Assembly: GCF_017963645.1 (NCBI RefSeq)
Contig: NZ_JAGMWN010000003.1
Span: 1-64,000, forward strand
DNA length: 64,000 bases
Direction of reading: 5' to 3'
From: Marivibrio halodurans
GTDB lineage: Bacteria; Pseudomonadota; Alphaproteobacteria; UBA8366; Aestuariispiraceae
Program-made: the position numbers and the translations under genes
Notes under the pieces: model-generated
What the model saw: only the letters and a program-made list of their open reading frames with translations
What the model was told of the DNA's origin: nothing
Database searches by the model: none
Part shown: one piece after another, positions 1 through 64,000 of the stretch
Position numbering within the stretch: position 1 is the stretch's first letter
How the letters are laid out: the number at the start of each line of letters is the position of its first letter

Positions 1-76
1 CATCGCCACGGCACGCGCTCCTGGCCGAGAACCCGGGAGGGACGTCCTCATGGGGCGTGATCAACAAGATTTGGTA
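1..76. other. Left-edge noncoding stretch
   Basis: This is the short sequence downstream of the SPOR lipoprotein stop codon. A CAT at bases 1-3 could be the start codon of a minus-strand gene lying off the left edge, but too little is visible to support that. I see no strong stem-loop in it. Confidence 0.3.
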
Positions 77-1393
77 TTAAAGCTGCATCGGCACGCAGTA
101 GAGATTGCGCGCCTTCAAGGCCGCGCAGAGTGCCTTGGCATCCGACATGGATGCCACCGGACCGGCGTGAAGTCGGTAGAATATTCCCTTCCCCGGAAGA
201 TCGACACGCCGGACGATCGGCCGTTGCGCGCCGAGGAGATCGGTATTGGCCTCGCTCAATTGCATCCAGCCGCGTTCCGCGTTCGCCGGATTCTTGTAGG
301 AAGCAAGATGCAACGCGATCGCTCCCTTGCCGACCGCCGCGCCCGGCAGCCCTTGCGCGGAGTCCGGTGCTTCGACGGACGCGGTATCGGTGCGGGGCTT
401 GGTCTGGGATTGGGCTTGCCGCGCCCTGCCCTCATCGCTGAGCCCCGATTTCGGCGCCGTCCCATCCTGGGGAACCACCATCATGGGTTGTTCCGTGTTG
501 TCGAAGCGGGAATCGGGGCTATTCATCGGATTTTCCATGGGGGGCAGCGGCACCATGGTGACCGTGCCCGCGCCTCCGGGCCTGCGTATCTCGCCATTCG
601 CACCGTCCCCAATCGCCTGCCCCTCGGCCATCGCGGTCGTCATCGGATCGACATAGGCGATGTAGTTCCGACTGCGGAAACCGGTCAACTCCCGCACGAC
701 CCGCTCTTGCCCCGCCCCGGGGTGGCTTACCATCCGGACATAATGTCCGACGCGCGGTGCATAGGAGAAGATGAGTTCATCCGCCCGCTGGCGTCCGCAT
801 TGGATGCGATAGGTCTCGAACGACCCGGCGGGGACGGTGATCGCTTCCGTCCCCAGGATTTCGCAACTCCAGATGAACTCCCAGGCATAAGGGGGGGTAT
901 CGGTGCTGACCGTTGATTGAAAGGTCAATGATTTACCCACACGCAGCGGAAAGAAGGGCTCGCTCATGTCGGTGATGAGGCGCCGTCCCTGTCCCTGCCC
1001 CGCGCTGCGCCATGCCAAGGCCGGCAGGATCGGATTGAGCGCGGTGACCTGCTCATCCCCCGAATCGGCCTGCCAGAAGATACGGTCACCCTCGATCCGC
1101 TTCACCTCCCAGGTGACGTCGGGATTATCGAAGCTGAACCGATCCCCGACCACCAGCTTTGGCGGCACGGCAGCCAAATCCTCGATATCGGGGGCCGTCG
1201 GCATCGCGCCTTCCATCGCGGCGCCCGTCTCCTCGCCGCCGGAGAACCAATCCTCGAGGAAGCTGAAATCGAAGAAACCGCCCGAACTGCTGCAGGCGGA
1301 AAGCATCAACAAACCACCCAGAACCAAGCCGGCGCGCGCCACCCGGCGCGTGCCCCGTTCTCCTCCCGATCGTTCATCAAGCGGTCCAGTCAT
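77..1393 (-). CDS. SPOR-domain lipoprotein
   Basis: This 438-residue protein has a basic N-terminus, a hydrophobic stretch and a lipobox (LSAC, lipidated Cys at about residue 34), so it should be exported and lipid-anchored. The middle has no recognised domain. The last 80 residues (about 358-438) read as a SPOR domain: an ALHLASYKNPANAERGW opening, then FYRLHAGPVAS and an Ala/Leu-rich helix. SPOR domains bind denuded septal peptidoglycan, so a role at the division site or cell wall is inferred. It is divergent from the cyclase gene at 1596. No strong ribosome binding site precedes the ATG, so the exact start is moderately sure. Confidence 0.8.
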   Translation of the reverse strand: MTGPLDERSGGERGTRRVARAGLVLGGLLMLSACSSSGGFFDFSFLEDWFSGGEETGAAMEGAMPTAPDIEDLAAVPPKLVVGDRFSFDNPDVTWEVKRIEGDRIFWQADSGDEQVTALNPILPALAWRSAGQGQGRRLITDMSEPFFPLRVGKSLTFQSTVSTDTPPYAWEFIWSCEILGTEAITVPAGSFETYRIQCGRQRADELIFSYAPRVGHYVRMVSHPGAGQERVVRELTGFRSRNYIAYVDPMTTAMAEGQAIGDGANGEIRRPGGAGTVTMVPLPPMENPMNSPDSRFDNTEQPMMVVPQDGTAPKSGLSDEGRARQAQSQTKPRTDTASVEAPDSAQGLPGAAVGKGAIALHLASYKNPANAERGWMQLSEANTDLLGAQRPIVRRVDLPGKGIFYRLHAGPVASMSDAKALCAALKARNLYCVPMQL

Positions 1394-1429
1394 CGTGAAA
1401 CGCTATCGGAAACCGTCTCCCGCTTCACC

Positions 1430-1500
1430 TTCGCAGATTTCACAAGAAATTATCAATATATATCAATTATTTATAGAACCGCCTCTAAATCGAATGCATG
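1430..1500. promoter_or_regulatory. AT-rich divergent promoter region
   Basis: The gap between the SPOR lipoprotein and the cyclase contains an AT-rich island around 1440-1490 that contrasts sharply with the GC-rich flanks. It includes two overlapping TATCAAT copies. It is the only plausible place for the promoters of the two divergent genes. I could not assign specific -35 and -10 boxes with confidence. Confidence 0.35.
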
Positions 1501-1595
1501 GCCGGGCCCCGCCTGCCCGGGTCAACCGATTCGCACCGTGCACCATTCAATTTCTAAGAAGACAAGACGCGGGGGCTGCCGCTACACTCCCGCCC

Positions 1596-3947
1596 ATGGG
1601 GGAAGCGGCTCAAGACGAAAAGAAGCTGGGAACGTCCGGCCGAAGGAAACGCCGGCGGCGTCAACGTGGTCCTTGGTGGAAGCCGGGCATCGCCACGCTG
1701 ATCGCGCTTGCGGTGATCGGCGGCGGATTGTTCCTGCGTTATCTCGATCCGTGGTTCGTCGAATTCGTCCGGGTGAAGGCGTTCGACGCCTATAACCGGA
1801 TGGAACCGCGCGAGCCTGACCCCGCCGCCCGCGTCGTCCCCGGCGCGAAGGTCGTGATCGTCGATATCGATGAGAAGAGCCTCGCCCGGATCGGGCAATG
1901 GCCTTGGCCGCGTACGGTGGTGGCGGATTTGATCGCGGCCCTGCGCGACTATGGCGTCGGCGTGATCGGCTTCGACGTCGTCTTCGCCGAACCCGACCGG
2001 ACCAGCCCGGGCCGAATCGCCGAAACCCTGCGCGGAGCGGGCCCGGAAGTGACCGGCCAGTTGAAGGCGCTGCCCTCGAACGAGGAAGTCATGGCGGAGA
2101 CGATGCGCACCATGCGCGTCGTCATGGGGCAGGCCAGCAGCAACAGCGCCGCCGTGACCGCGCCGACGGAAACCGCGAAATATACCAGCGTGCGCGCGCA
2201 TCTCGGCACGCTAGGCGCGACCGACACGGACCCGCGCCAATATCTCTTCCGAAAGCCGACCCTGGTCCACAATCTGGAGGTGCTGGAAGGCTCCGCCAGC
2301 GGCCTCGGCTTCTTCTCGGTCGAGGAGGAGGTGGACGGCGTCGTCCGCCGGGTGCCCCTGGTGATGGAAATCGCGGGCGTGGTGAAACCGACCTTGTCGG
2401 TGGAGATGCTGCGCGTCGGTTTCAGCGGCAACAGCATCGTTACCGTCGTCGACCCGGGCGGCATGCATGAAATCCGTCTGCAGACCCCCGGGGGCAACTT
2501 CCCGATTCCGGTCGATGGGCGCGGACGCCTTTGGGTCTATTACGCGGAACCGGACAACTTCAATACGCCGAACAACAGCGGGCGCCTTTATATCTCCGCC
2601 GCCGACATTCTCGACGGCACTGTCCCGAAGGAACGGCTGCAGGGCACCTTGGCGCTGGTCGGCACCTCCGCGGTCGGGCTGCTCGATATCCGCGCGACGC
2701 CGATCGAACCACGGCTGCCGGGCGTGGAGGTCCACGCCAACATCCTGGAAAACATCCTGGAACAGAACTTTGTCCGCTACCCCTTCACCATGGTGCTGTG
2801 GGAGATGATCGCGATCTTCGTCGCCGGCGTGGCGCTGATCGTCTTCGTGCCCCGCGTCGGCCCCGTAGTGACACTGGCCGGCTTGCTGGTGGCGGGCGGC
2901 GGCATCGCGGCGACGAGTTGGTATCTCTTCATCGAGGAGAAGATCTTCCTCGATGTCAGCTATCCGGCCGGCATGGTGTTCGCGGTCTATGCGGTGCTCG
3001 CCTTCTCCAACTATGCGCGCGACGCGGCCGAGAAGCGCCAGGTTCGCGGCGCCTTCAGCCAATATCTCTCACCCGACCTGGTCGAGCAATTGGCGGAGAA
3101 TCCGGATCAGCTTCGCCTCGGCGGCGAGACCAAGAAGATGACATTGCTGTTCTGCGACGTGCGCGGCTTCACCACGATCTCGGAAAGCTTCCGCGCCGAT
3201 CCGCAGGGCCTGACCCGTCTGATCAACCGGCTGCTGACGCCGCTCACGAACGAAATCCTGACGCGGCAAGGGACCATCGACAAATATATGGGCGACTGCA
3301 TCATGGCCTTCTGGAACGCGCCGCTGGAGGATGAGCGGCAGGAGGCCCATGCGTGCGAGGCCGCGCTCGCCATGTTCGCGTCGCTGGAAGCGCTCAACGA
3401 GGAGCGCCGGAAGGAGGCCGAGGAAGGCGGTTTCACGTTCCTGCCACTTAATATCGGCATCGGCATCAATACCGGCGAATGCGTGGTCGGCAATATGGGC
3501 TCCGACCAGCGTTTCGATTATTCGGTGCTGGGCGACGCGGTCAATCTGGCGAGCCGCCTGGAAGGACAGAGCAAGAGCTATGGCGTCGGCACCGTGATCG
3601 GCGACGGGACCGCGGCCTCGGTGCGCGACGAATTGCCGGTGGCCGAGCTCGACCTGATCGCGGTCAAGGGCAAGACGGAGGCGGTTCGCATCTTCACCAT
3701 CCTGGGCGGGCCGGAATTGCGGGAGGGCGCGGACTTCGCCACCCTGTTGGCGGATCACGACGCGATGCTGGCCGCCTATAGGGCCAAGCGCTTCGACGAG
3801 GCGGAGGCGCTGATCGGGCGCTGCGAAGGGCAACTCGACGGCGTGCTGGACGGCTTCTATGCCATCTATCGCGAGCGAATCGCCATTTTCCGGGAGGAGC
3901 CGCCACCCGAGGATTGGGACGGCGTCTTCATCGCGACCTCCAAGTAA
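1596..3947 (+). CDS. CHASE2 class III adenylate/guanylate cyclase
   Basis: This 783-residue membrane cyclase should make a cyclic nucleotide from ATP or GTP. After a very basic N-terminus comes one membrane helix (about 31-50), then an extracytoplasmic CHASE2 sensor domain to about 390, with DIDEKSLARIGQWPWPR typical of CHASE2. Three membrane helices follow (about 398-473). The class III catalytic domain (about 510-690) has both metal-binding Asp motifs (LLFCDVRGFTTISES and DKYMGDCIMAFWNAP) and the YSVLGDAVNLASRLEG segment, so it looks active. A helical tail of about 90 residues follows. The frame is open upstream to 966, but that part is low-complexity and overlaps the divergent promoter region. 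An ATG at 1494 is an alternative start. The sensed ligand is unknown. Confidence 0.88.
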   Translation: MGEAAQDEKKLGTSGRRKRRRRQRGPWWKPGIATLIALAVIGGGLFLRYLDPWFVEFVRVKAFDAYNRMEPREPDPAARVVPGAKVVIVDIDEKSLARIGQWPWPRTVVADLIAALRDYGVGVIGFDVVFAEPDRTSPGRIAETLRGAGPEVTGQLKALPSNEEVMAETMRTMRVVMGQASSNSAAVTAPTETAKYTSVRAHLGTLGATDTDPRQYLFRKPTLVHNLEVLEGSASGLGFFSVEEEVDGVVRRVPLVMEIAGVVKPTLSVEMLRVGFSGNSIVTVVDPGGMHEIRLQTPGGNFPIPVDGRGRLWVYYAEPDNFNTPNNSGRLYISAADILDGTVPKERLQGTLALVGTSAVGLLDIRATPIEPRLPGVEVHANILENILEQNFVRYPFTMVLWEMIAIFVAGVALIVFVPRVGPVVTLAGLLVAGGGIAATSWYLFIEEKIFLDVSYPAGMVFAVYAVLAFSNYARDAAEKRQVRGAFSQYLSPDLVEQLAENPDQLRLGGETKKMTLLFCDVRGFTTISESFRADPQGLTRLINRLLTPLTNEILTRQGTIDKYMGDCIMAFWNAPLEDERQEAHACEAALAMFASLEALNEERRKEAEEGGFTFLPLNIGIGINTGECVVGNMGSDQRFDYSVLGDAVNLASRLEGQSKSYGVGTVIGDGTAASVRDELPVAELDLIAVKGKTEAVRIFTILGGPELREGADFATLLADHDAMLAAYRAKRFDEAEALIGRCEGQLDGVLDGFYAIYRERIAIFREEPPPEDWDGVFIATSK

Positions 3948-3972
3948 CGCGGCACGACGGCATTCCCGTCCA

Positions 3973-6045
3973 TTACGGGGTGAAGCGCCCCAGCGCCTCC
4001 CCGACCCGCGCGATCACGCCGGTCCAATCGCCGATCACCCGCTGCCGGAAGAGCCGCATGGTGGGATACCACGGGGTGGTTTCCTGGCCGCGAAGCCAAC
4101 GCCACTCGCCGCCATGGGGGATCAGGGTCCAAACCGGCCGCCCCAGCGCGCCGGCAAGATGCGCCACCGCCGTATCGACCGCGATGGTCAGGTCGCAGGC
4201 ATCGAGAATCGCCGCCGTATCGGCGAAATCCCCGATATCGCCCGCATGATCGGTGACGGCGCGCGCGCCCGGCAGGCGGGCGAGGTCGGCCGCGCGGGCG
4301 CCCAGTTGCACACTGTGAAAATCCGCGCCCTCCACCGCGAAAAGCCGGGAAAACAGATCGAAGGGCACCGACCGGTAGCGATCGTCCGAATGATTGGGCC
4401 GGCCGGCCCAGACGACCGCCACCGCCGGGCGTCCCGGGGTCCGCTCGACCGGCGCCGCGCGGCCGCCGGGAACGCGCAGATAAGGGCACTCCGCCGGGAT
4501 CGTCTCCACCCGGGTACCCATTCGGTGCGGGGCGGATAGCAGGGGTAATTGCGCATCATAGCCGATCGAGACATCGCGCTCGCCCAGATGCACGACGCGA
4601 TCGATACCGGCGTCCCGCGCCTTCTCCACCATTAGGGGATAGAGGGCCGTCTCGCACAGGAAGGTGATTTCGGCCCCGGCGCCCGCGCGTTCGCGCAATA
4701 GCGGCAGATAGCGGCAGAACTGGATCGTGTCGCCGAAGCCCTGCTCCACATGCACCAGCAGCCGCTTGCCCGACAGCGGCCGCCCATCCCACAAGGCCTT
4801 GGTCACGTCCGGCACATTGGCCTTGAAGCTCGGCATCGCGAAGCGGCTCTCATAGGCGGCCCAGCCGGTCTCGTACTGCCCGTCCATCAACAATAGCGCC
4901 GCCGGTGCGAACAGGCCCCGCGCGGCGCCCGGCTGCAAGGCCCGCACGCGCTTATAGGCGTCGGCGGCGGCCTGATACCGCTCGCACCGCATCAGGGCAT
5001 TACCGTAGCTATAGAGCAGGTCGGGGTCCGCCGGCATCTGGCGCAGCCCCTGTTCCAGCACGGCGATCGCCTCGACCGGATTGCCGAGCTTCAGGGTGAT
5101 ATGGCCGAGCCCTTTCAAGGCCCCCGGATGATTCGGTTGGATCAGCAGGGCCTGGCGCAGATGGCTGGCCGCGCGCTCCGCCCGGCCCATGCGCTCCAGC
5201 GCGGCCGCGAGATTGACATGCGCGCGCACCGTCCCCGGCGCAAGCGTCAGGCAGCGCAGGAAGGCGCGCACCGCCTCCCCGTCCCGGTCGAGTTGGTAAA
5301 GCAGGTTACCAAGACGCAGCCACCCCTCCGCCCAACCGCCTGCCCCGGATTCCGACGCGTCCAGGGCGCGGGACAGCAATTGGACGGCTTCCGTCCGCGC
5401 GGCCCTTCCGGTCGCCACATCGCCGGCACGGTCGGCCCGCGCCGCAAGCACCTCCACCTTGCCGCGCACGGCCTCGATATAATCGGGGGACAGCGCGAGC
5501 GCGCGATCGAAGGACGCGATCGCCTCTTCCCACCGCCCCGCCCGGGCCAAAAGCGCGCCGCGATTGGCATGCGGTTCGGCGAAATCGGCGCGCGCCGCGA
5601 TCGCCCGCTCATAGGCCGCCTCCGCCTCCGCGACCCGTCCCAGATCGGTCAATGTCACGCCCAGATTGTTGAGCGCCTCGGGACTGCCGGGCATGAGGGA
5701 GAGCGCCTCCTCCAGCAGGGGCAACGCCTCCCCCGCCCGTCCGGCGAGCCGCAGCATGAAGCCGTAGGTATTGAGGATCGGCCCATCCCGGCGCCCGGTG
5801 CCGGTGACCATGGTTTCGAGAAGGGCGAGCGCCTCCTCCAATCGCCCCAGCCTTTGCAAGGCGACCGCGCGGACATGGACGGCCGCGTCGCCGTGCGTAT
5901 GTTCCGCCGGCACCGTTTCCGCGCGGACGAGGGCCTCCCGCGCATCGCCACGCCGCAGGGCGTCGAGCGCCGCGGCGTACGCGTCCGTCGCATCCTCGCG
6001 TTCACTGATCCCCATCGACGCCCGCGTTTGCTCGCCCACCCCCAT
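3973..6045 (-). CDS. TPR protein with GT9-like C-terminal domain
   Basis: This 690-residue cytoplasmic protein starts with about a dozen tetratricopeptide repeats (roughly 20-400), each with the usual Ala/Gly/Leu spacing such as PEALNNLGVTLTDLGRVAEA. The C-terminal 240 residues resemble the glycosyltransferase-9/ADP-heptose transferase-like fold often found after TPRs: LLVHVEQGFGDTIQFCRYLP, a VVWAGRPNHSDD motif, and AILDACDLTIAVDTAVAHLAGALGRPVW near the end. The likely role is glycosylation, but donor and acceptor are not evident. It is convergent with the cyclase (25 bases apart) and divergent from the TRAP receptor. An in-frame ATG ten codons later is a possible start. Confidence 0.8.
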   Translation of the reverse strand: MGVGEQTRASMGISEREDATDAYAAALDALRRGDAREALVRAETVPAEHTHGDAAVHVRAVALQRLGRLEEALALLETMVTGTGRRDGPILNTYGFMLRLAGRAGEALPLLEEALSLMPGSPEALNNLGVTLTDLGRVAEAEAAYERAIAARADFAEPHANRGALLARAGRWEEAIASFDRALALSPDYIEAVRGKVEVLAARADRAGDVATGRAARTEAVQLLSRALDASESGAGGWAEGWLRLGNLLYQLDRDGEAVRAFLRCLTLAPGTVRAHVNLAAALERMGRAERAASHLRQALLIQPNHPGALKGLGHITLKLGNPVEAIAVLEQGLRQMPADPDLLYSYGNALMRCERYQAAADAYKRVRALQPGAARGLFAPAALLLMDGQYETGWAAYESRFAMPSFKANVPDVTKALWDGRPLSGKRLLVHVEQGFGDTIQFCRYLPLLRERAGAGAEITFLCETALYPLMVEKARDAGIDRVVHLGERDVSIGYDAQLPLLSAPHRMGTRVETIPAECPYLRVPGGRAAPVERTPGRPAVAVVWAGRPNHSDDRYRSVPFDLFSRLFAVEGADFHSVQLGARAADLARLPGARAVTDHAGDIGDFADTAAILDACDLTIAVDTAVAHLAGALGRPVWTLIPHGGEWRWLRGQETTPWYPTMRLFRQRVIGDWTGVIARVGEALGRFTP

Positions 6046-6204
6046 GCCATTTCCGCCACGACTATAGCAGCATGGACCATCCGACCCAGCCCGTCCGTTG
6101 GCATGATGCGTCGATTACACGTATCGGGACTTTCGGACCCCAGCCGATTTCGCGTATAACCGGGACAATCAACCATAATCATCAGGGACAGGAGGAGATA
6201 GACA

Positions 6205-7227
6205 ATGACAGTCCGATCCTGGAAGACGGCCGTGCTGGCCGGTATCGCATTCACCTTCATCGGGGGCGAGGTCGCGTCGGCGACCGAATGGAACGTCTCG
6301 CTCTGGGGCAAGCGGCGCGCCTTCACCGAGAACACGGAAAAGCTGGCCGAACTGGTAAAGGAGAAGACCAACGGCGAATTCACGCTGAACATCTCCTATG
6401 GCGGCCTTTCGAAGAACCGGGAGAATCTCGACGGAATCTCGATCGGCGCCTTCGAGATGGCGCAGTTCTGCGCCGGCTACCATGAGGACAAGAACCCCTC
6501 GATCACGGTGCTGGAACTGCCGTTCCTCGGCGTCACCTCGCTGGAGCAGGAGCGCAAGATTTCCATGGCGCTCTATGACCACCCGGCGGTGAAGGAGGAT
6601 CTGGCGCGCTGGAACGCGACGCTGCTGATGCCTTCCCCGATGCCGCAGTACAACATCATCGGCATGGGCGAGGCCCCGCGTTCCCTCCCCGAGTTCGAGG
6701 GCCTGACCGTCCGCGCCACGGGCGGCATCGGCAAGGCGATGGAGGCCATCGGCGCCGTCCCGACCTCGATGTCGGCGACCGAGGTGCGTCAGGCTCTGGA
6801 CAGCGGCGTCATCAAGGCCGCGTCCTTCGCCCCGCACGCCCATATGTCCTTCGGCACGACCGAGAACGCCGACTGGTGGACGACCAACTTGAACCCCGGA
6901 ACGGTCAATTGCCCGGTCGTGGTCAATACGGATGCGCTCAACGACCTGCCGGAGGCCCATCGCGAGGCGCTGATGAGTTCGGTCGGCGAGGCGCTCGACT
7001 ATTACGTCGACAATTACGAAAACAAGACGATGAAACGCTGGGGGCCGCTGCTCGACGAGAAGGGGATCGAGCGGATCACCTATAGCGAGGAGGCGCTGAA
7101 CGCCTTCCGCGAGAAGGTCGCGGGCCCGGCCGCGCAGGACTGGATCGAGAAGAACAAGGCGAAGGGTCTGCCCGCGCAGGAACTCTACGACTTCGCCCGG
7201 GAGAAGATCGAGGAATACGCCGAGTAA
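6205..7227 (+). CDS. TRAP transporter receptor, DctP family
   Basis: This is a 340-residue periplasmic substrate-binding protein with a signal peptide (hydrophobic core about 8-22, likely cleavage after ASA at 26). The mature part has the DctP fold hallmarks: KLAELVKEKTNGEFTLNISY near the start, the GLTVRATGGIGKAMEAIG strand after the hinge, and AKGLPAQELYDFAREKIEEY at the end. It captures an organic acid or related solute and delivers it to the permease pair encoded next (DctQ at 7346, DctM at 7994). A strong Shine-Dalgarno (GGAGGAG) lies 9 bases before the ATG. The substrate cannot be told from sequence. Confidence 0.92.
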   Translation: MTVRSWKTAVLAGIAFTFIGGEVASATEWNVSLWGKRRAFTENTEKLAELVKEKTNGEFTLNISYGGLSKNRENLDGISIGAFEMAQFCAGYHEDKNPSITVLELPFLGVTSLEQERKISMALYDHPAVKEDLARWNATLLMPSPMPQYNIIGMGEAPRSLPEFEGLTVRATGGIGKAMEAIGAVPTSMSATEVRQALDSGVIKAASFAPHAHMSFGTTENADWWTTNLNPGTVNCPVVVNTDALNDLPEAHREALMSSVGEALDYYVDNYENKTMKRWGPLLDEKGIERITYSEEALNAFREKVAGPAAQDWIEKNKAKGLPAQELYDFAREKIEEYAE

Positions 7228-7250
7228 GCTCGGCCGATCGGCCCGATCTC

Positions 7251-7270
7251 CGTCCGTCGCCGGACGGACG
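7251..7270 (+). other. Stem-loop between TRAP receptor and permease genes
   Basis: This is a perfect 8-bp stem (CGTCCGTC / GACGGACG) with a 4-base loop, 24 bases after the receptor stop codon. There is no T-run behind it. A 12-base palindrome (GGCCGATCGGCC) at 7232-7243 sits just before it. It probably protects the upstream mRNA or attenuates read-through so that more receptor than permease is made. Confidence 0.55.
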
Positions 7271-7345
7271 CGCGGCATGACCGCGTGCCTGCCGGCGGCG
7301 GACGGAGCTATCTCTCCGCCCTAATTCTTCCGGGAGCGAGCTTGC

Positions 7346-7978
7346 ATGGCCATTTCCGGCAGTGTTCTTTCCGACGACAGCGTGCTCAGCCGTCTCGACC
7401 ACGGTCTTTACAGGCTGGAGCGGGTGCTCGCCCTCGTCAGCGGCGTGGCGGTCCTCTCGCTCATGGTCCTTGCCGTGATCTCGGTCGGGGGACGCAATTT
7501 CTTCAACCAACCCCTGCCCGGCTATGTCGATTGGATCGAGCAGGCGATGCCGCTGATCGCCTTCATGGGCATCGCCTTCACCCAGCGCGACGGCGGCCAT
7601 ATCCGCATGGATATCGTGGTCGGCAAGCTCAAGGGGCGGCCGCTCTATCTGGCCGAGCTGGCGACGACCATCGCGATCCTGGTGCTGATGCTTTGTCTCG
7701 TCTGGGGCAGTTGGGCGCATTTCGATCGCAGCTTCGATTTCGCTTCGCCGCTTTGGAGCCGCGACAGCTCGATGGATATCGCGCTGCCGATCTGGCCGGC
7801 GAAGCTTCTGGCGCCGATCGCCTTCTCCGTGCTCTGCGTCCGGCTCGTGCTGCAGGTCTGGGGTTTTGGGTGGGCCTTGATCAGCGGCACGACGCGCCCC
7901 GTCGCGGTCCCGATGATCGAGGATGTGGCGACCCAGGCACGCCACGAAGCCGATTCACTGTCCGGTCGGGACGATTAG
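7346..7978 (+). CDS. TRAP transporter small permease, DctQ family
   Basis: This 210-residue inner-membrane protein has four predicted helices (about 32-55, 66-85, 105-125, 153-175). It carries the DctQ signatures VGGRNFFNQPLPGYVDWIEQ and FTQRDGGHIRMDI. It is the small membrane subunit that couples the DctP receptor to the DctM channel. A GGGAG Shine-Dalgarno precedes the ATG, and dctM starts 16 bases after the stop, so the two should be co-translated. Confidence 0.92.
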   Translation: MAISGSVLSDDSVLSRLDHGLYRLERVLALVSGVAVLSLMVLAVISVGGRNFFNQPLPGYVDWIEQAMPLIAFMGIAFTQRDGGHIRMDIVVGKLKGRPLYLAELATTIAILVLMLCLVWGSWAHFDRSFDFASPLWSRDSSMDIALPIWPAKLLAPIAFSVLCVRLVLQVWGFGWALISGTTRPVAVPMIEDVATQARHEADSLSGRDD

Positions 7979-7993
7979 GGGACACGCCGCGCC

Positions 7994-9394
7994 ATGGAAC
8001 CGCTCGATATCGGACTTTGGGTGACCGGCGGCCTTCTGGTCCTGGTCGTGTGCGGCATGCGCGTCGCCTTCGCGTCCGCGACGGCGGGGCTCGTCGGATT
8101 GATCTGGATTTTCTGGTCCAAGAAGGACTTCGCCGGGGAGGAATTCACCTGGGCGCTGACCGTCGCGGTCAAGATCGCGGGTCAGGTGCCGCATTCGAAG
8201 CTTTCCTCCCAGGCGCTCTCGTTGATCCCGACCTTCGTGCTGATCGGCTATCTCGCCTATCACGCCGGTCTGACGAAGGCGCTGTTCGAGGCCGCGAAGC
8301 GCTGGATCGCCTGGGTTCCGGGCGGGCTCGCCGTTTCCACCGTCTTCGCCACCGCCGGGTTCTCGGCGGTCTCCGGCGCCTCCGTCGCGACGTCGGCGGT
8401 GTTCGCGCGGATCGCCATCCCGGAGATGCTGAAGATCGGCTATAATCGCAAGTTCGCGGCCGGCGTGGTGGCGGCGGGTGGCACGCTCGCCTCGCTGATC
8501 CCGCCCTCGGCGATCCTCGTGATCTATGCCATCATCGTGGAACAGGATGTCGGCCGCCTCCTCCTCGCGGGGTTCATTCCCGGTCTTTTCTCGGCCGTGG
8601 TCTATGCCGCGCTCATCATCGGCATGGCGCTGACGATCAAGGGGTTCGGCCCGCCCGTCGGCGGCTATAGCTGGCGCGAGCGCTTTTCGGCCCTGCCGGG
8701 CGCGCTGCCGATCTTCTTCGTCGTCTTCATCATCATCTTCTTCATCTACAATCCCTTCGGCGGCGATGCCTGGGGCACGCCGACGGAGGGCGGGGCGCTG
8801 GGCGCCTTCGTGGTGCTGTGCATGGCGCTCTATCGCGGCATGCGCTGGAAGGAACTGAAGGACGCGCTGCTGGAGACGGCGAAACTCTCGGTCATGATCT
8901 TCACGATCATTTGGGGCGTGCTGATCTTCGTGCGCTTCCTGGGCTTCGCGGAACTGCCGGCCGCCTTCGCCGAGTGGATTTCCGGTCTGGAGCATTCGCC
9001 GATGCTGACGCTGATCATGATCCTGCTGGCCTATGCGGTGCTCGGCATGTTCATGGACGCCATCGGCATGCTGCTGCTGACGCTGCCGGTGGTCTATCCG
9101 GCGGTGATGGCGCTGAATGGCGGGGAAATGGTCTCCGCGGCGGATTCGGCCTTCGGGATGTCGGGGCCGCTCTGCGCCGTGTGGTTCGGTATCCTGGTGG
9201 TCAAGATGGCGGAATTCTGCCTGATCACCCCGCCGATCGGCCTCAACTGCTTCGTCGTCGCCGGTGTGCGCGACGACCTTACCGTCCAGGACGTCTTCAA
9301 GGGGGTGATGCCCTTCTTCATCGCGGATGCGGTGACGATCGGGCTGCTCCTGGCCTTCCCCTGGATCGTGCTCTGGTTGCCCAGTCAGGTCTAG
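7994..9394 (+). CDS. TRAP transporter large permease, DctM family
   Basis: This 466-residue polytopic protein of the DctM/SiaM family has about 12 hydrophobic segments and forms the ion-coupled translocation channel. Family motifs include the glycine- and serine-rich TAGFSAVSGASVATSAVFAR reentrant region, GGTLASLIPPSAILVIYAI and FCLITPPIGLNCFVVAGV. It completes the DctPQM set begun at 6205. It is slightly longer than the usual 425-430 residues because of a loop around 240-270. Confidence 0.93.
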   Translation: MEPLDIGLWVTGGLLVLVVCGMRVAFASATAGLVGLIWIFWSKKDFAGEEFTWALTVAVKIAGQVPHSKLSSQALSLIPTFVLIGYLAYHAGLTKALFEAAKRWIAWVPGGLAVSTVFATAGFSAVSGASVATSAVFARIAIPEMLKIGYNRKFAAGVVAAGGTLASLIPPSAILVIYAIIVEQDVGRLLLAGFIPGLFSAVVYAALIIGMALTIKGFGPPVGGYSWRERFSALPGALPIFFVVFIIIFFIYNPFGGDAWGTPTEGGALGAFVVLCMALYRGMRWKELKDALLETAKLSVMIFTIIWGVLIFVRFLGFAELPAAFAEWISGLEHSPMLTLIMILLAYAVLGMFMDAIGMLLLTLPVVYPAVMALNGGEMVSAADSAFGMSGPLCAVWFGILVVKMAEFCLITPPIGLNCFVVAGVRDDLTVQDVFKGVMPFFIADAVTIGLLLAFPWIVLWLPSQV

Positions 9395-9500
9395 GAAGCG
9401 GCTATCGTCATCCGCGCGGGGGCATCCGGCGTGTCCGGGACATGGCCGGAAAGGGAAGACGACGCGAATCACGGCCTCGCCAATGGTATTACCTCTTGCG

Positions 9501-9523
9501 TGGCGCAGGTTGCGCCATATTGT
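9501..9523 (+). terminator. Possible terminator after dctM
   Basis: A perfect 7-bp stem (TGGCGCA, loop GGT, TGCGCCA) is followed by TATTGTT. It lies about 105 bases after dctM and 60 before the TAXI receptor gene. A second GGGG/CCCC stem follows at 9536-9550. Termination between the two TRAP units is plausible, but the T-tract is short. Confidence 0.4.
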
Positions 9524-9582
9524 TAGTTGCACGAACGGGGACGCGCCCCGGTTGAAGAACAACCGCACAGTGGAGGACTTCC

Positions 9583-10575
9583 ATGACCTATAAACTCCTC
9601 GCGGGCGCAGCGCTCGCGTTGACCATCGGCACGGCATCCGCCGTGACGCCCGCCGCCGCCCAGGATCGCGAGGGCTGGCCCGACAGCTTCACGGTCGGCA
9701 CCGCCTCGCAGGGCGGCACCTATTTCGCCTACGGCTCCGGCTGGGCCAACTTGGTGGCCGAGGAACTCGGCATCTCCGGCGGCGGCGAGGTTACCGGCGG
9801 CCCGATGCAGAACATGGCGCTGGTTCATACCGGCGAGGCCGCCTTCGGCATGACCACCATGGGTCCGGCGGCGGAATCGATCGCCGGCACCAACCCGATC
9901 GCCCCGGGCCTGGAGATGACCAACGCCTGCGCGATGTTCCCGATGTATCAGACGCCGTTCTCGATCACGACGCTGAAGTCCTCGGGCATCACGTCCGTTT
10001 CGGAGATCCCGGCCGGCGCGAAGATCGGCTTCGGCCCGGCGGGCTCGACCTCCGACACTTATTTCCCGCGCATGCTCGAGACGCTCGGCGTCGATTTCGA
10101 GCGGCGCAACGGCGGCTGGTCCGACCTGGGCGGTCAGCTTCAGGACGGCCTGCTCGACGTCATCGCCTTCGCGGCCGGCGTGCCGGTCCCGGCGGTCAGC
10201 CAGCTCGAGGTCCAGACCGAGGTGAATATCGTCGAGTTCACCGAGGAAGAGCAGCAGAAGATCATGGATGCCTTCCCGGTCTCCGAATTCGAGATCAAGG
10301 CGGACACCTACACCACGTTGACGGAGCCCGCGCGCTCGGTCTCGATGTGGAACTTCGCGATCGCCAATTGCGATCTGCCGGAGAGCTTCGTCTATGCCGC
10401 GACCGAGGTCGTGATGTCGGATAACGAGCGCATGGTCTCCATCCACCGCGCCGCCCGCTCGACCGTTCCGGAGAACTGGGACAAGAACAAGGTCATGAAG
10501 TGGCATCCGGGCGCCGCCAAGTGGTTCAACGAGAATGGCGCCTCGATCGGCGCCGACATGATCCACGGCGGATAA
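9583..10575 (+). CDS. TRAP transporter receptor, TAXI family
   Basis: This 330-residue exported receptor has a signal peptide cleaved near AAAQD (about 25). The opening FTVGTASQGGTYFAYGSGWANLV is the TAXI-family signature, and the AFGMTTMGPAAESIAG and GPAGSTSDTYFPRML segments also fit. TAXI receptors pair with fused permeases, and one follows at 10691. A GGAGG Shine-Dalgarno sits 6 bases before the ATG. Substrates of this family are mostly unknown, with glutamate or glutamine the best-supported cases. Confidence 0.92.
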   Translation: MTYKLLAGAALALTIGTASAVTPAAAQDREGWPDSFTVGTASQGGTYFAYGSGWANLVAEELGISGGGEVTGGPMQNMALVHTGEAAFGMTTMGPAAESIAGTNPIAPGLEMTNACAMFPMYQTPFSITTLKSSGITSVSEIPAGAKIGFGPAGSTSDTYFPRMLETLGVDFERRNGGWSDLGGQLQDGLLDVIAFAAGVPVPAVSQLEVQTEVNIVEFTEEEQQKIMDAFPVSEFEIKADTYTTLTEPARSVSMWNFAIANCDLPESFVYAATEVVMSDNERMVSIHRAARSTVPENWDKNKVMKWHPGAAKWFNENGASIGADMIHGG

Positions 10576-10599
10576 TCCCGCCGCGCGATCGCTACGCTG

Positions 10600-10635
10600 A
10601 ACAGGCCGCATTCCGATACGGGGTGCGGCCTGTTT
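10600..10635 (+). other. Stem-loop after TAXI receptor gene
   Basis: A perfect 11-bp stem (AACAGGCCGCA / TGCGGCCTGTT) with a 13-base loop lies 24 bases after the receptor stop and is followed by TTCGG. It is either an inefficient terminator or an mRNA-stabilising hairpin between receptor and permease genes. Confidence 0.6.
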
Positions 10636-10690
10636 CGGCGGATACGGGGGCGATAGGCCGCGTTCGCGGCGATTTTTCGGGGGCAAGGGC

Positions 10691-12982
10691 ATGGCCAGTA
10701 ACGAGACGGCCGGAACCGGCAATAATGCGGACGGGAACGAGGGCGGCGGCAAGAGCGGGGATGACGATACCCTCGTGATCGCCCAAGGCGTCGACGAGGT
10801 GCCGGTCGAGGAGAACCGCCGAATTTTCGACGGGCCGATGATCAAGATCATCATGCTCGGGGCCGCGCTCTATGCCTTCTTCCATATGGCCGCGCTCAAC
10901 GGGCTCGGCCTCTCCGCGCTGACCGGCGGCTTGATCGCACCGGATTTCCTGCCCGATTTCCCGATGGAAACCTGGAATTTCCGGATCGTCCATATCGCGG
11001 GCGCGCTGGCGCTCGGCTTCCTGTGGTACGCGGGCGCCGGCTTCGTCCAGGAACGCACGCGCGCCTCGACCCTGCTTTCCCTCATCGCCTATCTGCTGCT
11101 CATCCCGGCCTTCCTGTCGTTGGGCGCGTCGATTTGGTTCGCGATCCAGATCGCCAACGGCGTGTCCTGGAACGGCATGGACGCCGCCATCAAGTTCAAC
11201 GAGACCTGGGTGTTCGGCGCACCGCTCATGCTGGCGACGGTGGGGGGTATCCTGCTGGGCTGGGCGCATCGCACGCCCCGGGAGCGCATCGCCGCGCCGG
11301 ATTTCGTCCTGATCGTCTGCGGCACCGCCGTGGCGGTCTATCTGATCACCATCTACGGCACGTTGATGCGCAACTCGACCGGCACGCCCTTCGCGCCGAT
11401 CGGCATCAGCATCGCGGCGGTCGCCGGTACCCTGCTGATCATGGAACTGACGCGGCGCGTCGCGGGGCTGGCGCTCATCGTGATCGCGACGCTTTTCCTG
11501 ATCTATGTTTTCGTCGGGGAATATCTGCCGGGCTTCCTGCAGTCCCCGGCGATCACCTGGCAGCGTTTCTTCAGCCAAGTCTATACCGATGCGGGCATCC
11601 TCGGGCCCACGACGGCGGTTTCCTCCACCTACATCATCCTGTTCATCATCTTCGCGGCCTTTCTCCAGGCTTCCCGGGTGGGTGATTATTTCGTCAATTT
11701 CGCCTTCGCGCTGGCCGGCCGCGCGCGCGGCGGACCGGCGAAGGTGGCGATCTTCGCTTCCGGCCTGATGGGGATGATCAACGGCACCTCGGCCGGCAAT
11801 GTGGTCGCAACGGGGTCGCTTACCATCCCCTTGATGAAGAAGGTTGGCTACAAACCCCGCACGGCCGGCGCGATCGAGGCCGCGGCCTCCACCGGCGGCC
11901 AGATCATGCCGCCGATCATGGGCGCCGGCGCCTTCATCATGGCCGAAATCACCGGCATCCCCTATACCGAGATCGCCTTCGCCGCGATCATTCCGGCCGT
12001 CCTCTATTTCGTGTCGATCTACTTCATGGTCGATTTCGAGGCGGCGAAGCTCGGCATGCGCGGCATGCGCGACGACGAACTGCCGCGCCTCAAGGCGATG
12101 GCCAAGCAGGTCTTCCTCTTCCTGCCGATCGTCATCCTCATCATCGCGCTCTTCATGGGCTATTCGGTGATCCGGGCCGGCACGCTCGCCACCGTCGCGG
12201 CGGCCGTGGTCAGTTGGTTGACCCCCTACCGCATGGGACCGCGTTCGGTCTTCAAGGCCTTCGAGATCGCGGGATCCATGTCGATCCAGATCATCGCGGT
12301 CTGCGCCTGCGCGGGCATCATCGTCGGCGTGATCTCGCTGACCGGCGTGGGCGCGCGCTTCTCCAACCTGCTGTTAGGGCTGGCCGAGCATTCGCAGCTT
12401 CTCGCCCTCGTCTTCGCCATGTGCATCGCCATCCTGCTGGGCATGGGCATGCCGACGACGGCGGCCTACGCGGTCGCGGCATCGGTGGTGGCGCCCGGGC
12501 TCATCGAGCTTGGTATTCCCGCGCTGACGGCGCATTTCTTCGTCTTCTATTTCGCCGTCGTCTCGGCCATCACGCCACCGGTCGCGCTCGCCTCCTACGC
12601 GGCCGCCGGGATATCCGGCGCCAATGCGATGGAGACATCGGTCGCCTCCTTCAAGATCGGCATCGCAGCTTTCATCGTGCCCTTCATGTTCTTCTACAAC
12701 TCGGCGCTCCTTATGGAGGGCGGCACGGTCGAGATCCTGCGCGCCGGGGCGACGGCGGTCGTGGGGGTCTTCCTGCTTTCCTCCGCCGTGCAGGGCTGGT
12801 TCCTGGGAAGCGGCGCGGCATGGTTCCTGCGCATCGCGCTCGCCATCGCGGCGTTGTTCATGATCGAGGGGGGACTCGTCACCGACCTGATCGGAATCGG
12901 CGTCGCGGCCGCCACCTTCTTCATCCAGCGGATATTCCGCCCGAAGCAAGGGGCGCCGACGATCGCGCGCGGCGCCGATTGA
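10691..12982 (+). CDS. TRAP transporter fused 4TM/12TM permease
   Basis: This 763-residue membrane protein is a fusion of the small and large TRAP permease subunits, as is usual for TAXI systems. After an acidic, Gly/Asn-rich cytoplasmic N-terminus of about 45 residues, roughly 16-18 hydrophobic helices follow. DctM-like channel motifs appear in the second half: LMGMINGTSAGNVVATGSLTI, AAASTGGQIMPPIMGAGAFI and GMGMPTTAAYAVAASVVAPG. It works with the receptor at 9583. A GGGGG stretch 7 bases upstream may serve as ribosome binding site. The enoyl-CoA hydratase gene follows after 19 bases, suggesting cotranscription. Confidence 0.93.
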   Translation: MASNETAGTGNNADGNEGGGKSGDDDTLVIAQGVDEVPVEENRRIFDGPMIKIIMLGAALYAFFHMAALNGLGLSALTGGLIAPDFLPDFPMETWNFRIVHIAGALALGFLWYAGAGFVQERTRASTLLSLIAYLLLIPAFLSLGASIWFAIQIANGVSWNGMDAAIKFNETWVFGAPLMLATVGGILLGWAHRTPRERIAAPDFVLIVCGTAVAVYLITIYGTLMRNSTGTPFAPIGISIAAVAGTLLIMELTRRVAGLALIVIATLFLIYVFVGEYLPGFLQSPAITWQRFFSQVYTDAGILGPTTAVSSTYIILFIIFAAFLQASRVGDYFVNFAFALAGRARGGPAKVAIFASGLMGMINGTSAGNVVATGSLTIPLMKKVGYKPRTAGAIEAAASTGGQIMPPIMGAGAFIMAEITGIPYTEIAFAAIIPAVLYFVSIYFMVDFEAAKLGMRGMRDDELPRLKAMAKQVFLFLPIVILIIALFMGYSVIRAGTLATVAAAVVSWLTPYRMGPRSVFKAFEIAGSMSIQIIAVCACAGIIVGVISLTGVGARFSNLLLGLAEHSQLLALVFAMCIAILLGMGMPTTAAYAVAASVVAPGLIELGIPALTAHFFVFYFAVVSAITPPVALASYAAAGISGANAMETSVASFKIGIAAFIVPFMFFYNSALLMEGGTVEILRAGATAVVGVFLLSSAVQGWFLGSGAAWFLRIALAIAALFMIEGGLVTDLIGIGVAAATFFIQRIFRPKQGAPTIARGAD

Positions 12983-13001
12983 CCGAGCCGGGAGAGATCG
13001 G

Positions 13002-13805
13002 ATGAGCGCCCTCGCCGGCCAATACGAAACGATCCTGCTGGAGCGTCCGTCCCCGGAGATCCTGGTCGTCACGCTGAACCGCCCGAATGTCCGAAACGCC
13101 TTCGACACCCGCATGGCGACGGAGATGTTGAACGTCTTTCAGGCCCTGGCCCGGGCCTCAGAGGGCGTGCGCGCGGTCGTGCTCACCGGCGCCGGGGAGC
13201 ACGCCTTCTGCGCCGGGGCCGACCTCAAGGAACGGCAGGGGATGGACGATGAAACATGGCGCCGCCAGCATACGGTGTTCGAACATATGGCCGGGGCCGT
13301 CATGGATTGTCCCGTACCGGTAATCGCCGCCGTGGACGGCGTGGCCTATGGCGGCGGGTGCGAGTTGATGCTGGCCTGCGATTTCGCCTACGCCACGACG
13401 GAGAGCCGCTTCGCCCTACCGGAGGTGACGATCGGTCTAATCCCCGGGATCGGCGGCACGCAGAATCTGCCGCGCCGGGTCGGCCCCGCGCGGGCGAAGG
13501 AGATCATATTGACCGGCCGCCCCTTCACGGCGGAGGATGCGCTGGAATGGGGCCTCGTCAACCGACTGTGCACGCGGGATGACCTGCTTTCCGAGGTCCT
13601 GGCGACGGCGGAGCGGATCACCGGAAACGCGCCGCTTGCCGTCGCCCAGGGGCTGCACGCGATCGACGAGGGCATGGGCACGAGTCTAAGCCAGGGTCTG
13701 TCGGTCGAACTCGATTGCTATGACAAGCTGGTCGGCACCGCGGATGTGACGGAAGGCATCTCGGCCTTCAACGAGAAAAGAGCCCCCATCTTTCGGGGAC
13801 GCTGA
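13002..13805 (+). CDS. Enoyl-CoA hydratase/isomerase family protein
   Basis: This 267-residue crotonase-fold enzyme should act on an acyl-CoA thioester in the cytoplasm. The oxyanion-hole segments (FCAGADLKER and DGVAYGGGCELML) are present. Both acidic residues of classic enoyl-CoA hydratases are retained (Glu at about 121 in GGCELML and 141 in ALPEVTIGLIPG), so true hydration of a 2-enoyl-CoA is likely. A GGGAGAG Shine-Dalgarno precedes the ATG, and the gene follows the TAXI permease closely. The imported solute may therefore be degraded through a CoA thioester, which is inference. Confidence 0.9.
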   Translation: MSALAGQYETILLERPSPEILVVTLNRPNVRNAFDTRMATEMLNVFQALARASEGVRAVVLTGAGEHAFCAGADLKERQGMDDETWRRQHTVFEHMAGAVMDCPVPVIAAVDGVAYGGGCELMLACDFAYATTESRFALPEVTIGLIPGIGGTQNLPRRVGPARAKEIILTGRPFTAEDALEWGLVNRLCTRDDLLSEVLATAERITGNAPLAVAQGLHAIDEGMGTSLSQGLSVELDCYDKLVGTADVTEGISAFNEKRAPIFRGR

Positions 13806-13842
13806 GACGCGTGTTCGCCTCCGGCGGTTTGTTCCGGCGGTT

Positions 13843-13860
13843 GGGGTGGGTTGGGGCGGG
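13843..13860 (+). other. G-quadruplex-forming motif
   Basis: The plus strand reads GGGG-T-GGG-TT-GGGG-C-GGG: four G-runs of at least three with loops of one or two bases. This matches the strictest intramolecular G-quadruplex pattern. It lies 37 bases after the hydratase stop and about 94 before the GTG of the next gene. It would therefore also be in that gene's 5' leader if transcription reads through. Confidence 0.6.
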
Positions 13861-13953
13861 CGGTTGGTTCTTGAGAGAGCCCCTGGACGCGTCATAGACT
13901 GCCCGCCCCTCGTCTCCACGAGTGGATAAACCAAGCGTTCTTGAGGAAGTGGC

Positions 13954-15249
13954 GTGACGATCTCGTTGCGAACCCGATATCGATCGTCGAAGGTCCGGTT
14001 CCGGGCCCCGCGCGCGGGCGCGATCCTGACGGTGCTGACCCTTTTTCTTTTCCTCCCCACCCTCAACGCCCCGGCAGCCCAGATCATGGCCCCGGACCTC
14101 GACAAGGCCGTCGATCCCGACGCGGCTAGCCGGCCGATGCTCGTCAATCTCTTCGAGTTCGTGCAGGGCTTCACGGCGGAGGAGGTGAAGCGCGGCACCC
14201 ACGGCGCGGTCTATCGCCTGTCCAAGCCGACGCGGGTCGGCCCGCAACAGATACAGCTCGGCTTCGACCATGACGGTACGCCGAAGATCGCGCGCCTGGT
14301 GATGGAGATCAGCGACAACGGCACCATCAACCAACTCTCCGTGACGGAGGCCATCGTCATGGTCACCGCCACATTGCGCCCGGAATGGGGGAGCGCGGAG
14401 AAGGTCGTGACGCGCACCGTCCAACATGCCTTCAAGGACTATGATCCGGCCGGTCCGGACAAAGCCTACGGCATCGATACCGGCATCGAGAGCGATCAAG
14501 CGGCGCTTCGCGTCTACCCGACACGAAGCAAGGCGACCTTCGATATCCGCCCGCGCCTGCCCTCCTTCGAGCGTTTGAACCGCACGGCGGTCACCCGGCT
14601 CTTGGAGGATTCGACGCTCGTGATGAAACCGCTGGACGGCCGCGCGCCCTATCGGTCCTATCACGCACCGGATCGGCTCTTCTCCGGGAAGGTAACCGGA
14701 TCGGAATCCGTCGATACGGGCACGTGGCGCGTCGCGGCGGACGGTACCTATTGCGTCGAACTGGCGCCGACGGCGGGGTGGCGCTGCAGCACGATCGTCC
14801 GGAATTCGAAAGGCGATTACGCGCTCATGGAAGCGGTCGACGGCAAGCCGATCGGCCATGTGCGCGCGATGTTGGATTTCGTACCCGGCAATCCACAGGG
14901 GCTGTTCGTCGCGCGGGTCGCCGATGTGCTTCCCCCCTCGATGGTGGCCGAGGTAACCGCCGGCCATACCGAGGAGCGGCGCGAACGCGCGCGGGACAGC
15001 AGCGGCGCGAAGAACACCGTCACAACCTATTTTCGTGGCGACGGAAGCTTCAAGGAAGGCCCCGAGGATGGCCGCTGGAACGTGCTGCAGGACGGACGCC
15101 GGTGCTGGAAGGTCGAGCAGCCGGAGCCGGGGGGCTGGCAATGCGCCTTCCTGCGCGAGACCGACGGAGGCACCTTCACCCTCGTAGACGAAGGGGGCCG
15201 GGTCATGGCCGAAGCCCTGATCCGCCAGGGCAACATCAAGGGTTGGTAG
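13954..15249 (+). CDS. Exported protein with duplicated C-terminal module
   Basis: I do not recognise this 431-residue protein. The N-terminus is basic, followed by a hydrophobic stretch (about 25-43, ending near PAAQI), so it is probably exported. A region of about 250 residues of unknown fold follows. The C-terminus holds two copies of one module: around 250-310 (GTWRVAADGTYCVE...GWRCS) and around 370-431 (GRWNVLQDGRRCWKVE...GWQCA). Each has two Cys about 10-14 apart and a following beta-rich segment, suggesting a disulfide in each copy. The start is a GTG with GAGGAAG about six bases before it. It is convergent with the chemoreceptor at 15343. Confidence 0.78.
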   Translation: MTISLRTRYRSSKVRFRAPRAGAILTVLTLFLFLPTLNAPAAQIMAPDLDKAVDPDAASRPMLVNLFEFVQGFTAEEVKRGTHGAVYRLSKPTRVGPQQIQLGFDHDGTPKIARLVMEISDNGTINQLSVTEAIVMVTATLRPEWGSAEKVVTRTVQHAFKDYDPAGPDKAYGIDTGIESDQAALRVYPTRSKATFDIRPRLPSFERLNRTAVTRLLEDSTLVMKPLDGRAPYRSYHAPDRLFSGKVTGSESVDTGTWRVAADGTYCVELAPTAGWRCSTIVRNSKGDYALMEAVDGKPIGHVRAMLDFVPGNPQGLFVARVADVLPPSMVAEVTAGHTEERRERARDSSGAKNTVTTYFRGDGSFKEGPEDGRWNVLQDGRRCWKVEQPEPGGWQCAFLRETDGGTFTLVDEGGRVMAEALIRQGNIKGW

Positions 15250-15284
15250 GCCGGGAGGTAACGGGAGCGGGACGATGAAAGGCA

Positions 15285-15322
15285 CGGACCATCCGGGGCC
15301 GACAACCATCCCGGCCGGTCCG
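15285..15322. terminator. Possible bidirectional terminator
   Basis: An inverted repeat (CGGACC-AT-CCGGG / CCCGG-CC-GGTCCG) of 6 plus 5 base pairs with a small internal mismatch and a 12-base loop sits between two convergent genes. There is no clear T-run on either side. Confidence 0.4.
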
Positions 15323-15342
15323 CGTTCCTCGGTTCGCGTGCC

Positions 15343-16869
15343 TCAGTCTCCGCGCCTCGCGCGATAGAGTTCTATCCCCTCGCGGGCGGCGGTGTCCGCC
15401 TGATCGGCGGCGGCGCCCAGCACCCGGAGTTTCTCCGTCGATTCCTCGATGGCGCCGGTCGCGGTTCGCATGCCGTCCGCGATCTGACTCGTGGTCGCGC
15501 CTTGCTGCGCCACCGCCCCCGCGACGTGGGAGAAGCTCGCCTCCACATTGTCGATAGTGCCCCGAATGCCGGTCAGATGCTCCACCACATCACCGGATAT
15601 CGATTGCATTTCATTGATTTCATTAGAAATCTTGTCCGTTGCCTGAGCCACCTGATTGGCCAGCCCCTTCACCTCCGTCGCGACGACCGCGAAACCTTTC
15701 CCGGCCTCGCCGGCCCGCGCGGCTTCGATCGTCGCGTTGAGAGCCAACAGATTGATCTGGCCCGCGATGTCCTGAATGATATCAACGATCTGGGTCATGG
15801 ATTCCGTCGCCACGCGCAGACGCTGGGTCGCGCCGTCGGCTTCCTGGGCCAGTTCACGGGCGGAAACCGCCTGCGACTGGGACGTCCCGACATTGTCGGA
15901 GATTTCCCGTGTCGTCGCATCCAGCTCCTGCGCCGCGGAGGCGAGGGAGCGCACCACCTCACGCAGTTCGTCCGTGGCGGTGCCGACGACGGCGGCCTGA
16001 TCGCCGACCGTTCGTACCGATCCCACGATGGTTTCCAGATTACCGTCGATGCGTTCCGCGACGCGCTCGGCCTCCTGACGCGCGCGCACCTCGTCCGTGA
16101 TGTCGGTGGCGAACTTGACCACCTTGAAGGGCCGCCCCTGGGGATCGAGGATCGGGTTATAGGTCGCCTGGATCCAAATTTCGCGTTTGCCCTTGCCGAT
16201 ACGCCGATACGCACCCGCCTCGAACGAGCCGGCACGGAGTTTCTCCCAAAAGGCCGCGTAATCCGGGCCCGCCGCCTCGGCCGGGTCGACGAAAATACGA
16301 TGATGCTTGCCCCGGACCTCTTCCAGCGAATAACCGACCGCGTCGAGGAAATTATCGTTGGCCCGCACGATCGTACCGTCGAGTTCGAATTCGATCACCG
16401 CCTGGGATTTCGAGATCGCGTCGACCTGGCCGCTCTTCAGGGCATCGGCGGCGATCGCCTCGGTGATCTCGGCGGCGATCTTGACGACACGGGTTACCTG
16501 CCCCTGCCGATTCTTGATGGGATTGTAGGATGCCTGAAGCCAAATCTCCCGCCCGCCCTTGGCGATGCGCTTGAACCGCCCGGTCTTGAACTCCCCCGCC
16601 GAGAGTTCCGCCCAGAATGTCCTATAGGTGTCGGATTGAGCCTCCGCCGCCTCCAAGAATATCCGGTGATGGTGGCCGGTGACTTCCTCCGGCGTGTAGC
16701 CGACCGCATCGAGGAAATTGGCATTGGCGTGAACGATCGTGCCATCCGGTTCGAACACGATCAGGGCCTGCGAGGCGTTGAACGCATCGACCAGATCCGA
16801 CGGATCGACGACACGATCCATTGCCCGAGCGGCCTTGCGCTCGAGGTCCCGATTACTCCTGCCCCACAT
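15343..16869 (-). CDS. Soluble PAS-PAS methyl-accepting chemotaxis protein
   Basis: This 508-residue chemoreceptor has no membrane helix. Two PAS domains (about 25-145 and 146-266) each carry a FDGT/DGTI-type strand, an HHRIF motif and a closing [15 protein letters not shown]-like segment. The MCP signalling domain (about 280-508) contains the conserved hairpin [29 protein letters not shown]. The PAS-PAS-MCP layout is like BdlA of Pseudomonas, so an intracellular redox, oxygen or metabolite cue is likely. It signals to CheA/CheW, which are not in this window. It is a paralogue of the gene at 17154, in the same orientation. Confidence 0.92.
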
Positions 16870-16906
16870 CCCCTGATCCTCCTATATCCGGCACGCCGGG
16901 TTCCCA

Positions 16907-16936
16907 GTGGCCGACATCACGGTGGCCGACATCATG
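16907..16936. repeat. Two-copy 15-base direct repeat upstream of chemoreceptor
   Basis: The sequence GTGGCCGACATCA occurs at 16907 and again at 16922, an exact period of 15. It lies 38-67 bases upstream of the start codon of the minus-strand chemoreceptor. It could be a tandem regulator site or replication slippage. Confidence 0.5.
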
Positions 16937-17081
16937 CCATCCCGCATCCGTCGTCCCCCGGCGCGCAAGGGAATTCATTGCAATCGCCCGACGGCTTGTA
17001 AATGACAAACGGCCTGGGGGCTTCAAGGAAACGGGGCAAGATGCGCTATCTCGAAATCGTCCGGCAAAGAGGGCGCAACAA

Positions 17082-17115
17082 ATGCGGGACGACATCGACC
17101 GATATCGTCCCGCAT
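17082..17115 (-). terminator. Rho-independent terminator of chemoreceptor gene
   Basis: A 16-base stem with one mismatch (ATGCGGGACGA core) and a very small loop lies 39 bases after the stop of the minus-strand chemoreceptor at 17154. On that strand it is followed by TTTGTTG. It separates the two chemoreceptor genes into independent transcripts. Confidence 0.65.
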
Positions 17116-17153
17116 CGTTTAACCGGCAATCGCGACCGGAAGCGAAAGAGAAA

Positions 17154-18677
17154 CTACTTCTGAAGCGCGCGATAGAGCGCGATCCCTTCGCGAGCGGTAT
17201 TCTCCGCCTGTTCCGAGGCTCCGGTCAGGACCTGCAGGCGTTCCGTGGCCACTTCTACGGCCGCCGCCGAGGCTTGCATGCCGTCGGCGATCTCATGCGT
17301 GGTCGCGCTCTGCTCCTCGACCGCGCCCGCGACTCCGGAGAAACTTGCCTCCACACGGTCGATCGCGCCGCGGATACCATGGAGTTGATCAACCACCTCG
17401 CCGGAGATCGACTGCATTCCGGTTATTTCGGACGATATCTTATCGGTCGCGTCGGCGACCTGCCGGGCAAGGCTTTTCACCTCCGTCGCGACGACCGCGA
17501 AGCCCTTGCCGGATTCGCCCGCCCGCGCCGCCTCGATCGTGGCGTTGAGGGCCAACAGATTGATCTGCCCGGCGATGTCCTGGATGATATCCACGATCTT
17601 GGTCATGGACGCCGTCGCCTCGCTCAACCGCTGCGTCGCTCCGCCGGCCGTCTCGGCCTGGTTCTTGGCCGTCATGGCTTCGGATTGCGACATGGCGACA
17701 TTGGACGAAATCTCGCGCGCGGCCGCGTCCAACTCCTCCGACGCGGAGGCGAGGGTCTGCGACACCTCACGCATGCTGTCGGTCGACGCGCTTACATCAG
17801 CGGCCATTTGGCTCACGCTCCGCGCATGGCCGACGATCTGTTCCAATTTCGCGTCGACCTCGGCGGCGACACGCTCCGCTTCCCGGCGCGCGAGGACGGA
17901 CGCGGTGATGTCGATGGCGAACTTGACCACCTTGAAAGGACGTCCCTTCGGATCGAGGATCGGATTGTAGGTGGCCTGCAGCCACACATCCCGTCCCCCC
18001 TTGGCGAAACGCCGGAACTCGCCGCCACGGAACGCCCCGCCGCGCAGATCCTGCCAGAATTTCGCGTAGTCGGGAGAATTCGCATCGGCGGGATCGGCGA
18101 ACATCCGATGGTGCTTACCGACGATCTCCTCCAGGCGGTACCCCATCGTCTTCAGGAAATTCTCGTTGGCGCGCACGATCGTGCCGTCCAACTCGAACTC
18201 GATCACCGCCTGCGAGCGGGAGATTGCCTCGACCTGCCCCTTGTTCAGCGCGTTCTCAACCGTGTCGTCGGTGACGTCCGTGGCGATCTTAACCACCTTG
18301 ACGACCCGGCCCTGACGATCACGCACCGGGTTGTAGGAGGCGCGGAGCCAAATCTCACGCCCGCCCTTCCCGATACGCTTGAAGCGTGCGGCCTTGAATT
18401 GGCCATTCGCCAGGTCTTCCCAGAAAGTGCGGTATTCCGGCGAAGCGATGTCGTCGGCTTCCATGAACATCCGATGATGCTGGCCGGCGATTTCCCCCAA
18501 CGTATACCCGACCGCGTTCAGAAAATTCGCGTTCGCGTCGAGAATCGTCCCATCGGGCGTGAAGGAGATCATCGCTTGAGAGGCGTTAAGGGCATCGATC
18601 GTCTCGGCGGCCAACGAATCGACCGTCGCGTCCCGCGCCAGCGCGCGCCCTTTCGTCATGGTACCCATACCAAACAT
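17154..18677 (-). CDS. Soluble PAS-PAS methyl-accepting chemotaxis protein
   Basis: This 507-residue paralogue of the protein at 15343 has the same layout: two PAS domains (about 25-145 and 146-266, with GQHHRMFM and GKHHRMFA) and an MCP signalling domain with [24 protein letters not shown]. There is no membrane helix, so it is an intracellular receptor. The two paralogues diverge most at the N-terminus and in the linker after PAS2. It has its own terminator downstream and a long leader upstream that contains a C13/G9 tract. Two nearby in-frame ATGs (codons 1 and 4) make the start slightly uncertain. Confidence 0.92.
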
Positions 18678-18774
18678 CGTTCAGTTCTCCCATTAGCCCG
18701 AAACGCCGCGGATCGACACCCCGGAACCGGTTTCGGCCCGATATATGGAGGAGAAATGCTGAACGATCGGTAAA

Positions 18775-18805
18775 GGCCCGGAAAATAATTCTTCCGGACC
18801 GGGCC
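18775..18805 (-). terminator. Possible terminator of FAH-family gene
   Basis: A GGCCCGG/CCGGGCC stem (7 bp) encloses a second perfect CCGGAA/TTCCGG hairpin. On the minus strand it is followed by TTTACC. It lies downstream of the FAH-family gene and upstream of the chemoreceptor start. Confidence 0.4.
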
Positions 18806-18816
18806 GAAGGAATCGA

Positions 18817-18843
18817 CCCCCCCCCCCCCGGAAAGGGGGGGGG
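18817..18843. repeat. Homopolymer hairpin: C13, GGAAA, G9
   Basis: Thirteen consecutive C are followed by GGAAA and nine consecutive G, so up to nine C-G pairs can close a small loop. It lies 140-166 bases upstream of the chemoreceptor start codon (minus strand) and 33 bases after the FAH-family stop. Such tracts are prone to slippage and to assembly error. It may be part of a terminator or a variable promoter spacer. Confidence 0.6.
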
Positions 18844-18876
18844 TGAGAAAGAAACCGTGGCGGCGACGCGCGTCGT

Positions 18877-19719
18877 TCAGTCCGTCGTAACGAAATGCTG
18901 CTGTTCGCCGAGACCGTCGATGCCGCACTCCACCTTATGGCCGGCCCGCAGATATTGCCGCGGGTCCATGCCGTGGCCGACACCCGGCGGCGTGCCGGTC
19001 GCGATTACATCACCGGGGTGAAGCGTGAAGAAATTGGAGAGATAGGCGATCAGGTCGGCCACGCCGAAGACCATCAACTCGGTCGAACCGAACTGCTTGC
19101 GATCCCCGTCGACCTCCAGCCAGATGCCGAGATTCTGCGGGTCCTTCACGGCGCTGGCCGGAACCAGCCAGGGGCCGAGCGGCCCGAAGCTGTCGCAGCT
19201 CTTGCCCTTGGTCCACTGGCCACCGCGCTCATTCTGATAGCTGCGCTCGGAGACGTCGATGGTGACGCAATAGCCCGCGACATGGGAAAGCGCGTCGGCC
19301 TTATCGACATATTTGGCCTTCCGGCCGATGACGACGGCCAGTTCGACCTCCCAATCGGTGGTCTCCGAATCGCGGGGCAGCACGATCTCGTCGCGCGGAC
19401 CGCAGATCGCGCTCGTCGCCTTCAGGAAGACGACGGGTTCCTTCGGCAGTTCCGCACCGACTTCCCGCGCATGATCCTTATAGTTGAGGCCGATGCAGAC
19501 ATATTTGCCGATCGCGCCGACCGGCGGCCCCAGGCGCGGCTTGCCGTCGACCGCCGGAAAGTCTGCCGCCGGGCGGTCCATCAGCGCGGCGAGAGCAGAG
19601 GGGTCGAGCGTCGCGCCCGCCAGATCCGCGATCTCTCCGGAGAGGTCGCGCAGCGTACCGTCCACGTCAATGAAGCCGGGCTTCTCGGCCCCGGCCTGTC
19701 CATAGCGCACGAATTTCAT
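18877..19719 (-). CDS. Fumarylacetoacetate hydrolase family protein
   Basis: This 280-residue cytoplasmic enzyme belongs to the FAH superfamily of metal-dependent hydrolases, isomerases and decarboxylases. The core begins at IGKYVCIGLNYKDHAREVG. The metal ligands Glu124 and Glu126 (DWEVELAVVIG) and Asp155 (TIDVSERS) are present, and the IATGTPPGVGHGM loop fits. It most resembles 2-hydroxyhepta-2,4-diene-1,7-dioate isomerase-like or acylpyruvase members; the substrate cannot be fixed. The frame is open much further upstream across hutC, but MKFVRYG at 19719 is the family-typical start. It is divergent from hutC. Confidence 0.88.
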   Translation of the reverse strand: MKFVRYGQAGAEKPGFIDVDGTLRDLSGEIADLAGATLDPSALAALMDRPAADFPAVDGKPRLGPPVGAIGKYVCIGLNYKDHAREVGAELPKEPVVFLKATSAICGPRDEIVLPRDSETTDWEVELAVVIGRKAKYVDKADALSHVAGYCVTIDVSERSYQNERGGQWTKGKSCDSFGPLGPWLVPASAVKDPQNLGIWLEVDGDRKQFGSTELMVFGVADLIAYLSNFFTLHPGDVIATGTPPGVGHGMDPRQYLRAGHKVECGIDGLGEQQHFVTTD

Positions 19720-19857
19720 CGCCTTCGCGCTCCCGCCTTGACTGTTCCGGATCATGCCCACCCTGCTCGCCGGGCGGGCCGCGTCCCGATTATCTATTCC
19801 CGCACGGATGGTACCTGTCCCAGCCCTGGCTGCAACGCCCTTCATCGGAAAAAGATT

Positions 19858-19885
19858 TTGGCATGAGGTCGAATTTGTATATACA
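19858..19885 (+). promoter_or_regulatory. Probable hutC promoter
   Basis: A -35-like TTGGCA (19858-19863) and a -10-like TATACA (19880-19885) are separated by 16 bases and end 20 bases before the hutC start codon. The -10 box lies inside the HutC-type operator, which fits autoregulation. Confidence 0.5.
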
Positions 19886-19886
19886 A
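19875..19886. promoter_or_regulatory. HutC operator palindrome
   Basis: The perfect 12-base palindrome TTGTATATACAA matches the known HutC recognition core (TGTATATACA) of proteobacterial hut systems. It is 19 bases upstream of the hutC ATG and overlaps the predicted -10 box. HutC bound here would block hutC-hutU-hutH transcription until urocanate releases it. It may also affect the divergent FAH-family gene. Confidence 0.8.
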
Positions 19887-19905
19887 TTTCGATAACAGGA
19901 GAGAC

Positions 19906-20673
19906 ATGCCGATGGATGGCCCGCCCCCCGATCACGTCCCCACCCGGCCGCTCTATGCGCGGGTGAAGCGCACGATCCTCGACCGGATCGAGCGTGGAGA
20001 CCTGAATCCCGGCGATCGCATCCCGACGGAACATGCCCTCGTCGCGGAAACCGGGGCGAGCCGCATGACGGTGAACCGGGCGCTGCGCGAACTCGCGGAC
20101 GAAGGACGCATTCATCGCATCCAGGGGGCCGGCAGCTTCGTCGCGGAGCCCAAGCCGGCGAGCGACCTGATGGAACTGCGCAACATCGCCGATGAGATCG
20201 CCGCGCGCGGCCATCGGCACGATATGCGGCTGCTGACGTTGACGGAGCGTCCGGCCCAGCCGGAGGAAGCCGCGCGGCTCGGCCTGCGGAAAGGCGCCCC
20301 GGTCTTCCATTCCGTCCTGCTGCATCGCGCCGACGCGCGTCCGGTGCAGTTGGAGGACCGGCTGGTCAATCCGCTGGTGGCCCCGGACTATCCGGCCCTC
20401 GACCTCGCGCGGGAGACGCCGAACGCCTACCTCACCCGCATCGCCCCGGCCCGGGCCGTGGAGCATGCGGTGGAGGCGATCGCCTGCCCCGGCACGCTGG
20501 CGGAGGCGTTGGGCCTCGCGCCCGGCGCGCCGTGCCTCGCCGTCGACCGCCGAACCTGGGTCGACGGCACGGAAGGCCCGCGGGTGGCCAGTGTCGCGCG
20601 CCTGATCCACCCCGGCACCCGCTATCGACTGACCGCCGGCCGGCCGCCGACCGACCGCGTATCCCCGCTTTGA
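19906..20673 (+). CDS. hutC: Histidine utilization repressor, GntR/HutC family
   Basis: This 255-residue regulator has an N-terminal GntR winged helix (about 15-82, [20 protein letters not shown] then [19 protein letters not shown]) and a C-terminal UTRA effector domain (about 95-240). HutC repressors bind urocanate there. It sits directly upstream of hutU and hutH with a perfect HutC operator before it, which makes the assignment firm. AGGAGAG precedes the ATG; a second ATG two codons later is possible. Confidence 0.93.
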
Positions 20674-20692
20674 CCGGAAGGGAGACGATCCG

Positions 20693-22372
20693 ATGACGAC
20701 CCGCCCCACGCGCCGCGACAACAGCCGCACCATCGCCGCCCCGCACGGCACCGCGCTCAGCTGCAAGAGCTGGCTCGCCGAGGCGCCGATGCGCATGTTG
20801 ATGAACAATCTGGACGCCGCCGTGGCGGAACGGCCGGAGGATCTCGTCGTCTATGGCGGAATCGGGCGCGCCGCGCGCAATTGGGAGAGCTACGACCGCA
20901 TCGTCGATTGCCTTCGCCGATTGGAGGACGACCAGACCCTGCTGGTGCAAAGCGGCAAGCCCGTCGGCATCTTCCCCACCCACGCGGACGCGCCGCGCGT
21001 GCTGATCGCCAATTCCAACCTGGTGCCGAAATGGGCGGATTGGGATCATTTCGGCGAACTCGATCGCAAGGGGCTGATGATGTACGGCCAGATGACGGCC
21101 GGAAGCTGGATTTATATCGGCAGCCAAGGGATCGTGCAGGGCACCTACGAGACCTTCGTGGAGGTCGGGCGGCGGCACTATGACGGCGCGCTCAAGGGCA
21201 AGTGGATATTGACCGCGGGCCTTGGCGGCATGGGCGGCGCGCAACCGCTGGCCGGCACCATGGCAGGGGCCTGCGTCCTGGCCGTCGAATGCCAGCCGAG
21301 CCGGATCGAGATGCGCCTCAAGACCCGCTATCTCGACGCCAGGGCGGAGACGCTGGACGAGGCGCTGGCCATGATTGAGGACGCGACGGCGAAGGGCGAG
21401 GCACGCTCGATCGGCCTGCTCGGCAACGCGGCCGAGATCTTCCCCGAACTGGTCCGGCGCGGCGTGCGGCCGGATGTCGTGACCGATCAGACCTCCGCCC
21501 ATGATCCGGCCAACGGCTATCTGCCCGCCGGCTGGACCCTGGCGGAGTGGGAGGCCAAGCGCGAGAGCGACCCCAAGGCCGTGGCCAAGGCCGCCAAGCG
21601 GTCCATGGTCGATCACGTCCGCGCGATGCTCGACTTCCATGCGCAAGGGGTGCCCACGCTCGACTACGGCAACAACATCCGCCAGATGGCCCAGGACGAG
21701 GGGTTGGAGAACGCCTTCGACTTCCCCGGTTTCGTCCCGGCCTATATCCGGCCCCTGTTCTGCCGGGGTATCGGGCCGTTCCGCTGGGCCGCGCTGTCCG
21801 GCGATCCGGAGGATATCCACCGCACCGACGCGAAGGTGAAGGAACTGATCCCGGACGACGCGCACCTCCACAACTGGCTCGACATGGCGCGGGAGCGGAT
21901 CAGCTTCCAGGGCCTGCCGGCGCGCATCTGCTGGGTCGGGCTGGGGCAGCGCCACCGCCTCGGCCTCGCCTTCAACGAGATGGTGCGCCGGGGTGAGTTG
22001 AAAGCCCCGATCGTGATCGGGCGCGATCATCTGGACAGCGGCTCCGTCGCCTCGCCCAACCGGGAGACGGAGGGGATGATCGACGGGTCCGACGCGGTCA
22101 GCGACTGGCCGCTGCTGAACGCGCTGCTGAATACCGCCTCCGGGGCCACCTGGGTTTCCCTGCATCACGGCGGCGGCGTCGGCATGGGCTATTCGCAGCA
22201 CAGCGGCATGGTGATCGTCTGCGACGGCACGGCCGACGCGGACCGGCGCCTCGCCCGCGTGCTCTGGAACGACCCAGCGACCGGCGTGATGCGCCATGCC
22301 GACGCGGGCTACGAGGACGCCATCGCCTGCGCGCGCGAGCAGGGGCTGGACCTGCCGATGCTGGGCGAGTGA
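20693..22372 (+). CDS. hutU: Urocanate hydratase
   Basis: This 559-residue urocanase converts urocanate to imidazolonepropionate, step two of histidine degradation. The sequence is full length and highly conserved throughout. It has [15 protein letters not shown], the Rossmann segment [18 protein letters not shown], and [20 protein letters not shown], whose Cys binds the NAD+ adduct in this family. The gene lies 19 bases after hutC and 39 bases before hutH, so the three form one operon. GGGAG precedes the ATG. Confidence 0.97.
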
Positions 22373-22411
22373 GGCCCCTTACCCTTTTCACGGACTGGTG
22401 GGACGAAGATC

Positions 22412-23959
22412 ATGACCGATAAGCCGATCCTTCTGACGCCGCATCTGACGCTCGCCCATTGGCGCGCGATCCGGGCCGGCGCGTCCGTCGCCCTCGACAC
22501 CGCCCAACGACCGGCGGTGGAGGCGGCGCAAGCGACCGTCGCCCGGATCATCGCGGACGGACGCACCGTCTATGGCATCAATACCGGTTTCGGGCGACTG
22601 GCCAGGACGACGATCCCCGGCGATAAGCTGCTGGACCTCCAGAATAACCTGGTGATGAGCCATGCCACGGGCACGGGCGCGCCGCTGCCCGACGAAACGG
22701 TGCGGCTGATCCTGGCGCTCAAGGCGACATCGCTGGCGCGCGGACACTCCGGCACCGCCTGGGCGACGATCGAGGCGCTGGTCCGCCTGATCGAGACGGA
22801 AACCTATCCGGTGATCCCCGCCAAGGGCTCGGTCGGCGCCTCGGGCGATCTGGCCCCGCTCGCGCATATGGCCTGCGCCCTGATCGGGGTCGGCACGGTC
22901 CGGCGCGGCGGGGTGGAGATGCCGGCGGCGGACGGGTTGGCGGCGGCGGGGATGGCGCCGCTCTCCCTCGGTCCGAAGGAGGGGCTGGCGCTTCTCAACG
23001 GCACCCAGGTCTCGACCGCGCTCGCGCTGGCCGGGCTGTTCCAGGCGGAGGACGCCTTCGCCGCCTCGGCCGTCGCGGGGGCCTTGTCCGTCGATGCGGC
23101 CAAGGGCTCCGACGCGCCCTTCGATCCGCGCATTCACGCCATCCGAGGCCATGCGGGCCAGCGGGAAATGGCGGCCCTCTATAAGGACCTGATGGCCGGC
23201 AGCCGCATCCGGGAAAGCCATCTGGACTGCGACCGGGTGCAGGACCCTTATTCGCTGCGCTGTCAGCCGCAGGTGATGGGCGCCTGTCTCGACCATCTGC
23301 GCATGGCGGCCGGCACCTTCGCGACGGAGGCGGTCGCCGTCTCCGACAATCCGCTGGTCTTCCCGGAGACGGGCGAGGTGCTGTCCGGCGGGAACTTCCA
23401 TGCCGAGCCGGTGGCGCAGTCGGCGGACCTGCTGGCGATCGCGCTCAGCGAGGTCGGCGCCATCGCGGAACGGCGGGTCGCGCTGCTGATGGACCCGGCC
23501 TTGAGCGGCCTGCCCGCCTTCCTGGTGGCCGATGGCGGCGTCAATTCGGGCTTCATGATCGCGCAGGTGACGGCCGCCGCGCTCGCCTCCGAGAACAAGA
23601 CGCTGGCCCATCCGGCGAGCATCGACAGCCTACCCACCTCCGCCAATCAGGAGGATCACGTCTCCATGGCGACCTTCGCCGCGCGGCGCCTCGGCGACAT
23701 CGCGGAGAACGTGGCGGGAATCGCGGCGGTGGAACTGCTGGCGGCGGCGCAGGCGATCGGCTTCCATGCGCCGCTGGAAAGCTCGCCGGCGCTCGCCCGC
23801 GCCCTGTCGCTGATCCGGGAGCGCGTGCCGCCCTATGACCGCGACCGCTATTGGGCGCCCGACCTGGCCGCGATCACGGAACTGGTGCGGACCGGCGCCT
23901 TCCGGGATTTCCTGCCGGAAAGCCTGTTGCCGAGCGGACCCCTCAATCCGGCAGGATGA
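22412..23959 (+). CDS. hutH: Histidine ammonia-lyase
   Basis: This 515-residue enzyme deaminates histidine to urocanate. The Ala143-Ser144-Gly145 triad in [16 protein letters not shown] forms the MIO cofactor. The substrate-binding YGINTGFG, the GTQ loop ([11 protein letters not shown]) and QEDHVSM are all present, so it should be active. It is the last gene of hutC-hutU-hutH. The later-step genes (hutI and hutF or hutG) do not follow here. Its 3' end overlaps the convergent gene at 23943 by 17 bases. Confidence 0.97.
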
Positions 23960-24314
23960 CCGTCGAACCCCGGCCGGTGAAACCATGGACGCTGTCATGG
24001 GCGCGCACGGTGACGGTATTGTGATCCGCCGGGATGGTGACGCCGGAGAGCGAGCGGGTGAAGGGCAGTTCATCCACATGCGGGTGATGCAGCGTGCGCC
24101 GGCCGAGTTCCTCGCCGTCCATGCTCTCGATCACGAAGGCGTCGGCATAGTGGTCCCAGCCCTCGTCGTCGTGGCGCACGGTGACGGTGAAGCGGTAGGT
24201 GTTGTCGCCCGTCCTTAATATCTCCACCCCACTGACATCGGCGCCGCCGGCCAACACCGGCGCGGCGGCGAGCGCCAGGATGGCGGCGGCGATCGGTAGC
24301 GCTATACGGCGCAT
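23943..24314 (-). CDS. Small periplasmic protein of unknown function
   Basis: This 123-residue exported protein has a signal peptide ([19 protein letters not shown], cleavage near VLAGG, about 22). The mature part of about 100 residues is beta-rich, with an alternating [20 protein letters not shown] pattern and a His-rich turn ([12 protein letters not shown]), which could bind metal. I cannot name the family. AAGGAAGGA lies about 7 bases before the ATG at 24314, which selects this start over the longer open frame. It converges on and slightly overlaps hutH. Confidence 0.78.
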
Positions 24315-24410
24315 GGCACGTCCTTCCTTACGGTCCCAAGCCTGTTCCTTGGATGTAACGCGAAGGCGGCGCGGGTCGATAGGCCCGGCGAAATCCGCGC
24401 GCGATGCCAT

Positions 24411-24450
24411 TGGCCGGTCGCGTACCGCTATGTGGCCGGTCGCGTACCGC
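24411..24450. repeat. Two-copy 18-base direct repeat in divergent promoter region
   Basis: TGGCCGGTCGCGTACCGC occurs at 24411-24428 and again at 24433-24450, separated by TATG, a period of 22 bases (about two helical turns). It lies between two divergent genes for exported proteins (starts at 24314 and 24569). A pair of operator half-sites on one DNA face is plausible. Confidence 0.6.
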
Positions 24451-24568
24451 CATGGTCTTCCACGACAATTCGCGAAAGAAATCAATGGAACCCGGGTTCA
24501 TGCCGGTCTAGCCTGCGGACGAATTGGTCAGCCGGATTGGTTCGAGCCAGGGATATGGAGGAGAAGGG

Positions 24569-25531
24569 ATGATCGCCGAAGTGGGGAAGGGCGTCGCGAC
24601 GATCGCATTGGTCCTGATGGGCTTCGGGCCGCATGCCTGGGCTCAATCGACATCGGACAGCAACGCGGCCGCCGTCAACGACGCGCTGAGCATTCTGGAA
24701 GAACATGATGCCAAGCGGGAAGCTTCCCCCGAATACCAGCGTCGACGCGCATTCCTTCATCCCACCCCGCGCGAGACGCTGGGCAAGGCGGACTACCAAC
24801 GATTCCTTCGCTCCGGTGGTGGCGGCGGCCTGAACGGAATCGACGTTCGCAAGGCGTTGACCCTCCCGCCGGACCGCCTGCCCTATTTCGAGGGCAGCCA
24901 CGAAATCATCTATCACCCCTTCGTCGATCGCCAGGTGGTCGCCTTCGACGAAGGCGTCTACGCGATTCCGGGCGAGGCCGCCTATATCGGCAACTTCACC
25001 TATTTTCCCCAGCGCGACATCGGCTCCGGCGAACTCGTCCGTTCGGTCAGCATCAGGGGCAGCTATGTCATCGTCGGCAAGAAACTGAATTGGGACGGCC
25101 AGTTGGAGAACGGCATCTTCATCGCCGAGAACGTCATATCCGGCTGGAATCTCGATCCGCTCAAGGCGACGCCCGCCTTCCTGGAGGGATTCGAGCAACG
25201 GCACGCCCAGGCGGTCGCGCGTCAGAAGCGCCGGCTGGCCGAGGCCAACTCCGGCGGCGGGTCCGGATTCGGGGCCATGTTGAGTCTCGGTTTGGGCGCC
25301 GCGCTGATCGGCGGCTCCAATCTCTCGCACCTCGACAAGATGGATCTGGCGGAAACCTTCCTGACCGACATCACCAGTGGCGGTAACGGGATGGCCGTTT
25401 TCGACGATGCCATGTCCCGGATGGGGGTGAGCGCGGGCGGAACAGGCGTCTTTTCCGGCAATCAGGTCTTCGAGACCCCGGGCCTGAATCAGGCGATGGA
25501 CGGCATGCTGAACGCCATCACGCAACAATAG
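24569..25531 (+). CDS. Exported protein of unknown function
   Basis: I do not recognise this 320-residue protein. A signal peptide is clear (hydrophobic 8-20, cleavage after HAWA at about 25). The mature part starts with a charged helix (NAAAVNDALSILEEHDAKRE), then a beta-rich core of about 110 residues around 95-200 with repeated YIGNF- and YVIVGK-type strands. A Gly-rich hydrophobic segment (SGFGAMLSLGLGAALIGG) follows around 232-252, resembling a membrane-interacting hairpin. GGAGGAGAAGGG directly precedes the ATG at 24569. Two related-looking lipoprotein genes follow in the same direction. Confidence 0.78.
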   Translation: MIAEVGKGVATIALVLMGFGPHAWAQSTSDSNAAAVNDALSILEEHDAKREASPEYQRRRAFLHPTPRETLGKADYQRFLRSGGGGGLNGIDVRKALTLPPDRLPYFEGSHEIIYHPFVDRQVVAFDEGVYAIPGEAAYIGNFTYFPQRDIGSGELVRSVSIRGSYVIVGKKLNWDGQLENGIFIAENVISGWNLDPLKATPAFLEGFEQRHAQAVARQKRRLAEANSGGGSGFGAMLSLGLGAALIGGSNLSHLDKMDLAETFLTDITSGGNGMAVFDDAMSRMGVSAGGTGVFSGNQVFETPGLNQAMDGMLNAITQQ

Positions 25532-25632
25532 GCTTCACCCGACCCGAAACGGGGGAAGCGGCGTGCGGGTCACGCGCGCCCTTCCCACGCGGCCGGCGGA
25601 AACGAATGTCATGATGAGATGAAAGGAATTTG

Positions 25633-26640
25633 ATGATGATGATGCGTTGGACCGAGGGATCCGCTCGGCGAACGACCACCACGCGGGCGCTTCTTCTGCT
25701 TGCCCCCCTGCTGGCCATCGGCGCGTGCAACGGGGCGACCACGCAATGGGCCCAGAGTCAGGTTGAAAGCACCCACGAACAGACCCAACAGCAGCTCGCC
25801 GCGCAGGGCAATCCGCGGTTCGACGATCCGGCCAAGGCCGCGATCGTCCAGCGGTTCGAAAGCGATTACCAGCGCTTCGGCCGAACCGCCGACCGGGTCG
25901 CCGCCGGCGCCGGCGCCGAGGTCTGCCCGATCGCGGACCGGACACGCGCCTTCCGTTGGATCACCGGGAAGAGCCTCGCGCGGACCGTGAAGGAAATGGA
26001 GGGCGCCGACATAACCTACGTGGCCGATTTGGACTCGATTCGCATCCGGATGGTCTCCGGCACCTGCGACATGCTGCGCGCGGGCGGCGATGTAAGCTTC
26101 GTCGCCGACATGCGCGCGGTCTGGCGCATCGGGGACGCCGAGGGTCGGCATACCGCCGTGCAACTCCGCGATTCCGTCTACCGGGTCACCGGCACGATGC
26201 GAAATGGGGGGCGTGCCGGCCCCTTTCGAACGATCGAAAGCGTCGTCTCCACCAGCATGACCCGCGATGAATCCGGCCAGTTCGAAGTGTTGGAGAGCGA
26301 CTGGGAGCATCTGAACCGCATGATGCAATCGCCGATGGGCATCTACACTTATGTGGACGACGGCGCGGCGCCCGACAGCGCGCTGAAGATGAGTTTCAGA
26401 CGGCAACCGGAGACCAACCAGTTCGCGACCGTCGTCGAGGAACCGCGCGGCGACGGCAGCATCGTCGGGTCAACCTACAACGGCAACGAACCGCGCACGC
26501 AGTACGGCATCAAGGATGGCCTCCTGCATGGTTGGCACAAGCTCCACAGCTATACCGAGAACGGCTACACGGTGCCCGCCTCGACGACCTGTTATCAGCA
26601 CGGCGAGGAGGTCAAGACGACCACCTGTCCGACCGGTTGA
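25633..26640 (+). CDS. Lipoprotein of unknown function, tandem copy 1
   Basis: This 335-residue lipoprotein has a lipobox LAIGAC with Cys at about 32. The mature region begins with a charged helical part (GNPRFDDPAKAAIVQRFESDYQRFG), then a beta-rich middle with conserved Cys (AEVCPIADRTRAFRW, MVSGTCDML). The C-terminus has a MORN/YwqK-like turn: YGIKDGLLHGWHKLHSYTENG. It is closely similar to the next gene at protein and DNA level, pointing to tandem duplication. Four ATG codons in a row (25633-25644) make the start ambiguous. The function is unknown. Confidence 0.8.
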   Translation: MMMMRWTEGSARRTTTTRALLLLAPLLAIGACNGATTQWAQSQVESTHEQTQQQLAAQGNPRFDDPAKAAIVQRFESDYQRFGRTADRVAAGAGAEVCPIADRTRAFRWITGKSLARTVKEMEGADITYVADLDSIRIRMVSGTCDMLRAGGDVSFVADMRAVWRIGDAEGRHTAVQLRDSVYRVTGTMRNGGRAGPFRTIESVVSTSMTRDESGQFEVLESDWEHLNRMMQSPMGIYTYVDDGAAPDSALKMSFRRQPETNQFATVVEEPRGDGSIVGSTYNGNEPRTQYGIKDGLLHGWHKLHSYTENGYTVPASTTCYQHGEEVKTTTCPTG

Positions 26641-27746
26641 TCGAGAAACGGGCGGCGGCCCATTACACCGCCCGCGGCCCCGGCCGGGACCAGCCGACAT
26701 GATGACGGCGACGACAAACATGAATAAGGAAGTAGATGCCGATGCATTATAGAGACAGGATCGCACGGCGAACGACCACCGCGCGGGCGCTTCTTCTGCT
26801 CGCCCCCCTGCTGGCCATCGGCGCGTGCAACGGCGCTACCACGCAATGGGCCCAGAGCCAGGGTGGAAGCGCCCACGAACAGACCGGCCAGCGGCTCGCC
26901 GCGCAGGGCAATCCACGGTTCGACGATCCGGCCAAGGCCGCGATCGTCCAGCGGTTCGAAAGCGACTATCAGCGCTTCGGCCGAACGCCCGATCGGATCG
27001 CCGTCGGCGCCGGCGCCGAGGTCTGCCCGATCGAGGATCGGCAACGCGCCTATCGTTGGATCACCGGCGAAAGCCTCGCGCGGATCAAGAAGCGCATGGA
27101 GAGCGTCAACAACGTGACCTATGTGGCGGACTTGGACTCGATCCGCATCCGAATGGTCTCGGGCACCTGCGAGATGCTGCGCACGGGCGGGGAGGTCACC
27201 TTCGTCGCCGACATGAGCGCGGTTCGACGCCACGGCGATGCGGGCGGCCAACGTACAGCTCTGCGTCTTCGCGAGTCCGTCTTTCGGGTCACGGGAACCA
27301 TGCGGGACGGGGAGCGTGCCGCCGTCCCCTTCCGGACGATCGAAAGTCTTGTCACCACCTTGATGCAACGCGGCGAGTCCGGAGAATTCGAAGTGTACGA
27401 CGGTGGAGAGGGGAAGCCGGACCCCATGTTGGTGTCGCCGACGGGCATCTACACCTATGTCAATGACGGCGCGGCGCCCGACAGCGCGCTGAAGATCACC
27501 TTCCGCCGGCAACCGGAGACCAATGACTTCGCGACATATGTCGAGGAACCACGGGGGGACGGCAGCGTTAGCGGGACCAATTTCAACGGCGCCGAATTGC
27601 GCTACACCTACGGCCTGAAGGATGGCCGCCTGCACGGTTGGTACAAGATACACAGCTATACCGAGAACGGCTACACGGTGCCCGCCTCGACGATCTGTTA
27701 TCAGCACGGCGAGAAGGTCAAGACGACCACCTGCCCGACGACCTGA
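25666..27746 (+). repeat. Tandem duplication with about 1.1 kb period
   Basis: Two lipoprotein genes lie head to tail. Matching positions are offset by 1100 bases at the 5' end (for example the AACGACCACC block at 25671 and 26771). Long stretches of the first 300 bases are identical or nearly so, while the middle and the 3' third have diverged. Confidence 0.8.
26736..27746 (+). CDS. Lipoprotein of unknown function, tandem copy 2
   Basis: This 336-residue paralogue of the gene at 25633 shares the lipobox LAIGAC (Cys at about 31), the GNPRFDDPAKAAIVQRFESDYQRFG helix, the two Cys segments (AEVCPIEDRQRAYRW, MVSGTCEML) and the C-terminal YGLKDGRLHGWYKIHSYTENG turn. The two copies differ most around 120-175 and 205-240, where this copy has GGEGKPDPMLVSPTGIYTY. 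AAGGAAG precedes the ATG at 26736. A GC-rich 7-bp stem at 26649-26674 lies between the two copies. Confidence 0.8.
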   Translation: MPMHYRDRIARRTTTARALLLLAPLLAIGACNGATTQWAQSQGGSAHEQTGQRLAAQGNPRFDDPAKAAIVQRFESDYQRFGRTPDRIAVGAGAEVCPIEDRQRAYRWITGESLARIKKRMESVNNVTYVADLDSIRIRMVSGTCEMLRTGGEVTFVADMSAVRRHGDAGGQRTALRLRESVFRVTGTMRDGERAAVPFRTIESLVTTLMQRGESGEFEVYDGGEGKPDPMLVSPTGIYTYVNDGAAPDSALKITFRRQPETNDFATYVEEPRGDGSVSGTNFNGAELRYTYGLKDGRLHGWYKIHSYTENGYTVPASTICYQHGEKVKTTTCPTT

Positions 27747-27752
27747 CGGAGC

Positions 27753-27794
27753 GGCCCCGGGAGAACGGCCCTGGGAGAATGGCCCTGGGGGAGC
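27753..27794. repeat. Three-copy 14-base tandem repeat
   Basis: Three units of 14 bases (GGCCCCGGGAGAAC, GGCCCTGGGAGAAT, GGCCCTGGGGGAGC) fill most of the gap between two convergent genes. Each unit contains a CC(C/T)GGG near-palindrome, so the array might also act as a transcription barrier. Confidence 0.6.
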
Positions 27795-27805
27795 GGGCGG
27801 TCGGA

Positions 27806-28240
27806 TCAGCCGCGCCCGATCTCCCGGGGCCGGCGGTCTTCGCCGATGGCGACGTAGGTGAAGAGGCCCTCGGTCACCAGCACGCGCTCCCCTTCCCCGT
27901 CGCGCAGCGCCCATGTCTCCACATGAATGCAGACGGAGGTGCGGCCCACGCGCTTCATGCTGGCATGGCAACAGACGATATCCCCGACGAAGACCGGCAG
28001 ATGGAAGGTCATCGCATCGACCGCGACGGTCGCGACGCGCCCCCTGGCGACGCGGCGCGCCTCCATCCCGCCGGCGACATCCATCTGCGACAGGACCCAG
28101 CCGCCGAAGATATCGCCCGCCGGATTGGTGTCCGCCGGCATGGCGATCGTGCGGATCGCCAACTCGCCCCTGGGCGCGCGCCGGGTCTCCCCCTCGTCGG
28201 TTCCGTTCGGGCCGGTCGCGCGGCTTGCCTCGTCGCTCAT
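27806..28240 (-). CDS. YciA-like acyl-CoA thioesterase
   Basis: This 144-residue hotdog-fold enzyme should hydrolyse acyl-CoA to the free acid and CoA. The signature PADTNPAGDIFGGWVLSQMD (about 44-63) is typical of YciA-type thioesterases and includes the catalytic Asp. The VGDIVCCHASMKRVGRTS strand fits the fold. The start at 28240 (MSDEAS) is preferred. The frame is open further upstream, but that part overlaps the parE promoter and start. Confidence 0.88.
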   Translation of the reverse strand: MSDEASRATGPNGTDEGETRRAPRGELAIRTIAMPADTNPAGDIFGGWVLSQMDVAGGMEARRVARGRVATVAVDAMTFHLPVFVGDIVCCHASMKRVGRTSVCIHVETWALRDGEGERVLVTEGLFTYVAIGEDRRPREIGRG

Positions 28241-28367
28241 GGTCGCTACTCTCGATCTGGTCGGTGAGCGCGAACGAACACTCAACATCTTGTGTGCGCC
28301 CCCGCGATCCCCTACTCTATCCGCCTTATTCCGGGCCATCCAGATCGAAGTGAGCGATTCCAGGACG

Positions 28368-30365
28368 ATGAGCGACCTGTTCCAGAACAACGACAAGGCC
28401 GGCGCGGGCTACACCGCCAAGGATATCGAGGTGCTGGAGGGGCTGGAGCCCGTCCGCCACCGGCCCGGCATGTATATCGGCGGCACCGACGAACGGGCCT
28501 TCCACCATCTGGTGGCCGAGGTTCTGGACAATGCCATGGACGAGGCCGTGGCCGGCCATGCCAGCCGGATCGAGCTGACGCTCTGCGAGGACGGCGCGGT
28601 CACGATCACCGACAACGGGCGCGGTATCCCGACCGATCCGCACCCGAAATATACCGACAAATCGGCGCTGGAAGTAATCCTGACGACGCTGCATTCAGGC
28701 GGCAAATTCTCGGGCAAGGTCTATGCGACCTCCGGCGGGTTGCACGGTGTCGGCATCTCCGTCGTCAACGCCCTGTCGGAGAGGCTGGTGGTCGAGGTCG
28801 CGCGGGACCGTAAGCTGTGGCGGCAGAGCTTCTCCCGCGGCGTGCCGACCAGCATGCTGGAGGCGGCCGGCGACGCGCCCAACCGGCGCGGTACCAGTGT
28901 CACCTTCGTGCCGGACGCGGAGATCTTCGGCGGCGCCATGCGGTTCCGGCCGGGGCGGCTCTACCGCATGGCGCGGTCCAAGGCCTATCTCTTCAAGGGT
29001 GTCGAGATCCGGTGGAAATGCGCGCCCGCGCTGCTGGCCGAGGCCGACCGGGAGGCGAAGGTTCCGGAGCAGGAATCGCTGCATTTTCCCGGCGGCATCC
29101 TCGATTACCTGACGCTTCAGATCGGCAGCCGGGCGACCATCACGCCGCGCCCCTTCGCCGGCCAGATGAAGGCGGAGGAAGGCGCCGGCCGCGTCGAATG
29201 GGCGATCCATTGGCCGGCCGACGGCGACGGCTTCTGCCAGACCTACTGCAACACCGTGCCGACGGTTCAGGGCGGCAGCCATGAAAGCGCGATGCGCTCC
29301 GCCCTCGGCCGATCGGTCCGCGCCTATGGCGAGTTGGTCGGCAACAAGAAGGCCAAGGACATCACGGGCGAGGATGTGACGGGCGAGGCGGCGATCATGC
29401 TGTCCGTCTTCATCGCCGATCCGCAGTTCCAGGGTCAGACCAAGGAGCGACTGGCGAGCCCGGAGGCCGGCAAGCTGGTCGAGATGGCGATCAAGGACCG
29501 CTTCGATCATTGGCTGTCCGAGGACCCGCGCAGCGCCAACGACCTGCTGGAACGCACGCTGGAGCGCGTGGACGAGCGCCTGAAGCGCCGCCAGCAGAAG
29601 GAACAGCGCCGCAAGGCGCCGACGCGCAAGCTGCGCCTGCCGGGCAAGCTCGCCGACTGCACCTCCGGCAGTCAGGAAGGCACCGAGCTTTTCCTGGTCG
29701 AGGGCGACAGCGCCGGCGGCTCCGCCAAGCAGGCGCGCGAGCGCACGACCCAGGCGATCCTGCCACTGCGCGGCAAGATCCTGAACGTCGCCAGCGCCAG
29801 CGCCGACAAGCTGCAGCAGAACCAGGAAATCAAGGACCTGTGCCAGGCGCTCGGCTGCGGCACGCGCGGCGATTTCAGCCTGGAGAAGCTGCGCTATGAG
29901 CGGGTCATCATCATGACCGACGCCGACGTGGACGGCGCCCATATCGCCAGCCTGCTCATGACCTTCTTCTATCGCGAGATGCCGGGGCTGATCGAGGCCG
30001 GCCGGCTCTATCTCGCCCTACCCCCGCTCTACCGCCTGACCCAGGGCGGCAAGACGCTCTATGCCCGCGACGACCGGCATAAGGACGAGATCATGAAATC
30101 CGCCTTCAAGCAGGGCGCGAAGGTGGAGATCAGCCGCTTCAAGGGCCTGGGCGAGATGCCCCAGCAGCAGCTTCGCGAGACGACGATGAACCCGAAGCGC
30201 CGCGCGCTCCTCCAGGTCCAACTGCCCGACCGCACGCGCGAGGAAAATCTCGGCGCCGCCCGCCAGATCGCCCAGCTGGTCGAGACCCTGATGGGCAAGA
30301 AAGCGGAACTCCGCTTCAAATATATCCAGGAAAACGCGCGTTTCGTGGAGGATGTGGACGTTTAG
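28368..30365 (+). CDS. parE: DNA topoisomerase IV subunit B
   Basis: This 665-residue ATPase subunit of topoisomerase IV pairs with ParC to decatenate daughter chromosomes. The GHKL ATPase region has AEVLDNAMDEA, DNGRGIP and GGLHGVGISVVNALS. The TOPRIM domain has LFLVEGDSAGGSAKQAR and IIMTDADVDGAHI. The length fits ParE rather than the longer GyrB (about 800). The open frame extends upstream, but MSDLFQNNDKAGAGYTAKDI is the alphaproteobacterial start. It converges with era, nine bases apart. Confidence 0.95.
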   Translation: MSDLFQNNDKAGAGYTAKDIEVLEGLEPVRHRPGMYIGGTDERAFHHLVAEVLDNAMDEAVAGHASRIELTLCEDGAVTITDNGRGIPTDPHPKYTDKSALEVILTTLHSGGKFSGKVYATSGGLHGVGISVVNALSERLVVEVARDRKLWRQSFSRGVPTSMLEAAGDAPNRRGTSVTFVPDAEIFGGAMRFRPGRLYRMARSKAYLFKGVEIRWKCAPALLAEADREAKVPEQESLHFPGGILDYLTLQIGSRATITPRPFAGQMKAEEGAGRVEWAIHWPADGDGFCQTYCNTVPTVQGGSHESAMRSALGRSVRAYGELVGNKKAKDITGEDVTGEAAIMLSVFIADPQFQGQTKERLASPEAGKLVEMAIKDRFDHWLSEDPRSANDLLERTLERVDERLKRRQQKEQRRKAPTRKLRLPGKLADCTSGSQEGTELFLVEGDSAGGSAKQARERTTQAILPLRGKILNVASASADKLQQNQEIKDLCQALGCGTRGDFSLEKLRYERVIIMTDADVDGAHIASLLMTFFYREMPGLIEAGRLYLALPPLYRLTQGGKTLYARDDRHKDEIMKSAFKQGAKVEISRFKGLGEMPQQQLRETTMNPKRRALLQVQLPDRTREENLGAARQIAQLVETLMGKKAELRFKYIQENARFVEDVDV

Positions 30366-30374
30366 GAGCCGACC

Positions 30375-31337
30375 TTAGACGTTGAAATCCAGATTCCACG
30401 TCCGATACCGCTCCGGGTCGTCCTGCCAGCCGTCGCGGACCTTCACGAAGAGGAAGAGGTGAACCGGATGCTCCAGCATCTCGGCCAGTTCCTCGCGCGC
30501 GGCCTGACCGATGCGTTTGATGCGCTGGCCGCCCTTGCCCAGGATGATGGAGCGCTGGCTTTCCCGCTCGACATAGATCACGGCCTCGACCTTGGCGCTG
30601 CCGTCCTTGCGCGGCTCCCAACTCTCCGTCTCGACGGTGAGCGCATAGGGCACTTCCTGATGGACGTTGAGATAGAGCTTCTCGCGCACCACCTCGGCCG
30701 CCAACAGGCGTTGCGGCATGTCGGAAAGCTGATCCTCCGGATAGAGCCAGGGGCCAAGCGGCATCAGCCCCGCCAGATGGTCCGCCAAATCCCCCACCCC
30801 GTCGCCGGTCAGCGCGGAGATCATGAAGATATCCGAGAACATCCCGGTCCGCTGCGCCCGATCCGCGAGCGCCAGGAGGGCCGGCCGCTTCACCGCGTCC
30901 ACCTTGTTGAGCGCCAATAGCGCCCGGCGTCCGCCCGTCCCCTCGTCATCCGGGTCCCTGGGGCCGTACCCGGCCTTGCGCAGCCCGTTTAGGATCGTCT
31001 CCACCTCCCCCTCGAACCCCGTGGTGGCATCGACCACGAGCAGCACCGCATCCGCATCGCCCGCGCCGTCCCAGGCCGCGGAAACCATGGCGCGATCCAG
31101 ACGGCGCTTCGGCGTGAAGATGCCGGGCGTGTCGATCAACGCGATCTGGCTTTCCCCCCTGAGGGCAATGCCGAGCACACGGGCGCGCGTCGTCTGCACC
31201 TTGTGGGTGACGATGGAAACCTTGGCGCCGACCAGTTGATTGACCAGCGTGGACTTGCCCGCGTTCGGCGCGCCGATGACGGCGACGAAACCAGCGCGGG
31301 TGCGGCTGTCTTGCGTGTCTTCCAAATTCTTATCCAT
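30375..31337 (-). CDS. era: GTPase Era
   Basis: This 320-residue GTPase assists 16S rRNA maturation and 30S assembly. The G1 motif is GAPNAGKS (22-29), followed by G3 DTPG and G4 NKVD. The C-terminal KH domain has ILGKGGQRIKRIG for RNA binding. It is the third gene of lepB-rnc-era. The rnc stop and the Era ATG are two bases apart, so translational coupling is likely. A GTG just upstream that overlaps the rnc stop is an alternative start. Confidence 0.96.
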   Translation of the reverse strand: MDKNLEDTQDSRTRAGFVAVIGAPNAGKSTLVNQLVGAKVSIVTHKVQTTRARVLGIALRGESQIALIDTPGIFTPKRRLDRAMVSAAWDGAGDADAVLLVVDATTGFEGEVETILNGLRKAGYGPRDPDDEGTGGRRALLALNKVDAVKRPALLALADRAQRTGMFSDIFMISALTGDGVGDLADHLAGLMPLGPWLYPEDQLSDMPQRLLAAEVVREKLYLNVHQEVPYALTVETESWEPRKDGSAKVEAVIYVERESQRSIILGKGGQRIKRIGQAAREELAEMLEHPVHLFLFVKVRDGWQDDPERYRTWNLDFNV

Positions 31338-31339
31338 CG

Positions 31340-32026
31340 TCACGCACCGAGTTCCTTTAAAAGTCGTTCCGCGGCCATGCGCTCCGCCACGCGCTTGGAG
31401 GTGCCTTCCGCGCGCACCGGCGCGGCGCCGTCGACCGCCACCTCGATGGTGAAGACGGGTGCATGCGCCGGCCCATCGCGCGACACCTCGCGATAGGTCG
31501 GGAGGTCGCGGCCGCGCGCCATCGCCCATTCCTGCAGGGCCGATTTCGGGTCCTTCGGCGGCTTGCCGGAGGTATCCAGGCGCGCCGTCCAATGCGCCTC
31601 GACGAAGGCCCGCGCCGCCTTCAGCCCCCCGTCGCGATAGAGCGCGGCGATCGACGCCTCCACCACATCCGCCAGGATGGAGGGGTTGCGCCGCGCATCG
31701 GCCTCCACCTCCATCCCGCCGCCGAGGCGGATGTGCCCGGCGATGCCGATCCCGCCGGCGATCCCGGCCAGGGTTTCCCGGCTGACGAGGTGGTGCAAAC
31801 GCTTGGAGAGCGCACCTTCCGGTTCCTTCGGAAAGGCCGCCATCAACATGTCGCAGACCAGCAGGGCCAACACCCGATCACCCTGGAACTCCAGCCGTTC
31901 ATAGGCCGAGGCGTCGTCCGCCGCCGCGCTGCGATGAGTCAGCGCGCGGGTCAGCAGCGCGCGATCCGTGAAGCGATGACCGAGAAGCGCCTCGACGGCG
32001 CCCAGGTCGGGCTCATTCGACGGCAT
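31340..32026 (-). CDS. rnc: Ribonuclease III
   Basis: This 228-residue double-strand-specific RNase processes rRNA precursors and structured mRNAs. The catalytic signature YERLEFQGDRVLALLV (about 42-57) carries Glu46 and Asp50, and the second acidic pair is in LADVVEASIAALYRD. A double-stranded RNA-binding domain ends the protein (about 155-228, GTSKRVAERMAAERLLKELG). Position 48 is Gln where most family members have Leu. Its start overlaps the lepB 3' end by 14 bases. Confidence 0.96.
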   Translation of the reverse strand: MPSNEPDLGAVEALLGHRFTDRALLTRALTHRSAAADDASAYERLEFQGDRVLALLVCDMLMAAFPKEPEGALSKRLHHLVSRETLAGIAGGIGIAGHIRLGGGMEVEADARRNPSILADVVEASIAALYRDGGLKAARAFVEAHWTARLDTSGKPPKDPKSALQEWAMARGRDLPTYREVSRDGPAHAPVFTIEVAVDGAAPVRAEGTSKRVAERMAAERLLKELGA

Positions 32027-32804
32027 CGAACAGGCGGCCGAATCTTATGCCGCTCGGCCAGGTCCAGGGGAACCAGAGGACGACATCCTCCTCGACCGAC
32101 CAGAACAGAATCTCGGCCCGGCCGATCAGGTTCTCGAACGGCACATAGCCGACAACGCCGAGAACGCGGCTGTCCCGGGAGTTATCGCGATTGTCGCCCA
32201 TCGCGAAATAATGGCCCGCCGGCACGGTATAGACCGGCGTATTGTCGAGGGCGCCGTTGTCGCCCCGTTCCTCAAGGATACGGTGCTGAACGCCGTTGGG
32301 CAGGGTTTCCACATATTGCGGAACCCGCCGGCCGGAGGAGAGCTCGAAATCCTCGACCCGGCGGCGCGTCACGGGCTCCCCATTGATGTGGAGAACGCCG
32401 CGCACGACCTGGATGCGGTCGCCGGGCAGGCCGACGATACGCTTGATGAAATCGATATCCGTGTCCGTCGGCTTGCGGAAGACGGCGACGTCGCCGCGTT
32501 CCGGCTGATCGCCCATCACGCGGCCGTCGAACGGCCCGGCGGAAAAGGGAAAGCTGTAGCGGCTATAGCCGTAGCTGAGCTTGGAAACGAAGAGATAGTC
32601 CCCTTCCAGCAGCGTCGGGATCATCGAGCCGGACGGGATATTGAACGGCTCGTAAAGGAAGGTCCGGACCACCACCGCGATCAGAAGGGCGTAGAGGATT
32701 GTGCGCAGCGTCTCGCCGAACCCGCCGCCACCGGGCTGCTGGGCCGGTCGATCCGTCTCGTCCACGCCATCCGCCGATGCCGGGTCTGGTGACTTCTGAT
32801 CCAT
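32013..32804 (-). CDS. lepB: Signal peptidase I
   Basis: This 263-residue inner-membrane protease removes signal peptides from exported proteins. A membrane helix at about 35-51 is followed by the nucleophile Ser60 in PSGSMIPTLLEGD. The general-base Lys is in DFIKRIVGLPGDRI, and box E is GHYFAMGDNRDNSRDSR. It is the first gene of lepB-rnc-era, and its 3' end overlaps rnc by 14 bases. Confidence 0.96.
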   Translation of the reverse strand: MDQKSPDPASADGVDETDRPAQQPGGGGFGETLRTILYALLIAVVVRTFLYEPFNIPSGSMIPTLLEGDYLFVSKLSYGYSRYSFPFSAGPFDGRVMGDQPERGDVAVFRKPTDTDIDFIKRIVGLPGDRIQVVRGVLHINGEPVTRRRVEDFELSSGRRVPQYVETLPNGVQHRILEERGDNGALDNTPVYTVPAGHYFAMGDNRDNSRDSRVLGVVGYVPFENLIGRAEILFWSVEEDVVLWFPWTWPSGIRFGRLFDAVE

Positions 32805-32890
32805 GCTTTCCCCGATACACGCCGTGGGATTGGGCCCGGCCCACCGGCCGTGACATCGCCGGGATATGGACAGGCAGCCCGTTGGGAGTC

Positions 32891-32912
32891 AAGCCGAATG
32901 CCGGTTCGGCTT
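32891..32912 (-). terminator. Terminator of the AceE/transketolase-like gene
   Basis: A perfect 8-bp stem (AAGCCGAA / TTCGGCTT) with a 6-base loop lies 39 bases after the stop of the minus-strand gene at 32951. On that strand it is followed by GACTCC, so the T-run is limited to the stem's own TT. Confidence 0.55.
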
Positions 32913-32950
32913 CCCCCCGAGGCCGCCTTCCACACGGGTCGCCAACGCGC

Positions 32951-35329
32951 CTAGAGCATGCGGCGCGCCGCCCGTTCGATGTGATCCGCGTCGATACCGT
33001 AATGGCCGTAAACGTCGATCAGATCGCCACACTGGCCGAAGGTCTCGACCCCCAAGGGCGCCACCGAATGGCCGCGCACCGCGCCCATCCAGGCGACGGC
33101 GGCCGGGTGCCCGTCGATCACGGACACGAGACGGGCATCCCCCGCCAACGGCTCGAACAGATCCTCAACATGGGCCATGCGGCCGTCGTCCGTACCGTCG
33201 AGGCGCGCACGCTCCAACCGCTGCCAATCATTATAGAGCCGGTCGGCCGAGGTGATGGCGAGCAGCCCGGCATCCGGGAAATCCGCGCGCAACCGCGCGA
33301 ACGCCTCATGCGCCTGCGGGGCGACCGCGCCGACATAGACGATCGCGGTCCTGGCGCCGTTCCTTGGCGGATGCACCCAGTAGCCACCCTTGACGATCTG
33401 GTCGGCGAGATCGTCGTCGATCTCGCGATCCGGCTGGTCGATCGGCCGGGTCGAAAGGCGCAGATAGACGGCGGAGCCCTTCTCCTCGTCCTGAATATGC
33501 GCGAACGCCCAGCGCAGGATGACGGCGACCTCATCGCCGAAGCTCGGCTCGAAGGACATCAGGCCCGGTTGCCCCATGCCGATCATCGGCGTGGAAATCG
33601 ACTGGTGCGCGCCTCCTTCCGGTGCCAGCGAGACCCCGGAGGGCGTCGCCACCAGGATGAAGCGGCTGTCCTGATAGCAACCGTAATTCAGCGCATCCAG
33701 CCCACGCTGGATGAAGGGGTCGTAGAGCGTGCCGATGGGCAGCAGCCGCTCCCCGAACAGCTTCGCGGAGAGGCCGAGGGCCGCCAGATTCAGGAACAAA
33801 TCATTCTCGGCGATGCCAAGCTCGATGTGCTGCCCCTGGGGCGAACGGACCCATTTCTGGGCCGACGGCACCTTGCGTTCCTTGAACTCGTCCGCGCGTT
33901 CCTCGCGGCTGAAAAGACCGCGCTGATTGATCCAGGCACCCAGATTGGTCGACTGCGCGACATCGGGCGAGGTGGTGACGATCCGCTCCGCCAGCGGGCC
34001 GTTCTCGCGCGCGATCTCATGCAGAAGCTTGCCGAAAGCCTCCTGGGTGGAGCCGCGCTCCGCCCGCTTGAAGGTCAGCTTCTCCGGCACCGGCACGGGC
34101 TCGGCCTCCAGCACGCGCGCGCGATCCTTCAGGAACGGCACATCGGCGATGAAGCGTTCCAGCGCCTCCGGCGACTGGTCCAGGCCCGCGAAACGCTCCC
34201 ACTCCTCGCCCTCGGCGATACCCATGGACTGGCGCAGCGTCTCGGTCTGCTGCGGGTTCATCAGGCCGGCATGGTTGTCCTTGTGCCCGGCCAGCGGCAG
34301 GCCCCAGCCCTTGATCGTATAGGCGATGATGCAGGTCGGCTTGTCGTTCGGCACCGACTTGAAGGTATGAAGCAAGGCCTTGATGTCGTGGCCACCCAGA
34401 TTGCACATCACGTCATGCAGGGCCGCGTCGTCGTAGGAATCGATCAGCCGGTGCAACGCCGCGTCATCCGGCGTGTCCGCCTTGATCTGCTTGCGCCAGG
34501 CCGGGCCACCCTGGAAGCTCAACGCCGAATAGACGTCGTTCGGGCAGGTGTTGATCCAGCGCTTCAGCGATTCGCCACCCGGTCGGGCGAAGGCGGCCAT
34601 CTGCTTGGAGCCGTATTTCAGCGTCAGCACGTTCCATCCGACCGCCCGGAAGAACCGGCCGATGATGCGGAACAGGTTCTCGTTCACGACGCCGTCCAGG
34701 CTCTGGCGGTTATAGTCGATCACCCACCAGACATTGCGGACATCGTGCTTCCAGGTGTCCATCAGGGCTTCATAGACATTGCCCTCGTCCAGTTCCGCGT
34801 CGCCGACCAGCGCGATCATCCGGCCGCGGTCCCGATCCTTGCGGCCCCAGCCCTTGAGGCGCAGATAATCCTGCGTCAGCGCCGCGAAATTGGTAAGTGC
34901 CGCGCCCAGCCCGACCGAGCCGGTGGAGAAGTCCACCATTTCCCCGTCCTTGGTGCGCGAAGGATAGGATTGGGCGCCGCCATAGGCGCGGAAATTCTTG
35001 AGCTTCTCCAGCTTCTGCTCACCCATCAGATACTGGATGGCGTGGAAGGCCGGGCTGGCATGCGGCTTGACCGCGACCCGGTCCGCCGGCGTCAGCTCGT
35101 GGAAATAAAGCGCCGTCATGATCGCCGAGACCGACGCGCAGGAGGCGAGATGCCCACCGACCTTCAGGCCGTCGCGGCTCTCGCGCAGATGGTTCGCGTT
35201 ATGAATCGTCCAGGCGGAGAGCCAGCGCACCTTGCGCTCGATCGCCTCCAGGGTATCGATCTCCGCCGCATCCGCCTCGCCCAGATAGCCGATATCGGCC
35301 ACGGGGTCCTGGTGTCCATCGGGTGCCAT
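32951..35329 (-). CDS. AceE/transketolase-like thiamine-diphosphate enzyme
   Basis: This 792-residue ThDP-dependent enzyme aligns by motif with the homodimeric pyruvate dehydrogenase E1 (AceE) and transketolase superfamily. It has DFSTGSVGLGAALTNFAAL, the ThDP/Mg motif VGDAELDEGNVYEAL ending in YNRQSLDG, LGGHDIKALLHTF, TIKGWGLPLAGHKDNHAG and QGQHIELGIAENDLF. It is shorter than AceE (about 890), and no E2 or E3 genes are nearby, so its 2-oxo acid or sugar substrate is unsettled. The start at 35329 (MAPDGHQD) has GAGGAAAG seven bases upstream and is preferred over an ATG 14 codons earlier. Confidence 0.85.
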   Translation of the reverse strand: MAPDGHQDPVADIGYLGEADAAEIDTLEAIERKVRWLSAWTIHNANHLRESRDGLKVGGHLASCASVSAIMTALYFHELTPADRVAVKPHASPAFHAIQYLMGEQKLEKLKNFRAYGGAQSYPSRTKDGEMVDFSTGSVGLGAALTNFAALTQDYLRLKGWGRKDRDRGRMIALVGDAELDEGNVYEALMDTWKHDVRNVWWVIDYNRQSLDGVVNENLFRIIGRFFRAVGWNVLTLKYGSKQMAAFARPGGESLKRWINTCPNDVYSALSFQGGPAWRKQIKADTPDDAALHRLIDSYDDAALHDVMCNLGGHDIKALLHTFKSVPNDKPTCIIAYTIKGWGLPLAGHKDNHAGLMNPQQTETLRQSMGIAEGEEWERFAGLDQSPEALERFIADVPFLKDRARVLEAEPVPVPEKLTFKRAERGSTQEAFGKLLHEIARENGPLAERIVTTSPDVAQSTNLGAWINQRGLFSREERADEFKERKVPSAQKWVRSPQGQHIELGIAENDLFLNLAALGLSAKLFGERLLPIGTLYDPFIQRGLDALNYGCYQDSRFILVATPSGVSLAPEGGAHQSISTPMIGMGQPGLMSFEPSFGDEVAVILRWAFAHIQDEEKGSAVYLRLSTRPIDQPDREIDDDLADQIVKGGYWVHPPRNGARTAIVYVGAVAPQAHEAFARLRADFPDAGLLAITSADRLYNDWQRLERARLDGTDDGRMAHVEDLFEPLAGDARLVSVIDGHPAAVAWMGAVRGHSVAPLGVETFGQCGDLIDVYGHYGIDADHIERAARRML

Positions 35330-35485
35330 GTTTTTTCTTTCCTCGAACAGTGCTTCCTCGCTGGTCGACACTTTAGTGCACGAGAGCGCGACGGCAATGC
35401 CGGATCGGGAACGGCACTTATGACGTGCGGCAGCGGCTGACGCGCAGCAGCGGCTTCGCCATACGGATGCCTTCCGTCCCCCGCC

Positions 35486-35938
35486 CTATCGGTCTTGCGG
35501 CGGAACGTACTTGAACCCCACATGGCTGGCGACGAAACCGACGCGTTCATAGAAGCGGCGGGCATCGGCGCGTCGCGCATTGCTGGTCAGTTGGACAAGG
35601 ACGCATCCCGCTTCCCCGGCCCGCTCGATCGCCCAGCGCATCATCGCCTCCCCGATCCCCCGTCCACGCAGGGCGGAGGCGACGCGCACCGCCTCGATCT
35701 GCGCGCGCGGGCCGCCGTGAAGGCTCAAATTCGGAATGAAGGTAAGCTGAAAGGTTCCGACGACCGCGCCATCATGTTCCGCGACCAGAAGGCGATTGTC
35801 CGGACTTTCCTCGATCGCCGCGAAGGCCCGTCGGTAGCTATCGGCGCCCGGTTCTTCCGGCACCGCCCCCAGGGAATCCTCGGCCAGCAGTCGGACGATC
35901 GCGTCCAAATCCTCCGCCCGCGCGTCGCGGATCGTCAT
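35486..35938 (-). CDS. GNAT family N-acetyltransferase
   Basis: This 150-residue acetyl-CoA-dependent acyltransferase has the GNAT core: an N-terminal MTIRDARAEDLDAIVRLL, the central strand VVGTFQLTFIPNL, and the acetyl-CoA pyrophosphate loop RVASALRGRGIGEAMM (about 88-103). It ends with DARRFYERVGFVASHVGFK. The acceptor is unknown. MTIRDARA at 35938 is chosen over the longer frame because it starts the fold. Confidence 0.9.
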   Translation of the reverse strand: MTIRDARAEDLDAIVRLLAEDSLGAVPEEPGADSYRRAFAAIEESPDNRLLVAEHDGAVVGTFQLTFIPNLSLHGGPRAQIEAVRVASALRGRGIGEAMMRWAIERAGEAGCVLVQLTSNARRADARRFYERVGFVASHVGFKYVPPQDR

Positions 35939-35978
35939 GGCGTACGCCGCCGCCGCCGCCACCACCTGGCTCCGCCTG

Positions 35979-36863
35979 TCAGCGGGACGGGCGCAAGCTG
36001 CGCACGCGTCCGGAGGAGTCGCCGCTTCCCTCCGCGGCGTTCTCGCCGCCGGTAGCGGCACCTTCCGCCTCCTCGAATTCGGCGAGCCGCGCCGCTTCCG
36101 CCTTAAGCTTCGAGAAGCTGCGCACGGACAAGGGAATCGTCAGCAGATAGAGGCCGCAGGCGATCGAAAGCGTCAGCCAGGGCGCGCCCGCGATCCCGGC
36201 GAGCACCAACGCGACCCCCGCCATGAAGGGCAGCATGTAGCGCGGGGCGAGCTTCCATTTCTTGAAACTGAAGGTCGGTGCCTCGCTCACCATCAGCAAG
36301 GCCATCAGGATCATCCAGATCGCGACGGCGGCCGGATGATGGACCGGAAGAATGCCGGTCTCGAAGCTGATGATCATCGGCAACAGGCCGAGCGCCGCCC
36401 CCATCGGCGCCGGCACGCCCTGGAAATAATTATAGGCATAGGGGGGCAGCGTATCGAGACGACTGTTGAACCGCGCGAGACGCAGGCCGCAGCAGACCGC
36501 GAAGAACAGTCCCGCGACCCAGCCGAACCCTCCCAACTCGTTGAGCGCCCAGAACCAGGCGATCAGCGCGGGCGAAACGCCGAAGGACACGAAATCGGAG
36601 AGCGAATCCAATTGGGCGCCGAAATCGCTCTGCGCCTTCAGCATGCGCGCCATCCGCCCGTCGAGCCCGTCCAGGATCGCCGCCACGATGATCGCCCCGG
36701 CGGCGAATTCCCACCGCCCGTCGATGGCGTAGCGCACCCCCGTAAGCCCGGCGCAGGTCGCCGCCACCGTGATCATGTTCGGGATCATCTTGGTGAGCGT
36801 CATGCCCTTCAGGCGCGGGGTGCGCTTGGCATCCCGGCGCTTATGACGGCGCGCGCGCAGCAT
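35979..36863 (-). CDS. pssA: CDP-diacylglycerol-serine O-phosphatidyltransferase
   Basis: This 294-residue membrane enzyme makes phosphatidylserine from CDP-diacylglycerol and serine. The CDP-alcohol phosphotransferase motif D68-G69-x2-A72-R73-x8-G82-x3-D86-x3-D90 is perfect. About eight membrane helices follow the basic N-terminus. The start codon overlaps the psd stop (TGATG), so psd and pssA are translationally coupled. Together they supply phosphatidylethanolamine. The C-terminus ends in a charged tail. Confidence 0.95.
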   Translation of the reverse strand: MLRARRHKRRDAKRTPRLKGMTLTKMIPNMITVAATCAGLTGVRYAIDGRWEFAAGAIIVAAILDGLDGRMARMLKAQSDFGAQLDSLSDFVSFGVSPALIAWFWALNELGGFGWVAGLFFAVCCGLRLARFNSRLDTLPPYAYNYFQGVPAPMGAALGLLPMIISFETGILPVHHPAAVAIWMILMALLMVSEAPTFSFKKWKLAPRYMLPFMAGVALVLAGIAGAPWLTLSIACGLYLLTIPLSVRSFSKLKAEAARLAEFEEAEGAATGGENAAEGSGDSSGRVRSLRPSR

Positions 36864-37570
36864 CAGCGAACCTCGCCCTTGCGCATCTTCTCCTTGCCCC
36901 GGGGGCCGCCGCCGAGGTCGGCAAGCACCGTCTCGCCCGCGACCGCGCGCTGCCCTTCGCAGACCAGGATGGGGGTCCCGCGCGGCAGGTAAACGTCCAC
37001 CCGGCTACCGAAACGGATCATGCCGATGCGCTCGCCCGTGCGGATATCATCCCCCTGCTGCACGTCGGAAACGATGCGGCGGGCAACGAGCCCGGCGATC
37101 TGAACCATCGCCAGTTCCTTTTCCCCCGCCGCCTCGATGCGATAGCTGAGGCGTTCGTTGTCGGTGCTGGCCTTGTCCAAGCTGGCGTTCAGGAACTTAC
37201 CCGGCCGGTAGTCCATCTTGAGGATGGTGCCGTCGACCGGCGCGCGGTTCACATGGACATCGAAGACATTCATGAAGATCGAAACGCGCGGGACCGAACG
37301 ATCGGCCATGCCGAGCTCCTCCGGCGGCTTGGTCTCGACGATCTTCTGCACGACACCGTCCGCGGGGCTGACCACCAACCCCTCGCGCACCGGCGTCACC
37401 CGGGGCGGATCGCGGAAGAAATAGGCGCACCACGCGGTCAGCACGACCCCCGGCACGAAGAAAGGCGGCCAGAACAACCCCAGCACGATGGTGGCGATCG
37501 CGAACAGTGCGATGAAGGCCAGCCCCTCGCGGTTGATCGGCACCAGGACGGATTTCAACGTATCGCTCAT
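36863..37570 (-). CDS. psd: Phosphatidylserine decarboxylase proenzyme
   Basis: This 235-residue enzyme decarboxylates phosphatidylserine to phosphatidylethanolamine. It self-cleaves at Gly188-Ser189 ([15 protein letters not shown]) to form the pyruvoyl cofactor on the new alpha chain. Two hydrophobic segments near the N-terminus (about 15-50) anchor it. Other conserved parts are [10 protein letters not shown] and [17 protein letters not shown]. It is the short archaeal/alphaproteobacterial type. It is upstream of and overlaps pssA. Confidence 0.95.
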
Positions 37571-37632
37571 GCTACCTCCGCGCGTCCCGGACGCGCCGCG
37601 CGCCTTTCAATGCGACCATCGGCCACCCGCGG

Positions 37633-38814
37633 TCAGTTCGCCGGAACCTCGAATATCTGACCGGGATAGATCAAGTCCGGATCGCGAATCTGTTCCTTGT
37701 TGGCCTCGTAGATGACCGTGTAACTATAGCCGCTGTCCAGTGTTCGACGCGCGATCCGCCATAGGCTGTTGCCCGGCTGGACGACCACGAAGGCGCCGCC
37801 CGCGAGGTCGCGCATCGGCTTCGCCCGGCTGAAGGGCAGTTCGATGCGCGCCGTGACGTCGCCGCCTTCGCCAACCATGTCAAGCCGGAGTTGATAGGAC
37901 CCGGGCTCGACCGTGCCCTCCGGCGTCACCCGCCACAGGCCGGTAGGAGGCACCTCCGCGCGGCCGACCAGCTCGTTATTGAGATAGGCACGCACTTCCG
38001 TTCCCGGTAGACCGCGACCACCCAGGCTGACCCGCCCGGTCTCGTCATAATCGACGTTGTCGAGGGCCAATTCGCCCGTGTCCGATTCGACGCTGCCCGG
38101 CACGGACGGCTTCTGCAGAACGCGCGCGCCGAGGGTCTTATGCTCCCCCCTGCCCTTGCCTTCCTTGGGCACGAGCATGGCGAGCGGTTCCTGCGGGGTC
38201 GAGGTCGGCCGGCCCGCAATATCCTTACCGGTTTCGGGCACGACGAGGACGACCTTGCTGTCCGACTCGCGCTCCACCCCTTCGGGCGTTCTGGCGCGCA
38301 ACGATAGATCGTGCGAGCCCGGCTCCAGCGGCTGGTCCGGGAGGTAGACCCATTCCCCGCGCTCATCCGCCGTGACGGCGCCGATCTGCTTGTCCCCGTC
38401 GAAAATCAGCACTTCGCTGCCCGGCTTGGCCCGGCCGGCGATTACGGTATCACCGCTCTTGCTGATCCGCACGACGTCGAAGGTGGGGGTGTTGGGGTCC
38501 GCCGGCTCCTCCTGAGGGGAGGAGGCGCCGGACAATTGGTCGGCGACCTGCCCGGCCTTGTCGATCGCGTCGCCCTGACCGTCGGAGGATGCGGATCGGC
38601 CGTCCGCGCCACCGTCACTATCGCCCGGCGCCTCGGTCTGGGACGGCGCCGTTTCCTCCTCGATCGGAGCCTGATTCAGAACGTTGTTGAGAATCAAGGC
38701 GATCAGAACGATCACCGCTCCCGCTATGCCGATCAGTACGGTCCTGTTCAAGTGCCCCTCACTGCTCGTTATCGACGCGGGCCCGCGATTCGCGCCATGG
38801 GCGCGATCGTTCAT
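37633..38814 (-). CDS. LysM-domain membrane-anchored protein
   Basis: This 393-residue protein has one N-terminal membrane helix (about 26-44), then an acidic, low-complexity linker to about 105. Two beta-sandwich (Ig-like) segments follow, with SGDTVIAGRAKPGSEVLIFD and GRVSLGGRGLPGTEVRAYLN as parallel openings. The last 50 residues are a LysM domain (VVVQPGNSLWRIARRTLDSG...LIYPGQIFEVP) that binds peptidoglycan. The N-terminus is cytoplasmic and the bulk periplasmic. It has the architecture of widespread alphaproteobacterial LysM proteins of unknown role in cell-wall maintenance. Confidence 0.88.
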   Translation of the reverse strand: MNDRAHGANRGPASITSSEGHLNRTVLIGIAGAVIVLIALILNNVLNQAPIEEETAPSQTEAPGDSDGGADGRSASSDGQGDAIDKAGQVADQLSGASSPQEEPADPNTPTFDVVRISKSGDTVIAGRAKPGSEVLIFDGDKQIGAVTADERGEWVYLPDQPLEPGSHDLSLRARTPEGVERESDSKVVLVVPETGKDIAGRPTSTPQEPLAMLVPKEGKGRGEHKTLGARVLQKPSVPGSVESDTGELALDNVDYDETGRVSLGGRGLPGTEVRAYLNNELVGRAEVPPTGLWRVTPEGTVEPGSYQLRLDMVGEGGDVTARIELPFSRAKPMRDLAGGAFVVVQPGNSLWRIARRTLDSGYSYTVIYEANKEQIRDPDLIYPGQIFEVPAN

Positions 38815-38956
38815 CCTTGTCGCCCGCGCCGCTGTGCCGATCCCCCATGCACGCCGCCGCGTTCACGTTTCGCGCCCGATCCTACGCCTCCGCGCCGCGC
38901 GGCGCAACGCGAGGTCGCACCGACAAGGCGAGAGTCCCGGGCGCTTCCACCGGGCG

Positions 38957-38995
38957 CCCCGGCTGGACGTCCCGGCTGGACGCCCCGGCTGGACG
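38957..38995. repeat. Three-copy 13-base tandem repeat
   Basis: CCCCGGCTGGACG, TCCCGGCTGGACG and CCCCGGCTGGACG lie head to tail, differing at one base. They sit in the divergent gap between the LysM gene and the LOG-family gene, about 60 bases before the latter's start codon. Confidence 0.65.
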
Positions 38996-39055
38996 CCAGG
39001 GGGGGAATAGGCTATCGCGTGAGAGGCGACGAAAGCCGCCAAGCCCGGCGGCACG

Positions 39056-39661
39056 ATGACAGGTGAGATAACCGTGCAACCTCCCCTCCGCAGTATCTGC
39101 GTCTATTGTGGGTCCTCCAAAGGCAACCGCCCGGATTACTTGGAGGGCGCCCAATCCCTCGGCCGTTTGCTGGCCGAAAGCCGTATTCGCCTCGTCTATG
39201 GCGGGGGCAGCATCGGGCTAATGGGGTCGATGGCCGGGGCCTGTCTCGACGCGGGCGGACAAGTGACCGGGATCATTCCACATTTCCTGGATCGCCTGGA
39301 GGTCGGGATGGAAGGCCTGACCGAGATCGAGAAAACCGAGAGCATGCATGAGCGCAAGCAACGCATGGCCGAGTTGTCCGACGGGTTCGTCGTGATGCCG
39401 GGCGGCCTTGGCACGCTCGACGAAACCTTCGAGATTCTGACTTGGCGCCAACTGCAACTGCACGACAAACCGATCGTATTGCTGAATATCGCCGGCTATT
39501 GGGATCTGTTCGTGCATCTGCTGGAGCATCAGGTGAACGAGGGGTTCGTCAAACCGGCGCATCTCGACCTCTTCCAAGTCGTCGACACGCCGGAACAGGT
39601 GATCCCCGCGCTCGCGCGGCAACCCGCGGACCGGGGAGATATCCGCAGCAAGTGGACCTGA
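39056..39661 (+). CDS. LOG family (TIGR00730) nucleotide phosphoribohydrolase
   Basis: This 201-residue Rossmann-like enzyme belongs to the Lonely Guy family. It carries the family motif PGGLGTLDE (about 115-123), a preceding MHERKQ with the conserved Arg/Lys, and the nucleotide loop VYGGGSIGLMGSMA (about 48-60). Members hydrolyse cytokinin riboside monophosphates or other nucleoside monophosphates such as AMP to the base and ribose phosphate. Which one here is unknown. The ATG at 39056 has only a weak ribosome binding site. Confidence 0.92.
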   Translation: MTGEITVQPPLRSICVYCGSSKGNRPDYLEGAQSLGRLLAESRIRLVYGGGSIGLMGSMAGACLDAGGQVTGIIPHFLDRLEVGMEGLTEIEKTESMHERKQRMAELSDGFVVMPGGLGTLDETFEILTWRQLQLHDKPIVLLNIAGYWDLFVHLLEHQVNEGFVKPAHLDLFQVVDTPEQVIPALARQPADRGDIRSKWT

Positions 39662-39710
39662 CGCGGGATGGGGGCGCGGGGCTTCGACGACCGGAACCAA
39701 GGACGTATCG

Positions 39711-40268
39711 GTGAAGCTGACCAAGACATATAGACGCCTCGTTCGCGACACCACGATCAACGACACCAGTCTGCTCTCGACGGATTATCTGAACCATTTC
39801 AATGAACTGGTGATGATGCTGGAGATGGTGGGCGACATGCCGGAGATGCTGGACGAGGCCGGCGCCTGGCGCTTCAAGTCCTATCAGCAGCATTTCGCGG
39901 ACAGTGTCTTCCAGCACAAGGATCTGGCGGTCTGGGCTTACGAGCATGCGCCGGACATCTGGCGTGAGCCGTTCGACCGCTGCACGGCGGCGGCGCGCGA
40001 ACGGATCGAGGCCGGACTGCCGCGATTGGACCGTCTTCGCGCCGGGGGGGAGACGGCGGCGATCGCGGTGGAAGCGCCCGCGCTCTCCCGCGATCTGGTC
40101 CGCCATATCGAGACGATGAGCGCCATCATCAATGCCGCCATATCGGCGGAAGAAGCCCGGGCGCTCGCCGACGGGGCGGAGCATGTGGCCGAAGGGCGTG
40201 ACGCACCGGTCCACCGGGAGGGTGCGACGACTCTCGGTCAATCGGATATCGACAAACTGTTCGATTGA
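39711..40268 (+). CDS. Conserved orphan with CheZ-like C-terminal tail
   Basis: This 185-residue, probably cytoplasmic protein has no membrane segment. It reads as mostly helical (TDYLNHFNELVMMLEMVGDMPEMLDEAG; LSRDLVRHIETMSAIINAAIS). It has no domain I can name. Its last 11 residues, LGQSDIDKLFD, nearly match the last residues of the CheZ-like protein at 58159 (ISQADIDALFD), joined to the body by a loose linker. In CheZ the C-terminal tail docks on phospho-CheY, so a receiver-binding role is inferred. It starts 50 bases after the LOG gene and may share its transcript. The start at 39711 is a GTG (GTGAAGCTGACC). Confidence 0.82.
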   Translation: MKLTKTYRRLVRDTTINDTSLLSTDYLNHFNELVMMLEMVGDMPEMLDEAGAWRFKSYQQHFADSVFQHKDLAVWAYEHAPDIWREPFDRCTAAARERIEAGLPRLDRLRAGGETAAIAVEAPALSRDLVRHIETMSAIINAAISAEEARALADGAEHVAEGRDAPVHREGATTLGQSDIDKLFD

Positions 40269-40298
40269 CGCCGGGGCGCGCCATTTTCTTTTAGAATT

Positions 40299-40308
40299 AG
40301 ATAGTCAG
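40299..40308 (+). repeat. Left 10-bp direct repeat of the AT-rich insert
   Basis: AGATAGTCAG occurs here, 31 bases after the stop of the preceding gene, and again in direct orientation at 41202-41211. The two copies bracket one gene and its regulatory region. This is the expected look of a target-site duplication or short attachment core. Confidence 0.55.
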
Positions 40309-40332
40309 GGTCGTGCAAATTAGCGTTTATAC

Positions 40333-40351
40333 TCATGTGTAACTCACATGA
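40333..40351. promoter_or_regulatory. Inverted repeat upstream of the insert gene
   Basis: A perfect 7-bp inverted repeat (TCATGTG-TAACT-CACATGA) lies about 80 bases upstream of the best promoter candidate. A regulator dimer site is possible. Confidence 0.35.
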
Positions 40352-40400
40352 CGTTCATCATTATATTGCATATTTTTGACACTCCTTAGCTTAATGATTT

Positions 40401-40414
40401 TTTATTATAATAAA
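40401..40414. promoter_or_regulatory. AT-only palindrome upstream of the insert gene
   Basis: The 14-base perfect palindrome TTTATTATAATAAA contains a consensus TATAAT (40406-40411). A consensus TTGACA lies at 40376-40381, but the 24-base spacing is too long for a normal sigma-70 promoter. The palindrome could be an operator or an IHF/HU-like bending site. Confidence 0.35.
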
Positions 40415-40429
40415 CAACAATCCCCTCTC

Positions 40430-40458
40430 TTGGTCAGTCTATTATTGTAGTATATGAT
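40430..40458 (+). promoter_or_regulatory. Sigma-70-like promoter of the insert gene
   Basis: TTGGTC (40430-40435) and TATGAT (40453-40458) are 17 bases apart and end 17 bases before the first possible start codon. It is the best-spaced promoter in the segment. Confidence 0.5.
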
Positions 40459-40475
40459 ACAGGTACTTTAAGTCG

Positions 40476-41207
40476 TTGGAGGAGATCTTGGAAAAATTAT
40501 CCGACCCTGAGCATCCGCTTTGGAGCTTCCTGCCGGAAATGACCAACGAGTTTTGGGCAGCGATCACTGGGGCAATCGTTGGCTCGGTAATTGGTGGCCT
40601 TATAACATTCGGTATACAGCGAATGTCCTTAAAGGCAGCAGAGAATGAGCGAGTTGACACGGCAAAAGATCGCCAACGTTCTTTGGGTTATTCACTGTTG
40701 TTCAAAATGGTGCGAATATACAGTGGCTTAGCTACCATGCACAACCATGTAGAGGAGTGCTTTACTCGCGCTCGCGAACAAGGCCACGGACACTTGGAAC
40801 CATGGGCCGTACTGCTTCCTATCGCCAATCCGTTGGACAAGGTTCATTTTGCCAACGAAGAAATGGCAATGTTGTTATCATTGAAGGACAATAACCTTTT
40901 CAATGACCTCGTCGCTTTGGATTCTGTCCATAACAGCACGATTGGACTTTTCCGAATGTACGGGGCGGAGCGAGGCGCGTTGCTCGAAAAGTTGCCCGCA
41001 AACATGACCGGCTTGGTCGGGAGGATTTCGCTGCCAGAAGACCAAGCCCAGCATGTGCAACCAAAAATGGCTGAGTTAAATGCACTAGTCACGGACACTC
41101 GTAAAAGATGCAAAAAAGATTACGATAAATCTTTGGATGTTCTGAACCGCTTGAACAATTTGTTAAACCAGAAACTGGAGTTGGGTGTTTCGGTGGTACC
41201 GAGATAG
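40476..41207 (+). CDS. Membrane-anchored orphan protein of the AT-rich insert
   Basis: I cannot name this protein of about 243 residues. A single membrane helix with small-residue spacing (AAITGAIVGSVIGGLITFGI, about 28-47) is followed by a basic/acidic helical stalk (QRMSLKAAENERVDTAKDRQRSLG). A cytoplasmic, mostly helical domain of about 170 residues completes it, with MVRIYSGLATMHNHVEECF and VHFANEEMAMLLSLKDNN as the most family-like blocks. Codon use and base composition differ sharply from the neighbours. Start codons are TTG at 40476 or TTG at 40488 (GGAGGAG three bases before it). A single-gene membrane sentinel or defence role is possible but unproven. Confidence 0.75.
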   Translation: MEEILEKLSDPEHPLWSFLPEMTNEFWAAITGAIVGSVIGGLITFGIQRMSLKAAENERVDTAKDRQRSLGYSLLFKMVRIYSGLATMHNHVEECFTRAREQGHGHLEPWAVLLPIANPLDKVHFANEEMAMLLSLKDNNLFNDLVALDSVHNSTIGLFRMYGAERGALLEKLPANMTGLVGRISLPEDQAQHVQPKMAELNALVTDTRKRCKKDYDKSLDVLNRLNNLLNQKLELGVSVVPR

Positions 41208-41211
41208 TCAG
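41202..41211 (+). repeat. Right 10-bp direct repeat of the AT-rich insert
   Basis: This is the second copy of AGATAGTCAG. It overlaps the TAG stop codon of the insert gene (41205-41207) and ends 21 bases before the stop of the convergent DUF4149 gene. Confidence 0.55.
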
Positions 41212-41232
41212 ACATGCTGACACCGAGCCTCC

Positions 41233-41667
41233 TCAAATCACCGCCAAGGCGCGCAGGATCAGCAGTAGAAGCAGCACCATCTGCGCCAGATTGATCATCA
41301 CGCTCGCGCGGTGCAGCCATTTGAACCGCTTGGCCGCCGCCTTTCCGCCGCTGCCTTCCGCCCCGCCTGCGAGTTCCGCGTCACGCGCGGCGTTGATCCG
41401 CCCGACCAGGACGAAACGGGAGAGCGCGAAGCCGCTCGCCACGGCCGCCAGGATCCCCGCGCCGACGAAGCCTCCTTCCCAGATCGCGACGGGCACGCCC
41501 AGACCGGCGACAGCCAGACCGGCGATATAATAGATGGGGAAGAAACCGCGCAGGAAACGCCCCGCGGTCTCTCCCTCCAGAAACCGGAAAACGCAGGGCG
41601 CGACCACGGCCGCGAAAAAGAGCATGGCCCCGAAGAGCGCCGAGGCGAGCGCGAGATGGATCGTCAT
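41233..41667 (-). CDS. DUF4149-like integral membrane protein
   Basis: This 144-residue protein has four predicted membrane helices: about 6-26 ([22 protein letters not shown]), 44-62, 68-88 and 122-142. The opening, with [24 protein letters not shown], is typical of the DUF4149 family, which has no known function. AGGAG six bases upstream supports the ATG at 41667 rather than the longer frame. It is divergent from icd. Confidence 0.8.
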
Positions 41668-41717
41668 ATCTCCTAGATAGCATCCTTCGGCGGAATGGGA
41701 AGGGCGCGGCATCGCCC

Positions 41718-41735
41718 GGGATGCGTGCGCATCCC
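41718..41735. other. Stem-loop in the icd upstream region
   Basis: GGGATGC-GTGC-GCATCCC forms a perfect 7-bp stem with a tetraloop about 185 bases before the icd start. A weaker GGGCG/CGCCC stem lies just before it (41702-41717). It sits between divergent genes, so a regulatory rather than terminator role is more likely. Confidence 0.35.
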
Positions 41736-41918
41736 CCGATATTGCCGGGCCGGGCCGGCCACTGTATGGTCGCGGCGATTTCGCGGGGGGCCGAAACCGA
41801 TTGGGGCCGGCACGCCCCCGCCCGGTCGCGCGCCACGGCGTCCCGCCCGAAGGGATGGCGATGGACGGCGGCCTCTACCGACATGATCGAAACGAACGGC
41901 CAGGGGAGCCCGACACCC

Positions 41919-43145
41919 ATGAGCAAGATCAAAGTCAAGAATCCGGTCGTCGAGCTCGACGGCGACGAGATGACCCGGATCATCTGGGACTTCATCAAGA
42001 ACAAGCTGATCCTGCCCTATCTCGACATCGACCTGAAATATTACGACCTCTCCGTCCAGAAGCGCGACGAGACCGACGACCAGATCACGGTCGATGCCGC
42101 CAATGCGATCCTGGAGCATCGGGTCGGCGTCAAGTGCGCCACCATCACGCCGGACGAGCAGCGGGTCGAGGAATTCGGCCTGAAGAAGATGTGGCGCTCG
42201 CCGAACGGCACGATCCGCAACATCCTGGACGGCACCGTCTTCCGCGAGCCGATCGTCTGCGACAACGTACCGAAGCTGGTCCCTTCCTGGACCAAGCCGA
42301 TCATCGTCGCCCGCCACGCCTTCGGCGACCAGTACCGCGCCACCGACTTCCTGGTTCCGGGCGCCGGCCTGCTGTCGATCACCTTCACGCCGGAGGACCC
42401 GGAAGGCGAGACCATCCGCCACCAGGTCTTCAAGTTCGACGGTCCGGGCATCGCGATGGGCATGTACAATCTGGACAGCTCCATCCGCGGCTTCGCGCGC
42501 GCCTGCATGAATTACGGCCTGATGCGCGGCTTCCCGGTCTATCTCTCGACCAAGAACACGATCCTCAAGGCCTATGACGGCCGCTTCAAGGACATCTTCC
42601 AGGAAGTCTACGAGGCCGAGTTCAAGGAAACGTTCGAGAAGAACAAGATCTGGTACGAGCATCGGCTGATTGACGATATGGTCGCCTTCTCGCTCAAATC
42701 CTCGGGCGATTTCGTCTGGGCGGCGAAGAACTATGACGGCGACGTGCAGTCGGATTCGGTGGCGCAGGGCTTCGGCTCGCTCGGCCTGATGACCTCGGTG
42801 CTGATGACGCCGAACGGCGACGTGGTCGAGGCCGAGGCCGCGCACGGCACGGTCACCCGCCACTATCGCCAGCACCAGCAGGGCAAGGAGACCTCCACCA
42901 ACCCGGTCGCCTCGATCTTCGCCTGGACGCGCGGCCTGAAGTCGCGCGGCGAGTTCGACGAAACGCCGGACGTGGTCCGCTTCGCCCAGCTTCTGGAGCG
43001 GGTCTGCATCGAGACCATCGAGAACGGTCACATGACCAAGGACCTCGCGCTGCTGATCGGCGACAAGCAGCCCTGGCTCACCACGACCCAGTTCCTCGAC
43101 AAGCTCGACCAGGGCCTGCGCGAGAAGATGGAGACGAGCTGGTAA
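41919..43145 (+). CDS. icd: NADP-dependent isocitrate dehydrogenase
   Basis: This 408-residue TCA-cycle enzyme oxidises isocitrate to 2-oxoglutarate with NADP+. It is the dimeric eukaryote-like type common in alphaproteobacteria. Motifs include [18 protein letters not shown], the substrate loop [21 protein letters not shown], the metal site [20 protein letters not shown] and [35 protein letters not shown] at 41919 is the family-typical start, with AGGGGAG upstream. It is followed by a clear terminator and stands as a single gene. Confidence 0.97.
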
Positions 43146-43183
43146 GGCACCGCCCTTAAGCCAAAGGGTTCCACACGACCGTC

Positions 43184-43211
43184 GAAGCCCCGCCGTCACC
43201 GGCGGGGCTTC
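43184..43211. terminator. Strong stem-loop terminator after icd
   Basis: This is a perfect 12-bp stem (GAAGCCCCGCCG / CGGCGGGGCTTC) with a TCAC loop, starting 39 bases after the icd stop. The symmetric GAAG/CTTC base gives a short T-rich end on both strands, so it can serve both icd and the convergent stress-protein gene. Confidence 0.8.
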
Positions 43212-43256
43212 TTCGTTGGGCGATGCCCGACCTGGGGCATGCGGCGTGGGCGGTCG

Positions 43257-43703
43257 TCACACCACCAGGACCGGACACTCCGACAGGCTGGTCACCTTGT
43301 GCGAGACGGAGCCGAGGAGATAGGATTCGATATCCCCCAACCCCCGGCTGCCGAGCACGATCAGATCGCAATCATGGTCCTTCGCGAAGGCGACGATCGT
43401 GCGCGCGGGCGGCCCGCGCTTGACGAAGGCGCGCACCGGATCGGCACCGAACTCGATGGCGCGCTTCTTGCCGGCCTCGCTTACCTCGCTCGCATAGTCC
43501 CTCAGGGAATCGTCGACATTGCCCGGATCCTCCGGCCGGACCATCGACATGGAGGCCTCCAGAAGACTGTGATGGCGGAACACCGTCACCAGCCAAAGCT
43601 CGGCGCCATGCGCCTTCTGAAGACCGACGGCCATCTCCATCGCGGCCTCCGCATTGGCGGAGCCGTCGATGGGGCAGAGGATGCGGGTGAATAACGCGCT
43701 CAT
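43257..43703 (-). CDS. Universal stress protein, UspA family
   Basis: This 148-residue single-domain cytoplasmic protein starts with FTRILCPIDGSANAEAAMEMA. It ends with the ATP-binding signature GSRGLGDIESYLLGSVSHKV (G-x2-G-x9-GS), so it is the ATP-binding subtype. Its gene follows the third TRAP operon by 21 bases with its own Shine-Dalgarno and is probably cotranscribed. Similar Usp-TRAP linkage is known, where the Usp regulates uptake. Confidence 0.93.
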   Translation of the reverse strand: MSALFTRILCPIDGSANAEAAMEMAVGLQKAHGAELWLVTVFRHHSLLEASMSMVRPEDPGNVDDSLRDYASEVSEAGKKRAIEFGADPVRAFVKRGPPARTIVAFAKDHDCDLIVLGSRGLGDIESYLLGSVSHKVTSLSECPVLVV

Positions 43704-43724
43704 GATCCTATCCCCCTCCTGGGC

Positions 43725-45008
43725 TCATCTGAAGGCCAGATCGCGCAGGAACAGCGCGATCTCCGGCACGAAGATCAGCGCGACCGCCACGCCGACCAGG
43801 ATGATCGTGAAGGGCGGAATCCCGCGTATCACGTCCATATAGGGCCGCTTGAACACCGCGATCGCGGTGAAGATGTCGCACCCGAAGGGCGGCGTCGCCG
43901 ACCCGATGGCCACCTGCAATGTGATGACGGTCCCGACCAGCACCTTGTCGAGCCCGACATTCTCCACCACCGGCGCGAAGATCGGCACCAGCACCAGGAT
44001 CACCACGATCGGATCGACGAACATGCAGCCGATGAAGAAGGCGATCGAGATGACCGCCAGCACGCCCTTCGGCCCCATGTCCGCGATGCCGATGGCGCCC
44101 AGGATCTCCTGCGGGATCTGCGCGAAGGAGATGACCCAGGAGAAACCCGCCCCGGCCGCCACCAGGATGAAGACCACCGCCGTGATCAGGCCCGTGGACT
44201 TGGCGATGCGATAGATATCGCCCGCCGTCAGCGAGCGGAAGACGAGGAATTCCAGGATCAGCGCATAGAGCACGCAGGCCGCCGCCGCCTCGGTCGGGCT
44301 GAAGATGCCGCCATAGATGCCGCCCACGATGATGACCGGGAAACCGAGCGGGAAAAGCGCGCGGCGCATGGCGACCAGCCGCTCCGACCAGCTCGCCTTC
44401 TCTTCCGTCGGCACACCCTTCATATGGGCATAGAACATCGAATAGGCGGAGAACAGGACGAGCAGCAGCAGCCCCGGCCCGACGCCCGCGATGAATAGCT
44501 CCGAGATCGAGGTGGAGGAAATCACCCCATAGATGATCATGCCGATCGAGGGCGGGATCAGGAAGGCGATATCGCTCGCATTGATGATCAGACCGAGGAC
44601 GAAGCTATCATTATAGCCCGCCTTCAGCATGCGCGGGCGCAAGGGGCTGCCGACCGCGACCACCGTCGCCTGGGTCGAGCCGGACACCGCGCCGAACAAC
44701 GTGCAGGCGGCGGCCGTGGAGACCGCGAGCCCGCCCTTGATATGGCCGATGAAGCGCATGACCATATCGATCAGGCGACTGGCGCTTTCGCCGCGCGTCA
44801 TGATGTCGGCGGCCAGGATGAACATCGGCACGGCGATCAGCGAGGCCGGTCGGATGCCGGCCATCATCTGCTGCACCATGAAGTCCATCTTCTGCAAGCC
44901 GCCGAACAACTCGTAGAAGCCATAGGCCGCGCCCATGATCAGCGGCACCATCATCGGAAAGCCCGCCAGCAGCAGGACGACCATGATGACGAAAAGTTTT
45001 GTTCCCAT
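43725..45008 (-). CDS. TRAP transporter large permease, DctM family
   Basis: This 427-residue channel subunit of a third TRAP system has about 12 hydrophobic segments and family motifs: FPMMVPLIMGAAYGFYELFG, LFGAVSGSTQATVVAVGSPLRP, ASDIAFLIPPSIGMIIYG and VAIGSATPPFGCDIFTAIAVF. The length is typical. It starts 12 bases after the dctQ stop (AGGAG upstream), so it is in one operon with the genes at 45021 and 45767. Confidence 0.93.
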   Translation of the reverse strand: MGTKLFVIMVVLLLAGFPMMVPLIMGAAYGFYELFGGLQKMDFMVQQMMAGIRPASLIAVPMFILAADIMTRGESASRLIDMVMRFIGHIKGGLAVSTAAACTLFGAVSGSTQATVVAVGSPLRPRMLKAGYNDSFVLGLIINASDIAFLIPPSIGMIIYGVISSTSISELFIAGVGPGLLLLVLFSAYSMFYAHMKGVPTEEKASWSERLVAMRRALFPLGFPVIIVGGIYGGIFSPTEAAAACVLYALILEFLVFRSLTAGDIYRIAKSTGLITAVVFILVAAGAGFSWVISFAQIPQEILGAIGIADMGPKGVLAVISIAFFIGCMFVDPIVVILVLVPIFAPVVENVGLDKVLVGTVITLQVAIGSATPPFGCDIFTAIAVFKRPYMDVIRGIPPFTIILVGVAVALIFVPEIALFLRDLAFR

Positions 45009-45020
45009 GATCCCCGCTCC

Positions 45021-45617
45021 TCAGATTTCCCGCTCGTCTTCCTCGTACCCCTCCAGCACATGGGTGGAGAGATAGACGTCGCGCGCGGTGATATTCTTGA
45101 CGGTGGTCAGCGCGTACTGAACACCCGTGACGAAGAATCCGACCGGGACCCAGAGATAGATCCAATGGACCGGGATCTGCAGGGCGGGAAGGATGCGCCC
45201 GGAGCTGGCCACCTGCAGGATATAGCCGATGGAGAAATAGCAGAGCGCGAACATGGCGATCGCGGTCACCGCGGTGATCACGATCATCATCATCTTGCGG
45301 CCCGGCACGTTGAGCGCGTCGAACAGCGCCGACATGCGGATATGCCGCCCGTGCCGCGCGGCATAGCCGAGACCGGCGAAGGTAATCAGGATGATCAGGA
45401 TGCGGTTAAGCTCGCCGCTGAAATAGAGCCCGTATTGGAAGACGAAGCGGCTCACTACATTGGCGATCGTGTTGAACGCCATCAACAATACCCCGGCGGC
45501 AAGCGCCAGGGCCTCGATCCGGCTGATCGCGGTATCGATCACGCCGAGAAATCCGGGCAGGGTCGAGGGCGGCTCGCCCTTTCCCCCGTGCTGCCCGTCC
45601 GACTCTTGGTCTGCCAT
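45021..45617 (-). CDS. TRAP transporter small permease, DctQ family
   Basis: This 198-residue, four-helix membrane subunit has helices at about 33-52, 68-85, 108-130 and 152-175. It has the family segments [20 protein letters not shown] and [23 protein letters not shown] five bases before the ATG at 45617 supports this start over the longer open frame. That frame would run into the stem-loop between receptor and permease genes. Confidence 0.9.
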
Positions 45618-45701
45618 CCGGCTCCCCCTCGTCCCCAGCCGGCGGAAGCCCGCCGGCGCGCCGTAAAGGACCGCCCCCCGCGGTTCCGTGAACGGCGACA
45701 A

Positions 45702-45738
45702 CCCATCCGGCGCGCCCTGGAAGGACGAGCCGGATGGG
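45702..45738 (-). other. Stem-loop after the third TRAP receptor gene
   Basis: A perfect 10-bp stem (CCCATCCGGC / GCCGGATGGG) with a 17-base loop lies 29 bases downstream of the receptor stop on the minus strand, before the dctQ start. On that strand TTGTCG follows. It probably sets the ratio of receptor to permease mRNA. Confidence 0.6.
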
Positions 45739-45766
45739 CGTTGCATCTAGCTCCGGGAGGCCCGGA

Positions 45767-46801
45767 TCAGTTAGCCGCGACGGCTTCACGCGCCTCGGCG
45801 AGATCCTCCTTCAACTGTTCGAGGATCGCCTTGCCGCTCTCTCCGGTCATCTCGATGAAGCGTTCCTCGACCTGCGCGGCCGCCTGCTTGAAGGGCTCGC
45901 GCTGTTCTTCCGTCAGATGGACGATATTGATCGAGGGCTTGGCTTCCTTGATCTGTTCCAGCGACTTCTCGGTCAGGCCTTCCTGGTATTCGAGGATATA
46001 GTCGAAGGCGACGTCGATCGCGTCCTCGACCATCTCCTGCTCCGCCTCGGGCAGCCCCTCGAAGAAGTCGTTATTGGCCATGACCGCCGTGGTGAAGATG
46101 TTGTGGCCGGCGAAGGTGATATAATCCGTCACCTCGTACATCTTCGTCGACCAGACCCAGAAGACCGGGTTTTCCTGCCCCTGGATGATATCGGTCTGCA
46201 AGGCGCCGAACACCTCGCCCCAGGGCAGCGGCGTCGGCGTGGCGCCGAACGCGTCGTAGGATTCCACCAGAAGCGGGTTGGTCATGGTCCGGAACTTGAC
46301 CCCATTGAGGTCCTCCGGCGACGTGACCTTTTCCTTGGTGGTCATCGCCACCTCGCCCTCGGGGAACATCTTAAGGAGTTCCAGGCCCTTCTCCTCGTAG
46401 AGATCCTCGAAATCCTCGTTGATCGCCTCGCTCTCGCTGAAGAAGGTATTCACCACCTCCGGCTCGGTCGGCATCAGATAGGGGACGAAGAAGACCTGGG
46501 CCTCCGGAATCATGGAGCCGGTGAAGCCCGGGGATTGGTCGACGAACTGTAGAATGCCGGCGCGCGCCTGCTCCATGATGTCGGCCGACTCGCCAAGGGT
46601 TCCGAAGGGGAAGAGCTTGACCGTATGGTCGGAGTTCTTCTCGACCTCCTCCTTGAATTTCTGCGCGAACTTGCCCTGGACGTCGTCCATCGCCTCCTCG
46701 AAGGCGTAGCGCCAGGTATCGGCCTGTGCGCTCGCGGACACGGCGGCGAACGCCGCCGCGGCGACGACCGTGCGCCCAGCGGCGCGTGCGAAAGCTTTCA
46801 T
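45767..46801 (-). CDS. TRAP transporter receptor, DctP family
   Basis: This 344-residue periplasmic receptor has a signal peptide (AAGRTVVAAAAFAAVSASAQA, cleavage near 27). It carries DctP-type motifs: FAQKFKEEVEKNSDHTVKLFP, VTSPEDLNGVKFRTMTNPL with the conserved Arg for substrate carboxylate, and WGEVFGALQTDIIQGQENPV. It is the first gene of the operon with DctQ, DctM and the UspA protein. AAGGAGG lies about eight bases before the ATG at 46801. An ATG seven codons earlier is less likely. Confidence 0.92.
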   Translation of the reverse strand: MKAFARAAGRTVVAAAAFAAVSASAQADTWRYAFEEAMDDVQGKFAQKFKEEVEKNSDHTVKLFPFGTLGESADIMEQARAGILQFVDQSPGFTGSMIPEAQVFFVPYLMPTEPEVVNTFFSESEAINEDFEDLYEEKGLELLKMFPEGEVAMTTKEKVTSPEDLNGVKFRTMTNPLLVESYDAFGATPTPLPWGEVFGALQTDIIQGQENPVFWVWSTKMYEVTDYITFAGHNIFTTAVMANNDFFEGLPEAEQEMVEDAIDVAFDYILEYQEGLTEKSLEQIKEAKPSINIVHLTEEQREPFKQAAAQVEERFIEMTGESGKAILEQLKEDLAEAREAVAAN

Positions 46802-47048
46802 GGATTGTGCCTCCTTGTTCATGTTTCTCGTTGGCTTTGTATTTTTCTTGGCCTTGCCCGGCAGGCCATTCAGGCGGGCCGGTGGCACGTGCGGACCGGC
46901 AGGTGGCGTTCGCCACGCTCGACCGGCCTCATCGCCCAGGGCGCGCAACCACCCCGATGAACAACTTTGGTTGCCGAAGAAAGGCTACTCGCGGGGCGGA
47001 AAGAATGTCAACCGCACCCGGCCCGCGCGCTTTTCGGTGGAAAGGGAA

Positions 47049-47588
47049 TCAGCGCGGCAATAAATGTTCCAGGCGACGGGTAAGCGCCGGATCGGCCGGT
47101 TTCGTCATCGGCGCGAACCAATCGACCAGCATGCCGTCGGGCCCGATCAGGTATTTGTGAAAATTCCACCAAGGCCGACGGCCGAACCAGCCGGCCTCTC
47201 TCCTGACCCAGCGATAGAACGGGTGCGCGCCCCTGCCCGCCACCCGGATCTTGCGCGTGACCGGAAAGGTCACGCCGTACCGCACCCCGCAGAAATCACG
47301 AATGGCGGCGTCGTCGCCGGGTTCCTGGTCAGCGAAATCATTGCTCGGCACCGCGATCACGGTAAGCCCGCGCGGCCCGAAATCGCGATGGAGATGCTCA
47401 AGCCCCTCATATTGTCCGGTGAAGCCGCAGCGCGAAGCCGTGTTGACGATCAGGACCGGCCCACCCGCGCACGCCGCGAGGTCGAGCCGTCCGCCGTCAT
47501 TCAGATCGAAGGAGAAGACATGCGCCCCCCGCCACCCCGTCGGCGGCATGGCGGCGGATCGACCGAAATTGTCGCCGGATACAATCAT
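47049..47588 (-). CDS. Glutathione peroxidase family protein (Cys type)
   Basis: This 179-residue peroxidase reduces hydroperoxides. The catalytic tetrad is intact: Cys54 in NTASRCGFTGQYEGL, Gln88 in NDFADQEPG, and Trp141-Asn142 in WWNFHKYLIGPDG. Cys100 (DFCGVRYGVTFP) matches the resolving Cys of thioredoxin-dependent members, so thioredoxin is the likely reductant. The usual PCNQF is PSNDF here. TAGGA precedes the ATG at 47588. It is divergent from the VWA gene. Confidence 0.92.
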   Translation of the reverse strand: MIVSGDNFGRSAAMPPTGWRGAHVFSFDLNDGGRLDLAACAGGPVLIVNTASRCGFTGQYEGLEHLHRDFGPRGLTVIAVPSNDFADQEPGDDAAIRDFCGVRYGVTFPVTRKIRVAGRGAHPFYRWVRREAGWFGRRPWWNFHKYLIGPDGMLVDWFAPMTKPADPALTRRLEHLLPR

Positions 47589-47717
47589 GGTTCATCCTAC
47601 GGGGGACGCCCGGTTCCGGATGACGCACGCGTCGATCGAATGCGCCGTGGCGTCTTGGACCGACGCCCGCTTTGGCCTATCGTCCGCCCCCGAACCGTTG
47701 TTGGAGCGTGAGCGCGC

Positions 47718-48893
47718 ATGTTCCCCACCCTCTTCTACAAGCTGAAATCGGCCGGCGTGCCGGTCTCGTTGCGGGAGTATCTAAGTCTGCTGGAATGCAT
47801 GGCGCGCGACGTGCCGCGGCAATCCGTCGAGCAGTTCTACTATGTCTCCCGCGCGGCGCTTGTGAAGGACGAGCGGCATCTCGACCGGTTCGACCGGGTT
47901 TTCGGGGAGGTTTTCCGGGGCGTCGTCGGCGAGGAGGGCGTGGAGGCCACGGCCTTGCCGACCGAATGGCTGATGAAACTCGCCGAGAAGCACCTTACCG
48001 AGGAAGAAAAGGCGATGGTCGAGGCCCTTGGCGGCTTCGAGAAGCTGATGGAAACGCTGAAGCAACGCTTGGCGGAGCAGGAGAAACGTCATCAGGGCGG
48101 CGGCAAATGGATCGGCACGGCCGGCACCAGCCCCTTCGGCGCCCATGGCTATAATCCCGAGGGCGTGCGCATCGGCCAGGACGAGAGCCGCCATCGCCGC
48201 GCCGTCAAGGTCTGGGACGAACGGCATTTCCAGAATCTGGATAGCGACGAGCCGCTGTCGAACCGCAACATGAAGATGGCGTTGCGGCGCCTGCGACGCT
48301 TCGCGCGCACCGGTTCGCAGTTCGAACTCGACCTGCCCGACACCATCCGCAGCACCGCGCGCAACGGCGGCAGCGTCGACATCAAATGGCGGCGGGAGCG
48401 GCACAATGCCGTGAAGCTGATCGTACTCTACGATGTCGGCGGGTCGATGGACGACCACATCCTGGAGAGCCGGAAGCTGTTCGACGCGCTGGGCGGGGAA
48501 TTCAAGCACGCGATCCATCTCTATTTCCACAATTACGTTTACGAAAACCTGTTCGAGGACATGCGCGCGCGCTGGCGCACCGCCGTTCCGACCTGGGATG
48601 TGCTGCGCACCTACGGCCGGGACTACAAGCTGATCATCGTCGGGGACGCCACCATGAGCCCCTATGAGATCGCCTATCCCGGCGGCAGCGTCGAACATTG
48701 GAACGAGGAGCCGGGGCAGGTGTGGATGCAGCGCCTGCTCGCCCATTTCGAGAAGGCGGTCTGGCTCAACCCGCAGCCGACACGGCTCTGGCCCTACCAC
48801 CCCTCGATCCGCATGGCGCGCGAGCAGATTGAGGATCGGATGTTCCCCCTGACACTGGCGGGGCTGGACGACGCGATGCGGGCGTTGTCGTGA
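47718..48893 (+). CDS. VWA domain protein, CoxE-like
   Basis: This 391-residue cytoplasmic protein has an N-terminal helical region (KSAGVPVSLREYLSLLECMARD), a charged middle, and a C-terminal von Willebrand A domain (about 225-391). The metal-dependent adhesion motif is DVGGSMDDH. Proteins of this CoxE-like family usually work with a MoxR AAA+ ATPase to insert metals or remodel complexes. No MoxR gene is adjacent here. Its stop overlaps the start of the next gene (GTGA). Confidence 0.88.
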   Translation: MFPTLFYKLKSAGVPVSLREYLSLLECMARDVPRQSVEQFYYVSRAALVKDERHLDRFDRVFGEVFRGVVGEEGVEATALPTEWLMKLAEKHLTEEEKAMVEALGGFEKLMETLKQRLAEQEKRHQGGGKWIGTAGTSPFGAHGYNPEGVRIGQDESRHRRAVKVWDERHFQNLDSDEPLSNRNMKMALRRLRRFARTGSQFELDLPDTIRSTARNGGSVDIKWRRERHNAVKLIVLYDVGGSMDDHILESRKLFDALGGEFKHAIHLYFHNYVYENLFEDMRARWRTAVPTWDVLRTYGRDYKLIIVGDATMSPYEIAYPGGSVEHWNEEPGQVWMQRLLAHFEKAVWLNPQPTRLWPYHPSIRMAREQIEDRMFPLTLAGLDDAMRALS

Positions 48894-49825
48894 GCGGACC
48901 CGGCGCCCCCGCCCCCGCCACCACTCTACCTGTCCGAAATATCGGCATCGCGCTCACACTCGGCTCAGCCGCCGGTTTCGCGATGAACACGCCGATCGCG
49001 CCCCTCGTCTACGCCGATGGCGGCAATGCCGCGACCCTGATGACGGCGCGTACGGGCGCGGCCGGATTGCTGGCGCTGCTTCTGCTGTTGGCGACGCGGC
49101 GCCTGCCGCGCGTGCCGCGCGCCGCCTGGCCCTGGCTGATCGGGGTGACGCTCAGTCTTTTCCTTCAGGGGATCGGCTATCTGGGCTCCGTCGCCTATAT
49201 TCCGGTCGGGCTGGCGGCGGTGATCTTTTTCACTTGGCCGATCATGGTTGCACTGATCGACCCGCTGCTGGGCGGGCCGCGTTTGCGCGCGCTGGATGCG
49301 CTCGCCTTCCTGATCGCCTTCGCGGGCCTCGCGCTCGCGATCGGCCCGTCGCTGGAGACACTCGACCCACGCGGCATCGCCCTGGCCCTGCTCGGCGCGG
49401 TGGGATTGGCCGCCTTCCTGCTGTTCTCCCGCAAGGCGCTGGAGAGCGTGTCGAGCCTGACGGTCAGCCTCCACGCCAATCTCGGTACCGTGCTGCTTTG
49501 CATGGTCACGGCCCCGCTTCTATTCGGCGGGCTCGATTTTCCGGCCGGGGCGGACGGGCGTTGGGCAATGCTGGCGGTATGCGGCTTCTACACGCTCGCG
49601 CTCGCATTGCAGTTCGCGGCGCTCAAGCTCGCCAGCGCGCCGATGATCGCGATTCTCTTCAATCTGGAGCCGGTCATCTCCATCCTCGCGGCGGCTTGGC
49701 TCCTCGGGGAGGTTCTATCGCCGGATCAATATCTTGGCGGCGCGCTCGTCGTCCTGGGCCTACTCCTCTACGGCCGGTCGGGACGTGCGCGACGGGTGCG
49801 CGCCGCGGTGGAAGCAAAAGGATGA
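48890..49825 (+). CDS. DMT superfamily transporter (EamA)
   Basis: This 311-residue inner-membrane protein has ten predicted helices in two EamA repeats (about 18-140 and 160-300). The second-repeat end NLEPVISILAAAWLLGEVLSPDQYLGGALVVLG is typical. It probably exports amino acids or small metabolites; the substrate is unknown. Translation starts at a GTG overlapping the VWA stop codon, so the two are coupled. Confidence 0.9.
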   Translation: MSGPGAPAPATTLPVRNIGIALTLGSAAGFAMNTPIAPLVYADGGNAATLMTARTGAAGLLALLLLLATRRLPRVPRAAWPWLIGVTLSLFLQGIGYLGSVAYIPVGLAAVIFFTWPIMVALIDPLLGGPRLRALDALAFLIAFAGLALAIGPSLETLDPRGIALALLGAVGLAAFLLFSRKALESVSSLTVSLHANLGTVLLCMVTAPLLFGGLDFPAGADGRWAMLAVCGFYTLALALQFAALKLASAPMIAILFNLEPVISILAAAWLLGEVLSPDQYLGGALVVLGLLLYGRSGRARRVRAAVEAKG

Positions 49826-49916
49826 TCATGCGCGCGTCGACGTCTTTCCCGGCCCGCCCGCTTGCGATAGGCTCCGCCCTCTCATCGGGTCTTCTGCATC
49901 GGGAACCGTGACGCCC

Positions 49917-50729
49917 ATGTATCTGACGTCGCAGCAAGTCGAGGAGTTCGACGAGCGGGGGTATCTACAATTCTCCGGTCTTCTCGACGCGGAGGAAGTC
50001 GCGGTGCTCAATACCGAGCGGCGTCACCTCCAGGCACGCGAAGGGGCCGAGGTGGTCCGCGAGCCGGGGTCAAGCGCGATCCGCCTTATCTATGGCGCGC
50101 ATGACTATTGCGAACCCTTCCGGTTGCTTTCCTGTCTGCCCCGCTTGCTTGGACCCGTACGGCAATTGCTGCGCGCGTCCGCCTATATCCATCAAAGCCG
50201 CCTTGATCCGAGGCGGGGCTTCACCGGCGATCCCTGGAACTGGCATCAGGATTTCGGGGTCTGGCGTCATGAGGACGGCATGAAGCGGCCGGATTGCGTC
50301 ATGACCGCGATCATGTTGGACGACACGACGGCGGTGAACGGCCCGCTCCTCCTCGTGCCGGGCAGCCACCGGCATGGCGAGGTGCGGGAAGCGCACCCGG
50401 AACCAGACGGCCGGGGCAGCAGCGTGATGCGCATCAGCGCGCACATGCTGGAGGCCTTGGCGCGCGACGGTGGGATAGAGGCGCTGACGGGACCGGCCGG
50501 CACCGTCGCCTTCATCCATTGCAATCTGGTGCACGGCTCCGCCAATAATGTCAGTCCCTGGCCGCGCGCCACCCTGTACTTGGCCTACAACAGCGTGGAG
50601 AATTTACCGGAAGGTGGGCAAGGCCGCGCTTGGTTCCTCAACAATCCCGACCGGACTCCGCTGGACCCGGTCGACGACGACGCACTGCATGCGCTATCCC
50701 GCGCCGCCAAGGCGCGCCGCGCGGGCTAA
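49917..50729 (+). CDS. EctD-like Fe(II)/2-oxoglutarate dioxygenase
   Basis: This 270-residue PhyH-family hydroxylase is close to ectoine hydroxylase. The iron ligands are His and Asp in WHQDFGVWRHEDGM plus the distal His in CNLVHGSANNVSPWPRATLY, whose Arg binds 2-oxoglutarate. NGPLLLVPGSHRHG and AYNSVEN also match EctD. EctD itself reads WHSDFETWHxEDG, so changes at Ser, Glu and Thr, and the lack of ectABC here, leave the substrate open (ectoine, proline or another small molecule). The ATG at 49917 is preferred; a GTG three codons earlier is possible. It leads a three-gene run. Confidence 0.88.
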   Translation: MYLTSQQVEEFDERGYLQFSGLLDAEEVAVLNTERRHLQAREGAEVVREPGSSAIRLIYGAHDYCEPFRLLSCLPRLLGPVRQLLRASAYIHQSRLDPRRGFTGDPWNWHQDFGVWRHEDGMKRPDCVMTAIMLDDTTAVNGPLLLVPGSHRHGEVREAHPEPDGRGSSVMRISAHMLEALARDGGIEALTGPAGTVAFIHCNLVHGSANNVSPWPRATLYLAYNSVENLPEGGQGRAWFLNNPDRTPLDPVDDDALHALSRAAKARRAG

Positions 50730-50749
50730 CGACAGGAGAGGGTAAGTCA

Positions 50750-51547
50750 ATGCCTTATGATTTACGTGGCGATCTGGCTCCCCCGACACGCGCGCTCGAT
50801 TGCTCGGATGCGGAATGGATCGTCCGGGTCGAACTCGCCGCCTGCTATCGGTTGATCCACCATCACGGCTGGACGGATCAGATTTATAACCACATCACGG
50901 CCCGCGTGCCCGACACGGGCGACCGGCATGAAATCCTGATCAACCCGTATGGCCTCGCCTATGACGAGGTCTGCGCGTCGAACCTCGTGAAGATCGATCT
51001 GGACGGCAACATCCTCGACGGATCATCGTTTGGAATCAACATGGCCGGCTACACGATCCACAGCGCCATCCATGGCGCGCGGCCCGACCTGCACTGCGTG
51101 CTGCACACGCACAGCCGCGCGGGCGTCGCGGTATCCTGCCTGAAGGAAGGCTTCGTGCCCATGACCCAGGGCGGTCTGCAATTCCATCAGCGTATCGCCT
51201 ATCACGATTATGAGGGAATCGCGCTGGATCTCAGCGAACGGGAACGTCTGGTCGCCGATCTTGGCCGGCACCATACGATGGTCCTCAGAAATCACGGCCT
51301 GCTGACCTGCGGACCCAGCATCGCGCGCACCTTCTCGCGCATCTATTACCTGGAGCAAGCCTGCGAGGTTCAACTGGACGTCATGAAGACCGGGCGCGAG
51401 ATCACCCTGCCCGCGCCCGAGGTGCGCGAGCACACGGCCCGACAGTGGGACAGCGCCGAAGCCAATTCCGGGTCCGACCAGGACGTGCCGGAATGGCCTG
51501 CCTATCTACGCATGCTCGACCGCATCGATCCGGGCTATCGTGATTAG
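50750..51547 (+). CDS. Class II aldolase/adducin family protein
   Basis: This 265-residue zinc-dependent protein has the FucA/AraD fold. Zinc ligands are visible in VLHTHSRAG (two His) and LRNHGLLT (one His); the ILINPYGLAYDEV loop and the helix after ALRNHG fit the family. Members cleave or epimerise sugar phosphates, and many of this subtype are uncharacterised. It lies 20 bases after the EctD-like gene with AGGAGAGG upstream, and overlaps the cytochrome gene by eight bases. Confidence 0.9.
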   Translation: MPYDLRGDLAPPTRALDCSDAEWIVRVELAACYRLIHHHGWTDQIYNHITARVPDTGDRHEILINPYGLAYDEVCASNLVKIDLDGNILDGSSFGINMAGYTIHSAIHGARPDLHCVLHTHSRAGVAVSCLKEGFVPMTQGGLQFHQRIAYHDYEGIALDLSERERLVADLGRHHTMVLRNHGLLTCGPSIARTFSRIYYLEQACEVQLDVMKTGREITLPAPEVREHTARQWDSAEANSGSDQDVPEWPAYLRMLDRIDPGYRD

Positions 51548-51989
51548 AGTGGATTCGATTTTCATCTCCGCCGCGTCGCTCCTTCTCCTCGTCCTGCTGT
51601 CCGCCATGACTTTCACCGGCGAAGGGCGGGCCGATATGTCGCGCGATCAGCATCCGGATACACGGCCCGCCATGCGGTTGGACCCTAACCTGGGAAATGT
51701 CGCGCGAGGGGAACGCCTGGCGATCGAACTGGAATGCGTCGAATGCCACGGCAGGGCTGGCCTCGGCATCCAGCGCGGTTGGCCGAAGCTCGCCGGTCAG
51801 TACGAGCAATATCTGCTGAACGAGTTGCGCAACTTCCGCGACGGATTCCGCCCGCACGTCTTCATGGCGATCTATGCCGACGCGCTGACCCGCCGGACCA
51901 TGCACGATCTGGCGCTCTACTATGCCTGCCAGGGCGAGGACCCGGGCGTGGCGGATGAAGGCCGCTGCGCGCGCCCGGCGACGGAATAA
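51540..51989 (+). CDS. Exported monohaem cytochrome c
   Basis: This 149-residue protein has a signal peptide (SIFISAASLLLLVLLSAMTF) and one CXXCH haem site (CVECHGRAG, about residue 66). The GWPKLAGQYEQYLLNELRNF helix is typical of class I cytochromes of the c4/c553 kind. Two further Cys near the C-terminus (YACQGEDPGVADEGRC) may form a disulfide. It starts with GTG inside the aldolase gene end. It probably passes electrons in the periplasm; its partner is not evident. Confidence 0.85.
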   Translation: MIRVDSIFISAASLLLLVLLSAMTFTGEGRADMSRDQHPDTRPAMRLDPNLGNVARGERLAIELECVECHGRAGLGIQRGWPKLAGQYEQYLLNELRNFRDGFRPHVFMAIYADALTRRTMHDLALYYACQGEDPGVADEGRCARPATE

Positions 51990-52024
51990 AGCCCGGTCCC
52001 GGACGCGCGCTTCGCATCATTCCA

Positions 52025-53770
52025 TCAGATCTCGGCGAAGGGCTTCTTCTCCGCCTTCGCGCCGGGATGGGTGACGGCACCGCCGACGGCGGAGCCCACC
52101 GTCTCGGCATAACGCCACAACGCGCCGGAGCCGCTGCCGGGTGCCGGCGGCGTCCATTCGGCGCGCCGACGCTCCAACTCCTCCGCCGAAAGGTCGACCT
52201 CCAGCAGCCCCTGATGCGCGTCGATGGTGATCATGTCGCCGTCGCGCAGCAGACCGATCGGCCCGCCGACCGCGGCCTCCGGCCCGACATGGCCGATGCA
52301 GAAGCCACGCGTCGCGCCGGAGAAGCGCCCGTCGGTGATCAACGCCACCTTATCGCCCATGCCCTGGCCGTAGATCGCGGCCGTGGTCGCCAGCATCTCC
52401 CGCATGCCGGGGCCGCCCTTCGGGCCCTCGTTGCGAATGACGATCACCTCGCCCGCCTTGTAATCGCGTTCCGCCACGGCCTTGTAGGCGGCTTCCTCCG
52501 TATCGAAGCAACGCGCGGGCCCCTTGAAGACCAATTCCTTCAGTCCCGCGACCTTCACGATCGCCCCCTCGGGCGCGAGATTGCCGCGCAGCCCGACGAC
52601 ACCGCCCCAACTCGACAGCGGGTTGGAGACGGGACGCACCACGTCCTGATCGGTCGGGAAGGTGACGTTCTCCAGATTCTCGGCCAAGGTCTTGCCCGTG
52701 ACGGTCAGACAATCGCCGTGCAGCAGGCCGGCCTCCAACAGCGCCTTCAGGATGATCTGAACGCCGCCGACCTCGTAAAGGTCCTTCGCGACATAGCGCC
52801 CGCCCGGCTTCAGGTCCGCGATATAAGGCGTCTCTCGGAAGATGTCGGTCACATCGTTGAGGTCGAAGTCGATCCCCGCCTCGTTCGCGATGGCCGGGAG
52901 GTGCAGGCCCGCATTGGTGGACCCGCCGGAGGCCGCGACGACCCGCGCCGCGTTCTCCAGCGACTTGCGGGTGACAATCTGGCGCGGGCGGATCTGCTTC
53001 TCGATCAGGTCCATGATCTGCAGACCCGACGCCTCGCACACCGCGTCGCGGCTTTCATAGGGGGCCGGCGCGCCGGCGGAGCCGGGCATGGCCAGGCCGA
53101 TGGCCTCAGACACGCAGGCCATGGTGTTCGCCGTGAACTGCCCGCCGCAGGACCCGGCCGAGGGACAGGCGGCGCATTCGATGTCGTGCAGTTCGTCCTC
53201 GTCGATCTGCCCGCCGGAATGGCGGCCGACGGCCTCGAACACGTCCTGCACGGTCATGTCCTTGCCCTTGTAGCGGCCCGGCAGGATGGAACCGCCATAG
53301 ATGAAGATCGAGGGCACATCCATGCGCACCATCGCCATCATCATGCCCGGCAGCGACTTGTCGCAACCCGCGACACCGACGATCGCGTCATAGCAATGGC
53401 CGCGCACGGTCAGTTCCACCGAATCCGCGATCAGGTCGCGGCTGGGCAGCGAGGCATACATGCCCGCATGGCCCATCGCGATGCCGTCCGTCACGGTGAT
53501 GGTGGTGAATTCGCGCGGATTGCCGGCGCCGGCCTTCACGCCCTTCTTCACCGCCTGGGCCTGACGCGAGAGCGAGATGTTGCAGGGCGCGGCTTCGTTC
53601 CAGCAGGTGGCGACACCGACGAAGGGCTGCTTGATCTCCTCGTCCGTCATGCCCATCGCGTAATAGAAGGCGCGGTGCGGCGCGCTTTGCGGGCCGATCG
53701 AGACATAGCGGCTCGGCAGTTTCGATTTATCCCACACTTTGCGTCCGGTTTTCGGATCCGATTCGGCCAT
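52025..53770 (-). CDS. ilvD: Dihydroxy-acid dehydratase
   Basis: This 581-residue iron-sulfur enzyme makes 2-oxo acids in valine, leucine and isoleucine synthesis. The cluster-binding Cys are in [21 protein letters not shown] and [16 protein letters not shown]. The substrate region [20 protein letters not shown] is conserved, and the length is typical. It is divergent from the PhyH gene at 53880 and converges on the cytochrome gene. Confidence 0.96.
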
Positions 53771-53879
53771 GGTGCTTCCCTCCCTGCAGACGGGTCGTTA
53801 GGTTTGTTGCTTGCTGGCCATAGTGTAGGCCACGGCCGATGACGCAAGGCAAGACTGCGTCCAAGGACATCCGCGAGGG

Positions 53880-54989
53880 ATGACGCAGGACCCCGAAACG
53901 GCGAAACCCGAGACGGCGAAGCCCGTACCGCTGCCCTATCAACGGCTCGCCACGCCGGGCGCGTGGTATCGCGGTTTCGCGGACTATCTGCTGGCGGTGC
54001 CGGAAGGCCGGCCGCTGCGCGCCATGTTCCCCATGCCGACCGACGCGGCCCAGGCCCTGGAACGGCACCGCCATGTACTGAGCCGGGCCCTGCTGAACCC
54101 GCCGATGGAACAGGCGATCGCGGCCGCCATCGGCGGCTATGCCCGCGACCGCCTGAAGATGCCCATATGTCCGCCCACGGACGAGGGGGAGGCCATCGCC
54201 GACGAGATCGACGACCGCGGATGGAGCACCCTACCCGCCTGGGACGATTCGGCGGTGGAACGGCTGCGCGCCGCGCTGGACCCGCTGCCGGTATTCGCGA
54301 AGCAGGGGGCGGCGCGCTCCGAGGCGCTGAGCCTGGAGGCCGCACGGCGCCACAACGTCGCCGAATACAAGGCGGAGGATCTGCTCCGCCTGCCGGAGGT
54401 TCTGTCCTTCGTGACGGAACCGACGGCGCTCGCCGCCACGGAACGCTATCTCGGCGCGCCGCCGATGCTGATCGCGCTGGTCGCTTGGTGGAGCTTTCCC
54501 GGCCACGAGGCGCGGGACGCGCAGCGCTTCCATCTCGACATCGACGACCACCGCTTCGTGAAGCATTTCCTCTACCTGACCGACGTGGACGAGACGAGCG
54601 GCCCCCACGCCTATGTCGAGCGCACCCACCGCCCCCGGGATTACGGCGCGATCATCGGCCAGGGCCGTGGCGAGACTGAACGGAAGCGGCTATTCGAATG
54701 GCTGTTCCAGACCCTCCGCAAGAGCGACGCGGACGTGGCGCGCCATACCGGCCGCCACGCGACCCGGATCACCGGGCCCGCCGGCACGCGGTTCCTGGCC
54801 ATGACCCGGGGATTGCATAAGGGAGTGGCGCCGGAGAAGCGGGCGCGCCTGCTGATCCAGGCGACCTACGGCATCAGCCCGGCAAGCGCGAAACGCCTCG
54901 CCGACGTCCCGGCGAGCGCCCTCCCCCCAGGCCTGTTCGCGCCGCCGACCGACGCCCTGCTCTGGCTCTTCGTCGACCGGGCGCGCTAG
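53880..54989 (+). CDS. PhyH-like dioxygenase family protein
   Basis: This 369-residue protein is probably an Fe(II)/2-oxoglutarate dioxygenase. FHLDIDDHRFVKHFLYLTDV gives the HxD pair, GPHAYVERTHRPRD fits the PhyH strand, and LHKGVAPEKRARLLIQATYG supplies the distal His and Arg. The N-terminal 200 residues are not recognised. The substrate is unknown. Its start (ATG at 53880) has AAGGA about 11 bases upstream. The VOC gene follows after 49 bases. Confidence 0.75.
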   Translation: MTQDPETAKPETAKPVPLPYQRLATPGAWYRGFADYLLAVPEGRPLRAMFPMPTDAAQALERHRHVLSRALLNPPMEQAIAAAIGGYARDRLKMPICPPTDEGEAIADEIDDRGWSTLPAWDDSAVERLRAALDPLPVFAKQGAARSEALSLEAARRHNVAEYKAEDLLRLPEVLSFVTEPTALAATERYLGAPPMLIALVAWWSFPGHEARDAQRFHLDIDDHRFVKHFLYLTDVDETSGPHAYVERTHRPRDYGAIIGQGRGETERKRLFEWLFQTLRKSDADVARHTGRHATRITGPAGTRFLAMTRGLHKGVAPEKRARLLIQATYGISPASAKRLADVPASALPPGLFAPPTDALLWLFVDRAR

Positions 54990-55038
54990 ACTTCGGAAGT
55001 CCGGCATTCCGGGAGCCGCCAAGGGGAGGAGGCGAGAC

Positions 55039-55701
55039 ATGACGAGATTGACGGGGATCGATCACCTGGCCTTCATCACGCACGATATCGTGGGCACGAT
55101 ACGCTTCTATCGCGATCTGCTGGGCCTGCGGCTCGTCGCCGGGATCGGCCATGACGGCTTCCGCCATTATTTCTTCAAACTGGCCGACGGGCGCACCCAG
55201 ATCGCCTTCTTCGAATATGACGGCGCCACCCCGATGGCGCGGAAATTTCCAGGCGACCGGACGTCGGAACCGCGCGGCTACGACCACCTCTCCATGACGG
55301 TGGAAAGCCGCGAGGATCTGTTCGCCCTGAAGGACAAGTTGGAAGCCGCCGGCGTCGACGTGCATGGCGCGGTCGATCACGGCCTTTTCTGGTCGATCTA
55401 TTTCTACGACCCGAACAACATTCCGTTGGAGGCGACCTGGAATTTCATGGACGTGGCGGACGCGCCGGCGGTGGTGGACGACGCGCCGCTTCCCATCGTC
55501 GCCGAGGGGGCCGAGCCTCAACCCGGCCATTGGCCCGCGCCGGAAAAGACGACCCCGCCCGAGGCCATGACCGCCAAGGGCGGCAACGCCCTGCCCCTGC
55601 GCCGCGAATTGCTCCGCCAGGGCCGGGTGCGCTTCAAGCACGGATTGCCCGGCGATTTCATCGCACTGATGACTGATGCGGTACGCGACGCGAACGATTG
55701 A
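55039..55701 (+). CDS. VOC family metalloprotein
   Basis: This 220-residue protein has two beta-alpha-beta-beta-beta modules of the glyoxalase/extradiol dioxygenase superfamily. Possible metal ligands are His9 (TGIDHLAFITHD), Glu in IAFFEYDGA, His in GYDHLSMTV and Glu in IPLEATWNF. A Pro-rich linker and a basic tail (about 155-220) have no known match. Function could be dioxygenase, lyase or resistance. GGGGAGG precedes the ATG. It is convergent with the GSCFA gene, eight bases apart. Confidence 0.85.
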   Translation: MTRLTGIDHLAFITHDIVGTIRFYRDLLGLRLVAGIGHDGFRHYFFKLADGRTQIAFFEYDGATPMARKFPGDRTSEPRGYDHLSMTVESREDLFALKDKLEAAGVDVHGAVDHGLFWSIYFYDPNNIPLEATWNFMDVADAPAVVDDAPLPIVAEGAEPQPGHWPAPEKTTPPEAMTAKGGNALPLRRELLRQGRVRFKHGLPGDFIALMTDAVRDAND

Positions 55702-55709
55702 CGCCTCCC

Positions 55710-57002
55710 TTACGCCTCCCGCTTCAGGAACATCGCGTCGAAAAGCTGCATCACCCGGTCCACCGCCCCGCGCGACACATGGCGGAGGTCGGGCTCCCAC
55801 GGGTCCTTCAGGCAGGTGGTGACAAGTTCGAAGGAGGGGAAGTAATGCGCCTTCGGGTCGGTGCGGCATATCTCCTCCGCCGCGACGCGCAGCACCGCCT
55901 TGGAATGGGTGTTGGCCGCGACGACATGGGTGTCGTCCGCCCGCGTGGTCGCCATGAAGGGCACGGGCGAGACGGAAAGGATCAATTCCAAGTCGGGGTT
56001 GTGCACGCGCACGATCTCCGCGAAACGGCGGATATCGGCCACGTTGCGCTCCACCGTCAGCACCTCCGGCCGCGCGGTGAGGTAGGAGGAGAAACCGCGC
56101 GGATTGCGGGACAGGACGCTGCCGTCGCTCAACAGCCGCCAACATTCGTTGAGCCCCAGCGTCACGATGAAGACCTTGGCGCGGGTCAGCGCGTCCCGCA
56201 CGGCGGCGAGGTGACGAGGCCGGTCGGCCTCGTAAGCCTCCGGCGTGGTGAACCCCACCCCTTCGCGATAAGGGTCGGTCCAATAGGACTGATCGCCGTG
56301 CGTCATGCGGACCAATAGCGGATCGAACGAGCGCTCCCCGAAGGCGCGCTCGGCCAATTGCCGGAAGCCGGGGCTGTTGAAGAGCAACCCCCAGGCGGCG
56401 CAGAAATCGGTCACCGACCTATCGGGGCGCGCGCCCTCGGAATGGACGCCGGCCGTGCCGTCGGGCTGTTTCTCCGCGATCACATAATTGAAGCCCCGGC
56501 GTTGGAAGGCGTGGCTGATCTCGAACGCGAAACAGCTTCCAGCACTGCCCAGCGGCGTCGCCGCATCGACCAGCGGGACCCGCCGCGCGAAGGGCGCCAG
56601 CGTTTCTAGACCCTGGGCCGGGTCGCGCGTCGGGTTGGGCCAGAAGATCGCCTCCGCCGGTTTGCCCTCGCCGGGTTCGTAGGTACGCGCGCTCGCCTGC
56701 CCCTCGGCCATGAAGGCGCGCGGCGCCCCGGCCTGGGCGCGGAACCGCGCGGCAAGCGCCGCATCCGTCCCCGCCGCATCCGTCCCCTTGGCCCCCGCCT
56801 GCACCGCCTGATGGGCGAGCGTGAGCAGGGCCGTGAGGTCTCGGGTCGCCCGGCCGCTCCGCTCGATGCCCGCCGCGATCCGCTCCCCCAACTCGGGATC
56901 GTCACGGAAGACCGCGCGTAACAACACGCGCCGCGCGGCCGGATCGCTCCAGCCGTCCTCACCGCCCAGAAGGGCGATATCGTCGCCGTCATTGGAAGCC
57001 AT
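55710..57002 (-). CDS. GSCFA domain protein
   Basis: This 430-residue protein has an unrecognised N-terminal helical region (to about 125), then a GSCFA domain. The family name motif appears as GSAGSCFAFEISHAFQRRGF, followed by SVTDFCAAWGLLFNSPGF, VTLGLNECWR and LSVSPVPFMATTRADD. GSCFA domains are SGNH-hydrolase-like and probably act on surface glycans; direct evidence is scarce. There is no signal peptide, so it is cytoplasmic as written. Confidence 0.88.
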   Translation of the reverse strand: MASNDGDDIALLGGEDGWSDPAARRVLLRAVFRDDPELGERIAAGIERSGRATRDLTALLTLAHQAVQAGAKGTDAAGTDAALAARFRAQAGAPRAFMAEGQASARTYEPGEGKPAEAIFWPNPTRDPAQGLETLAPFARRVPLVDAATPLGSAGSCFAFEISHAFQRRGFNYVIAEKQPDGTAGVHSEGARPDRSVTDFCAAWGLLFNSPGFRQLAERAFGERSFDPLLVRMTHGDQSYWTDPYREGVGFTTPEAYEADRPRHLAAVRDALTRAKVFIVTLGLNECWRLLSDGSVLSRNPRGFSSYLTARPEVLTVERNVADIRRFAEIVRVHNPDLELILSVSPVPFMATTRADDTHVVAANTHSKAVLRVAAEEICRTDPKAHYFPSFELVTTCLKDPWEPDLRHVSRGAVDRVMQLFDAMFLKREA

Positions 57003-57061
57003 GGGGAGAGGATAAGGCGATTCCCAGCCATGCGAGATGGAACCGCGCGATATCCGTGGGC

Positions 57062-58090
57062 TCAGGCGTCCTCGAACCCCTCCAGGACATTGACCGTGTT
57101 GACCCCGACCTGGGCGACGGCATAACCGCCTTCCATCGCGAAGAGCGTCGGCAGGCCGAGCGCCCCGATCCGCGTCCCGTAGCGCCGGTAATCGTCGCTC
57201 TTCAACTTGAAGAAGGAGATCGGGTCCTCCTCGAAGGTATCGACGCCGAGCGAGATGATCAGCGCATCCGGCCCGTAATCCTCGATCCGTCCACAGGCGG
57301 CATCCAGCGCTTCGGACCAGCGCTCGAAGGGCGTGCCCTCGGGCATCGGATAATTGACCGTGAAGCCCTCGCCCGCGCCCGCGCCGGTCTCGTCGGCATA
57401 GCCGGAGAAATAGGGGAAGGCGTCCTCTGGCTGGCCGTGCAGCGACAGGAACAGAACGTCGCCGCGATCATAGAAGATATCCTGCGTGCCGTTGCCGTGG
57501 TGGAAGTCGACATCCAGGATCGCGACGCGCGACGCGCCGTCGTCCAGGAAGGCCTGGGCCGCGATGGCGGCGTTGTTGAGGAAGCAATAGCCGCCGAACA
57601 TGTCGCCGGTGGCGTGATGCCCCGGTGGCCGGCAGAGCGCGAAGGCGGCACGCTCACCCCCCGCGATGACGGCGCGCGCGGTAAGCGCGACATCCGCGCT
57701 GGCCTGCGCGGCCTCCCAGGTACCGCCGCTGATCGCCGTCTCGGAGGCGAGCGAGTGATAGCCGATCTTGCCGTCGATGTGGCGCGGACGCCGGCCGGTC
57801 ATGCGCCGCGCCGGCCAATTGGCCGCGATCGCCTCCCCCTCGAAACCGGCGGCCTGCCATTCCTCCCAACAGGTGGCCAGGAAATCGAGATAGTCGGCGT
57901 CATGAATACGGCGCACGGGATCGAGGCCGTGGCGCGTCGGCGCCTCCACCGGGCCGAGCTTCACGGCGGCCAGCCGCTCCAGCACGAAATCCATCCGTTC
58001 CGGGCATTCGAACGGGGGAACGAGGGTACCGCCATAGAGTTCCGTCTTGGCGTCCCGGAGCTTGTGGTCGTCGGTATAGATCGTCTTCAC
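57062..58090 (-). CDS. Histone deacetylase-family amidohydrolase, acetylpolyamine type
   Basis: This 342-residue zinc hydrolase is most like acetylpolyamine amidohydrolase. The opening MKTIYTDDHKLRDAKTELYGG and the length fit that group. The His pair is in RPPGHHATGD, zinc ligands in DVDFHHGNGTQ and LGVDTFEEDP, and the transition-state Tyr in AMEGGYAVAQVG. It should deacetylate acetylated polyamines or similar amides in the cytoplasm. It lies upstream of and in line with the GSCFA gene. Confidence 0.9.
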   Translation of the reverse strand: MKTIYTDDHKLRDAKTELYGGTLVPPFECPERMDFVLERLAAVKLGPVEAPTRHGLDPVRRIHDADYLDFLATCWEEWQAAGFEGEAIAANWPARRMTGRRPRHIDGKIGYHSLASETAISGGTWEAAQASADVALTARAVIAGGERAAFALCRPPGHHATGDMFGGYCFLNNAAIAAQAFLDDGASRVAILDVDFHHGNGTQDIFYDRGDVLFLSLHGQPEDAFPYFSGYADETGAGAGEGFTVNYPMPEGTPFERWSEALDAACGRIEDYGPDALIISLGVDTFEEDPISFFKLKSDDYRRYGTRIGALGLPTLFAMEGGYAVAQVGVNTVNVLEGFEDA

Positions 58091-58158
58091 GCGTCGCCGC
58101 CTTTCCTCGCCGAAGGCGCGGGAAAAGGTCCCGCCGCCGATCAGCGGGGAGAATAGGG

Positions 58159-59013
58159 CTAGTCGAACAGCGCGTCGATATCCGCCTGAGAGATTCCCTC
58201 ACCCGCGCGGGCGGGGCCGTTCAACAACGCCGCATCCTCGTCGCGCTCGATCTCCGGGATCGGCAGATCCTCGAACGCCTCGATCCCCCAGATGCCGATC
58301 ATCGCGACGATCCGTTCCTCGATATGGCGCAGCGTAGCGATCACCTTGGAGGTCCGCTGGCCGGTCAGGTCCTGGAAATTGCAGGCCTCCATGATCTTGA
58401 TCGTCGCGGCCTCGATCCGGGAACACAGCGCCTCGGCCTCGGTGTCGCCGGCGATCGTGCCCGCGAGACGGGTCAGGAGGTCCATCTGAGCCTCCGCCTG
58501 GCCCAGGATCTCGTCGGTCGCGGTCGCCGTGTCGTGGATGATCGCGTCAAGCTCGCTGCGCGCATCCTCCATCCGGTTATTGTCGGCGCCCGGATGCTTG
58601 ATATGCGCGATCTCGGCCTTCGCCTTGCCGATCATCTTGACCATGCGCGCGATCTCGATACGAACCGCCAATTCGGAATCGCCCCCCGAATCGGCGCGCC
58701 CCACCGACATCTCCGGGCTTGCCTCCTCCCCCGTCGTCGCCCGCAGAATCCTGCCCATCATCGAATGCATCTCGCCGAGTTCCGCGCGGATGGCGTCCAG
58801 TTCGGCACCCGTCGCCGCGGACCGGGGCACGCCGGCACCGTCGCCGTCGGCGTGATCGCGATCCCCCGTCTCGTCGCCATCATCCAAAGGCGCGCGCGAC
58901 CTTTCCGGCGCGGCGGGGCCGGCGGACACCGATGGCACGGAAGGGTCGAGGGACAAGTCCCGCTCCGCGCGGAAGCGCTTTCTGCCAAGAGATCCGGGAG
59001 AGGATTGCGTCAT
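58159..59013 (-). CDS. cheZ: CheZ-like phospho-CheY phosphatase
   Basis: This 284-residue protein has a disordered, acidic N-terminus (to about 70), then long helices. The catalytic CheZ motif is NFQDLTGQ (212-219): Asp215 and Gln219 correspond to Asp143 and Gln147 of E. coli CheZ. The last residues, ISQADIDALFD, form the CheY-binding tail. It should speed dephosphorylation of CheY-P and so tune the flagellar motor. No cheA or cheY lies next to it. The tail is shared with the protein at 39711. Confidence 0.87.
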   Translation of the reverse strand: MTQSSPGSLGRKRFRAERDLSLDPSVPSVSAGPAAPERSRAPLDDGDETGDRDHADGDGAGVPRSAATGAELDAIRAELGEMHSMMGRILRATTGEEASPEMSVGRADSGGDSELAVRIEIARMVKMIGKAKAEIAHIKHPGADNNRMEDARSELDAIIHDTATATDEILGQAEAQMDLLTRLAGTIAGDTEAEALCSRIEAATIKIMEACNFQDLTGQRTSKVIATLRHIEERIVAMIGIWGIEAFEDLPIPEIERDEDAALLNGPARAGEGISQADIDALFD

Positions 59014-59316
59014 GATGAGGATGCTCGTTCGATTAAGTCGCCGGTTCGACGATTACCATGGCCGGAGAACCGCGCCCGAACGCACGTAACTCCGTATTCT
59101 CTCAGGTACTATCATGCCTCAAATTCCTTTTTTGGAGGTTAACGCTTCATCCATTCCCGTTTAATAAGGACGTGGGTGCAGGTCGGTTTTCCACTCTCGA
59201 CGTCCATGCGATGATACAGGTTAGCCGTTTTCCTTCAACGAGGTGACGATCAAGCAAGAATCCCGGTGCGGCGGGCGGGGCGCCAGGCGGTTCAACGAAC
59301 GGGAAGACACGAAACG
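59014..59316. other. Noncoding gap between divergent genes
   Basis: These 303 bases separate the CheZ gene from the orphan at 59317. The middle (about 59090-59180) is AT-richer than its surroundings and must hold the promoters. I see no tRNA, strong hairpin or repeat. A 62-codon open frame at 59058 has no ribosome binding site or homology that I recognise. Confidence 0.4.
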
Positions 59317-60354
59317 ATGACGGATCAAGCGGAGCTCGTTCCCACCGACAAGGAACGGGACAGCCTGCATATATTGCCGCTATGCATCGTGCCTCTCGAA
59401 ACGCCGGGGCTTCGACGCGCGCGGCTCGTCAAGAACAACCGGATCGAGACCATGATCGAGCTGTTCAAGGCGAGCGGCAGCGGCAGCGGCCAGGTCACGC
59501 TGCGCGACCTGCCGGGCTTCTTCCCCACGGCCAACGAGGCCGCCTTCAAGAGCGATATCCACAAGATCGGCGCGCTCGCTCGTATTCCGAGTTTCGACGT
59601 CTATTCCTGCCGAATATCCCTGCGCGCTCTGGGCATCCAGGTCGACGAGCACACGCACCTGCAATTGTCCGACACGAAGAAATCCGAACTTACCGAACGG
59701 ATGAAGGCCTTCACGGCGCCGCTGATCAAGAATGTCTACGGTCAGGATACCAAGGACGTGGCGGATGCGGGCGACCTCAGCGCCATGCTGCGCAACCCGG
59801 ATAAGGAAGAGGCGCTGCGCCGGCTCACCATGCTGGCGGAGAAGCTGAATGTCTCGCTGGAGGATATCCCGCGTTTCGTGGAGGATTACGGCGACGTCTT
59901 CCTTTCCCTCGCTTTCTTCCAGGACAAGCTCGACGAGGTCGTTCCGACGCTCAACACCTTCCTGGGCTGGGTCGCCGACCTCCGCCAGAGCTGGCAGGTG
60001 CGCAATGATCGTTCCCAGGACCGAATCCTGGACACGATCGTTGCCGACCTCTCCGACATCTCCGGCTCGATCACCGGCCGGTTCGAGAGTTTCGAGCGCA
60101 AGACGCAGGATTTCTGGACGGACATCTCGGCCGAGCGGTTCAAGGAGGTGCGCGACCTGGTCACCGCGCATCACGTCACGGTGGGCGGTGTTCTGTGCGG
60201 ACTCACGCTCAAGCTCGACCTCTGGCAGGAGCGCTTTCCCGACCGGAATTCCGGCGGCCCGCAACAACGGATCGAATTCTGCATCAGCGAGATCATGCCG
60301 GGCCTCGATCATATCAAGCGGCTGGAGGCCCGGGCCGCCAAGAGCGGTAACTGA
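59317..60354 (+). CDS. Conserved cytoplasmic protein of unknown function
   Basis: I do not recognise this 345-residue protein. There is no signal peptide or membrane helix. It reads as mostly helical: LTERMKAFTAPLIKNVYGQD, DKEEALRRLTMLAEKLNVSLEDIPRFVEDYG and a coiled-coil-like stretch around 240-290 (RILDTIVADLSDISGSITGRFESFERKTQDFW). It is divergent from the CheZ gene and is followed by the subtilase gene after five bases. A signalling or motility link is only suggested by position. GGGAAG precedes the ATG at 59317, which is preferred over the longer frame. Confidence 0.78.
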   Translation: MTDQAELVPTDKERDSLHILPLCIVPLETPGLRRARLVKNNRIETMIELFKASGSGSGQVTLRDLPGFFPTANEAAFKSDIHKIGALARIPSFDVYSCRISLRALGIQVDEHTHLQLSDTKKSELTERMKAFTAPLIKNVYGQDTKDVADAGDLSAMLRNPDKEEALRRLTMLAEKLNVSLEDIPRFVEDYGDVFLSLAFFQDKLDEVVPTLNTFLGWVADLRQSWQVRNDRSQDRILDTIVADLSDISGSITGRFESFERKTQDFWTDISAERFKEVRDLVTAHHVTVGGVLCGLTLKLDLWQERFPDRNSGGPQQRIEFCISEIMPGLDHIKRLEARAAKSGN

Positions 60355-60359
60355 CCGCC

Positions 60360-61718
60360 ATGGTCATGAAACGCGATCCGGTCCGGCGGCCTATCCGCGT
60401 GTCCGTCCGTCTCGCCCTGCTGTTCCTCTCCCTCCTCATCGTCGCCGCGACATCGGCACGAGCCGCCGGAACGGGTGACGGAACGGCCTTCACCCATCTT
60501 GAATCGATGATGGACGCGGCCTGCGACGCGCTGGTCGAGACCGGCGATCCCACACACGCCGACTATTTCACCGCCCGGTTTCCGGATGCGATGACCGCCG
60601 TCAACCCGGAACGGGCCGCGGGCGGTGGCATGACGGTGCGGAGTCTCTATCTGCAACGTCCGGGAAGCGATACCCGCTATAGCCTGGAGGCAATACTGAA
60701 CGCGGGGAACCTCGCCCGCATCGCGATCGAATCCTGGCACGCCCTGCCGTCCGGCACATCGGTTCCCGCCGCCGCGCTGTTCGTCGCACCCAATTGCAGC
60801 CCCGCCCAGGCGCGCGAGATCGTCTATGGGACCGATGGGCTTGCCCGGAGCCTGCGCATCGTGGGCCCAGACCTCGTGACGACGCTCGGCGAGGAACCGC
60901 TCAACCCGCCGGTGCCGGAAGGCGTCGACGCGAAGGGAGTGACGGTCGCGGTGATCGATTCCGGCATCGCCTATGACCGTCCGGATATCGCCAAGCGGCT
61001 GGCGCGGGATGCGACGGGGCGGCTGATCGGCCGGGATTTCTGGGATCTCGATCCGCTACCCTATGATCAGGACGCGACCGGCTCCCCCTTCGTGGCGCGG
61101 CGCCATGGAACGCTGGTCGCGGACATCCTGCTTCGCGTCGCGGGGCCGGTTCGGCTGATCCCGCTGCGCTATCCGCGCCCGGACATGACGCGCTTCGGAC
61201 CGTTGGTCGAGTTTCTCGCGGAACAGGGGACCGCCATCGCGACCCTGGCCATGGGGAGTGACAGTCCGGGCGACTGGGAGGCATTCAAGCGGGCGGTCGA
61301 GGCGCATCCCGATATCCTTTTCATCGTCTCGGCCGGCAATGACGGGCGGGATATCGATCGCACCCCGGTCTTCCCGGCGGCATTCGATCTGCCCAATCTA
61401 CTCGTCGTTACATCGCTGACCGAAGGGGGGCGGATCGCGGTCGGCTCGAACTGGGGAAAGCGGGCGGTGGATATCGGTCTGCCGGCGGAACATCTGATCG
61501 CCCGCGACCCAAGCGGCCGGGAACGTCCGGTTTCCGGGTCGAGCTTCGCCGTCCCGATCGCCGCCGGGCTGGCCGCGCGGCTGAAAAGCGACCACCCGGA
61601 CTGGCGGGCACCGGAACTTAAGGCCGCGTTGCTCGACGCGGCGCGGCCGCTTCCCGATGAAGGGGACAGGCCCCGCATCGCGGCGGGATGGATCGACGAG
61701 CGCCCCGCGCGCCCTTGA
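60360..61718 (+). CDS. Subtilisin-like serine protease (S8)
   Basis: This 452-residue exported protease has a signal peptide (RLALLFLSLLIVAATSARA, cleavage near 36). A non-catalytic region of about 150 residues, possibly a propeptide, precedes an S8 domain (about 193-440). The triad is Asp200 (VAVIDSGIAYD), His249 (RRHGTLVAD) and Ser395 (SGSSFAVPIAAG); the oxyanion Asn lies in VSAGNDGRDID. The usual GTSMAAP is GSSFAVP. The substrate is unknown. No clear ribosome binding site is seen; ATGs at 60360 and 60366 are both possible. Confidence 0.9.
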   Translation: MVMKRDPVRRPIRVSVRLALLFLSLLIVAATSARAAGTGDGTAFTHLESMMDAACDALVETGDPTHADYFTARFPDAMTAVNPERAAGGGMTVRSLYLQRPGSDTRYSLEAILNAGNLARIAIESWHALPSGTSVPAAALFVAPNCSPAQAREIVYGTDGLARSLRIVGPDLVTTLGEEPLNPPVPEGVDAKGVTVAVIDSGIAYDRPDIAKRLARDATGRLIGRDFWDLDPLPYDQDATGSPFVARRHGTLVADILLRVAGPVRLIPLRYPRPDMTRFGPLVEFLAEQGTAIATLAMGSDSPGDWEAFKRAVEAHPDILFIVSAGNDGRDIDRTPVFPAAFDLPNLLVVTSLTEGGRIAVGSNWGKRAVDIGLPAEHLIARDPSGRERPVSGSSFAVPIAAGLAARLKSDHPDWRAPELKAALLDAARPLPDEGDRPRIAAGWIDERPARP

Positions 61719-61771
61719 CCCCGGGACGACGACCCGCCCGCACGTATGATCGGCACGGCCCCCTCGCCCCG

Positions 61772-62026
61772 CTATTTCGAGCGATCGGGATCATAGTCGG
61801 CAAGAAGTTCCTGCATTCGGTTGGCCGCGCGATTGGCCGCGGCGAGACGCGCGCGCGCAGGGTGGTTCTCGTCGACCTTCTCAAGCCCGAGACTGAGATT
61901 CGCCAACAGGCTCGCCATCGCGTTGTTGAGATCATGCATGGTCCGATCCGAGGAAGAATTCCGCCGTTCGATCCACCCAGACACACCAGCGTAGGCGGAG
62001 CCGGTTTGATCACTGTTGCCCGTCAT
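61772..62026 (-). CDS. Small DHp-like (H-box only) protein
   Basis: This 84-residue protein holds one histidine-kinase-like H-box, MHDLNNAMASLLANLSLGLE, with a candidate phospho-accepting His at about 31, then a second helix (ARARLAAANRAANRMQELLADYD). That is the two-helix hairpin of a DHp dimerisation domain, without a catalytic ATPase domain. It directly follows, and overlaps by 17 bases, the response regulator at 62010. It may be a phosphotransfer or anti-kinase partner of that regulator. AGGAG four bases upstream supports the ATG at 62026; ATGs at 62029 and 62038 are alternatives. Confidence 0.7.
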   Translation of the reverse strand: MTGNSDQTGSAYAGVSGWIERRNSSSDRTMHDLNNAMASLLANLSLGLEKVDENHPARARLAAANRAANRMQELLADYDPDRSK

Positions 62027-62426
62027 CATGCTCCTCATCGGAATGACCGATGCCGGAAGGTCGGTCCGTCCGGCTCACGGTCTCGATCGTCTCGAACAAT
62101 GCGTTCGGCTTGAACGGCTTTCTGATCGTCGCGTCGGCGCCGAGAACCGGGGCATGGTTCAAGAAGTGGGCCAATTCACCCTGGGCACCGGACATCATGA
62201 TGAACCACATGCCCAGCCGTTTGCGACGAACCGTGCGCAGGAGCTCGAATCCTTCCGCCCCCGGCATCAGAAGATCGCACAGAATAAGGTCCGCGGGCCA
62301 CACCTCCAGAACATCCAACGCCTCGAGCCCGTCCGCCACGCATCGCACCTCGTGGCCGGCCTCGCTCAACAGGGCGTCGAGCGCATCGCGCAACATCGCA
62401 TCATCATCGACCACGCAGATCAACAC
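62010..62426 (-). CDS. Stand-alone response regulator receiver
   Basis: This 138-residue CheY-type receiver has the acidic pocket Asp7-9 (CVVDDDAM), phospho-acceptor Asp51 (LILCDLLMPG), the Ser79 switch (IMMSG) and Lys103 (IRKPF). All residues for phosphorylation are present and there is no output domain. The last 15 residues are a His/Asp-rich tail. The start is GTG with a GGGGGAG about ten bases upstream. It overlaps the DHp-like gene, so the two are coupled. The kinase that feeds it is not in the window. Confidence 0.9.
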   Translation of the reverse strand: MLICVVDDDAMLRDALDALLSEAGHEVRCVADGLEALDVLEVWPADLILCDLLMPGAEGFELLRTVRRKRLGMWFIMMSGAQGELAHFLNHAPVLGADATIRKPFKPNALFETIETVSRTDRPSGIGHSDEEHDDGQQ

Positions 62427-62613
62427 GCGAAAGCGCTCCCCCTCAAGGTCGGACCGTCCGCCAAGTCGAGGGAGTTTAGCCGTTCCAGACGGCAGAACCT
62501 AGGATTCTTACGTAGAACCGAAAGTACCGTGACGACCGCCTGGACGGCGCCAAGACGGGGTCTGGATGGAACCATGCCGTGCAGGCCGGCGTGAGGGTGG
62601 ACGCGCGCTCGGT

Positions 62614-63411
62614 TCAGCCCATGATCTCGAAGCTGCCGGAGGCGTCCTTCTGGAAATTGGAAATGGTCTCCGTCATGGACTCCGACTCCGGTGCCCGGAT
62701 ATCGCCGATACGCTCGCAGCTATAGCCGTCGCGCGTGATGTCCCGGACGACCACGATCACCGTGCGCCGCCCACCGCTATCAGCGTTGCGCGGAATGAAC
62801 CGGCGCACATAAATATCGCGCGAAAGCGGATACCCCTCTTCCTCGATCTTGCGGAGATAGGGCACGATCTGCGGGTCTGGACCGATCCCGCTTCCGGCGG
62901 TCCGGTCCGATTCAGCCCCACCCGTTTCGGCGCCGTCCGGTTCGGCTTGATCCACCTCGATATCAGCCGTTTCCTCCACGTCCCCATGCCAACCCGAGAT
63001 GCAGTAGTCGAGCGCGTAGAACCGTCGTTGGCCAAGCCGCAATGTATCGCCCCGGGGTATCTCGTACCCTTCCTCCGATTCGATCAGGTGCAGGATGACG
63101 AAGCGCGCGGGAACCGACGGCTGTATATCGTAATAGAGCCATCCCGAACCGCCGAACATGCCCGGCGCATCGATCGACACTTCCCCATCCAACTCATATT
63201 CATAGGAGATATTGATCCGCTCCGAATCGGGAAAAATGATCTGCAGCGCATTTTGGCGGTCATAGGTGTTTCCGGCGACCATCGGCGCTTGGCGGACCAT
63301 GAGTTCCGGATTGAAATAGGGATCATGCTCAAGCCCGGAACATCCGGCGAGCGTCGCGAGCGCCAGGGCGGAAAGTACAGCGCGCCCGGCCCGCGCGGCG
63401 GCGTTCGGCAT
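62614..63411 (-). CDS. Lipoprotein of unknown function
   Basis: This 265-residue lipoprotein has a signal sequence with lipobox LAGC (Cys at about 24). The mature part has a beta-rich domain (RINISYEYELDGEVSID, RFVILHLIESEEGYEI), a low-complexity acidic linker (AEPDGAETGGAESD) around 155-180, and a second beta-rich domain with RTVIVVVRDITRDGYSCERIG. I do not recognise the family. The frame is open upstream to 63513, but the lipobox would then be too far from the N-terminus, so MPNAAARAG at 63411 is chosen. Confidence 0.75.
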   Translation of the reverse strand: MPNAAARAGRAVLSALALATLAGCSGLEHDPYFNPELMVRQAPMVAGNTYDRQNALQIIFPDSERINISYEYELDGEVSIDAPGMFGGSGWLYYDIQPSVPARFVILHLIESEEGYEIPRGDTLRLGQRRFYALDYCISGWHGDVEETADIEVDQAEPDGAETGGAESDRTAGSGIGPDPQIVPYLRKIEEEGYPLSRDIYVRRFIPRNADSGGRRTVIVVVRDITRDGYSCERIGDIRAPESESMTETISNFQKDASGSFEIMG

Positions 63412-63728
63412 GCACCCTGCCCCGCCCTTCGCCCCGCGCTCTGTCCCGCCCTCTGCACGGAGCCTCCGCCCCTGCCGTCCGGACATGACGCCATCCGTTC
63501 CATGTTGACCCATCGTGCGGTCCCTCGGTTCCTAGATACTTCGACACCAAGCTTGGTATAGCTACCATATATGCCAAATTCGCGCCACTCTCACGCAAGA
63601 AATTGACACCATGATCGGTGGCTTGCCTATCCCGCCGGGCCGCGCGAGGCTGCCCGCGCGGTCGCCCGCGCGGTCGGAAGCCGTCATCACCGACCGTCGA
63701 TTATGTCGATTCAGGAGATTCCCCCCTC
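63412..63728. other. Noncoding gap upstream of the methyltransferase
   Basis: These 317 bases separate the divergent lipoprotein and methyltransferase genes. A consensus TTGACA lies at 63603-63608, but a good -10 at 16-18 bases is missing (CCTATC is the best). A palindrome at 63546 is listed separately. The part nearest the lipoprotein is C-rich with CCGCCC-type short repeats. Confidence 0.35.
63546..63557. promoter_or_regulatory. Palindrome in the lipoprotein-methyltransferase gap
   Basis: The perfect 12-base palindrome ACCAAGCTTGGT overlaps a second imperfect dyad (TGGTA-TAGC-TACCA) at 63554-63567. The cluster is AT-richer than its surroundings and could be a regulator site for the lipoprotein gene. 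Confidence 0.35.
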
Positions 63729-64000
63729 ATGACCAAAAGTTCGCTCGGCCTCGACCCGGCCCTTCAGTCCTATCTTCTGTCCGTCAGCTTGCGGGAGAGC
63801 GACATCCAACGCCGCCTGCGCGAGGAGACGGCCGAGTTGCCCTTGCGCATGATGCAGATCGCGCCGGAACAGGGCCAATTCATGGCCCTTATGGTGGAAT
63901 TGACCGGCGCGCGCCGGGCGATCGAGATCGGAACCTTCACCGGCTACAGCGCCCTGACCACCGCGATGGCCCTACCGGCGGACGGGCGTCTCATCGCCTG
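63729..64000 (+). CDS. O-methyltransferase, caffeoyl-CoA type (partial)
   Basis: This is the first 90 codons of a class I SAM-dependent methyltransferase that runs off the right edge. MTKSSLGLDPALQSYLLSVS opens the family. QIAPEQGQFMALMVELTGA is followed by AIEIGTFTGYSALTTAMALP, the SAM-binding motif I of caffeoyl-CoA-type O-methyltransferases. The substrate is probably a catechol-like or polyketide hydroxyl and cannot be told here. AGGAG lies about 12 bases upstream of the ATG. Confidence 0.85.
   Translation, partial: MTKSSLGLDPALQSYLLSVSLRESDIQRRLREETAELPLRMMQIAPEQGQFMALMVELTGARRAIEIGTFTGYSALTTAMALPADGRLIA

Follow-up and report, generated by a model that had tools for sequence, protein, structure and literature searches.

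A CheZ- and FliM-like C-terminal tail on a conserved small protein family of Alphaproteobacteria: candidate regulators docking on CheY-like receivers

The 64,000-nucleotide stretch of the Marivibrio halodurans genome analysed here (contig NZ_JAGMWN010000003.1; hereafter the window) carries, at positions 39711-40268 of the forward strand, a GTG-initiated gene for a protein of 185 aa, which represents a single-copy alphaproteobacterial family without a Pfam or NCBIfam model. Just upstream, on the same strand, lies a gene of the LOG family (TIGR00730; 39056-39661), and directly 3' of the 185-aa gene there is a sharply AT-rich stretch (40268-40476), followed by a TTG-initiated ORF (40476-41207). 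Within the protein, residues 24-35 (TDYLNHFNELVM; 39780-39815, forward strand) form the start of a predicted helix (residues 24-40), and residues 53-65 (39867-39905, forward strand) include the positions W53, Y58, H61, F62 and S65 of a 69-member family alignment. A linker that is variable in the family and predicted to be disordered (residues 160-175, pLDDT <50; 40188-40235, forward strand) leads to the tail QSDIDKLFD (residues 177-185; 40239-40265, forward strand), predicted to form a short helix at residues 177-182, with pLDDT <50 for residues 183-185. The final 13 codons and the stop codon occupy positions 40227-40268, and the protein ends in ...TTLGQSDIDKLFD, i.e. with GQSDIDKLFD. It matched no Pfam or NCBIfam entry at E≤1, a sequence search of the PDB revealed no relative (best E 0.073), and no known family from these three sources could be assigned to it.

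A second gene of the window (58159-59013, reverse strand) encodes a CheZ-like protein of 284 aa (PF04344, E 2e-11) with the phosphatase motif FQDLTGQ. The C-terminus of this protein is ...GEGISQADIDALFD, and its tail, ISQADIDALFD followed by the stop codon, was read from the ORF at positions 58159-58194 (reverse strand). The genome (G000) encodes three CheZ-like paralogues, each ending with SQ.[DE]ID.LFD; the two located outside the window lie near positions 669646-669927 of contig C11 (L001) and 161585-161875 of contig C19 (L004). Beside the CheZ gene of the window, a 362-aa protein is encoded (59266-60354, forward strand) that gave no Pfam match over the cut-off. An 88-aa ORF (61772-62038, reverse strand) containing the box HDLNN matched HisKA weakly (E 1.1e-4, which falls short of the cut-off) and is possibly a stand-alone DHp or histidine phosphotransfer-like protein.

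The first-pass annotation of the window had proposed that the 185-aa protein and the CheZ-like protein share their C-terminal tail, and the ends of both ORFs confirm this, at a frequency far from chance. A search of all 4.18 Mb of the genome with the looser pattern Qx[DE]IDxLF gave four occurrences, versus 0 for the reversed control, and all four are C-termini, those of the window protein and of the three CheZ-like proteins. In 59 related genomes, Q..ID.LFD followed by a stop codon was found 57 times (reversed control, 0): 46 of the bearers are CheZ-like, 11 belong to the family of the window protein, and there are no others. PF04344 is matched by 45 of these 46 CheZ-like proteins, the remaining one being a 50-aa fragment. 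Among 289 genomes of the class, the same pattern was present at 84 places in 46 genomes, against 0 for the control. Two of these places were excluded: a TGG read-through (L223; TRR admits TGG) and a CheZ-like sequence ending with IDSFFD (L258). The other 82 comprise 67 CheZ-like proteins, 14 members of the window protein's family and one fragment at a contig end (L273), followed by DNA that matches a CheZ locus (L276). CheZ calls in the 289-genome set were made with our own profile, built from the 46 relatives' sequences, and not with Pfam; 21 of the places were classed from earlier results (16 in G000, G002, G004 and G051, plus five family places). The tail is extremely enriched, as had been anticipated for signalling proteins, and apart from CheZ occurs in a single further family. 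Zero control occurrences versus 4 in the genome, 57 in the relatives and 84 in the class rule out chance resemblance. More broadly, the motif is short, a property that would suit a chance or convergent likeness of a 10-residue C-terminus, but such an origin is extremely improbable in view of the empty controls (against 57 and 84) and of the retention of the motif in 69 of 88 family members.

The likeness between the two proteins is restricted to the tail. When 16 family sequences were compared with 46 CheZ-like sequences (hhalign), the profiles aligned over the last 18 columns only (prob 85.6, E 5.6e-6). Because only the tail aligns, the window protein is not a divergent CheZ; this identity was rejected, and the earlier proposal that the two bodies are unrelated stands. 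None of the 16 members matched PF04344 at E≤0.1, and a DxxxQ catalytic pair is not conserved in the body: across 69 members, no glutamine other than that of the tail reaches 85% conservation. The FliM domain (PF02154) was found neither in the window protein nor in the 16 members (the genome's own FliM is encoded elsewhere), and a CheC, CheX or FliY Pfam match was likewise lacking among the 16 at E≤0.1.

The tail has counterparts in two proteins that bind CheY. The C-terminus of Escherichia coli CheZ (1KMI chain Z), SQDQVDDLLD, stands in register with SQADIDALFD. In the same and related genomes, FliM N-termini have the form [VI]L[ND]Q[DK]EIDSLLG in 24 of 24 genes recovered (30 loci were tried, six of which gave no ORF by the filter used), so that the resemblance to the FliM motif noted in the first-pass annotation extends to every FliM gene obtained. 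According to the excerpted text of the respective reports, one face of CheY is bound by both CheZ and FliM in a similar manner (PMC3774744), the N-terminus of FliM is the CheY site (PMC7355467, PMC11528121), and its helix sits on the alpha4-beta5-alpha5 surface (PMC11528121). It is conceivable, albeit improbable, that the tail addresses a different partner common to CheZ, such as a polar scaffold or another receiver, and acts as a localisation signal. In Azorhizobium, as far as the excerpted text of PMC8563088 describes it, the C-terminal part of CheZ and D165 are required for energy-related polar localisation; however, the truncation described there took residues 71-236 and not the tail alone, and a localisation signal leaves aside the match with FliM, whose N-terminus is assigned to CheY binding (PMC7355467, PMC11528121, in the parts cited).

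Several features of the family suggest that the tail behaves as a separate unit. The mean frequency of the top residue per column is 0.09 in the linker versus 0.56 in the tail, and 5 to 59 residues (n=67) separate the tail from the final helix of the body. The motif is present twice in 7 of 88 members (L016, L136, L019, L141, L156, L161 and L171). Genome G247, whose family member has a degenerate tail, encodes a CheZ-like protein (L258; 334-1233, reverse strand) in which the tail motif likewise occurs twice (GQADIDGMFD and IDQKDIDSFFD). The idea of a short module reused on an unrelated protein, put forward at first pass, holds insofar as the tail is enriched and is the only shared part; it does not extend to the whole family, as the canonical motif, kept in 69 of 88 members, is missing or degenerate in 19.

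The family itself is widespread in Alphaproteobacteria. Carriers were identified among 19 of the 59 relatives and 57 of the 289 class genomes; in a sample of the phylum 26 of 299 genomes matched, 25 of them from the same class and the 26th by a weak match only (49 residues, E 6e-4). Members also occur on 11 Azospirillum replicons (plasmid records), and in one record, that of Azospirillum ramasamyi, the protein is annotated as "hypothetical protein". Sixteen members scanned against Pfam (E≤0.1) had no match in common, giving single stray matches only, and searches of the open-licence PMC literature yielded no recognised description of the family, or of the tail outside CheZ and FliM. Some long family ORFs are apparently extended at the N-terminus (L150, L142, L160 and L016); none is a recognised fusion. 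Members were counted after merging ORFs with identical last 70 residues (L282 repeats G073). From 72 unique ORFs we dropped L154 (G066), split by a stop codon into two ORFs, and L018 (G025), an aberrant short ORF; L023 of G041, with three internal stop codons, was never counted as a member, and the 88-member set leaves out two Azospirillum sequences (L245 and L246).

The body of the protein is strongly conserved. D25, Y26, N28, W53 and Y58 are invariant in 69 of 69 aligned full-length members, and further positions are nearly so (T24 in 68, F62 in 68, N31 in 67, E32 and H61 in 66, H29 and S65 in 65). T24-D25-x-x-N28 has a DHp-like appearance when compared, by eye only, with the H-D/E-x-x-N boxes of histidine kinases. 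An AlphaFold2 model, computed from three sequences only, predicts a helical bundle (pTM 0.76) with residues 160-175 disordered and a short helix at 177-182, and the model of a relative is of the same type but weaker (pTM 0.65). Foldseek found nothing for the model at E≤0.001. With VIA-align the two models retrieved generic helical bundles only, the best Z values (8.8 and 10.6) lying below the tool's caution line for bundles; CheZ was absent from its listing, which does not exclude a likeness to the long dimeric helical hairpin of CheZ.

The distribution of the family follows that of CheZ. In the 289 class genomes, CheZ is present in 52 of 57 carriers versus 63 of 232 non-carriers (Fisher 1.9e-19), and FliM in 50 of 57 versus 118 of 232. 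The association with CheZ is maintained within FliM-containing genomes (48/50 versus 59/118; 1.4e-9) and when each taxonomic family is represented by one genome (median p 9e-9, worst 6e-6 in 500 draws), but genome size, motility and ancestry shared above the family level remain as confounders. The figure of 52 of 57 may be an undercount, since genome G139, CheZ-less according to Pfam, has a CheZ-like 64-aa ORF with the tail (L239).

The canonical motif was absent in 5 of the first 69 members, and had been lost in 4 of 7 carriers lacking FliM versus 1 of 50 with FliM (Fisher 4e-4), a post hoc comparison: the data had already been seen when the motif was defined and the test selected, and the split gene of the FliM-containing genome G066 was counted as tail-keeping. 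For 19 further carriers the predictions were made beforehand: tail-keepers were expected to have CheZ, which held (5/5), while the predicted absence of CheZ from tail-less carriers failed, 11 of 14 having it. In one clade of large genomes (f148; 6.3-8.8 Mb) family proteins terminate in, for example, AEADIDTIMAN, and those CheZ ends that were read are ASQDDIDALFD or ASQNDIDALFD, with the tail intact. The TDYLN core is retained in tail-less members. Since CheZ, with its tail intact, is present beside tail-degenerate members, the body must have a use that does not require the canonical tail.

Gene context does not point to chemotaxis. A LOG gene precedes the family gene in 11 loci, all in the taxonomic family of M. 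halodurans, where it was present in all 11 contexts examined; a SRAP gene is placed head-to-head with it in 18 loci, and a NUDIX gene follows it in 13 (counts from 92 member loci, not all of them independent). The SRAP/NUDIX neighbourhoods were seen at L285-L294, L297-L300, L168, L169, L188 and L213. Those neighbours that could be identified were LOG, SRAP, NUDIX, SDR and further housekeeping genes, with no che gene among them. In two Azospirillum records (L245, 4251-5054, reverse strand; L246) a PhyR-like gene, encoding sigma-like and receiver domains, adjoins the family gene. Such surroundings raise a rather unlikely alternative, in which the body has an unrelated housekeeping task (e.g. in the maintenance of nucleotides or DNA) and is itself controlled, through the tail, by CheY-P or a CheY-like receiver, rather than controlling it. 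It would accord with a body that is more conserved and more widely retained than the tail, with the persistence of the TDYLN core in tail-less members and with the recurrent LOG, SRAP and NUDIX genes; nevertheless, these neighbours vary from one lineage to another and do not prove a shared function, and the strong co-occurrence with CheZ argues in the opposite direction.

Judging from its sequence, the family protein likely binds a receiver, and it probably has a role in chemotaxis or motor control. Because its tail is the same as that with which CheZ grips CheY, the family is probably an overlooked player in the swimming control of many Alphaproteobacteria. We consider it reasonably probable that the protein is a small helical-bundle regulator docking on CheY-P or a CheY-like receiver via its C-terminal helix, a reading that would also accommodate a convergent origin of the functional motif. 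The helix, carried on a flexible linker, would work like the C-terminal helix of CheZ and the N-terminal helix of FliM, lying against the receiver at its alpha4-beta5-alpha5 face, after which the bundle would act on the captured molecule. The output of CheY-P would most likely be lowered, either by dephosphorylation via the invariant D25-x-x-N28 helix or by sequestration from FliM. Sequestration without catalysis, with the protein as a pure competitor or phosphate-signal buffer, is possible though doubtful: the tail is much like the motif with which FliM begins in the same genomes, and doubled motifs in 7 of 88 members would fit a multivalent binder, but a mere sequesterer would not need the invariant polar helix of the body.

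For the docking regulator, catalysis is the more speculative component. The phosphatase motif of CheX and CheC is ExxN, and that of CheZ is DxxxQ. In D25-x-x-N28 an acidic and an amide side chain are spaced by one helical turn, which we take to be a resemblance to both. A phosphatase activity exerted through these residues is thus a tentative suggestion, speculatively built on their invariance and on the CheZ and CheX/CheC motifs; Y26, W53, Y58 and the nearly invariant H29, N31, E32 and H61 would equally suit another active or metal site. Rather doubtful, too, is the fullest form of this proposal, a class of stand-alone CheY-P phosphatases widespread in Alphaproteobacteria, in which a four-helix bundle would join a D-x-x-N catalytic helix to a CheZ/FliM docking helix, unrelated to CheZ, CheT, CheC and CheX and existing beside several CheZ paralogues.

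In those Alphaproteobacteria that possess several paralogues of both CheY and CheZ, the termination of the CheY-P signal is incompletely understood. Roughly one in five of the sampled class genomes (57/289) encodes a member of the family, in which a receiver-docking helix of the CheZ/FliM type is joined to an unrelated conserved body, and, if CheY-P binding is true, the family supplies a part that a textbook pathway has so far lacked. Its carriers include Azospirillum, a genetically tractable and motile genus.

Compared with known systems, the family shares with the CheY-P phosphatase CheZ (PF04344) a C-terminal SQxDIDxLFD helix on a linker, but differs from it in having no Pfam CheZ match, no conserved DxxxQ and no alignment beyond the tail. 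With FliM (PF02154) it has in common the motif of the N-terminal CheY-binding peptide, which in FliM is N-terminal on a C-ring protein, whereas in the family it is C-terminal on a small bundle. Unlike CheX, CheC and FliY, the family lacks their Pfam matches and has an all-helical predicted fold; as in these proteins, an acid and an amide are placed at i and i+3 on a helix, and D25xxN28 would be functionally analogous. CheT of Sinorhizobium meliloti (Agbekudzi 2024, via PMC12654446) is, as described in the excerpted text of the citing article, a protein that contains DXXXQ, is predicted to resemble CheZ in structure and is encoded in a che cluster. By that description (PMC12654446), the family differs from CheT in having no conserved DxxxQ and no che genes found adjoining; both are small proteins of Alphaproteobacteria that do not belong to the E. 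coli paradigm, CheT acting on CheY-P. If our reading is right, the family functions like CheZ, CheT and CheC/CheX without belonging to any of them.

Follow-up and report, generated by a model that had tools for sequence, protein, structure and literature searches.

The entry of islets without mobility genes into genomes is poorly understood. Integron gene cassettes measure about 1 kb and consist of one AT-rich gene. LMOf2365_0481 and SSI-2, which lie in the Listeria lmo0443-lmo0449 hot spot, are inserts of one or two genes between core genes (PMC5541211). The H47 genomic island of E. coli has no recombinase of its own and is flanked by direct repeats, between which RecA-independent recombination is supplied by the host (PMC5426353). 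This island spans 13 kb, its repeats are long and imperfect, and its excision has been seen by experiment (PMC5426353).

The locus described here lies in a window of 64,000 nucleotides (the whole stretch of DNA that was analysed) from Marivibrio halodurans. It consists of an AT-rich patch with a single gene, bracketed by a 10-bp direct repeat and flanked by conserved host genes (Table 1). With a probability of roughly 0.6, the patch is an islet of about 0.9 kb that was acquired in a one-off event and carries the repeat as the scar of its insertion.

Table 1. Features of the islet and of the host genes on either side (window positions)
Feature	Position	Strand	Remark
Left host gene, 185 aa, ends LGQSDIDKLFD (CheZ/FliM-like tail)	39711..40268	+	conserved in congener
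AT-rich patch (acquired islet, very probably)	40283..41215	.	best-fit edges, GC likelihood segmentation; absent in congener G001
Left copy of 10-bp direct repeat AGATAGTCAG	40299..40308	+	exact match
AT-rich non-coding leader of gene	40309..40487	+	33.5% GC
Gene, 239-aa protein, TTG start behind GGAGGAG	40488..41207	+	homologues L034, L030/L035 align full length
Right copy of AGATAGTCAG	41202..41211	+	contains gene's stop codon TAG, 41205-41207
Right host gene (DUF4149)	41233..41712	-	conserved in congener, 66% identity

The AT-rich patch and its locus in a congener

The enclosed DNA is AT-richer than its surroundings, as an earlier note on this stretch had pointed out: positions 40299-41211 have 45.0% GC, with 47.9% in the open reading frame (ORF) and the lowest value in the leader, compared to 65.2% in the window. 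Two runs below 54% GC occur in the 64 kb window and the islet patch is by far the deeper of the pair. The other run, at 58951-59375, reaches a minimum of 52.7% and lies between ORFs on opposite strands. The codon use, which had also been described as different from that of both flanks, is less clear-cut. The GC3 of the ORF is 54% and that of three neighbour genes 76-79%, but the isocitrate dehydrogenase gene next door has only 58%, so that codon bias taken by itself says less than total GC.

The patch edges were placed by a two-edge likelihood fit of GC that was blind to the repeat (support 40222-40291 for the left edge and 41165-41305 for the right one). Both exact copies of AGATAGTCAG are found in direct orientation where the earlier note had located them, 903 bp apart from start to start, and the second one does overlap the stop codon of the gene. 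The right copy agrees with the fitted edge; the left one is displaced by 8-16 bp into the AT-rich side, as positions 40283-40298 (ATTTTCTTTTAGAATT) are AT-rich too. A scan of both strands of the 4.18 Mb genome detected these two exact copies only, in the same direction. Since the reversed control pattern is likewise present in 2 copies genome-wide, about two is the chance number per genome, and it is the placement of the copies that matters.

In the sole other genome of the genus that was compared (G001, L003), the LOG, CheZ-tail, DUF4149 and isocitrate dehydrogenase genes keep the order and orientation that they have in the window, to which they are about 76-81% identical in DNA sequence, but the gene is missing. 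Such a collinear locus lacking the gene had been predicted, together with a single AGATAGTCAG at the empty site. No AGATAGTCAG is present there, but the stop codons of the convergent flanking genes are separated by only 14 bp (gatttaagcgtctg) in G001 versus 964 bp in the window. A clean empty site would have 61 bp here and the 14 bp are unalignable, hence the two intergenic regions are too diverged to be used for this part of the prediction. Searches of the family's other genomes did not find the gene in any of them, and at this locus it is missing from every other relative searched. The CheZ/FliM-like CheY-docking tail of the left host gene has a counterpart within the window, as a second gene with such a tail (ISQADIDALFD) is located at 58159-59013 on the minus strand.

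The gene, its product and its homologues

The predicted product consists of one glycine-zipper transmembrane (TM) helix followed by a helical bundle, and the family has a length of about 240 aa. Translation could alternatively begin with a TTG at 40476 or, further on, with the ATG in 'EMTNEFW'. An AlphaFold model (mean pLDDT 70, pTM 0.65, low in the TM part) places helices at residues 20-53, 56-97, 135-168 and 184-230. Conserved in the alignment are the glycine-rich TM helix, FWxAIxGAxxGxxxGG, and a segment EPWxxxLPxANxxxxxHFxxxEMxMLLxLK. The protein has no match in Pfam and NCBIfam at curated cut-offs and none in the PDB. The glycine-rich TM segment gave sub-threshold NCBIfam, Pfam and PHROG matches (E 3e-4 or weaker, and below curated cut-offs where these are set), which were attributed to TM and low-complexity similarity. 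A fold comparison with the PDB returned generic helical bundles only, the best with an E value of 0.12. The leader matches no Rfam RNA family and contains one weak sigma-70-like site at 40431-40458, which does not stand out from shuffles; nor did a promoter and terminator scan give anything above shuffles. Gene and leader each occur only once in the genome.

Homologues were searched for in 191 relatives, two draws of 385 class genomes, 398 phylum genomes and 200 relatives of G783, and by scanning 84,980 species genomes for a pattern, a method that relies on short exact peptide matches, so that distant members may escape it. Only two true homologues emerged from these searches, L034 (49% identity) from a Rhodospirillales MAG and L030/L035 (41-42%) from an Alphaproteobacteria MAG that belongs to the window's own order. 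Among the other genomes of the order that were searched, only G028 has the gene, and there it occupies another site. Weak matches in G209 and G584, covering about 55 residues within large ORFs at E values of 1e-3 to 1e-4, were taken as chance. No homologue was found among plasmids, phages and viral contigs. The libraries searched contain no name for the family, and three members are too few to judge its importance.

The patch around the L034 homologue has about 39% GC (fitted edges 5718-6744), and its flanks have 57% GC. According to the translations, the homologue is neighboured by a toxin-antitoxin-like pair, in which a GNAT-like protein accompanies a DUF1778-like antitoxin, and on the other side by a sarcosine dehydrogenase-like gene. 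The GNAT-like and DUF1778-like pair adjoins the homologue at L034:4959-5746. The L035 patch has 50-56% GC and extends over 5822-7701, with flanks of about 67% GC in which a glutamate-1-semialdehyde aminotransferase-like gene and a CaiB-type CoA transferase are read from the translations. This larger AT-rich patch contains two genes, one of which is the homologue. Immediately after the stop codon of the homologue begins a 285-aa ORF (L030:2239-3096, equal to L035:6739-7596) with the sequence VDW...LLDVKRR, a possible PD-(D/E)XK nuclease core. The ORF has no family match and no PDB sequence match, and its fold model is unreliable (mean pLDDT 41).

A facultative membrane-associated function in defence or stress is the role we favour, on weak evidence: the distribution of the gene is patchy, one homologue is followed by the possible PD-(D/E)XK gene and another one sits beside the toxin-antitoxin-like pair. 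In PADLOC, which catalogues defence proteins, neither the gene nor a homologue nor the L030 neighbour has a match.

The 3' end of the gene agrees with a junction in the right repeat. The protein ends in ...LELGVSVVPR, about 5-8 residues short of the ends of both homologues (...LELAVSVASKLEADA and ...LGLAYKLESKVKPTVASA). The homology ceases about 6 bp before the right repeat, inside which the stop codon lies. A fragment may have broken within the tail of the gene, with the stop being supplied by the DNA to which it was joined. This reading is only suggestive, because the C-terminal tails vary among the homologues anyway.

Origin of the islet and of the repeat

Horizontal acquisition is very probable and well supported, since the congener's locus lacks the gene, the GC content is foreign and the rare homologues are found at unrelated sites. 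The patch has the attributes of a genomic islet: it is absent from the collinear locus of the congener, its composition is unlike that of the host and its homologues occupy non-syntenic places. According to the proposed route, horizontal transfer would have brought in a fragment of about 0.9 kb, whose single gene belongs to a rare single-pass membrane protein family, and this fragment would have been inserted into the short spacer where two host genes converge. The repeat, which is probably linked with the junction of the islet, would most likely be the scar of this insertion; we infer both its role as a junction and its origin. It might have arisen when a staggered break was filled in, duplicating the target, or when a small circle recombined at a 10-bp identity. 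The event was probably a one-off and not the hop of a dedicated element; to account for it, nothing more is needed than illegitimate insertion driven by the host or the recombination of a small circle at a short identity.

A direct 10-mer common to both fitted edges (+/-30-50 bp) was obtained in 2-4 of 1500 dinucleotide shuffles, and in 5-10 of 2000 when the regions were centred on the repeats; taken together, about 0.1-0.5% of composition-matched shuffles have a 10-mer shared by the edges. These figures agree with the earlier note's judgement that a chance match at both edges is unlikely, but the judgement is tempered by the freedom with which the place was chosen and by the 909 exact direct 10-mer pairs that are spaced 500-2000 bp apart in the window. 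Moreover, 12 of 419 arbitrary region pairs at the spacing of the islet have a 10-mer in common, and the left copy is up to 16 bp off the fitted edge. That the gene is foreign and the repeat a coincidence unrelated to the junctions is nevertheless unlikely, given the shuffle frequencies and the position of the genome's only two copies, both at the edges of the patch. Another alternative regards the gene as ancestral and lost by the congener. With just two genomes of the genus to compare, there is room for such a loss, but the foreign composition and the absence of the gene from the other genomes searched in the family and in the order, except G028 with its different site, make it very improbable. 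The patch might also be what remains of a larger island (a phage, an integrative element or a defence island) after the deletion of its recombinase and its other genes, with the repeat as an old att pair or a deletion scar. The two-gene patch of L030/L035 and the toxin-antitoxin-like pair beside L034 point in this direction; the genes of an island, however, have left no trace in the 0.9 kb, the spacer between the convergent genes shows no apparent tRNA-type target and the data do not need an additional deletion step, all of which keeps the likelihood of this history low.

The earlier note had interpreted the patch as a small piece of cargo that an enzyme working in trans had moved. The insertion of one foreign gene stands, with a congener that lacks it and homologues at unrelated sites. 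The trans-acting enzyme is not supported. A transposase or tyrosine recombinase that mobilized a non-autonomous cargo, leaving the repeat as a target duplication or att core, would fit a direct repeat that closely brackets a single gene as well as the occurrence of one gene family at three unrelated sites. Yet the islet has no terminal inverted repeats (2/20 positions in register), as the note itself had observed, and local alignment in direct orientation found nothing in common between the ends of the three insertion sites above shuffles. In a single reverse-complement comparison, between the upstream regions of the window and L034, the score was reached by 4 of 300 shuffles, and many comparisons were made. 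The L034 and L035 sites are also devoid of edge repeats, the longest common stretch being 5-7 bp as in shuffles. The gene would have been expected elsewhere with other flanks and similar short repeats; two unrelated sites were indeed found, but without comparable edge repeats, and the orthologous loci recovered for the two homologue sites do not include the site itself. In each of the three genomes the gene is single-copy, as is the leader in its own genome, and no match to the gene turned up in plasmids, phages or viral contigs. A dedicated enzyme acting in trans should leave common ends, and three unrelated entries without common machinery therefore point to sporadic horizontal acquisition. 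Movement in trans is accordingly quite improbable. Still further reaching, and very improbable indeed, is the idea that the gene represents a family of small mobile cargo genes not described so far, which might encode membrane-anchored phage-defence effectors, spread singly among alphaproteobacteria by means of a trans recombinase and leave a 10-bp duplication behind.

Comparison with described systems

With its one AT-rich gene and its size close to 1 kb, the islet resembles an integron cassette, and no attC-like site could be recognised by eye in the 25 bp from the stop codon to the flank or in positions 41100-41232. With the H47 island it has in common the lack of its own recombinase and the direct repeats at its flanks, but it measures only 0.9 kb and its repeat has 10 bp. 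Like the Listeria islets with their one or two accessory genes, it lies amid conserved core genes and has no mobility gene. It differs from them in the identity of the genes and in the 10-bp repeat at its edges, and the comparison with a single congener shows no hot spot. Among such islets, it represents a clean small case in which a single gene was acquired amid core genes and may have left a scar at the junction.
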